The notes under the pieces were generated by a model. That model was not told where the DNA came from and did not search any database. It saw nothing but the letters and a program-made list of their open reading frames with translations. Positions 1-46,103 of a stretch of DNA of 46,103 nt are shown one piece after another. The stretch is from Rhodovulum steppense (GTDB taxonomy: Bacteria; Pseudomonadota; Alphaproteobacteria; Rhodobacterales; Rhodobacteraceae), in the NCBI RefSeq assembly GCF_004339675.1, contig NZ_SLVM01000028.1, positions 1 to 46,103 of the forward strand, in the 5' to 3' direction. Position numbers and translations under genes: made by a program. Position 1 is the first letter of the stretch. The number at the start of each line of letters is the position of its first letter.

Positions 1-2
1 CG

Positions 3-137
3 CCGTTGCCGGATGCACAGACCGTTCTCGGATTGATCGGAGGCTGGATCGAGGACTACAACGAAAACCACCCGCACTCAGGGCTGAAAATGCGCGCGCC
101 CCGCGAGGTCATCGCAGCTCAAACCGCAACCGCCTGA
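3..137 (+). pseudogene. IS3-family transposase OrfB, C-terminal end (cut by window edge)
   Basis: The open frame entering from the left edge ends at a TGA at 135-137. It encodes the typical tail of an IS3-family DDE transposase, with the motif WIEDYNENHPHSGLKMRAP followed by REVI. Only about 44 codons are in the window, so whether the element is intact cannot be judged. The sequence just after the stop (about 138-165, containing ACGGGGGCAAGACCA) resembles an IS3 right terminal region, but its partner end is not visible. Confidence 0.8.
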
Positions 138-177
138 GTGTCCGGTGAAACGGGGGCAAGACCAATGATGCCGAACA

Positions 178-399
178 TTGGCAGGTACTCAAATCAGCCG
201 ATTTGCTGTCGAACTGCGGGGCGCCGGATTTCAACGGCGGTTCGTGACACTGAAGATCCTGGCAGAGGTAACGGGAGAACACCGGAGGATGATTCTTGCC
301 CGGCTGAGGAAAAGCGGCATCCAGCCGTTCTCGTCCGGAGGCAGGGTTTTCGGGCATCTCTACCTGCGCGAGGAGGTGGAGAGGGCGTTCCCGCTTTGA
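178..399 (+). CDS. Short hypothetical ORF, possible remnant of a helix-turn-helix protein
   Basis: A 73-codon frame begins at a TTG directly behind the IS end; an in-frame TGA at 166-168 blocks any longer version. The peptide is basic (KILAEVTGEHRRM, then RLRKSGIQPFSS and YLREEVERAF). It has the look of a winged-helix or MerR-like tail and faintly recalls the C-terminus of TniQ-type proteins. There is no convincing ribosome binding site. It is probably debris of a mobile-element gene; no function is assigned. Confidence 0.3.
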   Translation: MAGTQISRFAVELRGAGFQRRFVTLKILAEVTGEHRRMILARLRKSGIQPFSSGGRVFGHLYLREEVERAFPL

Positions 400-607
400 T
401 CAGCCCGACTCAAGCCAAGGCCGGGATAAACAGACCGAAGTAGGCGCATACGCACTGCCCACAGGAAATTATACATTGAAGTCTGAAGCTTGAGCGGTCG
501 GCTGGCTCCTCGCGCGCTCCAGATCGAGAAAAGCCTTGACAGGGGTGTGCAATGAAAACGGCGTTTCGTGCAATCTTATGCCCTATTGGCAATATCCAGG
601 GGAGGAT
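400..607. other. Non-coding stretch, nothing recognised
   Basis: The sequence between the IS debris and the tRNA genes is less G+C-rich than its surroundings. A 60-codon minus-strand frame here has no ribosome site and no recognisable composition. It probably holds the 3' flank of the tRNA transcript. Confidence 0.4.
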
Positions 608-684
608 TGGCGCGGTTGACGGGGCTCGAACCCGCGACCCCCGGCGTGACAGGCCGGTACTCTAACCAACTGAGCTACAACCGC
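608..684 (-). tRNA. tRNA-Asp (GTC), distal copy
   Basis: The reverse complement folds into a full cloverleaf of 77 nt. It starts GCGGTTGTAGCTCAGTTGG, has anticodon loop CTGTCAC (anticodon GTC), a GGTTCGAGCC T-arm, a G discriminator and an encoded CCA (608-610). It is identical to the second copy 30 bp upstream in transcription. The two are presumably one transcript processed by RNase P and 3' nucleases. Confidence 0.97.
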
Positions 685-714
685 GCATTTCGCGCGAGCG
701 GATCGGACGGGCGA

Positions 715-791
715 TGGCGCGGTTGACGGGGCTCGAACCCGCGACCCCCGGCGTGACAGGCCGGTACTCTAACCAACTGAGCTACAACCGC
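715..791 (-). tRNA. tRNA-Asp (GTC), promoter-proximal copy
   Basis: This is a 77-nt cloverleaf with anticodon GTC and encoded CCA (715-717), identical base for base to the copy at 608-684. Its 5' end lies about 25 nt downstream of the start predicted from the promoter at 824-852. Confidence 0.97.
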
Positions 792-823
792 AGCGCCGTC
801 CGGGCTTGCCCGGCGTGAGGTGC

Positions 824-852
824 CTTTTAGGCGGCCCTACCGGCGGCGTCAA
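824..852 (-). promoter_or_regulatory. Sigma70-like promoter of the tRNA-Asp pair
   Basis: On the minus strand a -35 TTGACG (847-852) and a -10 TAAAAG (824-829) are separated by exactly 17 bp. Transcription would start near 816 and enter the first tRNA-Asp at 791. Position and spacing fit a strong housekeeping promoter. Confidence 0.65.
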
Positions 853-897
853 GCGCCTCGCGACCGGAAAATCGGGCCCCGCGCCTCCTGCCCCGCC

Positions 898-2595
898 TCA
901 GCCGAGGATCTCGAAGCGGTCCACGTCCACCATCCCGCGATCGGTGATCTTCAACGAGGGAATCACCGGCAGACACAGGAAGGCCAGTTGCAGGAACGGC
1001 TCCTCCAGCGTCACGCCCAGCGACCGCGCTGCCGAACGCAGATGGTCCAGCCGCGCCTCGACGATCTCGAAGGGTTCAAGGCTCATCAACCCCGCCACCG
1101 GCAGCGCCAGTTCGGCCAGAATCGTCCCCTGCCCCGCCACGACGAATCCGCCCTCGATCTCGGTCAGCCGCCTGACCGCGCGCGCCATGTCCTCGTCCGA
1201 CATGCCGACCACGACGATATTGTGATGGTCATGGCAGACGGTCGAGGCGATGGCGCCCTCGGTCATTCCGAATCCGCGGACGAATCCGACCGCGATATTG
1301 CCGTTGCGGCCGTGCCGTTCGACCACCGCGATCTTGGCCAGCCCGCGCGCTGGATCGGCGCGTTTCTCGCCATCTTCGGGGATGATCTGTTCGAGCAGAT
1401 GCTCGGTCAGGATCTTGCCCTCGATGATGCCGATCACATGGGTCTCGGCCGTGTTCGCCGCGGCGCGAAAGCTCTCGGGCGTGACCGCGGGCGCCCGGAC
1501 AGAGCAGCGCCCGACCGGCGCGATCTCGTCGCGCGCGTCGAAGGCCGCGTCATCGACCACGCGCCCGCCCGCGATCACCAGGTCCGCCCGGCATTCCGCG
1601 AGGTCGCCCAACGCCACGATATCGGCCCGCCGCCCCGGCGCCAGCAGTCCGCGATCCTTCAGCCCGAACGCCTCGGCCGCCGACAGCGTGGCCGCGCGAT
1701 AGACCACCAGCGGATCGCTGCCCTGCCCGATCATCCAGCGGATCATGTGGTCGAGATGGCCGTATTCGGCGATGTCCAGCGGGTTCCGGTCATCGGTGCA
1801 CAGGCACATATAGGGCGCGGTGCGCTCGGTCAGCAGCGGGCGCAACGCCGCCATGTCCTTGCTGACCGAGCCTTCGCGGATCAGCACGCGCAGGCCGCGC
1901 TGCAACTTCTCGCGCGCTTCCTCGGCGCTGGTCGCCTCGTGCTCGGTGCGGATACCGGCGGCGACATAGCCGTTCAGATCGCGCCCCGACAGAAGCGGCG
2001 CGTGCCCGTCGATATGGCGGCCCCGGAACGCCTCAAGCTTGGCAAGAACTTCCGGATCGCCCGCCAGGACGCCCGGATAGTTCATCATCTCGGCCAGCCC
2101 GATCACCCGGGGGTGGTCCATGAGCGGGGCGAGGTCGTCGGCCCCGATCCGCGCGCCCGCCGTCTCCATCTCGGTCGAGGGCACGCAGGAGGACAGGTTC
2201 ACGCGAATGTCCATCACCGTGCGCGCAGCGGCCTCGAGGAAATAGTCTATCCCCGGCAGGCCGATCACGTTCGCGATTTCATGCGGGTCGCAGATCGCGG
2301 TGGTCACGCCGCGGGGGCAGACGCAGCGATCGAATTCGAAGGGCGTGACAAGGCTGCTTTCGATATGCAGATGCGTGTCGATGAAGCCCGGCACCAGCGT
2401 CAGGCCGGAAACGTCGATCACCTGCCGCCCCTCATAGGCCGCCCCGATCCCGACGATGGTTTCGCTGCAGATCGCCACATCGCCCGGGATCATGTCGCCG
2501 GTCACAAGGTCGAACACGACGCCACCTTGCAGAACCAGATCGGCGGGGGCCAATCCCCGGCCCTGGGCGATCAGATCGGACAGCGGACGGGTCAT
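898..2595 (-). CDS. ade: Adenine deaminase
   Basis: 565-residue amidohydrolase that deaminates adenine to hypoxanthine and ammonia in purine salvage (cytoplasmic, metal-dependent). Visible motifs are the metal-binding [12 protein letters not shown] (about 69-80, H75 and H77), DPHEIANV (about 103-110) and CTDDRNPLD (around 265-275), all in the order typical of Ade/AdeC enzymes. The length matches the family. ATG at 2593-2595 is preceded by AAGGAG at good spacing, which fixes the start. It stands alone between the tRNAs and the leu operon. The long plus-strand frame over it is a codon-bias shadow. Confidence 0.95.
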
Positions 2596-3209
2596 GGGCG
2601 TCTCCTTTCAGTCATGCGTCCGACCCTTGCAGCGGTCGGTGACGCGATCAATACGCCGCAATGGTCTGCAGCCCGTTTCGTGGACATTATGACCTGAACC
2701 GCTCGGCCCTCGGCTGGAGACGCTTCATCGACGCCCACGCCTTTGCGAGCGGGCTGATAACCGATAAACGCGCATCCGACAACGACTGCGCGGTATCCCG
2801 GAGGTCAAACGCCGGACTCTGATCTTGGCAAACAAGATCGGCACCCACACGGATGGTCGCCCCGAGACTCCGCGGAAGAGCGTGTACAGGTACACCCGCT
2901 CCACAAGCTGCCACTCGGAACGAAACGTGAGCACGAGCCGGATCACGCTGGCCCGGCTCGGCATCTCTGGCGGATTCGAGAGGCGAGCCGAACCGGTGTG
3001 AAGCGACTCGAACTCGGCAGCCAAGGCGGCCAGGCGACATTCACCACCCGCTTGATCTCGCGCGACGGGTGCCACGACGCAATGCGCGCCTCCAGCCCGA
3101 AGCGCACTCCGCTTGCCCCGTGCGATCTGCCAGTCATCGCACCCATTCGTCATGGAAAGGGGGGGCCAGTTACGCAATCTCGGTGGGAGCCGCCTTCTCC
3201 AGCAACCTT
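2596..3209. other. 614-bp gap between ade and leuB without a recognisable gene
   Basis: Several mid-size frames exist on both strands (for example 2725-3177 minus, 2998-3378 plus). None has a convincing ribosome site, domain signature or conserved-looking protein sequence. The base composition differs slightly from the flanking genes. The stretch may be a decayed insertion, and it also holds the 5' control region of ade. Confidence 0.4.
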
Positions 3210-4313
3210 CTACAGGCTCGCGTCAAGCGCAGCCAGGATCGCGTCGCCCATGCCGCTTGTGCTGACCGGGGTGGCGCCCTCGGCCTGCATCAGGTCGGCG
3301 GTGCGCACGCCATCCGCCAGCACTTTTTCCACGGCCCGTTCCAACCGGGTCGCCTCGTCGCCCCGATCGAAGGAATAACGCAGCGCCATGGCAAAGCTGA
3401 GGATGCAGGCGCAGGGGTTGGCCTTGCCCTGACCCGCGATGTCGGGCGCGCTGCCATGCACCGGCTCGTACAGCGCCTTGGGTCGGCCATTCGCCATCGG
3501 TGCCCCCAGCGAGGCCGAGGGCAGCATCCCCAGCGAGCCGGTCAGCATCGCGGCAACATCGGACAGCAGGTCGCCGAACAGGTTGTCGGTCACGATCACG
3601 TCGAACTGCTTGGGCCAACGGCAAAGCTGCATGCCGCCCGCGTCGGCATACATGTGGGAAAGCTCGACATCCGGGTAATCCGCATCGTGGACGCGCTGCA
3701 CCACCTCGCGCCACAGGATGCCCGATTCCATCACGTTGGCCTTCTCCATCGAGCAGACCTTGTTGCCCCGCTTGCGTGCGAGTTCGAACGCCGCGCGCGC
3801 CACCCGGTCGATTTCCGACTCGGTGTAGCGCTGGGTGTTGATGCCCACCCGTTCGTCTTTCTCCTCGAAGATGCCGCGCGGTTCGCCGAAATAGACGCCC
3901 GAGGTCAGTTCCCGCACGATCATGATGTCCAGCCCCGAGACCACGTCGCGTTTCAGCGACGAGAAATCCGCCAGCGCGTCGAAGCATTGCGCGGGACGCA
4001 GGTTGGCGAACAGGTCCATCTCCTTGCGCAGGCGCAACAGGCCCCGTTCGGGTTTCACGCTGAAATCGAGCGCGTCGTATTTCGGCCCGCCCACGGCACC
4101 CAGCAGCACCGCGTCCACCTCTTGCGCCCTGGCCATCGTGGCATCCGCCAGCGGCACGCCATGCACGTCATAGGCCGCGCCGCCCACCAGATCCTCGGAA
4201 ACGTCGAATTTCAGCCCGCGACGCGCGCCGAACCAGTCGATGATGCGCGTGACCTCGGCCATCACCTCGGGGCCGATGCCGTCGCCGGGCAGGATCAGAA
4301 GGGTGTTCGTCAT
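3210..4313 (-). CDS. leuB: 3-isopropylmalate dehydrogenase
   Basis: 367-residue NAD-dependent beta-decarboxylating dehydrogenase. It catalyses the third leucine-specific step (3-isopropylmalate to 2-oxoisocaproate). Evidence is the N-terminal GDGIGPEVM (about 10-18), [14 protein letters not shown], and the Mg-binding segment [16 protein letters not shown] followed by [10 protein letters not shown]. The length is normal. The start ATG at 4311-4313 ([12 protein letters not shown]) was chosen because the longer frame upstream reads into non-conserved sequence. It is the last gene of the leuC-...-leuD-EEP-leuB operon, about 60 bp after the phosphatase-family gene. Confidence 0.96.
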
Positions 4314-4372
4314 GTGGGCCTGTCCTTGTCCTGAAGGGTCGGGATGCGGCGTAGCCGCTGGCCCTTGCCGGG

Positions 4373-5506
4373 TCAAGGCAGGCGGAGGTCGACCCAGACC
4401 AGCCGGTGGCGCGAGGCTGCCGCGACGGTGCCTGCCATCGGCCCCTCGGCGGGCCAGAATACCCCGGCCCCGGTCACGGTCAGATCGGCCGAGGGCAGAA
4501 CGTAATCCACCCGCAGATTGCCGGGGCCATCGGGCGGGGTATCGTCCCAATCGGCGGTATCCAGCGCGGGATCGCCGCGGTGGGTCGCGTTGACGCCGCC
4601 CTGAACCGCCGCCGCCCGCAAGGCGCCCTCGGACCGGGGCATGGGGTCGGTCAGCCGCGGATCGGCAAGGAACGCGCGCATCGCCTCGGACCGGCCATCG
4701 CCGTCATGGGGGTCGAGATTGGCATCGCCCAGCACCACGAAAGGCGCATCGGGCGGGGGGGCGCCGGGCAGCGCGCCGTCGAGATACAGCGTCCACAGCC
4801 GCAACTCGTCGCGATTGCGCAGCCCGTTGCGATCCTCGGCCCCGTCGAAAACGGGCGGCGTGGCGTGAAAGGCGAACAGGTGCAGCACCGTCCCGCCCAC
4901 CCGCACCGGCACGTCCCAATGCCCGGTGGTCGAAAGCCGCTGCACCGCCTGCACCTCGGTCGAGGGGAAGGGCTGGCCATCGACCACGGGCAGCGTCGCG
5001 CCGGGCAGATCGCGCCACAGAAGGTCCGAGAATTCGCGCACGCGCCCGGCCTCGACCGGGTAGCGCGAGAACAGCGCCATGCCGCCCTGTCCGGGGAAAT
5101 AGCCGAACCCCTGCGCATCGCGCGGCCCGCCCCGCCGCCCGTCGCCATCCAGATCGAGCCCGCTGCGCATGCCGGTATTGGGCTTCAGCGCGAAAAGATG
5201 CGGATAATCCAGATCGCGCGCGCGCAGCCGGTCGGCCAGCGCCCGCATGGCCAGCAGGTCCATGTCATAGTCGAAATCGAGCAGGAGCAGGATGTCGGGG
5301 CGCGTGGCGGCGATCACCTCGACCACCGCGGCAACCTGCGGGTCCTTGCCGCCCGCGATATCGGCCAGCAACAGCCCCGGCCCCTTGCGCGCAAGCCCCG
5401 AGCTATAGGCCGCGACGCGCAGATCGGCCGCTGCCGCCATCCCGGCAGCGAGCCACAGCGCCAAGGCCAGCCCGGCCGCCACCCGAAGCAGGGCGGCCGG
5501 GGTCAT
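4373..5506 (-). CDS. Secreted endonuclease/exonuclease/phosphatase-family protein
   Basis: 377-residue protein with a classical signal peptide (about residues 1-25, hydrophobic core ending AAGMAAAAD), so it should act in the periplasm. The mature part follows the EEP fold: [11 protein letters not shown] (around 70-80), [21 protein letters not shown] (the metal-binding Asn/Asp segment), RVDYVLPS, and a C-terminal [10 protein letters not shown] supplying the catalytic His. The substrate (nucleic acid, phosphodiester or lipid head group) cannot be told. The start at 5504-5506 lies 2 bp after the leuD stop, so it is cotranscribed with leuD and leuB. This arrangement recurs in Rhodobacterales from memory; no role in leucine synthesis is known to me. 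Confidence 0.82.
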
Positions 5507-5508
5507 GC

Positions 5509-6114
5509 TCAGATCCAGGGCCGTTCCTGCGCCATCCGCGCCTCGAACCCGGCGATGGCGGGGGCCTTTTCCAGCGTCAGGCCGATATCGTCCAGCCCTT
5601 CGAGCAGGCAATGCTTGCGGAACGGATCGACCTCGAAACCGATCTCGACCCCGTCCGACGTGGTGATCGTCTGGGTTTCCAGATCGACGATCATCCGCGC
5701 ATTCGCCCCCTTCTCGGCATCCTTCATCAGGACGTCGACCTGCTCCTGCGGCAGGACCACCGGAAGGATGCCGTTCTTGAAGCAGTTGTTGAAGAAGATA
5801 TCGGCAAAGCCGGGCGCCACGATGCAGCGGATGCCGAAATCCCTGATCGCCCAGGGCGCATGTTCGCGCGACGAGCCGCAGCCGAAATTGTCGCCCGCGA
5901 TCAGGATTTCCGCCTGCCGGTAGGCGGGCTGGTTCAGCACGAAATCCGCGATCTCGTTGCCCTGTTCGTCATAGCGCATCTCGTCGAAAAGGTTCACCCC
6001 CAGCCCCGTGCGCTTGATCGTCTTGAGGAACTGCTTGGGGATGATCATGTCGGTGTCGACATTGACCAAGGGCAGCGGCGCGGCGATGCCGGTGAGTTTC
6101 TCGAACTTGTCCAT
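5509..6114 (-). CDS. leuD: 3-isopropylmalate dehydratase small subunit
   Basis: 201-residue small subunit of isopropylmalate isomerase, partner of LeuC (isomerises 2- to 3-isopropylmalate). Family marks are [14 protein letters not shown] (18-30) and the substrate-recognition loop [13 protein letters not shown] (77-89). The length is standard. Its Shine-Dalgarno (AAGGAG, about 8 nt before the ATG) directly overlaps the TAA stop of the upstream DUF4276 gene. The leuD start signal therefore looks untouched by whatever separated it from leuC. Normally leuC and leuD are close neighbours; here two foreign-looking genes lie between them. Confidence 0.96.
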
Positions 6115-6126
6115 GGTTGCGTCTCC

Positions 6127-6663
6127 TTAGGCTGCGGTCAGGTCGCGGATAGCCTGGATTGTGGCGTGAAAGCTTGCGGCAGTGTTGCGGTCGGGGTTGA
6201 GATGCGGGGCGATCCGGCGCGCGCCAAGTCCCTTTTGGTATGCAGGGTCAAGTTTCCGAAGGGCATCGACCGGCCTTGCATGGCTTTCCGGGTCGCGCAG
6301 AAGAGCGGGTCGGCTGCCGGGTTTGAGGTAGCCGGCATTCTCGAGCGCCTCCGGATCGGCCAGAAACCATGCTTCGAGCTCCTGCATGACGAGGCGTATC
6401 TTTGCAGGTCTCGCGCCTCCGGCGGCCGCGATCTTTTTTAGCAAACGCTGCTTTCGGGTCCCGCAATCGCCGTTGTCGTTGTCGCGGATGACAAGAAACC
6501 GGGCAGAGGGATCGCGCCAAGCTTTGATCTTTGCTGTAAGCGATGCCTCCAGATCGCCGACCCCTTGGAAGGTGATGATCTGGAACTCGACTACTCCCAG
6601 GCGCGGCAAGATGTCGCGCAGGGTGATCTCCATCGACTCCTCTTCCGTCAGGATCACGAGCAT
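6127..6663 (-). CDS. DUF4276 family protein (putative Toprim-like nuclease partner of an ATPase)
   Basis: 178-residue protein with the hallmarks of DUF4276. These are an N-terminal strand followed by acidic EEES (7-10), a central FLVIRDNDNGDC segment (56-67) with spaced acidic residues D61, D63 and D66, and ELEAWFLADPEAL (95-107). From memory, DUF4276 is grouped with Toprim-like folds, and such proteins often accompany AAA/OLD-type ATPases in phage-defence loci. ATG at 6661-6663 was chosen because it shares its last base position with the ATPase stop (TGATG), giving translational coupling. The sequence is visibly less G+C-rich than leuC and leuD. Its role in defence is inferred from family and partner only. 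Confidence 0.8.
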   Translation of the reverse strand: MLVILTEEESMEITLRDILPRLGVVEFQIITFQGVGDLEASLTAKIKAWRDPSARFLVIRDNDNGDCGTRKQRLLKKIAAAGGARPAKIRLVMQELEAWFLADPEALENAGYLKPGSRPALLRDPESHARPVDALRKLDPAYQKGLGARRIAPHLNPDRNTAASFHATIQAIRDLTAA

Positions 6664-7874
6664 CAGGGATTGGCACCCTTGAACAGACCCTGCCGCCAGA
6701 GCCATCCCGGCTTGTCGCCCTCTTGGACGAAATCGACGAGTTGTGGATCGTCGGCCGCGCGCTGAACTTGCGTGTAACCGCCGTCCTTGCGCAGCCAGTA
6801 GATCGACCCGAGCGGAACCGCGTTCAGGAAGTCCGGCGAATGCGTGGTCACGAAGACCTGTGCCGCTCCTCGCCGCCGTTCGGCATAGGCAGCGAATTCC
6901 TCAGCCAGAAGCCCCATCAGGCTGGGGTAGAGTTGGTTCTCAGGCTCTTCAATACACAAGAGCGGATGCGGGTCGGGATCGTGGAGCAGAGCCAGATAGG
7001 CAAACATCTTGATCGTTCCGTGCGAGACAAGGCGGGCGATGAACCCGTCCGCGAAGCTCTGGTCCCTGAAACGCAGAAGCACTCGTCCATCGCCCGTGGA
7101 CTCAGGGACTACGTCTCCAATTCCGGGCACGCGCTCGGCCATGGCCTGCACGATCTCGGCGTAAACCCCGGAGTGATACTCACGCAAATACTGGGCGTAG
7201 AGCGCCAGGTTGTCCCCAGAGGGGCTGAGATGCTCGGCGGGCGCCACATCCGGCTCGCGTCGGGCCTCGGTGATATGGAAATCGCTGACCGTCCAGTTCT
7301 CTATCAGGTCTCGCAACTGGCTTGCTGCATCGAACCGGCGGAACTGGCCAAGTCCCTTGAGGGCCAGAAGGTCGGGCCGGTCCAGCGCCTGTTCCTCGCG
7401 CATAAGGTCGGCATCCTTCACCTCGGTGTCGAAGGCATCGAAGCTCTCGGCAATGGCAACGCCTTGCCCGCGATGGAAGTCGATGAAGTGGAACGGCCGA
7501 CCGTAACTGCCGCGTTTCCAGTGCAGAAGCTCGCGCTCGACCACGACCTTCGGACCATCCGCGGCGAACTCGACCGCGTAGGTAACTATGCGACGCTTGT
7601 CCTCGCTGCGGAAATCCAGATCGATCTTGAGCTCGATCAGGATCGTCTCGGCCTCTCCAGCCCCGCTTGAACGAACCTGGCGAAAGCCCCCGCGCCGGTC
7701 GAAGGCGGCGCGGGCATTGTCCTTAAGGCAATCCTTGAGGAAACTGAAAACGTCGATCAAGGTGGACTTGCCGGTACCGTTGGCACCGACAAAGACTACA
7801 AACCCCGGCATGTCGCGGATATCGACATCCCGCAACGCCTTGAAGTTCTTCACCCTGATCGACTGGACCCGCAT
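6663..7874 (-). CDS. AAA (AAA_15/AAA_21, OLD-like) ATPase embedded in the leu operon
   Basis: 403-residue ABC/SMC-class ATPase with the N-terminal start IRVKNFKALRDVDI typical of AAA_15/21 and RecF-like proteins. Walker A is GANGTGKST (30-38). A signature-like SHGTIKMFAYLALL comes later, followed by Walker B LLCIEEPENQLYPS and the His-switch FVTTHSPDFL. There is no nuclease domain of its own; the nuclease-like function probably lies in the adjoining DUF4276 protein. The start ATG (7872-7874) overlaps the leuC stop as TGATG, and the stop overlaps the DUF4276 start in the same way. Composition is lower in G+C than leuC. An ATPase plus Toprim-like pair is the layout of systems such as PARIS or AbiL-type modules, but this is not an identification with either. 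Confidence 0.85.
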   Translation of the reverse strand: MRVQSIRVKNFKALRDVDIRDMPGFVVFVGANGTGKSTLIDVFSFLKDCLKDNARAAFDRRGGFRQVRSSGAGEAETILIELKIDLDFRSEDKRRIVTYAVEFAADGPKVVVERELLHWKRGSYGRPFHFIDFHRGQGVAIAESFDAFDTEVKDADLMREEQALDRPDLLALKGLGQFRRFDAASQLRDLIENWTVSDFHITEARREPDVAPAEHLSPSGDNLALYAQYLREYHSGVYAEIVQAMAERVPGIGDVVPESTGDGRVLLRFRDQSFADGFIARLVSHGTIKMFAYLALLHDPDPHPLLCIEEPENQLYPSLMGLLAEEFAAYAERRRGAAQVFVTTHSPDFLNAVPLGSIYWLRKDGGYTQVQRAADDPQLVDFVQEGDKPGWLWRQGLFKGANP

Positions 7875-9292
7875 CAGACCGTTTCCGCCACGAATTCACG
7901 CACATCCGTCAGATGGCCGGTCACCGCCGCTGCGGCCGCCATGACCGGGCTCATCAGGTGGGTGCGGCCGCCGCGGCCCATGCGGCCCTCGAAATTGCGG
8001 TTCGAGGTGGCGGCGCAGCGCTCGCCGGGGGCAAGCTGGTCGGGGTTCATGCCGAGGCACATCGAACAGCCCGCAAGGCGCCATTCGAAACCGGCCTCCT
8101 TGAAGACGGTATCCAGCCCCTCCTCCTCGGCCTGCGCGCGCACCAGACCCGAGCCCGGCACCACCATGCCGCGCACGCCCGGGGCCAGCTTTCGGCCGCG
8201 CAGGATGTCGGCCGCGGCGCGCAGATCCTCGATCCGGCCATTGGTGCAGGACCCGATGAAGACGGCATCCACCTTGATATCGGTCAGCTTCATCCCCGGC
8301 GTCAGGCCCATGTAGTCGAGCGAGCGGCGCGCGGCCTCGACCTTGCCGCCCTGGAACTCCGAAGGGTTCGGCACCTGGCCGGTGATCGGCAGCACGTCCT
8401 CGGGCGAGGTGCCCCAGGTCACGACGGGGGCGATATCCTCGGCGCGGATCGTCACCACCTTGTCCCAATGCGCGTCATCGTCGGAGTAAAGCGTCTTCCA
8501 CCACGACAGCGCCGCTTCCCATTGCGCGCCCTTGGGCGCATGCGGGCGGCCCATCACATAGGCAAAGGTCTTTTCGTCGGGCGCGATCAGCCCCGCCCGC
8601 GCGCCGCCCTCGATCGCCATGTTGCAGACCGTCATCCGGCCTTCCATCGACAGATCGCGGATCGCCTGCCCGCAATACTCGATCACATAGCCCGTGCCGC
8701 CCGCCGTGCCGGTCAGGCCGATCACCGCCAGCGTGATGTCCTTGGCCGTAACGCCCGGCAGCAATTTCCCGGTGATCTCGACCTTCATGTTCTTGGATTT
8801 CTTCTGGATCAGCGTCTGGGTGGCCAGGACGTGTTCCACCTCGGAGGTGCCGATGCCATGCGCCAGCGCGCCAAAGGCGCCATGGGTGGCGGTGTGGCTG
8901 TCGCCACAGACCACGGTCATGCCCGGCAGCGTCCAGCCCTGTTCCGGGCCGACGATATGGACGATGCCCTGCCGGATGTCGGTCACGGGGTAGTAATGGA
9001 TGCCGAATTCGCGCGCGTTGCGGTCCAGCGCCTCGACCTGGATGCGGCTTTCCTCGGTCATGTTGGCGGTGTTCTCGCGGCCCTCGGTGGTGGGCACGTT
9101 ATGGTCGGGCACCGCGATGGTCTTGTCGGGCGCATGCACCTTGCGGCCCGACATGCGCAGCCCCTCGAAGGCCTGCGGGCTCGTCACCTCATGCACGAGG
9201 TGACGGTCGATATAGAGAAGGCAGGTGCCGTCCTCGGCCTGGTCGACCAGGTGGGCATCCCAGATCTTGTCGTAAAGCGTCTTGCCGGTCAT
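7874..9292 (-). CDS. leuC: 3-isopropylmalate dehydratase large subunit
   Basis: 472-residue aconitase-family [4Fe-4S] subunit that pairs with LeuD. The cluster ligands are visible as C349 (IGSCTNGR), C409 and C412 ([10 protein letters not shown]). Other marks are [15 protein letters not shown] near 130 and the C-terminal [13 protein letters not shown]. The length is normal. It heads the minus-strand leu operon. Its TGA is fused to the ATG of the following ATPase, so any ribosome finishing leuC is placed to reinitiate on the accessory gene. Confidence 0.97.
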
Positions 9293-9346
9293 GGAACTCT
9301 CCGCGGCTATTCGTTCGGAAATGGCGAAACGGGATGACGGCCCGGC

Positions 9347-9508
9347 TCAGGGGCGGGCCAGAACGGAATGGGCCGCGCCATAGAACCGCCAGGGCAGGCG
9401 CGCGCGGTCGTCCATGTCGAAGATGCGTTTCATGCCCGACCAGATACGCCGTTCCGCGCCGCCGATCAAGGGCAGGCCCGCCTTGCGCGGAACCCCGGCC
9501 GCGCCCAT
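9347..9508 (-). CDS. Possible 53-residue conserved small protein
   Basis: A short frame upstream of leuC encodes a peptide with balanced, protein-like composition and many aromatic and basic residues (AERRIWSGMKRIFDMDD, then LPWRFYGAAHSVLARP). It is not a simple shadow, since no other gene covers this interval. No good Shine-Dalgarno precedes its ATG (9506-9508). It lies in the 5' region of the leu operon and could be cotranscribed with it. There is no run of leucines, so it is not a classical leu attenuator peptide. Function unknown. Confidence 0.4.
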   Translation of the reverse strand: MGAAGVPRKAGLPLIGGAERRIWSGMKRIFDMDDRARLPWRFYGAAHSVLARP

Positions 9509-9537
9509 CTTGGCACGACAAGGATGGAGACCCGCCG

Positions 9538-10116
9538 ATGCGCCCGCTGCTCTTTGCCCTCGCTGTCGCCGCGGCCCCGGTTGCCGGTCTGGCCGAGACC
9601 TGGCGCGGCACGCCCGAGGTGCCCCATACCGTCGAACAGGAAGCGGATGGGATCGAGATCCGAAGCTACCCGCCCCGCACGGTGGCCGAGGTGACCGTCC
9701 AAGGCGAGCGCCCCGCCGCCGCGAGACGCGGCTTCGTCGAACTCTTCGACTACATCAACGGCGAGAACGCCGCGCAGGGCAAGATCGCCATGACCGTTCC
9801 GGTCGACCAGACCCGGACCGACCGGGGCTGGACGCTGCGCTTCTTCATGCCCGAGGGCGCGAATATCGACAGCCTGCCCGCCCCCGAAAGCGCCCATGTG
9901 GCGCTGCGCCGCCTGCCCGCCGAGCGCATGCTCGTCACCCGGTTTTCCGGCCGCCCGACCCCGGCACGGCTTTCCTCCGCCGAGGCGGCCCTGCGCGCCC
10001 ATGCGGCCGAACGGGGACTCGCGACCGTGGGTGCGCCGCGGCTGATGTTCTACGACGGTCCGTTCACGCCGCCCTGGAGCCGACGCAACGAAATCGGGCT
10101 GGTGCTTGCCCGATAG
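9538..10116 (+). CDS. SOUL-family heme-binding-like protein, exported
   Basis: 192-residue protein with an N-terminal signal peptide (MRPLLFALAVAAAPVAGLAE) and the SOUL/HBP fold. Family marks are EVPHTVEQEADGIEIRSYPPR, NGENAAQGKIAMTVPV, the FFMPEG segment, and a C-terminal MFYDGPFTPPWSRRNEIGL that is very typical of bacterial SOUL proteins. It should be periplasmic; heme or tetrapyrrole binding is a family property not shown here. The start at 9538 was chosen for the signal peptide and the AAGGATGGAG ribosome site just upstream. It is monocistronic and divergent from leuC. Confidence 0.88.
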   Translation: MRPLLFALAVAAAPVAGLAETWRGTPEVPHTVEQEADGIEIRSYPPRTVAEVTVQGERPAAARRGFVELFDYINGENAAQGKIAMTVPVDQTRTDRGWTLRFFMPEGANIDSLPAPESAHVALRRLPAERMLVTRFSGRPTPARLSSAEAALRAHAAERGLATVGAPRLMFYDGPFTPPWSRRNEIGLVLAR

Positions 10117-10138
10117 GGCCTGCGACATGCGGCGATCA

Positions 10139-10167
10139 TTGAGATTTCACCTTTCCGATGCTAGATT
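10139..10167 (+). promoter_or_regulatory. Sigma70-like promoter for rsfS-rlmH
   Basis: A -35 TTGAGA (10139-10144) and a -10 TAGATT (10162-10167) are separated by 17 bp, in an A+T-richer pocket after the SOUL gene. The predicted start near 10174 leaves a short leader before the AGGAGG at 10209-10214. Confidence 0.6.
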
Positions 10168-10273
10168 GGCGTCAGGCCCGGCGCCGGGGCATGGACGGCG
10201 CGCAGCGTAGGAGGACGATGTCCTGTCCCACCATCTCGAAGCGGCCCGCGAGGCGGCCGCGCCGAATCCCGCC

Positions 10274-10639
10274 ATGACCGGCCGGGTTCCCGATATGTCG
10301 AGCGAAGAACTGCTGGACCATATCCTCGCCTCCCTTTCCGACGACAAGGCCGAAGACGTGATCACGATCGACCTGCGCGGCAAGTCGAGCATCGCCGATT
10401 ACATGGTGATCTGTTCGGGCCGCTCCACCCGCCAGGTCGCCGCGATCTCGGAAAAGCTCAAGGACCGGCTCAAGCAGGATCTCGGCCGCAACTCCAAGCT
10501 CGAGGGCAAGGACCAGGGCGACTGGGTCCTGATCGACACCGGCGACGTGATCGTCCATGTCTTCCGCCCCGAAGTGCGCGAGTTCTACCAGCTCGAGAAG
10601 ATGTGGCTGCCCGCAGGCGTGCCCGCCGCACGGGCCTGA
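10274..10639 (+). CDS. rsfS: Ribosome silencing factor RsfS
   Basis: 121-residue RsfS/Iojap protein, which binds ribosomal protein uL14 and blocks subunit joining when nutrients are scarce. Motifs are ILASLSDDKAEDVITIDL, SIADYMVICSGRSTRQ and GDWVLIDTGDVIVHVF. Neighbour rlmH directly follows, as in most bacteria. The start is uncertain. The first in-frame ATG (10274) has no Shine-Dalgarno. A strong AGGAGG at 10209-10214 is placed ideally for an in-frame CTG at 10223, which would add 17 residues. The same SD is only 3 nt from an out-of-frame ATG at 10218, which opens a 19-codon ORF ending ATGA on the rsfS ATG. Confidence 0.93.
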   Translation: MTGRVPDMSSEELLDHILASLSDDKAEDVITIDLRGKSSIADYMVICSGRSTRQVAAISEKLKDRLKQDLGRNSKLEGKDQGDWVLIDTGDVIVHVFRPEVREFYQLEKMWLPAGVPAARA

Positions 10640-11110
10640 ATGCGACTCCATCTCTGCGCGGTGGGCCGGCTGCGCTCCGGCCCCGAGCGCGCGCTGGTCG
10701 ACGATTACGCGGCCCGGTTCGACCGGACCGGCCGCGCGCTGGGCCTCGGCCCGCTGACCGTCGTTGAAATCGAGGACCGCAAGGGCGGCGGCCCCGCCGC
10801 CGAGGCGGCGCTTCTGGCCCGCGCGCTGCCCGAGGGCGCGGCGCTCTGCGCGCTCGACGAACGCGGCCAGATGCTGTCCTCGCCGGATTTCGCCGCGCTC
10901 CTGGCCCGCTGGCGCGATTCGGGCCGCTCCGCCGCCGCCTTCCTGATCGGCGGCGCCGACGGGCTAGACCCCGCCCTGCGCGCCCGGGCCGACACCGCGC
11001 TGTCCTTCGGGCCGATGGTCTGGCCGCACATGCTGGCCCGCGCGATGCTGGCCGAACAGCTCTACCGCGCCGCCCAGATCCTCGCAGGCACCCCCTATCA
11101 CCGAATCTGA
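10640..11110 (+). CDS. rlmH: 23S rRNA (pseudouridine-1915-N3) methyltransferase RlmH
   Basis: 156-residue SPOUT methyltransferase that modifies pseudouridine 1915 in helix 69 of 23S rRNA. The trefoil-knot signatures are present: FLIGGADGLDP for SAM binding, and the C-terminal MVWPHMLARAMLAEQLYRAA followed by GTPYHR. Length is as expected (about 155). Its ATG follows the rsfS TGA with no gap, so the two are one operon. Confidence 0.97.
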   Translation: MRLHLCAVGRLRSGPERALVDDYAARFDRTGRALGLGPLTVVEIEDRKGGGPAAEAALLARALPEGAALCALDERGQMLSSPDFAALLARWRDSGRSAAAFLIGGADGLDPALRARADTALSFGPMVWPHMLARAMLAEQLYRAAQILAGTPYHRI

Positions 11111-11140
11111 GCTTCTTCTGGCCAGAAATATCCCCCGCGG
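11111..11140. repeat. Copy 1 of a CTTCTTCT(T/G)GCC..AAATA.CCCCCGCG 3'-flank motif
   Basis: Just after the rlmH stop the sequence CTTCTTCTGGCC-AGAAATATCCCCCGCG appears. A near-copy (CTTCTTCTTGGCC-CAAATACCCCCGCG) follows the LOG-family gene at about 19537-19562. Both sit directly downstream of a stop codon. This looks like a dispersed gene-end element, possibly linked to termination or RNA stability. Confidence 0.45.
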
Positions 11141-11219
11141 AGCGCCCCACGAATGGAGTCGGCACAGAGGGCCGCACCCCTCGCGGCTCCGGTTGTCCTT
11201 CCCCGCCTCCGCGCCTAGA

Positions 11220-11244
11220 AGGGGCCGAACCGTGAAAGGCCCCT
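11220..11244 (+). promoter_or_regulatory. Hairpin immediately upstream of gpmI
   Basis: AGGGGCC (11220-11226) can pair with GGCCCCT (11238-11244), only 4 nt before the gpmI ATG. It would hide the region where the ribosome lands. It may be only a compositional effect of G+C-rich DNA. Confidence 0.25.
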
Positions 11245-11248
11245 GCCC

Positions 11249-12769
11249 ATGACCGCGCCGAAACCCGTGATCCTGTGCATCCTCGATGGCTGGGGCATCG
11301 GCCCCACGCGCAAGGACAACGCCCCCGAACTGGCCGCCACGCCCAATTTCGACCGGCTGATGGCGACCTGCCCGCATGCGCGGCTGATCACCCACGGCCC
11401 CGATGCCGGGCTGCCGTCGGGGCAGATGGGCAATTCCGAGGTGGGGCATACCAATATCGGCGCAGGGCGCGTGGTGGCGATGGATCTGGGCCAGATCGAC
11501 CTTGCCATCGAGGATGGCAGCTTTTTCGAGAATGCGGCGCTGCGCGACTTCATCGCGCGGGTCAAGGCGGCCGGTGGCACCGCGCATCTGATCGGGCTTG
11601 TGTCGGATGGCGGCGTGCATGGCCATATCCGCCACATCCTCGCCGCCGCGCGCGCGATCACTGCGGCGGGCGTTCCGGTCGCGATCCACGCGTTGACCGA
11701 CGGGCGCGATGTGACCCCGAAATCCGCCGACCGCTTCATCGCCGAGCTGGTTTCGGGCCTGCCCGAGGGCGCCCATGTCGCCAGCGTGATCGGCCGCTAT
11801 TACGCGATGGACCGCGACAACCGCTGGGGCCGGGTGCAACTGGCCTATCACGCCATGGCAAGCGGGCTGGGCGAGGCGGCGGACACGCCCGAGGCCGCGG
11901 TCACCGCTGCCTATGATCGGGGCGAGACAGACGAGTTCATCGAACCCACCGTGATCGCCGATGCGCCCGGAATCACGGATGGCAACGGGCTGTTCTGCCT
12001 GAATTTCCGTGCCGACCGCGCCCGCGAGATCCTGCGCGCCTTTGCCGATCCGGGCTTCGACGCCTTCGAGACGGGCCGCCGTCCGCGGCTTTCCGCGATC
12101 CTCGGCATGGTGGAATATTCCGACGCGCATAACGACTGGATGACCACGGTCTTCCCCGCCCGCGAGATCGTCAACACGCTGGGCGCTTGGGTGGCCCGGC
12201 ACGGGCTGCGCCAGTTCCGCCTGGCCGAAACCGAGAAATACCCCCATGTCACCTTCTTCCTGAACGGCGGCAAGGAAGTGCCCGAGCCGGGCGAGGACCG
12301 CTTCATGCCACCCTCGCCGCAGGTGGCAACCTATGATCTGCAACCCGAGATGAGCGCCGAGGCCGTCACCGATGCGCTGGTCGCGGCCATCGGCAAGGGC
12401 TACGATCTGATCGTGGTGAACTACGCGAATCCCGACATGGTCGGACATACCGGCATTCTGGACGCCGCGATCCGGGCCTGCGAGGCGGTCGATCACGGCC
12501 TTGGCCGGGCCATCGCGGCGCTGGAGCAGGCGGGCGGCGCGATGATCGTCACCGCCGATCACGGCAATTGCGAGATGATGCGCGATCCCGAGACCGGCGG
12601 GCCGCATACCGCGCATACGCTGAACCCGGTGCCCGTGATCCTTGTGGGCGGCCCAGAAGGCGCGCGTCTGCGCGAGGGGCGGCTGGCCGATCTGGCGCCC
12701 ACGGTGCTGGACCTGATGGGCCTGCCGAAACCGCCCGAGATGACCGGCTCCAGCCTGATCGAGACGTGA
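11249..12769 (+). CDS. gpmI: 2,3-bisphosphoglycerate-independent phosphoglycerate mutase
   Basis: 506-residue Mn-dependent enzyme interconverting 3- and 2-phosphoglycerate in glycolysis/gluconeogenesis. Alkaline-phosphatase-fold marks are ILDGWGIG (11-18, metal Asp13), the nucleophile in QMGNSEVGHTNIGAG (Ser63), ALTDGRDVTPKSA, and TADHGNCEMM near 435-445. The length is standard. Its TGA overlaps the GTG start of the next gene (GTGA), indicating an operon with the EnvC-like protein and ctpA. Confidence 0.97.
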   Translation: MTAPKPVILCILDGWGIGPTRKDNAPELAATPNFDRLMATCPHARLITHGPDAGLPSGQMGNSEVGHTNIGAGRVVAMDLGQIDLAIEDGSFFENAALRDFIARVKAAGGTAHLIGLVSDGGVHGHIRHILAAARAITAAGVPVAIHALTDGRDVTPKSADRFIAELVSGLPEGAHVASVIGRYYAMDRDNRWGRVQLAYHAMASGLGEAADTPEAAVTAAYDRGETDEFIEPTVIADAPGITDGNGLFCLNFRADRAREILRAFADPGFDAFETGRRPRLSAILGMVEYSDAHNDWMTTVFPAREIVNTLGAWVARHGLRQFRLAETEKYPHVTFFLNGGKEVPEPGEDRFMPPSPQVATYDLQPEMSAEAVTDALVAAIGKGYDLIVVNYANPDMVGHTGILDAAIRACEAVDHGLGRAIAALEQAGGAMIVTADHGNCEMMRDPETGGPHTAHTLNPVPVILVGGPEGARLREGRLADLAPTVLDLMGLPKPPEMTGSSLIET

Positions 12770-13905
12770 GACGCGCGCGCGCCCTCCTTGTGATCCTTGC
12801 GCTGGCGGGCGCCGCGCCTGCCGCCGCCCAGAGCGCCCCTGCCGAAACCGCGCGCGCCGCTGCCGAGGCGCTGCGCGCGGCGGCGCGGTCGCTTCAGGAC
12901 GCAGAGGGCGCGCGCGACCGGGTCGCGGCACTCAGCGAGACGATCCGCGCCTATGAGGACGGGTTGGCCGCGCTGCGCGAGGGGATGCGGCGTGCGGCGA
13001 TCCGCGAGCAGGCCATCGCGCTGGTGCTCGACGCCCGCCGGGCCGAGATCGCGCAGTTGCTGGGCGCGCTGTCGGGCATGCCGCAAAGCCCCGAGACGCT
13101 CTTGCTGCATCCTGCCGGGCCGCTCGGCACCGCGCGCGCAGGCATGATGCTGGGCGAGGTCACACCCGTTCTTAAGGCCGAGGCGGACGCCCTGCGCACC
13201 CGGCTTGAGGAAATCGCGTTGATGCGCGCGCTTCAGGAAAGCGCCGCCCAGACGCTGGCCGAGGGGCTGGCCGGGGCACAGCGGGCGCGCACGGAACTCA
13301 GCCAGGCGATGTCCGAGCGCCGCGACCTGCCGCGCCGCTTCGCCGCCGATCCCGACCGGCTGCGCGACCTGATCGAGGCCAGCGACACGCTAGACGGCTT
13401 TGCGGCGGGGCTGGCCCAAACGGAAGGACCGACCGCGCCCGAAAACAGCCTGCCCGGGGATTTCGCGGCCCTGCGAGGGCGACTGGCGCTGCCGGTCGAG
13501 GCGACCATCCTGCGCCGCTTCGACGAATCCGACGCGGCCGACGTGTCGCGCCCTGGTCTGGTGCTGGCAACCCGCCCGCTGGCGCTTGTCACGACGCCGG
13601 TCCCGGCGACGATCCGCTATCGCGGGCCGCTGCTCGACTACGGAAACGTGATCGTACTGGAACCCGCCGAGGGCTATCTGATGGTTCTGGCGGGGTTGGC
13701 CGAGGTCTACGGAGCCGAGGGCGAGGTACTATCGGCGGGCCGCCCGGTGGGACTGATGGGCGGCGCCGATCCGCGGACGGCGGCGTTTCTGGATGGCGCC
13801 TCAAATCGTGATGGCGATTTGCGCACGGAAACGCTTTATATGGAACTGAGACAGGGCGGACGCCCGGTGGACCCCGAACCGTGGTTCACGCACGACAAGG
13901 ATTGA
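12766..13905 (+). CDS. EnvC-like murein hydrolase activator (degenerate LytM domain)
   Basis: 379-residue exported protein. It has a signal peptide (about 1-21, ending APAAAQ), a long Ala/Glu/Arg-rich coiled-coil region (about 25-230), and a C-terminal LytM/M23-like domain (PGLVLATRPLALV, YRGPLLDYGNVIVLEP, YLMVLAGLAEV). The zinc ligands of active M23 peptidases (HxxxD and HxH) are not seen, as in EnvC, which activates amidases rather than cutting murein itself. The GTG start at 12766 overlaps the gpmI stop; the longer upstream frame lies inside gpmI and was not used. It is followed 7 bp later by ctpA, the common alphaproteobacterial order. Confidence 0.85.
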   Translation: MRRARALLVILALAGAAPAAAQSAPAETARAAAEALRAAARSLQDAEGARDRVAALSETIRAYEDGLAALREGMRRAAIREQAIALVLDARRAEIAQLLGALSGMPQSPETLLLHPAGPLGTARAGMMLGEVTPVLKAEADALRTRLEEIALMRALQESAAQTLAEGLAGAQRARTELSQAMSERRDLPRRFAADPDRLRDLIEASDTLDGFAAGLAQTEGPTAPENSLPGDFAALRGRLALPVEATILRRFDESDAADVSRPGLVLATRPLALVTTPVPATIRYRGPLLDYGNVIVLEPAEGYLMVLAGLAEVYGAEGEVLSAGRPVGLMGGADPRTAAFLDGASNRDGDLRTETLYMELRQGGRPVDPEPWFTHDKD

Positions 13906-13912
13906 GGACGCC

Positions 13913-15244
13913 ATGAAGAAATTCGCGTTGGCCGCGCTGGGCGGCACCATTGCCGGGGCGGTCCTGGCCACACAGGTGGCCGGTCCGCTGCTCGCGCAAG
14001 AGGCCGCCCGCAAGAGTTCGGTCTACGAACAGCTCGACCTTTTCGGCGATGTGTTCGAACGCATCCGCGCGCAATATGTCGAGGAGGTGGACGAGTCCAA
14101 GCTGATCGAGGCCGCGATCAACGGAATGCTGACCTCGCTCGACCCGCATTCGGGCTACCTGCCGCCCAAGGATTTCGACGACATGCAGGTGCAGACCCGG
14201 GGCGAGTTCGGGGGGCTGGGCATCGAAGTCACGCAGGAGGACGGTTTCGTCAAGGTGGTCTCGCCGATCGACGGCACGCCTGCCGACGAGGCCGGGATCG
14301 AGGCGGGCGATTTCATCACCCATGTCGACGGCGAAAGCGTGCTGGGCCTGACCCTGGACCAGGCGGTCGAGATGATGCGCGGCCCCGTGGGAAGCGAGAT
14401 CGTTATCACCGTGGTCCGCCCGGCGACCGAACCTTTCGACGTCACCATCATCCGTGACACGATCAAGCTGACGGCGGTGCGCTCGCGCGTTCAGGGGGAT
14501 ACGGTGGTGCTGCGCGTGACCACCTTTAACGACCAGACCTATACCAATCTCGAAGCCGAGTGGCAGAAGTCGGTCGAGGAACTGGGCGGCATCGAGAATG
14601 TCAAAGGCGTCGTGCTGGATCTGCGCAACAACCCGGGCGGGCTGCTGCCGCAGGCGATCAAGGTGTCCGACGCCTTCCTCGATGCGGGCGAGATCGTCTC
14701 GACCCGTGGCCGCAACCCGCAGGACAGCGACCGCTTCAACGCCACCAAGGGCGACATCACCGGCGGCAAGCCGATCGTGGTGCTGATCAATGGCGGTTCG
14801 GCCTCGGCCTCCGAGATCGTGGCCGGTGCGCTCAAGGATCATCGCCGCGCCATCGTGGTCGGCACCAAGAGCTTCGGCAAGGGCTCGGTCCAGACGGTGA
14901 TGCCGCTGAAGGGCAATAGCGCGATGCGGCTGACGACCTCGCGCTACTACACCCCCTCGGGCCGGTCGATCCAGGCGCTCGGCGTGTCGCCCGACATCGT
15001 CGTGGCCCAGCCCCCGCGCAGCCCGGTTGCCGAGGAAGAGACGCCCAATGGCCGCCCCAGCCGGTCCGAGGCTGATCTGCGCGGCGCGCTCGGCAATGAC
15101 AGCATGACCGAGGATGAACGCCGCCAGGCCGAGGAAGAGTTGCAGAAGGCCGAGGCCGCCGCCAAGCTGCGCGAGGAGGATTACCAGCTCGCCTATGCGA
15201 TCGACATCCTCAAGGGCCTCTCGGCGCTTGGCCCGAACGACTAG
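13913..15244 (+). CDS. ctpA: Carboxy-terminal processing protease (S41)
   Basis: 443-residue periplasmic serine protease. It has a signal or anchor segment (1-28), a PDZ domain (about 92-172, with GGLGIEV and GSEIVITVVR), and the S41 catalytic core. The core shows LDLRNNPGGLL (235-245), the Ser-containing GGSASASEI (294-302) and the Lys-containing KSFGKGSVQ (319-327, K323). The C-terminal tail is Glu/Ala-rich and helical. In this family the enzyme trims C-termini of exported proteins or murein hydrolases, which fits its position behind an EnvC-like factor. The start has GAGGACGCC just ahead of it. Confidence 0.95.
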   Translation: MKKFALAALGGTIAGAVLATQVAGPLLAQEAARKSSVYEQLDLFGDVFERIRAQYVEEVDESKLIEAAINGMLTSLDPHSGYLPPKDFDDMQVQTRGEFGGLGIEVTQEDGFVKVVSPIDGTPADEAGIEAGDFITHVDGESVLGLTLDQAVEMMRGPVGSEIVITVVRPATEPFDVTIIRDTIKLTAVRSRVQGDTVVLRVTTFNDQTYTNLEAEWQKSVEELGGIENVKGVVLDLRNNPGGLLPQAIKVSDAFLDAGEIVSTRGRNPQDSDRFNATKGDITGGKPIVVLINGGSASASEIVAGALKDHRRAIVVGTKSFGKGSVQTVMPLKGNSAMRLTTSRYYTPSGRSIQALGVSPDIVVAQPPRSPVAEEETPNGRPSRSEADLRGALGNDSMTEDERRQAEEELQKAEAAAKLREEDYQLAYAIDILKGLSALGPND

Positions 15245-15262
15245 AAAGGACAGGGCCGGACC

Positions 15263-15772
15263 ATGCGCCGGCCCGCCATGCCCATGCTGAGCCCCGAAGA
15301 AATCGAGAAGCTGCCCTATCGCCCCTGCGTCGGCGTCATGCTGGTGAATGCCGAGGGCCGCGTCTTCGTCGGTCAGCGCAAGGACTGGCCCGAACCTGCC
15401 TGGCAGATGCCCCAGGGCGGCATCGACGCGGACGAGGACCCGCTGGCGGCGGCGCTGCGCGAACTGTTCGAGGAAACCGGGGTGACGCCCGATCTGGTCG
15501 AGGTGATCGACCACACCGCCGACTGGGTGCAGTACGACCTGCCGCCCGAGTTGATGGGCAAGATCTGGAAGGGGCGCTATCGCGGCCAGAGGCAGCTCTG
15601 GTTCCTGATGCGCTTTCTCGGCACCGACGACCAGATCGACATCGCGACCGAGCATCCCGAGTTCTCGGAATGGGCCTGGCTCGACCCCGCCCAACTGGCG
15701 GCCAGCATCGTGCCCTTCAAGCGCGCGGTCTACGAGCGCGTCGTTGCCGAGCTTTCCGGGCGGATAGGCTGA
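15263..15772 (+). CDS. rppH: RNA pyrophosphohydrolase (Nudix)
   Basis: 169-residue Nudix hydrolase that removes pyrophosphate from 5'-triphosphorylated RNA and so starts 5'-end-dependent decay. The Nudix box spans residues 52-74 (GGIDADEDP ... RELFEETGV). It is preceded by WQMPQG, followed by the YDLPPEL and RGQRQLWFL segments typical of RppH. Position after ctpA is the usual one in alphaproteobacteria. ATG codons at 15263, 15278 and 15284 are all possible; the first has AAAGGA about 12 nt upstream. Some relatives act on dinucleoside polyphosphates. Confidence 0.93.
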
Positions 15773-15834
15773 ACCCGAGCTTGCCCCCAGGACCGAAATC
15801 GCGCATCGAAGCGGCGACCAAACCGAGGGGACGC

Positions 15835-16689
15835 ATGACCGGGAAGATCGACACCCGCGCGGTGGGGCTTGATGCGGGCCTTGCCTTCATCCGCTGGCTG
15901 ACCGGGGCCGAGAACCTGCATTACGGGCTGTGGACCGGCCTTGACGTGACAGCGGCCAATCTGGGCCGGGCACAGGCGGCCTATACCGAACGGCTGTTCT
16001 CGTACCTGCCCCAAGGGCGGCTGAGGATTCTCGATATCGGCGGCGGGGCGGGCGAAACGGCTGCGAAACTGATCGCGCTGGGCCACGAGGTCGAGATCGT
16101 GGTGCCCAGCGCCTTCCTCGCCAGCCGCTGCCGCGCCAACGCGCCCGCGGCCAAGGTGCACGAGATGCCGTTCCAGGATTTCGCCTCGGCCCCGCGCTTC
16201 GATCTGTGCCTGTTCTCGGAAAGCTTCCAGTACATCCCCTGCGCGCTGGCGCTCGACAAGGCCGCCGGCCTTCTGGTGCCCGGCGGCGAGATCCTGATCG
16301 CGGACTGTTTCCGATCGGACGGTTTCCAGGGCGGTGGCCGGATCCGCGCCGCGGGCGGCGGGCACCGGCTGGCCCTGATGCGCACGGAGCTGGCGGCGCG
16401 CGGCCTCGTGCCGCTGGCCGAGGAGGACATCACCGAGGCCGTCGCCCCCTCGATCGAGCTGGAACAGGCGCTGTTCAACGTGTTCGGCCATGCCATCACG
16501 CGGATCGACGCAGAACTGGCCGCGAAACGCCCGCGCGGGCGATGGCTGATGCACCGCGCGCTGGGCCTTGTGCTGAACGCGCGCCGCCGCGAAAGACTGG
16601 CCGCCCGGCTGATGGGGCGCGAACGCACGGCCAAGGCGTTCTGCCGCGACAACCGCTACATGATCTTCCGGCTGCGCCCCGGCGGCTGA
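15835..16689 (+). CDS. Class I SAM-dependent methyltransferase, substrate unknown
   Basis: 284-residue soluble protein with the SAM-binding motif I ILDIGGGAGETAA (65-77) and an acidic segment after strand 4 (FDLCLFSESFQYI). An upstream LHYGLWTGLDVT resembles small-molecule methyltransferases that act on lipids or polyols. The C-terminal part is basic (LNARRRERLAARLMGRER). ATG at 15835 is preceded by GAGGGG. The gene lies 62 bp after rppH and its stop faces that of the next minus-strand gene across 3 bp. The substrate cannot be inferred. Confidence 0.8.
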   Translation: MTGKIDTRAVGLDAGLAFIRWLTGAENLHYGLWTGLDVTAANLGRAQAAYTERLFSYLPQGRLRILDIGGGAGETAAKLIALGHEVEIVVPSAFLASRCRANAPAAKVHEMPFQDFASAPRFDLCLFSESFQYIPCALALDKAAGLLVPGGEILIADCFRSDGFQGGGRIRAAGGGHRLALMRTELAARGLVPLAEEDITEAVAPSIELEQALFNVFGHAITRIDAELAAKRPRGRWLMHRALGLVLNARRRERLAARLMGRERTAKAFCRDNRYMIFRLRPGG

Positions 16690-16692
16690 GGG

Positions 16693-17034
16693 TCAGTCGT
16701 CCTCGTCACCGTCGAAGAACGGCTCCATCTGCGCCACGATCACCGCGTTCTCGGCCAGCGCCCGGTCCATCAGAGCGGCTTCCTCGGCGTCGATCTCATG
16801 GCCCTGCGCGCGCCGCTCCTCGGCGGTGCCGTAGCCCGTGACATCCAGCGGCGCGAGCCCGGCCTGCTTCAGCACGGTAACGGTTTCGCGCACCGCCTCG
16901 GCCTCGTCCACGCCCGAGGCATAACACATCAGCCCCGCCCCCGTGGCGCCCTCGGGCAGCCCGTCGTCAGGCTTGCGCCCGACCTCGACGAGCAGGGTAT
17001 AGACGTGGTGCGGCTTCTTCGGTTTTTCGGTCAC
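16693..17034 (-). CDS. Small conserved hypothetical protein
   Basis: 113-residue soluble acidic protein (KPKKPHHVYTLLVEVGRK near the start, GLMCYASGVDEAEAVRETV in the middle, MEPFFDGDEDD at the end). It is well formed, with codon use like the neighbouring housekeeping genes. It looks like a lineage-conserved unknown; no domain is recognised. It is transcribed toward the methyltransferase, with stops 3 bp apart, and lies downstream of the HEPN-like gene and dapD on the same strand. Confidence 0.7.
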   Translation of the reverse strand: MTEKPKKPHHVYTLLVEVGRKPDDGLPEGATGAGLMCYASGVDEAEAVRETVTVLKQAGLAPLDVTGYGTAEERRAQGHEIDAEEAALMDRALAENAVIVAQMEPFFDGDEDD

Positions 17035-17090
17035 AGGCGAACCTTTTCAAGAACCGGCTTCGGGAAACAACCAATAGTCAGGCGCTAAAC

Positions 17091-17801
17091 CTATCGGCCA
17101 CCCCGTGGAGGCAAGTTGATCTTTCGACTGGGACGGAAGCAAGGCGGCAAGGTGTTTCGATTCATGAAGCGAATGGCCTCATCCGATGCATTGGCGAAGT
17201 CGAGAGCGTTGAGCCAATTCAGCAGCCTTTCGCTATACCCGGTGACATTCACCAGAAAGACGGCCTCTGTGACAGGGCGGCCAAGGGATTCGCTCGCTGT
17301 TTCGATAAACTGCTGAAGCACTGCGAAAAAGTCATTCAGCGAATTGAGTGAAGGGACTGATAGAGGTCGGCCGTTAATGATAACCTCGGCATCCAGATGC
17401 GCGATATGCCAGTGGCGCAGGATTTCCAGGTCTTGGTCTTTCCGAAACCGGGACAACATATCGGCCAAGTGTCCCTCTGCCTCGGCGGGCAGACCTGCAT
17501 CTTGAAATGCCGCGACAACCCCATGAGCGGATAAGTTCCGGCGCGGCCCACTCTTGGTGCGTGTTTCTTTCCCATCGGTCAACCGGGCAATGCCGAGATG
17601 AAGACGCTCGCTGTAAACGTCGAGCATCTCGGAGAACAGACCCGGGGCAAGCTTGTTCAATAGGGGGACCGAAGTCTCCGGTTCGCCAAAGTAGAGTTCA
17701 TGAAGCGTCCAGTAGACGCGACCGAGCCGCTGACACTCCCCCCAGAAGTAGTCGAAATGTCTCGTGGCGACGTTCAGCGCGTTGTCCGGTCCGTCAGTCA
17801 C
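17091..17801 (-). CDS. HEPN/AbiU2-like domain protein starting inside dapD
   Basis: 236-residue protein whose N-terminal two thirds resemble the HEPN_AbiU2 domain: [18 protein letters not shown] (16-33), [16 protein letters not shown] (45-60), [10 protein letters not shown] (67-76), a conserved NLSAHG, and [16 protein letters not shown] (125-140). R129-x5-H135 fits the Rx4-6H HEPN ribonuclease motif. Family members include abortive-infection and toxin-type RNases; activity here is inferred. The GTG start (17799-17801) lies inside the last codons of dapD (8-bp overlap). No other ORF encodes an obvious antitoxin. Its base composition is clearly less G+C-rich than dapD and the downstream gene, suggesting acquisition. 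Confident as a gene; moderately sure of the domain. Confidence 0.7.
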
Positions 17802-18621
17802 GCAACAACTCGTTGATGCCGGTCTTGGACCGGGTCTGTGCGTCGACCCGTTTCACGATCACCGCGCAGTAGAGGTTCACGCCGCCCTTCGACGGCATGG
17901 ACCCCGCCACGACCACCGAATAGGGCGGCACCTCGCCATACATCACCTCGCCGGTTTCGCGGTCGACGATCCTGGTCGACTTGCCGATGAACACGCCCAT
18001 GCCGAGCACCGAGCCCTCGCGCACGATGCAGCCCTCGACCACCTCGGAGCGGGCGCCGATGAAGCAGTTGTCCTCGATGATGGTGGGGCCGGCCTGCATC
18101 GGCTCCAGCACGCCGCCGATGCCCACGCCGCCCGACAGGTGCACGTTCTTGCCGATCTGCGCGCAGGATCCGACCGTCGCCCAGGTGTCGACCATCGTGC
18201 CCTCGTCCACATAGGCCCCGAGATTGACGAAACAGGGCATCAGCACCACGCCCTTGCCAATATGGGCCGAGCGGCGCACCACGCAGTTCGGTACCGCGCG
18301 AAAGCCCGCGGCCTTCCACTGCGCCTCGCCCCAATGGGCGAACTTGCTGTCGACCTTGTCCCACCAGGTGCCGCCCTGCGGCCCGCCGGTCTGCACGCCC
18401 ATGTCCTGCAACCGGAAGCCCAGCAGCACCGCCTTCTTGGCCCATTGGTTGACATGCCAGCGCCCGTCCGCCTGGCGCACGGCCACCCGCAGCGTGCCCT
18501 GGTCCAGCGCATGCAGCGTCGCCTCGACAGCGTCGCGAACCTCGCCCCTGGTGGCGGGGGTAATCGTGTCGCGCGCTTCCCATGCGGCTTCGATGGCGGC
18601 TTCGAGCTGGACGTCGGACAT
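17794..18621 (-). CDS. dapD: Tetrahydrodipicolinate N-succinyltransferase
   Basis: 275-residue acyltransferase of the succinylase branch of lysine/meso-DAP synthesis (succinyl-CoA plus tetrahydrodipicolinate). The left-handed beta-helix is visible as hexapeptide-like runs from about 110 to 230 ([56 protein letters not shown]). The C-terminus ([19 protein letters not shown]) is typical. Its product feeds murein synthesis by the MurE encoded further along. The last 8 bp overlap the HEPN-like gene. Confidence 0.97.
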
Positions 18622-18662
18622 GGAATTCCCCCGGAAAGATGGATGGTTTAACTGGACATCAG

Positions 18663-18691
18663 GCTATAGAGGCTAGACTTGCCCGGCGCAA
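18663..18691 (-). promoter_or_regulatory. Sigma70-like promoter of dapD
   Basis: On the minus strand TTGCGC (18686-18691) and TATAGC (18663-18668) are 17 bp apart. Transcription would start near 18656, about 35 nt before the dapD ATG. The site lies in the short divergent region shared with the LOG-family gene. Confidence 0.5.
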
Positions 18692-18712
18692 TCCAAGCCC
18701 GACGAGAGGTTC

Positions 18713-19528
18713 ATGCATAACGACACCCGACGCCCGTTCCGCGACGCCCAGGAGGATGTCGAAGCCATCCGCGAGGTCCCCGATACCCCGCAGACCCGCG
18801 CCCCGGCCTATCGGCTTGCCTTTGCCGATCCCGAATTCCTGTGGCGCGACGAACTGCGCCCGGTGCGGCTGCAACTGGAACTGATGAAGCCCGAACTGGT
18901 GATGAAGGAATTCGGCATCGACAGCACCATCGTTCTGTTCGGCTCGGCCCGCATCCCCGAGCCCGCGCGCCGGGGCGAGGCCGCGACCGAAACGCTGGCC
19001 GACTACACGCGCTATTATGACGAGGCGCGGAAATTCGCCCGGCTGATCACCGAGAAGAGCCAGCGCAACGGCAAGCATCACGTCATCGTCACCGGCGGCG
19101 GCCCCGGCATCATGGAGGCGGGCAATCGCGGGGCGGCCGAGGCGGGCGGCGTGTCGATCGGGCTCAATATCGTGCTGCCGCACGAACAGGCGCCAAATCC
19201 CTACATCACCCCCGATCTGTGCTTCAACTTCCACTATTTCGGCATCCGCAAGATGCATTTCCTTCTGCGCGCCGCCGCCATCGCGATCTTCCCCGGCGGA
19301 TTCGGCACGCTGGACGAGATGTTCGAGGCGCTGACGCTGATCCAGACCGAGCGGATGGACCCGGTGCCCTTCCTGCTGTTCGGCCGGGCATTCTGGGAAA
19401 AGGTCATCAACTGGGAGGCCCTGGCCGAGGCGGGCACGATCTCGCGCGCCGATCTGGACCTCTTCACCTTCGTCGAAACCGCCGAGGAGGCGCTTGCCGT
19501 GATCGAGCGCTGGACCTCGAAGGGCTGA
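18713..19528 (+). CDS. LOG-family protein (putative nucleotide 5'-monophosphate phosphoribohydrolase)
   Basis: 271-residue Rossmann-type protein of the LOG/TIGR00730 group, which hydrolyses cytokinin riboside or other nucleoside monophosphates to base plus ribose-5-phosphate. The two signature loops are GGGPGIMEAGNRGA (128-141) and PGGFGTLDEMFEA (194-206). It is longer than the minimal family because of an extra N-terminal stretch (about 70 residues). It is transcribed divergently from dapD. The physiological substrate is unknown. Confidence 0.88.
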   Translation: MHNDTRRPFRDAQEDVEAIREVPDTPQTRAPAYRLAFADPEFLWRDELRPVRLQLELMKPELVMKEFGIDSTIVLFGSARIPEPARRGEAATETLADYTRYYDEARKFARLITEKSQRNGKHHVIVTGGGPGIMEAGNRGAAEAGGVSIGLNIVLPHEQAPNPYITPDLCFNFHYFGIRKMHFLLRAAAIAIFPGGFGTLDEMFEALTLIQTERMDPVPFLLFGRAFWEKVINWEALAEAGTISRADLDLFTFVETAEEALAVIERWTSKG

Positions 19529-19536
19529 CCGCACCC

Positions 19537-19562
19537 TTCTTCTTGGCCCAAATACCCCCGCG
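19537..19562. repeat. Copy 2 of the CTTCTTCT(T/G)GCC 3'-flank motif
   Basis: CTTCTTCTTGGCC-CAAATACCCCCGCG follows the LOG stop codon and matches the element after rlmH (11111-11140) over most of its length. It runs directly into the perfect hairpin at 19560-19579. Confidence 0.45.
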
Positions 19563-19579
19563 CGGCCGCAAGGCCGCGC
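19560..19579. terminator. Perfect hairpin between convergent genes
   Basis: An 8-bp stem GCGCGGCC/GGCCGCGC closes a GCAA tetraloop (GNRA type). It lies between the ends of the LOG gene (+) and rlmN (-), so it could stop or stabilise transcripts from both sides. It has no T-tract, so classic intrinsic termination is doubtful. The stretch after it (to 19650) is extremely G+C-rich. Confidence 0.5.
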
Positions 19580-19657
19580 CACGCCCAACGCCGGGCAAGC
19601 GGGGCGCAAGCCCCGGGCGGCCCGGGGGCGGGAGTGCCCCGGGCTTTCGGGACGGGG

Positions 19658-20887
19658 TCAGTGCAGGTCGGGCGCGTCCGGGCGGCGCACGACGCGTTCG
19701 GGCTGGGGCAGGCCGGCCTCGGCGGCGATCTCGAAGCGGCTTTTCCGCGCGCGCTCGGTGGCGGATTTCAACTGCCCGCAGGCTGCCATGATATCCTCGC
19801 CGCGCGGCGTGCGGATGGGGCTGGCATAGCCCGCCTTGTGCACGATGTCGGCAAAGGCCTCGATCCGCTCCCAGGCGGACCGCTGATAGGGTGCGCCGGG
19901 CCATTCGTTGAACGGTATCAGGTTGATCTTGGCGGGGATCCCGGCAATCAGCCTGACCAGCCGACGCGCATCCGCGTCGCTGTCGTTCACGCCCTTGAGC
20001 ATCACGTATTCAAAGGTGATCCGCTCGGAATTCGACAGTTTCGGATAGGCGCGCAGCGCGTCGAGCAGTTGCGTCAGCGGATATTTCCGGTTGATCGGAA
20101 CCAGCTGGTTGCGCAATTCGTCGGTGGTGGCATGCAGCGACACCGCCAGCATGCAGCCGATCTCGGTGCCCGCGCGCGCGATCTCGGGCACGATGCCGCT
20201 GGTCGACAGCGTGATCCGGCGGCGGCTCAGAGAAATGCCCTCGTTATCCATCGCGATCTTCATCGCGTCGCGGACCGCATCGAAATTGTAAAGCGGCTCG
20301 CCCATCCCCATCAGCACGAGGTTCGAGATCAGCCGCGTCTCGTCCTTGGGCGCACGACCCTGCGCCGGCCATTCGCCCAGATCGTCGCGGGCCAGCATGA
20401 TCTGGCCGACGATCTCGGCCGCGGTCAGGTTGCGCACCAGCCGTTGCGTGCCGGTATGGCAGAAGGTGCAGGTCAGCGTGCAGCCCACCTGGGACGAAAT
20501 GCAGAGCGTGCCGCGCCCGTCCTCGGGGATATAGACCACCTCGACCTCGTGGCCGCCCGCGATGCGGACCAGGTATTTCCGCGTGCCGTCAGCCGAGACG
20601 GTGCGCGCAACCATTTCCGGCAGTTCGATCGTGAAATGCCCGGCCAGCAGCGCGCGGTAGTCCTTGGCAAGGTTGGTCATCGCGTCGAAGCTGCGCACGC
20701 CCTTGTGGTAGATCCATTGCCAAAGCTGGTTCTCGCGCATCTTCGCCTGCGCTTCGGGCGTGCCCGCCGCGACAAGGGCGGCCCGCAGCTGGGGCCGGGT
20801 CAGGCCCACCAGGTTCAGGCGCGCGGCCTCGGGCGGCTTGCGCGGAATCGGCAGCACCTCGGGCGTGATCGGCGGGCTCGCGGTCAT
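19658..20887 (-). CDS. rlmN: Dual-specificity 23S rRNA/tRNA adenine-C2 methyltransferase RlmN
   Basis: 409-residue radical-SAM enzyme that methylates A2503 of 23S rRNA and A37 of some tRNAs. The cluster motif is CTLTCTFC (C136, C140, C143). The C-terminal [13 protein letters not shown] holds the methyl-carrier cysteine. Other marks are [19 protein letters not shown] and [12 protein letters not shown]. The start at 20885-20887 ([11 protein letters not shown]) was chosen because the upstream extension is not conserved-looking and a GGAGACGCGCC ribosome site precedes it. Confidence 0.96.
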
Positions 20888-20935
20888 CTGGCGCGTCTCC
20901 TTCGGGTGGGCGCTCCTTATATGGGATCGGCCCGC

Positions 20936-20976
20936 AAAATGAAACATCCCGCAGGCGGCAGCCGCATGCGGGATGT
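20936..20976 (-). terminator. Terminator of the ialB-like gene
   Basis: A 9-bp stem GCGGGATGT/ACATCCCGC (20944-20952 with 20968-20976) with a G+C-rich inner loop is followed on the minus strand by TTCATTTT. It lies 24 bp after the stop of the IalB-like gene. The T-tract is imperfect but the layout is that of an intrinsic terminator. Confidence 0.65.
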
Positions 20977-20999
20977 CCGTCACCGGCCCCGGGCCGGGG

Positions 21000-21533
21000 T
21001 CAGTTGCCGGCGCAGCGGCGCTCGGCCTCCTCCATCGCGGCGGTAAAGCCCATCAGCGAGAAGGTGTCCTTGGTCTGCGTCCCGCGCGAGGATCGTCCGG
21101 TCACCACCGCCTCGGCCCCGCGTTTCATCGCGGCCAGCAGCCGGGCATCGTTCTCCTTCGAGGCAGGCCAGGCCCACTGGTTCTCGGTAAACAGTTCGTA
21201 GGTCTCGTTGCCAATCTGGACCGAAACGGTCGAGCCATCGGCAAACGGGTATCCACCGGTGAACGATACCTCACCCGCCGCGCCTGCGCCGGGACGGAAG
21301 GTCACGAACAGAAGGATCTCGCCCCGGTTCACCGCGACCACCCGACCGTCGCGAGTGTTCACCGTCTCCTTCGGCGGCGAGACGCCCCAGCATTCGCGCG
21401 GGTTCGTCTCGACGAAGACGTTCCAGTCGGTCTTGACCGCGACATTGTTGGTCGATTCCTGCTGCGCCTGGGCGGCCAATGCCCAGATCGCCATCATTCC
21501 GCCCGCAAGGGCCGTTCGCATGAGGGAGTTCAT
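21000..21533 (-). CDS. Invasion-associated locus B (IalB)-family periplasmic protein
   Basis: 177-residue exported protein with a signal peptide ([24 protein letters not shown]). The mature part follows Ial[44 protein letters not shown], and C-terminal [23 protein letters not shown]. Two conserved Cys (in ECWG and RRCAGN) may form a disulfide. Such proteins are common in non-pathogenic Rhodobacterales; despite the name no invasion role is implied. The ATG at 21531-21533 gives the full signal peptide. Confidence 0.85.
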
Positions 21534-21711
21534 CGTCGATACAGGCCTCCAGCCGTGCTTGCCTCGCTGTCCGCCGGATCGGCCCCTCGCTCGGCCGGAT
21601 TTCCTGTGGCGGGACGGTTTGCAACTCGATCTGCGCAACCTACCGTAGCCGCGCAGGGATGTGAAATCCCTCATCGCACAAATTCGCGTGGGCTTGAAGG
21701 GGAGGCGGATC

Positions 21712-22707
21712 ATGGCCGAGACGGTCGCACTGGTCGAGCTCTGGCGCGGCGATATGGTCGAATCGCGCCATCGCGGGCATGCGGTGATCTGCGACGGCTC
21801 GGGCGCAATCGCCGCCTGGGGCGATCCGGGCGCGGTGATCTATCCGCGCTCCTCGGTCAAGATGATCCAAGCGCTGCCGCTGGTCGAAAGCGGCGCGGCC
21901 GAGGCAGCGAGGCTGGACGATGCGGACCTGGCGCTAGCCTGCGCCTCGCACGAAGGGGCGCCGGTTCATGTGGCGCTTGTCGCCGCCTGGCTTGACCGGT
22001 TGGGCCTGTCCGAGGCCGATCTGCTTTGCGGCGCGCAGCCCAGCCGCGACAGCGCGGAACGCAAGCGGATGCTGATCGCGAACGAGGCGCCAAACCAATT
22101 GCACAACAACTGCTCGGGCAAGCATGCGGGGTTCCTGACGCTGGCGCGCCATCTGGGGGCTGGGGGCGATTACAACAACCCCGACCATCCGGTGCAACGC
22201 GCCATCCGCGCCGCGTTCGAGGACGTGACGGGGCAGGCAAGTCCGCGCTTCGGGATCGACGGTTGTTCCGCCCCCAATTTCGCGACGACCATGCACGGCC
22301 TTGCCCGCGCCATGGCATTCTTTGCAACCGCCCGGCCCGATGCCGCCACACCCCGCGCCCGCGCCGCCGCGCGGCTGACAGGGGCGATGCTGGCCCATCC
22401 CGATCTGGTGGCGGGCGAGGGGCGGGCCTGCACGGAGTTGATGCGCGCCATGGATGGCCGCGTTGCGGTCAAGACCGGGGCCGAGGGGGTCTTTGTCGCG
22501 ATCCTGCCAGAGCGGGACCTTGGCATCGCGGTCAAGATCGAGGACGGCGCCACCCGCGCCGCCGAGGCCGCCATCGCGGGACTCCTGATCCGGCTGGGCG
22601 TGCTTGACCCCGCCCACCCGGCGGCACTTCGGCGGCTGGGCGGGCCGATCCGGAACTGGCGCGGGATCGTGACCGGAGAAATCCGGCTGGCGCCCGGTTT
22701 CGGCTGA
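21712..22707 (+). CDS. L-asparaginase, type II (Rhizobium etli-type)
   Basis: 331-residue member of the PF06089 asparaginase family, unrelated to the classic E. coli enzymes. The Ser-Lys motif is PRSSVK (45-50), and CSGKHAG (134-140) is the second conserved block. Other conserved stretches are CASHEGAPVH and GIDGCSAPNF. The expected reaction is L-Asn to L-Asp plus ammonia. The start ATG (21712) has GGGGAGG upstream; the extra N-terminal residues of a longer frame are unlikely. No signal peptide. It is followed at 62 bp by the aminotransferase, so it may belong to the same amino-compound catabolic transcript. Confidence 0.88.
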   Translation: MAETVALVELWRGDMVESRHRGHAVICDGSGAIAAWGDPGAVIYPRSSVKMIQALPLVESGAAEAARLDDADLALACASHEGAPVHVALVAAWLDRLGLSEADLLCGAQPSRDSAERKRMLIANEAPNQLHNNCSGKHAGFLTLARHLGAGGDYNNPDHPVQRAIRAAFEDVTGQASPRFGIDGCSAPNFATTMHGLARAMAFFATARPDAATPRARAAARLTGAMLAHPDLVAGEGRACTELMRAMDGRVAVKTGAEGVFVAILPERDLGIAVKIEDGATRAAEAAIAGLLIRLGVLDPAHPAALRRLGGPIRNWRGIVTGEIRLAPGFG

Positions 22708-22769
22708 ACTCGCTCTTGCAAGGCCCGCGGCCGGGTTCCAGACTGGGGTGCAAGCCGGGTGAGGAGGCC

Positions 22770-24044
22770 ATGAGCGAAACCCTGATCGAGCGCCGCGCCC
22801 GGCTGATGGGGCCGAGTGTGCCCACCTTTCATGCCGAGCCGGTCCATCTGGTGCGGGGGGCTGGCGTCTGGCTCTGGGATGCCGAGGGGCGGCGCTATCT
22901 CGACGCCTATAACAACGTTCCCCATGTGGGCCATTGCCACCCGCGCGTGGTCGAGGCCATCGCCCGGCAGGCGGCCACGCTGAACACCCATACGCGCTAT
23001 CTGCACAGCGCCATCCTGGACTATATCGAGCGGCTGACTGCGACGCTGGGCCATGGGCTGAGCCAGGCGATCATGGTCTGCACCGGGTCCGAGGCGAATG
23101 ACGTTGCGCTGCGCATGGCGCAGGCGGCGACCGGCGCGCGCGGGCTGATCGCGACCGACAACACCTATCACGGCAACACCGCCGCGGTCAGCCAGCTCTC
23201 GACGCGCCGCCCGCCCATCGGCGGCTACCCCGCCCATGTCCGCCTTGTCCCCGCCCCCGAAAGCCTGACCCCGCTGGGCGGCAACCCCGAAGCGCAGGCC
23301 GCTGCCTTTGCCGCCAACGTCGCCCGTGCCATCGCCGAGCTGGAGGAGACGGGCCAGGGCTTTGCCGGGTTCATGCTGTGTCCGTTCTTCGCGAACGAGG
23401 GGTTCCCGACGCTGCCCCGCGGGTTTCTGGATCCCACGGTCGCGGTGATCCGGCGCGCGGGGGGGCTGATCCTGGCCGACGAGGTGCAGCCGGGGTTCGG
23501 GCGGCTGGGCGATGCGTTCTGGGGCCATGAGCTTCTGGGGTTTGCGCCCGATGTGGTGACGCTGGGCAAGCCGATGGCAAACGGCCACCCGGTCGGCGCG
23601 GTGGTGACGCGGCCCGACATCATGGCCGATTTCCGCACCGCCTTCGGCTATTTCAACACCTTCGGCGGCAACCCGGTCTCGTCTGCGGCGGCGCTGGCCA
23701 CGCTTGATGTGCTGGAGGAGGAAGGGCTGGTCGCGAATGCGCGCGATGTCGGGGCGCATCTGCTGTCCCGGCTACGCGCGCTGCGCCATCCGCTTCTGGC
23801 AGAGGTGCGCGGCGCGGGGCTGTTCCTGGGGGCCGAATTCGTCCACCCGGACGGCTCCCCCGCCACCGGTTTCGCCGAACGGCTGGTCGAGGGGCTGCGC
23901 CTGCGCGGTATCCTGACCGGCCGCATCGGGCGGTACATGAACACGCTGAAGATCCGCCCCCCCTTGCCCTTTTCGCGCGAGAATGCCGATCTTCTCGTCG
24001 AGACGCTCGACGATCTGCTGGCACGGACGGAGGAACCCGCATGA
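22770..24044 (+). CDS. Class III PLP-dependent aminotransferase or phospho-lyase
   Basis: 424-residue fold-type I PLP enzyme. PLP-binding landmarks are CTGSEANDVALRMA (104-117), LADEVQPGFGR (235-245, Asp237) and the Schiff-base lysine in TLGKPMANGHP (K267). It resembles the AGXT2-like group, which includes ethanolamine-phosphate and 5-phosphohydroxylysine phospho-lyases as well as true transaminases. Its stop overlaps the start of an APH-type kinase (ATGA). That coupling favours a kinase-then-lyase pathway on a hydroxylated amine or amino acid. The start has GAGGAGG just upstream. Confidence 0.88.
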   Translation: MSETLIERRARLMGPSVPTFHAEPVHLVRGAGVWLWDAEGRRYLDAYNNVPHVGHCHPRVVEAIARQAATLNTHTRYLHSAILDYIERLTATLGHGLSQAIMVCTGSEANDVALRMAQAATGARGLIATDNTYHGNTAAVSQLSTRRPPIGGYPAHVRLVPAPESLTPLGGNPEAQAAAFAANVARAIAELEETGQGFAGFMLCPFFANEGFPTLPRGFLDPTVAVIRRAGGLILADEVQPGFGRLGDAFWGHELLGFAPDVVTLGKPMANGHPVGAVVTRPDIMADFRTAFGYFNTFGGNPVSSAAALATLDVLEEEGLVANARDVGAHLLSRLRALRHPLLAEVRGAGLFLGAEFVHPDGSPATGFAERLVEGLRLRGILTGRIGRYMNTLKIRPPLPFSRENADLLVETLDDLLARTEEPA

Positions 24045-25027
24045 ACGATGCCGAAGTCCTGACGCTGGCCCGAGAGGCCACGGGCCACTGGACCGGCTGC
24101 GCCGATCCGCGCCCGATCTCGCATCGCGAGAACGCGGTCTTTGCGGTGAACCTGCCCGATGCCTGCCGGGGTGTGCTGCGGCTGCACCGCCGCAGCTATC
24201 AGACCGAAGAGGCGATCCGCTCGGAACTGTGGTGGATGGATGCGCTGGCCGAGGTCGGGCTGGGCGTGCCGCGGCCCCAGCGCACGGTGGATGGCGCGCT
24301 GATGGCGCAGCTTGCCGACGGGCGCATCGCCTCGGTGCTGAGCTGGGTCGAGGGACAGCCCATCGGCACGGGCGGCGAGCCGCTTGACGGCACGCCCGAC
24401 GAGCAGATGCGCCGCTATGCCAGCGTCGGCCGGGCCGTCGCGCAACTGCATGTCGCCACCGACCGGATCACGCTGCCGCTCTGGTTCAGCCGACCCCATT
24501 GGGACATTGACGGCCTGCTGGGGCCCGCGCCCTTCTGGAGCCGGTTCTGGGACCACCCCGCCGCCAGCGAGGCCGAGGCGATCCTGCTGCAAGAGGCCCG
24601 CCGCTATGCCCGCGAGCGGTTGTCGCACTATGCCGCCCGCGGCGCCGATCAGGGGCTGATCCATGCCGACCTGTTGCGCGAGAACATCCTGCATGACGGC
24701 CACCATGCAAGGCTGATCGACTTCGACGACAGCGGTTTCGGTTTCCGGTTGTACGATTTGGGCACGGCGCTGGCGCAAAACCTCGAGGAGCCTGCGCTGG
24801 ACGCGATCGCGACGGGGCTGATCGAGGGCTACGCCACGCTGCGCCCGCTGACCGAGCAGGATCTTGCGATGCTGCCGGTCTTCGTGATGTTGCGCACGCT
24901 GGCCTCGGTCGGCTGGACGATGCCGCGCCTTGCGCCCGGCGATCCGCGGATCCGCGCCTATCTCAACCGTGCGGTGCGCACCGCCCATGCCGTGCTCGAA
25001 GGGTTGACGCTGTTCCGCGTCGCATAG
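24041..25027 (+). CDS. APH/choline-kinase-fold phosphotransferase
   Basis: 328-residue small-molecule kinase with the APH catalytic loop IHADLLRENIL (207-217, Asp210, Asn215) and the metal-binding LIDFDDSGFG (225-234). The N-lobe has VLRLHRRSY for the ATP-binding Lys/Arg region. It is related to homoserine, hydroxylysine and ethanolamine-type kinases rather than to antibiotic resistance. ATG at 24041 overlaps the stop of the class III PLP enzyme, so the two are coupled. Its substrate is probably the compound the PLP enzyme then processes (inference). Confidence 0.85.
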   Translation: MNDAEVLTLAREATGHWTGCADPRPISHRENAVFAVNLPDACRGVLRLHRRSYQTEEAIRSELWWMDALAEVGLGVPRPQRTVDGALMAQLADGRIASVLSWVEGQPIGTGGEPLDGTPDEQMRRYASVGRAVAQLHVATDRITLPLWFSRPHWDIDGLLGPAPFWSRFWDHPAASEAEAILLQEARRYARERLSHYAARGADQGLIHADLLRENILHDGHHARLIDFDDSGFGFRLYDLGTALAQNLEEPALDAIATGLIEGYATLRPLTEQDLAMLPVFVMLRTLASVGWTMPRLAPGDPRIRAYLNRAVRTAHAVLEGLTLFRVA

Positions 25028-25041
25028 CCGACCGCGCGGGC

Positions 25042-25509
25042 TCAGGCGCCTTCTGCGGGGCGGAACAGCAGGCTTACGCCGTTGATGCAGTGGCGCTTGT
25101 CGGTGGGGGGCGGGCCATCGTCGAAGATATGGCCCAGATGGCTGCCGCAGCGGCGGCAATGAACCTCGGTGCGCAGCATGAGGAACTTGCGATCAGGCTT
25201 GGTTCCGACCGCGTCGGGCAACGCCTGCCAGAAGCTGGGCCAGCCGGTGCCGCTGTCGAACTTGGTCGCGGCGTCATAGAGCGGCAATTCGCATCCCCGG
25301 CAGTGATAGAGACCGGGGCGTTTCTCGTCGTTGAGCGGGCTGGTGAAGGCGCGTTCGGTGCCCTCCTGCCGCATCACGCGGTATTCCAGATCATCGAGCA
25401 TCGCGCGCCATTCGGCCTCGCTTCGGGTGATCTCGAACATGCTGGCGCGAGCGGCGCGGGATGTCAGCGCAACTGCTGCGCCGCCCAGAAGGATGCTGCG
25501 TCGGTTCAT
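25042..25509 (-). CDS. msrB: Exported peptide-methionine (R)-S-oxide reductase
   Basis: 155-residue MsrB that repairs oxidised methionine. Structural zinc ligands are C70/C73 (CRGC) and C118/C121 (CRRC). The catalytic Cys is C141 in RHCINGVSLLF, and GTGWPSF (87-93) is the usual substrate loop. Unlike cytosolic MsrB it begins NRRSILLGGAAVALTSRAARA, a twin-arginine-like signal, so repair of periplasmic proteins is likely. It lies 50 bp beyond the murD end on the same strand. Confidence 0.93.
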   Translation of the reverse strand: MNRRSILLGGAAVALTSRAARASMFEITRSEAEWRAMLDDLEYRVMRQEGTERAFTSPLNDEKRPGLYHCRGCELPLYDAATKFDSGTGWPSFWQALPDAVGTKPDRKFLMLRTEVHCRRCGSHLGHIFDDGPPPTDKRHCINGVSLLFRPAEGA

Positions 25510-25559
25510 TGCGGATCTCCTTTTCCGAGATCATAGGCGCAGGGGGCCGCGCGCGCATC

Positions 25560-26981
25560 TCACGATCCCGCGCGGCCCCGCGCTTCAAGCAAGCGGTCCA
25601 GTTCGGCGACGAAATCCTCGCCGCGGCGTTCGAAATTGTCATACTGGTCGAAACTGGCCGCAGCGGGCGCAAGCAGGACGACATCGCCCGGTTCGGCCTC
25701 GGCGGCGGCGCGGGCGACGGCAGCCTTCATCGTGGTGCAGATTTCGTGCGGGATGTCGCGCAGATGCAGCGCAAAGGCCGCCGCCTCACGCCCGATCACA
25801 TAGGCCTTGGCGACATTGCCCAGATGGGGGACAAGCTCGGCCAGCCCGCCCTCTTTCTCGAGCCCGCCACAGATCCAGCGGATACGCCCAAAGGCGGCCA
25901 GCGCACGCGCGGCCGAGGCGGCATTGGTGGCCTTGGAGTCGTTGACGAAACGCACGCCCCCCACCTCGGCCACAAGCTGGCTGCGATGCGGCAGACCCGC
26001 GAAGTCGTGAAAGGCGCGCTCGATCTCCCTTGGCGCGATGCCAAGGCAGCGGGCGGCGGCATAGGCCGCGCAGGCGTTCTGGTGGTTATGCGCGCCGGGC
26101 AGGCCGGGGATGACGCGCAGGTCGATGCTGGCCACCTGTCGGCCCTTGCGCCATTCCGCCAGAAACCCCTTGCGCGCAAAGACCGACCAGCCCGGCCCGG
26201 TCAGCTTGCTCGCCGCCGAGATGCGGATCACCCGGTCATCCGCAGCCCCCTCGGCCATCTGGTTTGCCAGAAACCGCCCCTCGTCCTCGTCCACGCCGAT
26301 GATCGCCCGGTCCGGCCCGCCCTCGGCGAACAGGCGCCGCTTGGCGGCAAAATACCCCCCCGGCCCGCCATGGCGGTCCAGATGGTCGGGCGAAAGGTTG
26401 GTGAAGACCGCGATATCGGGGGTTAGCGCGCGGGCCAGTTCGGTCTGGTAGGAGGACAGTTCCAGCACCACCACCCCGCCCTCGCCCGGCGGGTCGATAT
26501 CCAGCACGCCGCGTCCGATATTGCCCGCAAGTTGGCTGTCGCGGCCCGCCGCGCTCAGCACATGATGGATCAGCGCCGAGGTGGTGGACTTGCCGTTCGA
26601 TCCGGTCACCGCGATCACGCGGGGCGGGCTGTCGAACCCTTCCCAATCCTCGGTGGCAAGCGAGCGGAAGAACAGCCCGATATCGTTGTCGACCGGCACC
26701 CCGACCGCCCAGGCGGCAGCGACAACGGGGTTGGGCAGGGGGTAGAGGTGGGGGATACCCGGGCTCAGGATCAGCGCGGCGGCACCCTCCAGGGCGCCCG
26801 CACGCGTCAGGTCGACGGGGGCGAACCCCTCGGCCATGGCGGCGGCGCGGGCGGCCTCGTTGTCGTCCCAGACCAGCACCTCGGCCCCGCCCGCCCGCAG
26901 CGCCCGCGCCGCCGACAGGCCCGACCGCCCCAGCCCCAGAACGGCGACCCGCGCCCCGTCAAACCCGCGTACCGGAATCAT
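25560..26981 (-). CDS. murD: UDP-N-acetylmuramoyl-L-alanine--D-glutamate ligase
   Basis: 473-residue Mur ligase that adds D-Glu to UDP-MurNAc-L-Ala. Visible are the N-terminal Rossmann [14 protein letters not shown] (12-25), the ATP loop GSNGKST (127-133), HLDRHGG, and the C-terminal [19 protein letters not shown] typical of MurD. The length is normal. It is the last mur gene of this block. The usual followers ftsW, murG and murC are absent; msrB comes next. A weak hairpin (27024-27039) separates it from the TPR gene upstream. Confidence 0.97.
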
Positions 26982-27043
26982 GCCTCACCCCGTCAGACAA
27001 GCGCGCCGACGATGCCCCCGCCCGCTTGCAGGCGCAAGCAGGC

Positions 27044-28387
27044 TCAGCCTTTGGGGCGACTGGCAAGGAAAGCGTTCAGCTTATCGCGCGCGATCCGGCT
27101 GGTCGGATGGTCAGAGCCGAGGGCAGCCTCGACGACTTCCAGTGCTTCGCGGAAAAACGGTTCGGCCTCGTCGGAACGGTCAGTATTGTCGAGCACCTCG
27201 GCGAGGTTGTTGAGACAGCACGCATATCTCGGATGGGCCTTGCCCAGCGCCCGCGACGTAACCGCCAGCGCCTCTCGGAGGAACGGCTCGGCTTCCTGGA
27301 ACCGCCGGGTTTCATAGAGCAACCCAGCGATGTTATTGAGAGATAGGGCATAATCCGGATGCGCCTTGCCCAGAGCCTGCTCCCGGATCGCAAGCGACTC
27401 CCAGAGCAACGGTTCCGCCTCTGCGAAGCGCCCGGTTTCGTGAAGCAACCCGGCGAGGTTGTTGAGCGACACGGCATAGTCCGGATGCGTCTCGCCCAGA
27501 ACCTTCTCTCGGATTGTCAGCACCTTTCGAAGAAGAGACTCTGCTTCAATGAACCGTTCGGTTGACTGGAGTACCCCGGCAAGGTTGGATAGAGTTGTGG
27601 CATAATCCGGATGCGCCTTGCCCAGAGCATCTCCCCTGATCGCCAACGCCTCACGGCAAAGCGTTTCAGCCAGAGTGAACTCGCCTGCGCCATGCAAACT
27701 TGAAGCAAGGTTGTTCATGGCCGTGGCAGTTCGGGGATCCACTGGACCAAATTCAATGCGGCTGAGGTCGAGAAGATCTTCATTGAGGCGGATCGCTTCA
27801 CGGTGCCGCCCTGCCCGCCAGAGCAAATGACCCGCCTTCAGCAGAGTCACAAAGGTCGGTTCAAGCCGGGCTGCCTTGGCGAAATGGTCGGCGGCCTCTG
27901 GCCAGCGCACCTGTTCCTCGGCGATCAGGCCGCGGCCGAAGGCCGCCTCGGCGGCGCGCTTGACGGCGTTTAGCTCCTTCGCCTCGACCTCGGCGAAGAT
28001 GGCGTCGGCCTTGGAGAAATCGCCCGCCTCCAGCGCGGCCTGCGCGTCGCGGATGCGGTTCTCGCCGATCCCGATCGTGGCGTCCGCGAGCAGCCTTTCG
28101 AGTTCGGCGATCCTGGCCTGATACTCGGCAAAGGACGCTTCGGGGTCGGCGAGGCGGCGTTGGTATTCGGCGATCCTGATCTGGAGTTCGGCAATCGCAA
28201 GCCGGTGCTCGGCGGCGTCGGCCCGGCGGGTCTCGGCGAATTTCGCTTCGAGGTCGTCACGCAGAGCGTCGAGCGCCTCGCGCAGCATCTGCCGATGCTC
28301 GGCGGCCGAGATGCCGTGAATGTCGCGCCCGGCCTGCTGGACGCCGGTCGATCCCTCGACCCTGTTATGCGTGCGGCCCCCGACCAT
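27044..28387 (-). CDS. Tetratricopeptide-repeat protein (kinesin-light-chain type repeats)
   Basis: 447-residue frame. The N-terminal part carries a GVQQAGRDIHG motif, then a long charged coiled coil (about 28-120) and a degenerate TPR pair. Five tandem 42-residue TPRs (about 210-425) follow, with consensus HPDYAxSLNNLAGLLxETGR. At DNA level a 30-bp stretch is repeated exactly at 27347-27376 and 27599-27628, two repeat units apart. Such repeats bind protein partners. The frame is continuous with the upstream membrane-anchor ORF: only an in-frame TGA (28388-28390) directly before the ATG divides them. The ATG has no ribosome site, so this is likely the larger half of a broken or read-through gene. 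Composition is lower in G+C than its dcw neighbours. Confidence 0.75.
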   Translation of the reverse strand: MVGGRTHNRVEGSTGVQQAGRDIHGISAAEHRQMLREALDALRDDLEAKFAETRRADAAEHRLAIAELQIRIAEYQRRLADPEASFAEYQARIAELERLLADATIGIGENRIRDAQAALEAGDFSKADAIFAEVEAKELNAVKRAAEAAFGRGLIAEEQVRWPEAADHFAKAARLEPTFVTLLKAGHLLWRAGRHREAIRLNEDLLDLSRIEFGPVDPRTATAMNNLASSLHGAGEFTLAETLCREALAIRGDALGKAHPDYATTLSNLAGVLQSTERFIEAESLLRKVLTIREKVLGETHPDYAVSLNNLAGLLHETGRFAEAEPLLWESLAIREQALGKAHPDYALSLNNIAGLLYETRRFQEAEPFLREALAVTSRALGKAHPRYACCLNNLAEVLDNTDRSDEAEPFFREALEVVEAALGSDHPTSRIARDKLNAFLASRPKG

Positions 28388-28591
28388 TCAGCCCGACTGG
28401 TCCACGTCTTCGCTGCTGGTGGCCTCGTTCCGGGTGACGCCCGGCCCACCGGTCTGCCTGACCCGCCGCGCGTTAGACGCCACGTTGGTCGTATCCACGC
28501 GCGGCCTGCGGACCTGAAGCCACGTTATCGCCACCCCGATAACGGCCACAAGGCCGACGAGTGCCTGCCACCAGTCCAGAAGCTCCTGCAC
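28388..28591 (-). CDS. Membrane-anchor N-terminus of the TPR gene, ending at an in-frame UGA
   Basis: 67 codons begin at a GTG (28589-28591) with GAGGGG 7 nt upstream, a good start. One transmembrane helix (WWQALVGLVAVIGVAITWL, about 7-25) is followed by a basic, polar linker (VRRPRVDTTNVASNARRV). The stop TGA is directly followed, in the same frame, by the ATG of the TPR ORF. The two therefore read as one protein of about 515 residues with a single UGA, as if a Trp or Arg codon had mutated. It could also be a genuine small membrane protein coupled to the TPR gene. Confidence 0.6.
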   Translation of the reverse strand: MQELLDWWQALVGLVAVIGVAITWLQVRRPRVDTTNVASNARRVRQTGGPGVTRNEATSSEDVDQSG

Positions 28592-28665
28592 GACCAGACC
28601 CCTCGCTCAAACCCCGGAAAGACTACCAGAGACCGAGACGAAGGGAAGCCGGGGCCGTCCGATCC

Positions 28666-29085
28666 TCAGACCAGGTAGTGCCAGCCCAGCATCAGCGGCG
28701 GCATCGCAACGGCGGTCAGCGCGAACAGGAAGCCCGCCGTGCGGTTGCCGCCCATCCGCCGCACCGCGCCGCTGATCGCCGGGGCAACCACGATCGCAGC
28801 CAGCGCGATCGGCAGGATGCGATCGAAGATCGGCGCGCAATTCTGCGGATTGGCAAAGTTCTCGATGCAGTAGGGCATGATCTGGTTGGAGAAGACCACC
28901 ACCAGCGCGATCAGGTAGCCGATGAAGGCCACGACCGCATAGGGCGGTACGCCGTCCCAGTGACTAAGCCTAACATCGGGGGTTACAGCGTGAAGCCGGG
29001 GGGCAGCCCAGAACGCACGCCGGTCGCGTTTGGGGCTTGGACGAACTTCCTGGACGAATACTTCGTCCACGATCTTGTATTCCAT
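28666..29085 (-). CDS. Small membrane protein between mraY and the TPR gene
   Basis: 139 residues with three predicted membrane segments (VVAFIGYLIALVVVFSN about 51-67, ILPIALAAIVVAPAIS about 88-103, and AGFLFALTAVAMPPLMLGW). It starts at ATG 29083-29085 behind a perfect AGGAGG at 8 nt, 27 bp after mraY. The first 45 residues (VDEVFVQEVRPSPKRDRRAF and on) are soluble and less G+C-rich than the membrane part, so the ORF may join two unrelated pieces. No domain recognised and no role in murein synthesis can be inferred beyond position. Confidence 0.6.
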   Translation of the reverse strand: MEYKIVDEVFVQEVRPSPKRDRRAFWAAPRLHAVTPDVRLSHWDGVPPYAVVAFIGYLIALVVVFSNQIMPYCIENFANPQNCAPIFDRILPIALAAIVVAPAISGAVRRMGGNRTAGFLFALTAVAMPPLMLGWHYLV

Positions 29086-29112
29086 GCTCTCATCCTCCTG
29101 TTCCTCAAGGCA

Positions 29113-30198
29113 TCAACGCACCTTGAGGGTCGCCAGCCCGATCAGCGCAAGGATCAGGCTGATGATCCAGAACCGTATCACGATCTGCGGTTCCGCCCAT
29201 CCCTTCTTCTCGAAATGGTGGTGGATGGGTGCCATAAGGAACACACGTTTTCCGGTAGTCTTGAAATAGGCGACCTGGATGATGACGGACAGCGCCTCGA
29301 CCACGAAAAGCCCGCCAACAATGGCCAGAACGATCTCGTGCTTGGTGGCGACCGCGATCGCGCCCAGCGCGCCGCCCAGCGCCAGCGAGCCGGTATCTCC
29401 CATGAACACTGCCGCCGGTGGGGCATTATACCACAGGAACCCCAGCCCCGCGCCGATGAGCCCGGCGCAAAAGACCAGGACCTCGCCGGTGCCGGGCACA
29501 TAGTGGACATCCAGATAGGTGGTGAAATCGACCCGGCCCACGGCATAGGCAATCACGCCCAGCGCGGCTGCGGCAATCATCACCGGCATGATTGCCAGCC
29601 CGTCCAGCCCGTCGGTCAGGTTCACCGCATTCGCCGCGCCCACGATCACGATCATCGCGAAGGGAACGAAAAGGATACCCAGATTGAAAAGCGTGTTCTT
29701 GAAGACCGGCACCGCAAGCTGGTTGGTCAGCGCCTCGGGATGCACGCTCGCCGCCCAGTACCCGGCGACCGCCGCGATCAGCAGCCCCAGCCCGAAGCGC
29801 ACCCGGCCGGGCACGCCCTTGACGTTGTTCTTCGACACCTTGGCATAGTCGTCGGCAAAGCCGATGGCGCCGAAGGACAGGGTCACGAACAGCACCATCC
29901 AGATATACGGATTGTCGAGCCGCGCCCACAGAAGCGTCGAAACGATCAGCCCGCCAAGGATCAGCACGCCGCCCATCGTCGGCGTTCCGGCCTTGGTTTC
30001 CAGATGGCTGGCCGGGCCGTCCGCCCGGATCGGCTGGCCGTTCCTCTGGCGCTTGCGCAACAGGTTGATCAGCGGCCGACCGAACAGGAAGCCGAACAGC
30101 AGCGCGGTGAAAAAGGCTGCGCCGGCACGGAAGGTGATGTAGCGGAAGAGGTTGAACGCGCCGCCCCCGTCGGAAAGATCGGCCAGCCAGAACAGCAT
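29113..30198 (-). CDS. mraY: Phospho-N-acetylmuramoyl-pentapeptide transferase
   Basis: 361-residue polytopic membrane enzyme that transfers phospho-MurNAc-pentapeptide to undecaprenyl phosphate, giving lipid I. Family marks are [35 protein letters not shown] and the His-rich [11 protein letters not shown] near the C-terminus, among about ten hydrophobic helices. Length is standard. The ATG overlaps the murF stop (TAATG). Confidence 0.98.
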
Positions 30199-31640
30199 TA
30201 CTCAAGGTCCTCGTCGGTTTCGCGGACCGCTTGGCCCAGTTTGCCCAGCGCGTCAACGACGATCGAGACATGGCTGCCCTTGGAGCCCTTGACCAGCACG
30301 ACATCGCCCGCATCGACGAGCCCGTGCACCCTGGCCGCCAGCGGTTCGGCCTCGTCGAACCATTGGCCGCGGTGCTTCAACGGCAACGCAAAATACAGCG
30401 CCCGCATTCGCGGTCCGACGCAATGCACCAGATCGACGCGGGCCATGGCGGGCAGATCGGCCAGGCCCGCATGCAGCGCCTGCTCCTGCTCGCCAAGCTC
30501 CAGCATGTCGCCGAGGATCGCGATGCGGCGGCCCCGGGCCACGCGCCCCACCCCGTCGCGCGGCGCGGCGGCGGCCAGCACCTCGAGCGCGGCCGCCATC
30601 GAGGCGGGGTTGGCGTTGAAGGCGTCGTCGATCACCTCGATCGCGATGTCGCGGTCAATCGGGTCGAGCGCGATCCTGTGTCGTGCGCCGCGCCCACCGG
30701 GCGGCAGCCAGCTGCCCAGATCGCAGGCCGCCACCGCGCGGTCGATGCCCAGCGCCTCGGCCACGGCCAGCACGCCCAGCGCGTTCATCGCGAAATGCCG
30801 ACCCGGCGCGCGGATCTTGAACAAGAGCTTCTCGCCCTGCGCCTTTGCCTCGACCACCGTCGAGTCCGGATGAAGCTGCGCCTTCGTCAGCCTGAATTCG
30901 GAAGATTTCGTTGCGCCGAAGGTGAGCTTTCCGACGGAGCGGGCGGCGCTTTCCAGGATCGGGCTTACGTCCAGATCGTCGGGAAAGACCGCGATGCCGC
31001 CCGGCTCCAGCCCCTCGAAGATCGCCGCCTTCTCGCGCGCGATGCCTGCCAGATCGTCGAAAGCGGCCAGATGGGCGGGGGCGACCGTGGTGATCAGCGC
31101 AACATGGGGCCGCGCCATGCGGGCCAGCGGCGCGATCTCGCCGGGATGGTTCATGCCGATCTCGATCACCGCGAAATTGGCCTCGGCGGGCAGCCGCGCC
31201 AGCGTCAGCGGCACGCCCCAATGGTTGTTGAAGCTCGCCTCGGCGGCGTGAACCCGGCCCTGCCCGGCAAGGACGGCGCGCAGCATCTCCTTGGTCGAGG
31301 TCTTGCCGACCGAGCCCGTCACCGCCACGACCCGCGCCCGCGCCCGCGCCCGCCCCGCCTGCCCCAGCGCGACCAGCGCCTCCAGCACATCGGGCACGAT
31401 CAGGAGCGGCGCGTCGGGGGCAAGGCCCTGGGGGATGCGCGACACCATCGCCGCGGCCGCCCCCCGTGCCAGCGCATCGGCAACGAAATCATGCCCGTCG
31501 CGCTGGTCGGTCAGCGCGACGAACAGATCGCCGGGGGCAAGGCTGCGGGTGTCGATCGACACGCCCGTTGCACGCCAGTCGCAGGTGGCCTGCCCGCCCG
31601 TCGCGGCGGCGGCGTCGGCAGCCGTCCAGAGCGCACTCAT
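30198..31640 (-). CDS. murF: UDP-MurNAc-tripeptide--D-Ala-D-Ala ligase
   Basis: 480-residue Mur ligase adding the D-Ala-D-Ala dipeptide. The ATP loop is [11 protein letters not shown] (109-119). [21 protein letters not shown] and [11 protein letters not shown] are typical of MurF. It overlaps murE by 4 bp and mraY by 1 bp. Confidence 0.97.
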
Positions 31641-33124
31641 GCCAGCCGCCCGTCAAGTGCTGCGACCGCGACGCTGGCCTGTTCGACATCGTCGAAGGGG
31701 AAGATGGCGTCGCCGACGATCTGGCCGGTCTCATGCCCCTTGCCCGCGATCAGCAGCGCGTCGCCCGGTTCCAGTGCATCGACCCCGCGCAGGATCGCCT
31801 CGGCCCGGTCGCCGACCTCGATGGCGTCGGGGCAAGCTTTCAGTATTTCTGCACGGATCAATGCGGGATCCTCGGATCTGGGGTTGTCGTCTGTCACATA
31901 TGCAACATCGGAATGTTCGGCCGCCGCCGCGCCCATCAGCGGGCGCTTGCCCCGGTCGCGGTCGCCGCCCGCGCCGAAGACGATGACGATGCGGCCCATC
32001 ACATGCGGGCGCAGCGCCTTGAGCGCGGTGGCGATGGCGTCGGGGGTGTGGGCATAATCGACAAAGACCGCCGCGCCGTTCGCCCGCCGCGCCGCCAGTT
32101 GCATCCGCCCGCGCACGCCGACAAGATCGGACAACGTGTCGAAGACCTGGCCCGGTTCGTCGCCACAGGCAATCGCCAGCCCTGCGGCGAGAGCGACGTT
32201 ATGCGCCTGAAACCCGCCGATCAGGCCAAGCCGCACCTGCCGCGCCCGGCCCTGCCAGTCGAGCCGCACCTCCTGCCCCGTCGCATCGAAGCGTTGCGCG
32301 GCGATCCGCAAATCGGCGGCCGGGTTGGAGCCGACGGTCAGCACCTGCTGCCCGCGCGCCTCGGCGATGGCCGTCACGGACGCGCCCTTGGGATCGTCGA
32401 TATTGACAACCGCCGTGCCATCCTCGGGCAGCACGCGGCCAAAGAGCCCCGCCTTGGCGGCGAAATAGGCGTCGAAGGTCTCGTGGTAATCGAGGTGGTC
32501 CTGGGTGAAATTGGTGAATCCCGCCGCGCGCAGCACCACGCCATCAAGCCGGGACTGGGCAAGGCCATGGCTTGACGCCTCCATCACGGCATGGCTGACC
32601 CCCGCCCCGGCCATCTCGGCCAGCAGGCGATGCAGCGTCAGCGCGTCGGGCGTGGTATGGGCAAGTGGCGCCTGGAACGCGCCCTCGACCCCGGTGGTGC
32701 CGAGGCTTGCGGCCTGATGGCCCAAAAGCGTCCAGATCTGGCGGGTGAACTGGGCGACAGAGGTCTTGCCATTGGTCCCGGTCACCGCGGCCATGGTGGC
32801 GGGCTGGGCCGCGAACCAGAGCGCGGCTGCCCCGGCAAAGGCGGCGCGCGGGTCTTCGGCCACGATCAACGCGGCCTGACTGGCGGACAGCGCCTCGGCC
32901 GCGATCCCGGCGCCTTCGGCATCGGTCAGGATGGCCACCGCTCCCCCGGCCAGCGCCTGCGGGATGAAGGCCGAGCCATGGGCGCGGCTGCCGGGGAAGG
33001 CCGCAAACAGGAAGCCGGGGCGGACCGCGCGGCTGTCTATGGCAAGCCCCGCGATGCGCGCCTCGCGCCCGCCCCTTGCCCTGAGGCCGAGCGCGGCGAG
33101 CGATTTCTCCGAGCGGTCCGCCAT
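31637..33124 (-). CDS. murE: UDP-MurNAc-dipeptide--meso-diaminopimelate ligase
   Basis: 495 residues from the chosen start. It adds meso-DAP to UDP-MurNAc-L-Ala-D-Glu. The ATP loop is GTNGKTS (116-122). The DNPRSEDP motif (about 413-420) contains the DNPR that selects DAP over lysine, consistent with dapD in the window. MADRSEKS at 33122-33124 was preferred because GCGGGGATC gives it a ribosome site. An ATG at 33137-33139, overlapping the ftsI stop (TGATG), is the alternative and adds five residues. Confidence 0.96.
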   Translation of the reverse strand: MADRSEKSLAALGLRARGGREARIAGLAIDSRAVRPGFLFAAFPGSRAHGSAFIPQALAGGAVAILTDAEGAGIAAEALSASQAALIVAEDPRAAFAGAAALWFAAQPATMAAVTGTNGKTSVAQFTRQIWTLLGHQAASLGTTGVEGAFQAPLAHTTPDALTLHRLLAEMAGAGVSHAVMEASSHGLAQSRLDGVVLRAAGFTNFTQDHLDYHETFDAYFAAKAGLFGRVLPEDGTAVVNIDDPKGASVTAIAEARGQQVLTVGSNPAADLRIAAQRFDATGQEVRLDWQGRARQVRLGLIGGFQAHNVALAAGLAIACGDEPGQVFDTLSDLVGVRGRMQLAARRANGAAVFVDYAHTPDAIATALKALRPHVMGRIVIVFGAGGDRDRGKRPLMGAAAAEHSDVAYVTDDNPRSEDPALIRAEILKACPDAIEVGDRAEAILRGVDALEPGDALLIAGKGHETGQIVGDAIFPFDDVEQASVAVAALDGRLA

Positions 33125-33138
33125 GATCCCCGCGCCCA

Positions 33139-34917
33139 TCAATTCGCGGCCAGTGTTACCCCGAAGCCCTGGGCCGTTTCAATCTCCGGCCGCAGCCCCA
33201 GCAAAGGCGCCGCGCGACGGATGATCTCGCCTGCAACCGGCGCGGCGGTCCAGCCTGCCGTCCGGCGCGGCTCCGAGCCGGAGGTGTCTTCGGGCTCGTC
33301 GAGCGTGACCACCAGCACATAGCGCGGCGCGTCGGACGGAAAGATGGCGGCGAAGGTCGCAAGCACCTTGTCCTTGTGATAGCCTCCGGTGCGCTTGGGC
33401 TTGTCCGCGGTGCCGGTCTTGCCGCCGACCGAATAGCCCTCGACATCGGCCAGGGTCGCCGTTCCGTGAGAGACGACCTCGCGCAGCATCGAACGGATCG
33501 CCGCGGATGTCTCTGCGGACACCACCCGCTCGCCCGGCTTCCCCCCACCGGCAAGCAGCGTCGGCGTCACCCGGAAGCCGCCATTGGCAAGCGTCGCATA
33601 GCCCGCGGCCAGGTGCATCGGGCTGGCCGAGAGCCCGTGGCCATAGGATATCGTCAGCATCGAGATATCGGTCCAGCGTGGCGGCAAGAGCGGCTTGCCG
33701 GTCGGCGCCTCGACCAGTTCCAGCGGCACCGTCTCCAGAAAACCGAGCCGGTCAAGAAAGGCGCGCTGTCGTTCCGCGCCGATCCGCTGGGCAAGACGCG
33801 CGGTGCCGATATTCGAGCTTTTCACCAGAACGTCGGTCACCGACAGTTCGGGGCCGTAATTACGGAAATCGCGGATGCGGTAGCGGCCCCAGACCATCGG
33901 CCCCTTTGTGTCGATAACGGTCTTCGGCGAGACGATCCCCTCTTCCAGCGCCTGCGCGATGGTAAAGGTCTTGAAGGTCGAGCCAAGCTCGTAGACCCCC
34001 TGCACCGCGCGATTGAACAGCGGGCTGTCGGACGGATCGCCCTGGGTCGGAAGGCGCGGACGTTCGTTGGGATCGAAATCGGGCAGCGAGACCATCGAGA
34101 TCACCTCGCCCGTATTCACGTCCATAAGGATCGCCGTCGCGCCCTTGGCGTTCATCAGCCGCATGCCGCCTGCCAGCACACGCTCGACCGCAGCCTGCAC
34201 GGTCAGATCGAGCGACAGCCGCAGCGGCGCGCCGCCATTCGCCGGGTCGCGCAGCCAGCCGTCGAAGGCCTGTTCGACGCCCGCGCGCCCCACCACCTCG
34301 GCCGAGGATACGCCCTCGCGCCCGAAGCCGGACCCGCCCAGCACATGCGCGGCCAGCCGACCATTGGGGTAAAGCCGCATCTCGCGCGGGCCGAACAGCA
34401 GGCCGGGATCGCCGATGTCATGCACCTTCTGCATCTGCTCGGGGCTGAGGCGGCGCTTGATCCACAGGAACTTGCGCTCGCCGGTGAAATCGGCAAGCAG
34501 GCGTTGCTCGTCGAGATCGGGGAAGATCTGCGCCAGTTCCCGGGCGACGCGGGCGGGTTCGATCATGTGGGGTGGCTGGGCGTAAAGCGCGTGTGTGGCA
34601 AGGTTGGTGGCCAGGATATTGCCGTTGCGGTCCACGATATCGGCGCGCTGCGCGACGATGGCCGCGCCCGAGGCCGCGGCGCGCGGCTCTGAGGGAACCG
34701 CGGCGGCAAGCGTGCCCATGCGCACGCCCACCACCAGGAAGGCCGCGCAGAACATCACGCCCAGCATCAACAACCGCCCCTCGGCGCGGCTGCGGGCGGT
34801 GTCGCGCATCCTTTCGTGGCGCAACCGCAGGTTCTCGCGCTCGATGGCAGCGGGGTTCTCGCCCCGGGCGCGGGCCTCGAGGATGCGGGCGAGCGGGCGC
34901 AGCGGCGTGCGAATCAT
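33139..34917 (-). CDS. ftsI: Division-specific peptidoglycan transpeptidase (PBP3)
   Basis: 592-residue class B penicillin-binding protein for septal murein cross-linking. It has a single membrane anchor (about 47-66), a pedestal domain (about 85-230), and a transpeptidase domain with the three active-site motifs STFK (313-316, nucleophile Ser313), SSN (367-369) and KTGT (500-503). Its start overlaps the end of ftsL by 4 bp and its stop touches murE, so the division genes are translationally linked. Confidence 0.97.
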   Translation of the reverse strand: MIRTPLRPLARILEARARGENPAAIERENLRLRHERMRDTARSRAEGRLLMLGVMFCAAFLVVGVRMGTLAAAVPSEPRAAASGAAIVAQRADIVDRNGNILATNLATHALYAQPPHMIEPARVARELAQIFPDLDEQRLLADFTGERKFLWIKRRLSPEQMQKVHDIGDPGLLFGPREMRLYPNGRLAAHVLGGSGFGREGVSSAEVVGRAGVEQAFDGWLRDPANGGAPLRLSLDLTVQAAVERVLAGGMRLMNAKGATAILMDVNTGEVISMVSLPDFDPNERPRLPTQGDPSDSPLFNRAVQGVYELGSTFKTFTIAQALEEGIVSPKTVIDTKGPMVWGRYRIRDFRNYGPELSVTDVLVKSSNIGTARLAQRIGAERQRAFLDRLGFLETVPLELVEAPTGKPLLPPRWTDISMLTISYGHGLSASPMHLAAGYATLANGGFRVTPTLLAGGGKPGERVVSAETSAAIRSMLREVVSHGTATLADVEGYSVGGKTGTADKPKRTGGYHKDKVLATFAAIFPSDAPRYVLVVTLDEPEDTSGSEPRRTAGWTAAPVAGEIIRRAAPLLGLRPEIETAQGFGVTLAAN

Positions 34918-35279
34918 GGCTGAGACTCCAGGTCCTCATCGGCAAGAAGGCTGCCCAGAAGCTCGATCGGGATCACGATCTCGGGCAGTTCGAAGGTCGG
35001 ATAGGCAACCTGGTCGATCCCGGCGAACTGCTCGGGCGCAAGCGGCAGCAGTTCCAGCCTCTCGAAATTCAGATTGGCCAGCGCGCGCAACCGGTCGGGC
35101 CGGTTCAGATAGGCCCATTCGGCATTCAGGATCGCGCGGCGTTCACGCAACAGACCGATATCGCGGTTCAGCCGCTCGACCTCGGCGATCACCTGCTGGG
35201 TGGCGTAGTTCTCGCGATAGGCCCAGACGGCAAGCCCCATCACCGCCAGCGCCGTCAGAACGTAGAAAAGACCGCGCAT
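34914..35279 (-). CDS. ftsL: Cell division protein FtsL
   Basis: 121-residue bitopic protein: a short cytoplasmic start, one membrane helix (about 4-20, FYVLTALAVMGLAVWAY), and a periplasmic coiled coil (QQVIAEVERLNRDIGLLRER). FtsL sequences are poorly conserved; the assignment rests on topology and on its place between rsmH and ftsI. Its ATG directly follows the rsmH TAG. Confidence 0.88.
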   Translation of the reverse strand: MRGLFYVLTALAVMGLAVWAYRENYATQQVIAEVERLNRDIGLLRERRAILNAEWAYLNRPDRLRALANLNFERLELLPLAPEQFAGIDQVAYPTFELPEIVIPIELLGSLLADEDLESQP

Positions 35280-36278
35280 CTATGCCCCTTCCATGATCGC
35301 AGGCAAACCCAGTTGGGCGCGATCCACAGGCCCCGCAGGCGCGTCGGTGCGTTCGGCAACGCGCAGCTTTGCCGACCGCGCGCGCGGGTTGGCGGCAAGT
35401 TCCGCATCATCGGGTCCGACGGCCTTGCGGGTCAGGATATGAAACCTCGGCGCTTCGATCGGGATCTCGGGCGCGTGACGGCTGCCCCCGCCCGCCTGGC
35501 CCGCACGCAATTGCAGGAAACGTTTGACGATCCGATCCTCTAGCGAATGGAAGGTCACGACCGCCAGCCTGCCGCCGGGTTTCAGCGCGCGTTCGGCCGC
35601 CTCTAGCCCCGCCACCAGTTCGCCCAGTTCGTCGTTCACCGCGATGCGGATTGCCTGAAAACTGCGCGTCGCGGGGTGGATCTGGCCCGGCTGCGCTCGT
35701 GGCAGGCAGCGGGCAATCACCTCGGCCAGTTGCGCGGTGGTGACAAGAGGCGCAATGGCGCGGGCCGCGACGATGGCCCGCGCGATTCGGCGGGACGCAC
35801 GTTCCTCGCCGTAATGGAACAGGATGTCGGCCAACGCCGCCTCGGGCGCGGAATTCACCAGATCGGCCGCCGAAGGCCCGCTATCGCCCATCCGCATGTC
35901 CAGCGGGCCGTCCTTCTGGAAGGAAAAGCCCCGCTCGGCCCGGTCAAGCTGCATCGAGGAGACTCCGAGATCCAGCACCACTCCATCAAGCGGCCCGTCC
36001 GAATAGGAATCAAGCCGCGAGAACGTGCCCTGCACCAACCGTAGCCTCTCGCCATATTCCGCTGCCCATCCTTGCGCCATCTCGAACACGCTGGGGTCGC
36101 GATCCACCCCGATCACGCGATCCGCCCCGGCCTCGAGCAGGCCGCGGGCATAGCCGCCCGCCCCGAACGTGCCGTCAAGCCACACCCCCCCGACTGGCGA
36201 GACTGCTTCGAGCAGGGGCCGCAGTAGGACGGGGATGTGGGGCGGTTCGGAGGGGTCAAGGCGTTCCGCGGCGGCCAT
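35280..36278 (-). CDS. rsmH: 16S rRNA (cytosine-1402-N4) methyltransferase
   Basis: 332-residue SAM-dependent enzyme (MraW) that methylates C1402 in the ribosomal P site. Marks are [13 protein letters not shown], the SAM loop [38 protein letters not shown] and [15 protein letters not shown]. It lies directly after mraZ with a 3-bp gap. Confidence 0.97.
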
Positions 36279-36281
36279 CCC

Positions 36282-36785
36282 CTAGCCCTCCAGCGAACCG
36301 TCGAGCAGCGAGGCGACGTCGAAATCGGGCGGCAGGTCGTCGAGCCGCGCGCGCGCCCTGGCCATTTCCTCGGTCTCGAAGGTATCGGGGTTCCAGATAC
36401 GGAACGTGTCGCCGTGGCCGATGAAATACGCCTCGTCGCCCAGTTCGATCTTTTCGCGCAGCTTCTGGGGCAGCACCAGTCGGCCGTCATTGTCGACCTC
36501 GGTGGTGTGGGACTGGCCGTTATAGGTCAGCTCGAGGATCTGGCGCTCGATCGAGCCGCGCGGCTTGGCCGCGATCTTGCGGTCGATCTCCTCCATCGCT
36601 TCCATCGTGTAGCATTCAAGGTATTTGCGGCGATGGTCGCCATAGACGATGACAAGCTGGGGACGCTGGCCGTCGGTACAGTCGGGATCCCCGGCTTCGA
36701 GCACGCGGCGGAACGTGGACGGGATCGACACCCGGCCCTTCGCATCCACCTTGTGGCGGCTCTCGCCTCTGAACCTGCGCGCCAC
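36282..36785 (-). CDS. mraZ: Transcriptional regulator MraZ
   Basis: 167-residue AbrB-like DNA-binding protein with two copies of the MraZ motif: KVDAKGRVSIPSTFRRVL (12-29) and TTEVDNDGRLVLPQKLRE in the second half. It heads and represses the dcw operon in other bacteria. The start is a GTG (36783-36785) with AAGGAG about 10 nt upstream. The spaced TGGG repeats of the E. coli MraZ box were looked for upstream and not found. Confidence 0.96.
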   Translation of the reverse strand: MARRFRGESRHKVDAKGRVSIPSTFRRVLEAGDPDCTDGQRPQLVIVYGDHRRKYLECYTMEAMEEIDRKIAAKPRGSIERQILELTYNGQSHTTEVDNDGRLVLPQKLREKIELGDEAYFIGHGDTFRIWNPDTFETEEMARARARLDDLPPDFDVASLLDGSLEG

Positions 36786-37371
36786 CGGACGACCGCTCCT
36801 TCCGCTTCACCGTCGGGCTGGTACGAAAACGGCGGACCGAGCTGCTGCCACTGCCCGATCCGCCGCCCTCGTCCCGCTTCGGGATGCCCGGCTGCGCGCG
36901 CCACCTGGGGGGATGTTCTGCTCGCCCGCGCGCCGGATCTGTGTTTTTCGATGAAGCTGGGTGCCTGTATGAAACCTGGTGCCTCGCGGGGTCTTGATGC
37001 CCCTGTGTCTGCCCATCCTCATCGGATGTTTCAGGCATACTATGCCACTTCATGGTATTCAATGTTTTTCTATGGCCATCCACGGCACCAGACGGGCCGA
37101 TTTCCCGCATCCCTGTGGGATTTCGGTGCAAAACAGCCGACAAACCCGCATCATGTAGCGAATGAACGCGCGCCGCCCACCAGATGCAGTAGCGTATCCA
37201 GTTGGCAGGGTTTTTCCCGTGATTTCCCGAAAGATCTGCCCGGTTCTGCCGCCAGAGGCGGTCGCAGCCCGGATTTGGCCCCGAAAACGCCCCTGACGCA
37301 GCCTCACGCGCGGGTGATTCGCAGTGAGAACGGACGCGACGCGGGCCGCGCCCATGAATTCCCGTGGCCGA
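36786..37371. promoter_or_regulatory. Intergenic region ahead of mraZ (586 bp), no gene seen
   Basis: No convincing ORF. The middle (about 36940-37170) is the A+T-richest part and should hold the dcw promoter. CTGG(G)TGCCT is repeated at 36957-36966 and 36975-36984 (18 bp apart). The mrp gene ends at the right border. Confidence 0.5.
37034..37062 (-). promoter_or_regulatory. Candidate promoter of the mraZ (dcw) operon
   Basis: Minus strand TTGAAT (37057-37062) and TATGCC (37034-37039) are 17 bp apart in the A+T-richest part of the gap. The -10 is a weak match. It would give a leader of about 240 nt before mraZ. Confidence 0.35.
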
Positions 37372-38445
37372 TCAGGCCATCCCGCCGCCGACCAGACGGG
37401 CGGCGATATGGGCATAGGCTTCGGCCTGCGGCCCCTCGCCCAGCGCCACCGGCTGACCCGCATCGCCCGCCAGCCGCACATCCAGCGCCAGCGGCAGCGC
37501 CCCCAGCAGCGGAACGCCCAGCGCCTCGGCCTCGGCGGCGACGCCGCCATGGCCGAAGATATGCGCCTCGTGCCCGCAATTGGGGCAGACATAGGTGGAC
37601 ATGTTCTCGATCAGGCCCAGGACGGGGGTGCCAAGCTTGCCGAACATGTCGATGGCCTTGCGCGCGTCGATCAGCGCCACATCCTGCGGTGTCGAGACAA
37701 CGATGGCCCCGGTCAGGCGCGTGCGCTGGCACAGCGTCAGCTGAATGTCGCCCGTGCCCGGCGGCAGGTCGACCACCAGCACGTCAAGCGGCCCCCAGTT
37801 CACCTGGGACAGCAATTGTTGCAACGCCCCCATCAGCATCGGCCCGCGCCAGACCACCGCCTGCCCCTCGTCCAGCATCAGGCCGATCGACATCATGGTG
37901 ACGCCATGGGCCACCACCGGCTCGATGGTCTTGCCGTCGGGCGAGGCGGCGCGGCGGGTGACGCCCATCATGCGCGGCTGCGAGGGACCGTAGATATCGG
38001 CATCCAGCAGCCCCACCCGGCGCCCCCGCCGGGCCAGCGCCACGGCGAGGTTCGAGGCCACGGTGGACTTGCCCACGCCGCCCTTGCCCGAGCCGACGGC
38101 AAGGATGCGGTCGATTCCGGCCGGATTCTCCGGGCCCGCCTGCGGTGTCGGGTGGCGGCCGATCTTAAGCCCCTCTCCGGACGGGGCCTTGGGGGCGGGG
38201 CCATGGGCGGTCAGCACAACCGAGGCGCGCGTCACCCCCGCCAGCGCCTCGACGGCGGCCTGGGCGGCGGCGCGCACCGGCTCCAGTTCCGCGGCCCGGC
38301 CAGGATCGTGCGTTTCGATCACGAAGCGCACGGTGTCATCCTCGACCGACAGCGCGCGAACCATGTCACGCGAGACCAGATCGCCGCCATCGGGCAGTAC
38401 GATTCGGGACAGGGTTTCGAGGACGGCATCGCGCGTGGTGGGCAT
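37372..38445 (-). CDS. apbC: Mrp/NBP35-family iron-sulfur cluster carrier ATPase
   Basis: 357 residues. It has an N-terminal MIP18/DUF59-like domain (about 1-85) and a P-loop ATPase with a deviant Walker A GSGKGGVGKST (118-128). VDLPPGTGD and the bridging cluster ligands CPNC (C287, C290) follow. In this family it assembles or delivers Fe-S clusters to apoproteins (possible clients include LeuC and RlmN in this window; inference only). ATG at 38443-38445 was chosen for its AAAGGAAG ribosome site. The gene is also called mrp. Confidence 0.93.
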   Translation of the reverse strand: MPTTRDAVLETLSRIVLPDGGDLVSRDMVRALSVEDDTVRFVIETHDPGRAAELEPVRAAAQAAVEALAGVTRASVVLTAHGPAPKAPSGEGLKIGRHPTPQAGPENPAGIDRILAVGSGKGGVGKSTVASNLAVALARRGRRVGLLDADIYGPSQPRMMGVTRRAASPDGKTIEPVVAHGVTMMSIGLMLDEGQAVVWRGPMLMGALQQLLSQVNWGPLDVLVVDLPPGTGDIQLTLCQRTRLTGAIVVSTPQDVALIDARKAIDMFGKLGTPVLGLIENMSTYVCPNCGHEAHIFGHGGVAAEAEALGVPLLGALPLALDVRLAGDAGQPVALGEGPQAEAYAHIAARLVGGGMA

Positions 38446-38724
38446 GGCTGTCTTCCTTTCGGGCATTCGGGGGGGGCGCCCCCACCCCTTAACTTGTCCG
38501 GACGGACCAGAAGAGCAAGGGCGTTTACGTTCTGCCCATTTCCGCGGCAGTGAGAGGGCGCATGCCCGGAATTACGTCAGCATAACTTATGCACTTTCTG
38601 CATGGCGGCATTTCACCCGGGAACTATTGTGCATGCGCAGCATTGCCGTATCTTTGATCTCAACGGCGCGCGGCACATGTCGCGGTCGGGCAGATCAAGG
38701 CGCCCGGCATGCCGAACGGCACTT
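38446..38724. other. Intergenic region upstream of the hairpin array
   Basis: It holds the 5' side of mrp and probably the promoter of the hairpin RNA array. About 38555-38660 is A+T-richer than the flanks. Three short plus-strand frames were translated; none resembles a DUF1127 protein. No clear sigma70 or heat-shock promoter could be fixed. Confidence 0.4.
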
Positions 38725-38904
38725 GGAAACCCCTCCTCCTCCCTGGGTTTCCTTGTCTGGCGGCGGCACCTCCTCCTCCCTGGTGCCGCCGCACCCTTTA
38801 GGAGCCTTTGGGTTCCACCGGATACGGTGCGTGTTGTCCTCCTCCCTGACACCGCCGTTGACGAGAACGGCGACGCCTCTCCTCCCTGGCGTCGCCGTTT
38901 TTTT
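38725..38904 (+). ncRNA. CcsR/'cuckoo RNA'-type array of four CCUCCUCCC-loop hairpins
   Basis: Four stem-loops follow each other within 180 nt, with unrelated stems but nearly the same loop. (1) GGAAACCC/GGGTTTCC, loop 38733-38744. (2) 11-bp GCGGCGGCACC stem (38760-38770 with 38782-38792), loop 38771-38781. (3) ACGGTG-c-GTGT with ACAC-CGCCGT (38824-38834 with 38849-38858, one bulged C), loop 38835-38848. (4) AACGGCGACGCC stem (38866-38877 with 38888-38899), loop 38878-38887. The loops carry CTCCTCCCT or longer, complementary to Shine-Dalgarno sequences. This is the pattern of Rhodobacter CcsR1-4 (cuckoo family), stress-induced RNAs normally made behind a DUF1127 gene. No such gene is seen here. 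Strand follows from the terminal T-run. The number of mature RNAs is unknown. Confidence 0.85.
38866..38904 (+). terminator. Intrinsic terminator of the hairpin RNA array
   Basis: The fourth hairpin is a perfect 12-bp stem (AACGGCGACGCC with its complement) whose end runs into seven T residues (38898-38904), the best intrinsic terminator in the window. It doubles as the last CCUCC-loop element. Confidence 0.88.
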
Positions 38905-39197
38905 GTCGATCAGCATTCAGGACTAAACCGGGCAATGCCGCCCGACCAAATCTGGCCGAATATGGCCATCCGCCGGTGAGGACTGTGCCCTCGGAATCCG
39001 ACCAAAGCGCGCGGGGAGAGCCATAGGCAACGCGCGCAGGACCAGCAGGGCAGCGTCGAACGGCTCCTCTGGGTCGGGGCTTTTCTCGCGATCGGGAATA
39101 GCACCGCAACGGGTTTCCATCACGACGCAAAGAGCAGAAAACGGGCGAAGGAGCCCTGCTCCTCTCCCGACACAGCCGCATGCCCGGGATCACGATC
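38905..39197. other. Region between the RNA array and uvrD, no gene recognised
   Basis: Only unconvincing minus-strand frames (for example 38910-39104) cross this 293-bp stretch. No ribosome site with a plausible protein, and no T-tailed terminator for uvrD, was found. Confidence 0.4.
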
Positions 39198-41582
39198 TCA
39201 GAACGGCACGTCGTCGGAGCCCACGACAAATCGCGCCACAACCTTCTTTTCGCCCGCCTTGTCGAACACGATATCGAGCTTGTTGCTCTCAATCCCTGTC
39301 ACCGTGCCGTAGCCGAACTTCTGGTGGAAGACGCGGTCGCCCGGCTCGAAGGCCGCCACCGCCTCGGCGTCGATGATGAGGCTGCGGCTTTCGCGCGGCT
39401 GGGCCATCGGGCGCTGGGGGCTGCGGGACTGAAGCCGCTTCCATCCGGGCGAGGCGTAGACATCGGCGCGGCTGGCAGCCTCTTCGATGGTGGACCGCAC
39501 GGGCGCCGCGCCCCCGCCGTAAAGGCCGGGGGGCGTCAGCACCTCGACATGATCCTCGGGCAGTTCGTCGATGAAGCGCGAGGGCATTTGCGATTGCCAT
39601 TGCCCGTAGACGCGGCGGTTGGCGGCAAAGGAGATCGTGCACAACTCCTCGGCGCGGGTGAGGCCGACATAGGCGAGGCGGCGCTCCTCCTCCAGCCCCT
39701 TCAACCCGCTTTCGTCCATCGAGCGTTGCGAGGGGAACAGCCCGTCTTCCCATCCCGGCAGGAAGACCACGGGGAATTCCAGCCCTTTGGCGGCATGCAG
39801 CGTCATGATGGTGATCTTGGCGCCCTCACCTTCGGTCTCGTTGTCCATGATGAGGGCGACATGTTCGAGGAAGCCTTGCAGGTTCTCGAACTCCTCCAGC
39901 GCCTTGACCAGTTCCTTGAGGTTTTCCAGCCGGCCCGGCCCCTCGGGCGTCTTGTCGTTCTGCCAATGCGCGGTGTAGCCGGACTCATCGAGGATGCGTT
40001 CGGCCAGTTCGACATGGTTCACGCGGGCGTCCAGCGCGGCACCGTGCCAGCGGCCGATGCCCTGCAACAGGCTGGCCAGTTCCTTGGCGCCCTTGCCGCC
40101 CAAGCCGCCCGTTTCCAGCAAGAGCCGCGCGCCCTCGACCAGCGACACGTCGTTGGCCCGCGCCATCTGCTGGATGCTCTGCTGCGCCTTGTCGCCAAGG
40201 CCGCGTTTCGGCGTGTTCACGATCCGCTCGAACGCCAGATCGTCCGCGGGGCTGACGGCGAGGCGGAAATAGGCCATCGCGTCGCGGATCTCCATCCGCT
40301 CGTAGAAGCGGGGGCCGCCGATCACGCGATAGGGCAGGCCGATGGTCAGGAACCGGTCCTCGAAGGCGCGCATCTGGTGGGAGGCGCGCACGAGGATCGC
40401 CATGTCGTCAAGGGAATAGGGGCGCAGCCCGCGGGTGCCCCGCGTCATCGCCTCGGCCTCCTCGCCGATCCAGCGGGCCTCTTCCTCGCCGTCCCAGTGG
40501 CCGATCAGGCGAACCTTTTCGCCCTCATCGGCCTCGGTCCAGAGCGTCTTGCCCAGACGGCCCTTGTTGGCCGCAATCAGGCCGGAGGCGGCGGCGAGGA
40601 TGTGGGGGGTCGAGCGGTAGTTCTGTTCCAGCCGGATCACCTGCGCGCCGGGGAAATCCTTTTCGAAGCGCAGGATATTGCCCACCTCGGCGCCGCGCCA
40701 GCCATAGATCGACTGGTCGTCGTCGCCCACGCAACAGATGTTGCGATGCCCCCCGGCCAGCAGGCGCAGCCACAGGTACTGGGCGACGTTGGTGTCCTGG
40801 TATTCGTCCACCAGGATATAGCGGAACCAGCGGCGATATTGGTCCAGCACGTCGTCATGGGTCTGGAAGATCGTGACCATGTGCAGCAAGAGATCGCCGA
40901 AATCGACGGCGTTCAGGGTGCGCAGGCGGTCTTGGTATTGGACGTAAACGTCCCCGACTGTCCTCTGGCAACCCGTTCGGTCGCGAGCAGCATCCGGAAT
41001 CCGATCCACAGTCTGTCCGCCGCCAAGCCCGACGCTCTCGGCCGTTCTGGCTTCATTTTTGTAGACTTCTATTTTTCCAGCGAACCAACGATCAGTCCAT
41101 TTTTTCTGATCGATTTGTTCGGCGGTCAAAACCTGCTTTATCAAACGAAGCTGATCATCACGATCCAGGATGGTGAAATTCGATTTCAACCCGGCCAGTT
41201 CGGCATGGCGGCGCAGCAGTTTCACGCAGATCGCGTGGAAGGTGCCCAGCCACGGCATGCCCTCGACCGCGTGGCCCATCAGACGGCCGACGCGCTCCTT
41301 CATCTCTCGGGCGGCCTTGTTGGTGAAGGTGACGGCGAGGATCTCGTTCGGCCGGGCGGCGCCCGTGTTCAGCAGATGCGCGATCCGGGCGGTCAGCGCG
41401 CGGGTCTTTCCGGTGCCCGCGCCCGCCAGCATCAGCACCGGGCCGTCCAGCGTTTCCACCGCCAGCCGCTGAGCGGGGTTCAGGCCATCCAGATAGGGCG
41501 CAGGCCGCGCCGCCAGGGCGCGCTGGCTGAGCGTCGTTCGGGCGGCGGCCTCGAAGGCGTCGGAGTCGTCGATGGGATCCAT
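39198..41582 (-). CDS. uvrD: ATP-dependent 3'-5' DNA helicase UvrD/PcrA
   Basis: 794-residue SF1A helicase for nucleotide-excision and mismatch repair. Motifs in order: LNPAQRLAVE (Q motif), Walker A GAGTGKT (54-60), VTFTNKAAREMKER, Walker B region VDEYQDTN, GDDDQSIYGWRGA, LEQNYRST, TLHAAKGLEFPVVFLPG and YVGLTRAEE. A C-terminal Tudor-like segment (FHQKFGYGTVTGIESNKLD) completes it. Oddity: codons for residues about 140-200 (41160-40980) are A+T-rich and unlike the rest, and the protein there (EVYKNEARTAESVGLGGGQT and on) departs from the usual alphaproteobacterial sequence. The frame is intact. Confidence 0.95.
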   Translation of the reverse strand: MDPIDDSDAFEAAARTTLSQRALAARPAPYLDGLNPAQRLAVETLDGPVLMLAGAGTGKTRALTARIAHLLNTGAARPNEILAVTFTNKAAREMKERVGRLMGHAVEGMPWLGTFHAICVKLLRRHAELAGLKSNFTILDRDDQLRLIKQVLTAEQIDQKKWTDRWFAGKIEVYKNEARTAESVGLGGGQTVDRIPDAARDRTGCQRTVGDVYVQYQDRLRTLNAVDFGDLLLHMVTIFQTHDDVLDQYRRWFRYILVDEYQDTNVAQYLWLRLLAGGHRNICCVGDDDQSIYGWRGAEVGNILRFEKDFPGAQVIRLEQNYRSTPHILAAASGLIAANKGRLGKTLWTEADEGEKVRLIGHWDGEEEARWIGEEAEAMTRGTRGLRPYSLDDMAILVRASHQMRAFEDRFLTIGLPYRVIGGPRFYERMEIRDAMAYFRLAVSPADDLAFERIVNTPKRGLGDKAQQSIQQMARANDVSLVEGARLLLETGGLGGKGAKELASLLQGIGRWHGAALDARVNHVELAERILDESGYTAHWQNDKTPEGPGRLENLKELVKALEEFENLQGFLEHVALIMDNETEGEGAKITIMTLHAAKGLEFPVVFLPGWEDGLFPSQRSMDESGLKGLEEERRLAYVGLTRAEELCTISFAANRRVYGQWQSQMPSRFIDELPEDHVEVLTPPGLYGGGAAPVRSTIEEAASRADVYASPGWKRLQSRSPQRPMAQPRESRSLIIDAEAVAAFEPGDRVFHQKFGYGTVTGIESNKLDIVFDKAGEKKVVARFVVGSDDVPF

Positions 41583-41745
41583 ACTGCGATCCTAGCGCGC
41601 GGACGAAGGAAGGGAAAGGCGAGTTCTCATAATGTTCCCGAAAGGCCCTGCGAGATTGTCCCAAGCGGACCAGCCCCCGAGTTTCGTGGCGCGCGCAATC
41701 CCAAGCCTCGCCGCGAAACACGGCGGCCCTGGACCAAGCTCCTAC

Positions 41746-41773
41746 TTGCCAGCCCGGCGCACGACCGTATACC
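41746..41773 (+). promoter_or_regulatory. Candidate sigma70 promoter of pyc
   Basis: TTGCCA (41746-41751) and TATACC (41768-41773) are separated by 16 bp, about 60 bp before the pyc start in the divergent uvrD-pyc gap. Spacing is one short of optimal. Confidence 0.45.
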
Positions 41774-41832
41774 GATAGCACAGGCGCGCGTCTCGCATGC
41801 GCAGCAAGGACGTCCCGAAGGAGGCCCTGCCC

Positions 41833-44800
41833 TTGACCGAATTCAAGAAAATCCTCGTCGCGAACCGCGGTGAAATCGCCATCCGCGTCATGCGTGCCGC
41901 CAATGAAATGGGCAAGCGCACGGTCGCGGTCTATGCCGAGGAGGACAAGCTGGGGCTGCACCGCTTCAAGGCGGACGAGGCCTACAAGATCGGCGAGGGG
42001 CTGGGCCCCGTGCAGGCCTATCTGGCCATCGACGAGATCATCCGCGTGGCGAAGATGTGCGGCGCGGACGCGATCCACCCGGGCTATGGCCTGCTGTCCG
42101 AGAATCCCGCCTTCGTCGCGGCCTGCGACGCGGCGGGCATCGCCTTCATCGGGCCGAAGGCCGAGACCATGCGGGCGCTGGGCGACAAGGCCTCGGCGCG
42201 CAAGGTGGCGATTGCCGCAGGCGTGCCGGTGATCCCCGCGACCGAGGTGCTGGGCGAGGACATGGACGCGATCCGCGCCGAGGCCGCCGAGATCGGCTAT
42301 CCGCTGATGCTCAAGGCCAGTTGGGGCGGCGGCGGGCGCGGCATGCGCCCGATCAACGGCCCGGACGAACTGGAGGAAAAGGTGCGCGAGGGCCGGCGCG
42401 AGGCCGAGGCCGCCTTCGGCAACGGCGAGGGCTATCTGGAAAAGATGATCCTGCGCGCCCGTCATGTCGAGGTGCAGATCCTCGGCGACCAGCACGGCAA
42501 CATCTATCACCTGTGGGAGCGCGACTGTTCGGTGCAGCGGCGCAACCAGAAGGTCGTCGAACGCGCCCCTGCCCCCTACCTGTCCCCCACCCAGCGCGAA
42601 CACCTGTGCAATCTGGGCAAGAAGATCGCGGAAGCCGTGAACTACGAATGCGCGGGCACCGTCGAGTTCCTGATGGACATGGAATCGGGCGAATTCTACT
42701 TCATCGAGGTGAACCCCCGCATCCAGGTCGAACACACCGTCACCGAAGAGGTGACCGGCATCGACATCGTGCGCGCGCAGATCCTGATCGCCGAGGGCAA
42801 GAGCCTGGTCGAGGCGACCGGCATCGCCAGCCAGTATGACGTGGAACTGACCGGCCACGCGCTGCAATGCCGGATCACAACCGAGGATCCGCTGAACAAC
42901 TTCATCCCCGATTACGGCCGCATCACCGCCTATCGGGGCGCGACGGGCATGGGGATCCGGCTGGATGGCGGAACGGCCTATTCCGGCGCGGTCATCACGC
43001 GCTATTATGATTCGCTGCTGGAAAAGGTCACCGCCTGGGCGCCCACCCCCGAGGCCGCCATCGCGCGGATGGACCGGGCGCTGCGCGAGTTCCGCATCCG
43101 CGGGGTCAGCACCAACATCGCCTTCGTCGAGAACCTGCTCAAGCACCCGACCTTCCTGAACAACGAGTACCACACCAAGTTCATCGACCAGACGCCCGAG
43201 CTGTTCCAGTTCGAGAAGCGGCGCGACCGCGCGACGCGGCTTCTGACCTTCGTCGCCGATGTCACGGTCAACGGAAACCCCGAGACCGAGGGCCGCCCGC
43301 GCCCGCCCGCCGATATCCGCACCCCCCGCCCGCCCGAGAACCGGCACGAAAGCTTCCTGCCCGGCACGCGGCAGATCCTGGATGAACAGGGGCCGCAGGC
43401 GGTCGCCGACTGGATGGCCGCGCAGAAACGGCTGTTGCTGACCGACACGACGATGCGCGACGGCCACCAGTCGCTGCTAGCCACCCGGATGCGGTCGATC
43501 GACATGGTGCGCGTCGCGCCCGCCTATGCCCACAACCTGCCGCAGCTCTTCAGCGTGGAATGCTGGGGCGGCGCCACCTTCGACGTGGCCTACCGGTTCC
43601 TGCAGGAATGTCCCTGGCAGCGGCTCAGGGACATCCGCGCGCGGATGCCCAACCTGATGACCCAGATGCTGCTGCGGGGCGCGAACGGGGTGGGCTACAC
43701 CACCTATCCCGACAACGTGGTGCAGAGCTTCGTGAAACAGGCCGCCGAAACGGGCGTCGACGTGTTCCGCGTGTTCGACAGCCTGAACTGGGTCGAGAAC
43801 ATGCGCGTCGCGATGGATGCGGTGCTGGACAGCGGCAAGGTGCTGGAAGGCGCGATCTGCTATACCGGCGACATCCTCGACCCGGACCGGGCGAAATACG
43901 ACCTCAAGTACTACGTCGAGATGGCCAGGGCGCTGAAGGCGGCGGGCTGCCATATCCTCGGCCTCAAGGACATGGCGGGCCTGCTGAAACCCGCATCCGC
44001 CACGGTGCTGTTCAAGGCGCTGAAAGAGGAAATCGGGCTGCCGATCCATTTCCACACCCATGACACCAGCGGCATCGCGGGCGCCACGATCCTGGCCGCG
44101 GCCGAGGCGGGCGTGGATGCGGTGGACGCGGCGATGGACGCTTTCTCGGGCGGCACCTCGCAGCCCTGCCTGGGGTCCATCGTCGAGGCATTGCGCAATA
44201 CGCCGCGCGATACCGGGATCGAGATCGAGGCGGTGCGCGAGATCTCGGATTACTGGGGCCAGGTGCGCACGCAATACGCCGCCTTCGAATCGGGGCTGAT
44301 GGCGCCCGCCTCCGAGGTCTACCTGCACGAGATGCCGGGGGGCCAGTTCACCAACCTCAAGGCGCAGGCCCGCAGCCTGGGGCTGGAAGACCGCTGGTCC
44401 GAGGTTGCCCGGACCTATGCCGACGTGAACCGGATGTTCGGCGACATCGTCAAGGTCACGCCCAGTTCCAAGGTGGTGGGCGACATGGCGCTGATGATGG
44501 TCAGCCAAGGACTGAGCCGCGCCGATGTCGAGAATCCGGACAAGGATGTGGCCTTCCCCGATTCCGTGATCGACATGATGCGCGGCAATCTGGGCCAGCC
44601 GCCGGGCGGCTTCCCCGAGGCCATCGTCAGGAAGGTGCTGAAGGACGAGAAACCCCTGACCGAACGGCCCGGCGCCAAGGTTCCGCCCGCCGATCTGGAC
44701 AAGCTGCGCGCCGACCTGAAGGCGCAGTTCGAGGATCTCGACTTCGACGACGAGGACCTGAACGGATACCTGATGTATCCCAAGGTCTTCACCGACTACA

Positions 44801-45276
44801 CGGCGCGGCACCAGATGTATGGCCCGGTTCGCACCCTGCCCACGCGCACCTTCTTCTACGGGATGGAGCCGGGCGAGGAGATCACCGCCGAGATCGACCC
44901 GGGCAAGACGCTGGAGATCCGGCTGTCGGCCATCGGCGAGACCACCGAAGAGGGCGACGTGCGCGTCTTCTTCGAGTTGAACGGCCAGCCGCGGGTGATC
45001 CGTGTACCGGACCGCAAGGCCAAGGCCACTGTCGCCAAGCGGCCCAAGGTGGAACTGGGCAACCCCGCCCATGTCGGCGCGCCTATGCCGGGCGCGGTGG
45101 CCACCGTGGCGGTCAGCGTGGGCCAGGAGGTCAAGACGGGCGACCTGCTTTTGACCATCGAGGCAATGAAGATGGAAACCGGCCTTCATGCCGAGCGTGA
45201 TGGCACGGTCAAGGCCGTTCACGTCACACCGGGCGCCCAGATCGACGCCAAGGATCTACTGATCGAGTTCGAATAG
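41833..45276 (+). CDS. pyc: Pyruvate carboxylase
   Basis: 1147-residue biotin enzyme that carboxylates pyruvate to oxaloacetate (anaplerosis). Domains: biotin carboxylase (about 1-460; KILVANRGEIAIRVMRAA, KASWGGGGRGMRPI, EVNPRIQVEHTVTEE), carboxyltransferase (about 535-830; TDTTMRDGHQSLLATRMR, HFHTHDTSGI), a PC tetramerisation region, and a C-terminal biotin carrier domain with EAMKMET (target Lys about 1113). Size fits the single-chain alpha4 form. TTG at 41833 was chosen because AAGGAGG (41818-41824) sits exactly 8 nt upstream; the ATG at 41797 lacks such a site. Transcribed divergently from uvrD. Confidence 0.98.
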   Translation: MTEFKKILVANRGEIAIRVMRAANEMGKRTVAVYAEEDKLGLHRFKADEAYKIGEGLGPVQAYLAIDEIIRVAKMCGADAIHPGYGLLSENPAFVAACDAAGIAFIGPKAETMRALGDKASARKVAIAAGVPVIPATEVLGEDMDAIRAEAAEIGYPLMLKASWGGGGRGMRPINGPDELEEKVREGRREAEAAFGNGEGYLEKMILRARHVEVQILGDQHGNIYHLWERDCSVQRRNQKVVERAPAPYLSPTQREHLCNLGKKIAEAVNYECAGTVEFLMDMESGEFYFIEVNPRIQVEHTVTEEVTGIDIVRAQILIAEGKSLVEATGIASQYDVELTGHALQCRITTEDPLNNFIPDYGRITAYRGATGMGIRLDGGTAYSGAVITRYYDSLLEKVTAWAPTPEAAIARMDRALREFRIRGVSTNIAFVENLLKHPTFLNNEYHTKFIDQTPELFQFEKRRDRATRLLTFVADVTVNGNPETEGRPRPPADIRTPRPPENRHESFLPGTRQILDEQGPQAVADWMAAQKRLLLTDTTMRDGHQSLLATRMRSIDMVRVAPAYAHNLPQLFSVECWGGATFDVAYRFLQECPWQRLRDIRARMPNLMTQMLLRGANGVGYTTYPDNVVQSFVKQAAETGVDVFRVFDSLNWVENMRVAMDAVLDSGKVLEGAICYTGDILDPDRAKYDLKYYVEMARALKAAGCHILGLKDMAGLLKPASATVLFKALKEEIGLPIHFHTHDTSGIAGATILAAAEAGVDAVDAAMDAFSGGTSQPCLGSIVEALRNTPRDTGIEIEAVREISDYWGQVRTQYAAFESGLMAPASEVYLHEMPGGQFTNLKAQARSLGLEDRWSEVARTYADVNRMFGDIVKVTPSSKVVGDMALMMVSQGLSRADVENPDKDVAFPDSVIDMMRGNLGQPPGGFPEAIVRKVLKDEKPLTERPGAKVPPADLDKLRADLKAQFEDLDFDDEDLNGYLMYPKVFTDYTARHQMYGPVRTLPTRTFFYGMEPGEEITAEIDPGKTLEIRLSAIGETTEEGDVRVFFELNGQPRVIRVPDRKAKATVAKRPKVELGNPAHVGAPMPGAVATVAVSVGQEVKTGDLLLTIEAMKMETGLHAERDGTVKAVHVTPGAQIDAKDLLIEFE

Positions 45277-45320
45277 GGGGCACGGTGGCAGACCTGCCAT
45301 GGTTCATGTCAGTCGACCAT

Positions 45321-45354
45321 GTCGGACCCCGCGCAAAGTCGGACCCCGCGCAAA
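45321..45354. repeat. 17-bp tandem duplication downstream of pyc
   Basis: GTCGGACCCCGCGCAAA occurs twice head to tail (45321-45337 and 45338-45354), 45 bp after the pyc stop and just before a hairpin. Probably a slippage product. Confidence 0.8.
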
Positions 45355-45360
45355 AATTCC

Positions 45361-45384
45361 TGCAAGCGGAATTTTCCGCTTGCA
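45361..45384 (+). terminator. Hairpin after pyc
   Basis: TGCAAGCGGAA (45361-45371) pairs with TTCCGCTTGCA (45374-45384) around a minimal T-rich centre. No T-tract follows (C-rich instead), so it may stabilise the 3' end more than terminate. It separates pyc from tRNA-Gly. Confidence 0.5.
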
Positions 45385-45426
45385 GCCCCCCGACGGAGTT
45401 TATAAATCACGGCTCACCCAATGGAT

Positions 45427-45501
45427 GCGGGCGTAGCTCAGGGGTAGAGCATTACCTTGCCAAGGTAAGGGTCGTGAGTTCGAATCTCATCGCCCGCTCC
45501 A
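45427..45501 (+). tRNA. tRNA-Gly (GCC)
   Basis: 75-nt cloverleaf: acceptor GCGGGCG/CGCCCGC, D-arm GCTC-AGGGGTA-GAGC, anticodon arm TTACC-TTGCCAA-GGTAA (anticodon GCC), T-arm GTGAG-TTCGAAT-CTCAT, T discriminator and encoded CCA (45499-45501). It marks the end of the core segment; mobile-element fragments begin about 180 bp further on. Confidence 0.97.
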
Positions 45502-45683
45502 GATTTAGGCTTCGGGAGATTATGTCCCGCGTGGAACACTAGCGACATTAGCGATTGCCGTGTTCCAGAGCCGCGACCACCGGGCGATGGAATGAAAGAA
45601 GTTGGACAAGCGCAAGGCTCGTGCAGCGTTCCAAGAGGAACGCTTGACTGAACCTGCCGGTTCTCCGGAAAAACGAGGCTTCT
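45502..45683. other. Stretch between tRNA-Gly and the IS fragments
   Basis: No gene supported. A minus-strand frame (reading LSFHRPVVAALEHGNR before a stop) has protein-like flavour but no start. It may be debris of an element inserted near the tRNA. Confidence 0.3.
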
Positions 45684-45745
45684 GACCTGAGCCCCGCATC
45701 CTCCTCCAGTTTGAGGTAGAGTCCGCTCCAACAAGGAGACGGACG

Positions 45746-45889
45746 ATGAAGCGATCAAGGTTCAGCGAAGAACAGATCATCGGTATTCTGAAGGAAGAGG
45801 AAGCCGACATGGCAACAGCCGACGTGTGCCGCAAACACGGTGTGAGTTCTGTGGCTGGCCTGCTGGCGGTTTCGTGGACAACAGGTTAG
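45746..45889 (+). pseudogene. IS3-family OrfA, truncated after about 35 codons
   Basis: ATG at 45746 with AAGGAG upstream opens MKRSRFSEEQIIGILKEEE and ADVCRKHGVS, the standard N-terminal helix-turn-helix of IS3-family OrfA. From about 45853 the match is lost and the frame runs into unrelated sequence with a stop at 45887-45889. The left terminal repeat probably starts near TGACCTGAGCCCC (about 45684). The element is cut by another fragment in opposite orientation. Confidence 0.85.
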
Positions 45890-46050
45890 GTTCGCATAGC
45901 TCGGTCCTCGAACGCCATAGGACTTGGGCAGCCCGGCTTGGATTGGCGTCGCTTCGGATTGTAGAAGCGCTCGATGTCGTCGAACACATCGGCGCGGGCG
46001 GCATCGTGGCCTGAACCGCACCGGGTTTGCCGGAGGCTGATTTCGGTGAG
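45886..46050 (-). pseudogene. IS3-family OrfB C-terminal fragment, opposite orientation
   Basis: Reading the minus strand gives HDAARADVFDDIERFYNPKR, then RQSKPGCPSPMAFE and a stop at 45886-45888. This is the well-known tail of IS3 OrfB (DVFDYIERFYNP..RRHS..GY.SP..FE) with changed residues. An in-frame TAA at 46051-46053 cuts it from any upstream part. It abuts or overlaps the OrfA fragment end-on, showing nested or rearranged insertions. Confidence 0.75.
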
Positions 46051-46103
46051 TTACGCGGCCATGTCTTCAGTTTCCAGAGCGGCGTAGAAGTTTGCCTCTG
46101 CTT

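Follow-up and report, generated by a model that had tools for sequence, protein, structure and literature searches.

A candidate defence pair of the HEC-01 family between leuC and leuD in Rhodovulum steppense

Within the stretch of Rhodovulum steppense DNA analysed here (46,103 nucleotides of contig NZ_SLVM01000028.1, hereafter the window), we found that two genes placed between leuC and leuD constitute a HEC-01 pair; the candidate defence family is known, the location is new. Judged by profile matches and predicted folds, the pair combines an ABC-type ATPase with a separately encoded OLD-like Toprim nuclease, which would make it the OLD type in two genes. The explanation that best covers the results, and that we regard as probable, is that this split OLD-type nuclease works as a complex, is expressed from the leu promoter, was gained recently by allelic exchange and occupies a permissive slot. 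As far as our searches go, the novelty lies in a fixed core-operon address in six genomes and in the recognition of leuC–leuD as a cargo slot; no paper combining leuC, leuD and "antiphage defense" was found in the open-licence literature, which is a weak absence.

Composition and identity of the inserted pair

All genes of the locus lie on the minus strand. The upstream host gene, leuC, encodes the large subunit of isopropylmalate isomerase (7874..9292; Pfam Aconitase, 604 bits) and is followed by the ATPase gene (6663..7874, 403 aa), the DUF4276 gene (6127..6663, 178 aa), a 12-nt spacer, GGAGACGCAACC, that holds the leuD ribosome-binding site (6115..6126), and the downstream host gene leuD, encoding the small subunit (5509..6114; Pfam Aconitase_C). 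Next after leuD come a gene of the endonuclease/exonuclease/phosphatase family (4373..5506, with an ATG at that start; Pfam Exo_endo_phos) and leuB (Pfam Iso_dh, 441 bits), for which the stretch scanned was 3210..4316 and the start codon is approximate. This gene order and the Pfam domains bear out the first-pass annotation, which had placed an ATPase and a DUF4276 protein between leuC and leuD, and the exact junctions that it described are present: the leuC stop TGA overlaps the ATPase ATG (TGATG), the ATPase TGA likewise shares bases with the ATG of the adjacent, co-directional DUF4276 gene (TGATG), and the DUF4276 TAA stands directly before GGAGACGCAACC-ATG of leuD. The longest DUF4276 reading frame begins 42 nt earlier, at 6705; the overlap involves the ATG at 6663. 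The pair had also been described as poorer in G+C than its hosts, which is true in comparison with leuC and at third positions (0.75 for the ATPase and 0.70 for the DUF4276 gene versus 0.88 for leuC and 0.87 for leuD) but not against leuD in overall content (61.3% and 60.9% versus 66.9% for leuC and 61.6% for leuD). A single ATPase copy was reported in the whole genome in a search at E up to 0.001. An Rfam scan of the window returned three tRNAs only; two tRNA genes with equal Rfam scores lie at 611-791 on the minus strand, their starts 107 bases apart.

The ATPase matched the PADLOC model PDLC04144 (labelled HEC-01B) with 548 bits over residues 1-403 and profile positions 1-394 of 395, as well as Pfam AAA_21 and AAA_15 with 100.5 and 79.2 bits. 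In a 55-row alignment, G30, N32, G33, G35 and K36 of the Walker A region, C307 to Q314 (CIEEPENQ) and H345 are invariant, and the predicted model has a pLDDT of 91.8. Alignment and model point to an ABC-type ATPase with intact motifs, as in the split form of the OLD family. Phage records held two ATPase relatives, both less than 60% identical. The NCBIfam model MAD3 was rejected at 103.7 bits against a cut-off of 420.

The partner matched Pfam DUF4276 (47.7 bits, cut-off 30.2) and PADLOC PDLC04143 (labelled HEC-01A; 129 bits, residues 2-176), and no NCBIfam family matched it. Residues E7, D61, D63 and E97 are invariant in a 68-row alignment, and E plus DxD is the Toprim signature. A Toprim-like fold, as had been expected of the protein at first pass, is predicted with high confidence and is OLD-like by fold matches; the opposite outcome, a prediction with no Toprim-like fold, did not occur. 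The protein appears to combine a Toprim fold with an acidic E/DxD active site, whose residues are assigned from the alignment. Since the DUF4276 alignment, used as a profile against PDB sequences, gave no matches, the link to Toprim is drawn from the fold. This prediction assigns DUF4276, until now of unknown type, to the OLD-like Toprim proteins and so names residues of HEC-01 that could be mutated; we found no literature on the family in open-licence papers, where an absence weighs little. Plasmid records contain seven relatives of the DUF4276 protein, all less than 60% identical. A search of viral contigs gave nine relatives, at most 54% identical.

The likeness of the pair is to HEC-01 (Hma-embedded candidate 01 of PADLOC), whose models both proteins match over nearly their full length, with the ATPase followed by an adjacent and co-directional DUF4276 gene, in a family spread across many phyla. 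The leu-operon copies differ in that they are embedded in the leucine operon and make up a clade of their own, whose ATPases share no more than 56% identity with any others among the loci kept. The early suggestion of a PARIS- or AbiL-like pair gave way to HEC-01 on sequence profiles. Against PARIS (AriA/AriB, a "class 4" split OLD), the ATPase scores 97 bits to AriA versus 548 to HEC-01, the DUF4276 protein has no match to the AriAB fusion model present in the PADLOC library, and all 16 of its PADLOC matches up to E 1 are HEC-01; PARIS was rejected on these profile matches of the partner. AbiL consists of an AAA_15-type ATPase followed by a small partner; here the ATPase matches AbiLi weakly (74 bits) and the DUF4276 protein has no Abi match in a library that may hold no AbiLii model. 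Unlike the OLD nucleases of classes 1-3, including GajA, which are one polypeptide, the pair is encoded by two genes flanked by leuC and leuD, and Gabija was rejected in view of the separate ATPase and Toprim genes, which are not a GajA fusion, and of the neighbours leuC and leuD, with no adjacent GajB helicase. The broader proposal, an ATPase-plus-Toprim pair of defence type, is upheld by the predicted Toprim fold, the HEC-01 profile matches and the patchy distribution.

Distribution and history of the leu-operon lineage

A scan of GTDB-species genomes gave 126 loci, of which the best 80 were kept; the partner is recognisable in 76 of these 80, and two of the four partnerless loci end soon after the ATPase. 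The two genes overlap in 43 of 69 measured pairs, with start codons chosen by script. Among the same best 80 of 126, leuC and leuD surround the pair only in four Rhodobacteraceae-type loci. Within the window's family, the ATPase is present in four of 394 genomes, each time between leuC and leuD (G000, G124, which is L002/L199, G131, which is L003, and G093, L200), and both among 16 genomes of the genus and among 390 drawn from the order it was found in the window's own genome only; the family and order draws scored at most four candidates per genome at E up to 1e-60, a setting at which distant HEC-01 copies could be missed. The comparison of occupied and empty sites that had been proposed thus reveals a patchy pair, not one present in essentially all relatives.

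Two further relatives, L004 and L005, carry the pair between leuC and leuD, which brings the copies to six, and in a quick tree these six form one clade with an SH-aLRT of 100 against 72 others. L002 to L005 come from MAGs; the genome of G093 is one contig, and G000 has a completeness rating of 99.98%. The leuC stop overlaps the ATPase ATG in five of the six copies and abuts it in L004. The spacers from the DUF4276 stop to leuD measure 12, 3, 9, 13 and 15 nt in five copies and 187 nt in L003, so that the copies are not equally tight at the downstream junction.

The history is most simply explained if the pair has long been a tenant of leuC–leuD, spreads rarely by recombination of leu alleles and reached the window's species recently. 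This last step would have been an allelic exchange through the flanking leu genes, the donor having had leuC–ATPase–nuclease–leuD in place beforehand. A rather unlikely competitor is ancient vertical residence, with a single entry in the family ancestor, loss almost everywhere and retention by the window's species. The one clade at one address would suit it, as would the joint rise of ATPase and leuC divergence, as if the genes had diverged together (the ratio of ATPase dN to leuC dN is 2.2-2.9 in all six pairs among L003, L004, L005 and L200). However, with the pair in one of 16 genus genomes and three other states in the remaining 15, it requires many losses, each with a clean junction, and the comparison of the window with L199 breaks the pattern: the ATPase dN is 0.092 versus 0.127 for leuC, a ratio of 0.72, against 2.0-3.3 in the 14 other pairs. 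The exception would fit a passage of the pair between the two lineages later than the split of their leu genes; the signal is suggestive only, as at synonymous sites the ATPase (1.14) remains more diverged than leuC (0.58). The dN/dS values of 0.08 and 0.14 in the window–L199 pair indicate purifying selection on both genes.

Carried one step further, recombination of leu alleles would make this a lineage of split OLD-type defence nucleases at a fixed core-operon address, moving as a leu allele that recombines through leuC and leuD and is switched by the leu promoter. We put this forward tentatively; if true, immunity would be tied to branched-chain amino-acid synthesis in both its deployment and its inheritance, and not to a defence island or mobile element. 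Here a candidate defence pair without mobile-element marks occupies one core-operon address across several genera, with clean empty and occupied close relatives, so that the spread of defence genes by ordinary core-gene recombination becomes directly testable.

Putative function and other genomic contexts

We infer an antiphage function and leucine-linked expression for the pair. The ATPase and the DUF4276 protein would form a complex, in which the ATPase would sense infection or abnormal DNA and then allow the Toprim subunit to cleave nucleic acid, in the manner of OLD and PARIS systems. Transcription would start from the leu promoter, the TGATG overlaps may couple translation of the ATPase to leuC and that of the nuclease to the ATPase, and leuD would keep its own ribosome-binding site. 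No sigma-70-like promoter was found at 5400-9500, which says little as shuffled sequences average only 0.8, and the counts of a promoter and terminator scan, at or below those of shuffles, are uninformative. Among open-licence papers, in which an absence is weak evidence, we found neither an antiphage assay of HEC-01 nor a paper joining HEC-01 and PADLOC, and the papers listed for "HEC-01" concern unrelated subjects. The HECs were recognised through guilt by embedding, and several of them, including HEC-06, are active against phage, HEC-01 not being among those named in the available part of that source (PMC12988326). A table in PMC10855318 lists HEC with mechanism unknown.

HEC-01 may tend to lie embedded in operons; this would agree with the guilt by embedding described in PMC12988326. 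In a Saprospiraceae MAG (L009:628-5302), HEC-01 is embedded among metabolic genes, with one for an enoyl-CoA hydratase on one side and one for a dehydrogenase E1/transketolase on the other. Among seven loci examined, the pair follows a Trp-dioxygenase-like gene in L039, Maf in L008 and a type I specificity gene in L058, and precedes a Swt1-like HEPN gene in L019. At L038:1211-4597, two HEC-01-type ATPases lie in tandem, with no recognised DUF4276 gene within the stretch.

The metabolic and housekeeping neighbours of L009, L039 and L008 would also suit a housekeeping role, in DNA repair or a leucine-linked function and not antiviral, and OLD-family proteins can have non-defence roles, the OLD-type Cran1 being reported as a cell-cycle protein in PMC12796447. 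We judge such a role improbable for a pair that is rare and patchy in the window's family and spread over many phyla, and that has single neighbours at other loci matching defence-type models. Specifically, single ones of 56 close neighbours outside the window's family match type I specificity, type III methyltransferase, Zorya, Hma and McrBC models and others are metabolic, in a set hand-picked as close co-directional genes from 213 listed, with no control set; the gene next to the pair in L019 has a Swt1-like HEPN domain.

The leuC–leuD interval as a cargo slot

The nearest congener, G406, whose leuC protein is 99% identical and whose surrounding DNA is 96-98% identical, reads TGA-GGAGACGCAACC-ATG, and the window reads TGA, the insert ending in TAA, and the identical GGAGACGCAACC-ATG. 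G406 is a clean 12-nt empty site, and the insert is scarless. Comparison with G406 and a scan for end repeats gave no target duplication or terminal repeat at the insert edges, mismatches to G406 number 0-2 per 100 bases at both edges, and no donor-like tract was seen there. A transposon or gene cassette was rejected, as the insert has neither a recombinase gene nor terminal repeats and no target duplication flanks it. Because the edges show no donor-like tract, any exchange through the leu flanks would need a donor almost identical in that region, and the immediate donor would be a close, unsampled relative; no such donor was found among the genomes compared. It is very improbable that some process targets the lineage to the exact point after the leuC stop and before the leuD ribosome-binding site, since, for all the base-exact scarless edges, the missing donor tract and an upstream junction alike in six copies, the insert lacks a recombinase gene, target duplication and terminal repeat, the downstream spacers vary from 3 to 187 nt, and allelic exchange gives identical geometry without new machinery.

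Across the 16 genomes of the genus, the interval shows four states: the 12-nt spacer in seven, a DUF308 protein in four (tested against Pfam on L203 only, which the other three match at 88-97% identity), exported proteins of VPLPA type, by our reading of the C-terminal motif, in four, and HEC-01 in one. The VPLPA-type proteins in the slot of these congeners (L196, L197, L201 and L202) differ from species to species.

The view that leuC and leuD are normally adjacent fails in the window's family. Of 140 measurable genomes, 64 have an interval below 150 nt, four one of 150-300 nt and 72 one of at least 300 nt, filled mostly with ordinary genes, and the longest reaches 13 kb in L130. The sample comprised the best 150 matches each for leuC and leuD, from 248 genomes, with 107 genomes in both; in 101 of these 107 the two genes lie on one contig and strand. 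The other 49 leuC genomes among the 150 were examined as well, and the ten that lack leuD within about 7 kb are not counted in the 140. Examples of occupancy are L085-L131 and L190-L203. With leuC–leuD serving as a general site for cargo in this family, the pair does not stand alone as an intrusion into an otherwise constant operon, and such wide use matters for annotators of leu operons. Presumably the slot is tolerated because inserts leave leuD expressed.

At least one ORF was called in 74 loci, of which five are HEC-01 loci. The most frequent cargo is a DUF308 membrane protein, which we take to be HdeD-like and which occurs in 30 of the 74; other cargo includes glycosyltransferases, HupE/UreJ proteins, an MFS protein, a phosphate transporter and small exported proteins. 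At 1e-5, none of 77 other cargo proteins matched PADLOC, in a set of 79 listed and 77 aligned that comes from crude ORF calls, some probably spurious, leaves out ORFs below 90 aa and the five HEC-01 loci, and includes one of 30 DUF308-type ORFs. A defence hot spot is thus unsupported: the slot is a permissive general cargo site, not a defence island, HEC-01 is the sole PADLOC-type tenant observed, and because the other cargo is mostly not defence, the location argues neither for nor against a defence role. Among the 25 of 43 families listed, one cargo protein (alignment A3) matches Pfam Nmad3, nucleotide modification associated, at 5e-55 and is a possible second conflict-type tenant, and three match Pfam "GT4-conflict" weakly, at 4e-7 at best. 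Such cargo may yet take part in conflict. A second recurrent cargo is formed by HupE/UreJ-like and DUF4198-type proteins side by side on opposite strands in L124, L126, L127 and L129, the DUF4198-type label being given by member counts; L128 has the first of these families too. In L166:291-2129, the interval has a row of four small exported-type ORFs, related to one another (cluster 1), as if by local duplication.
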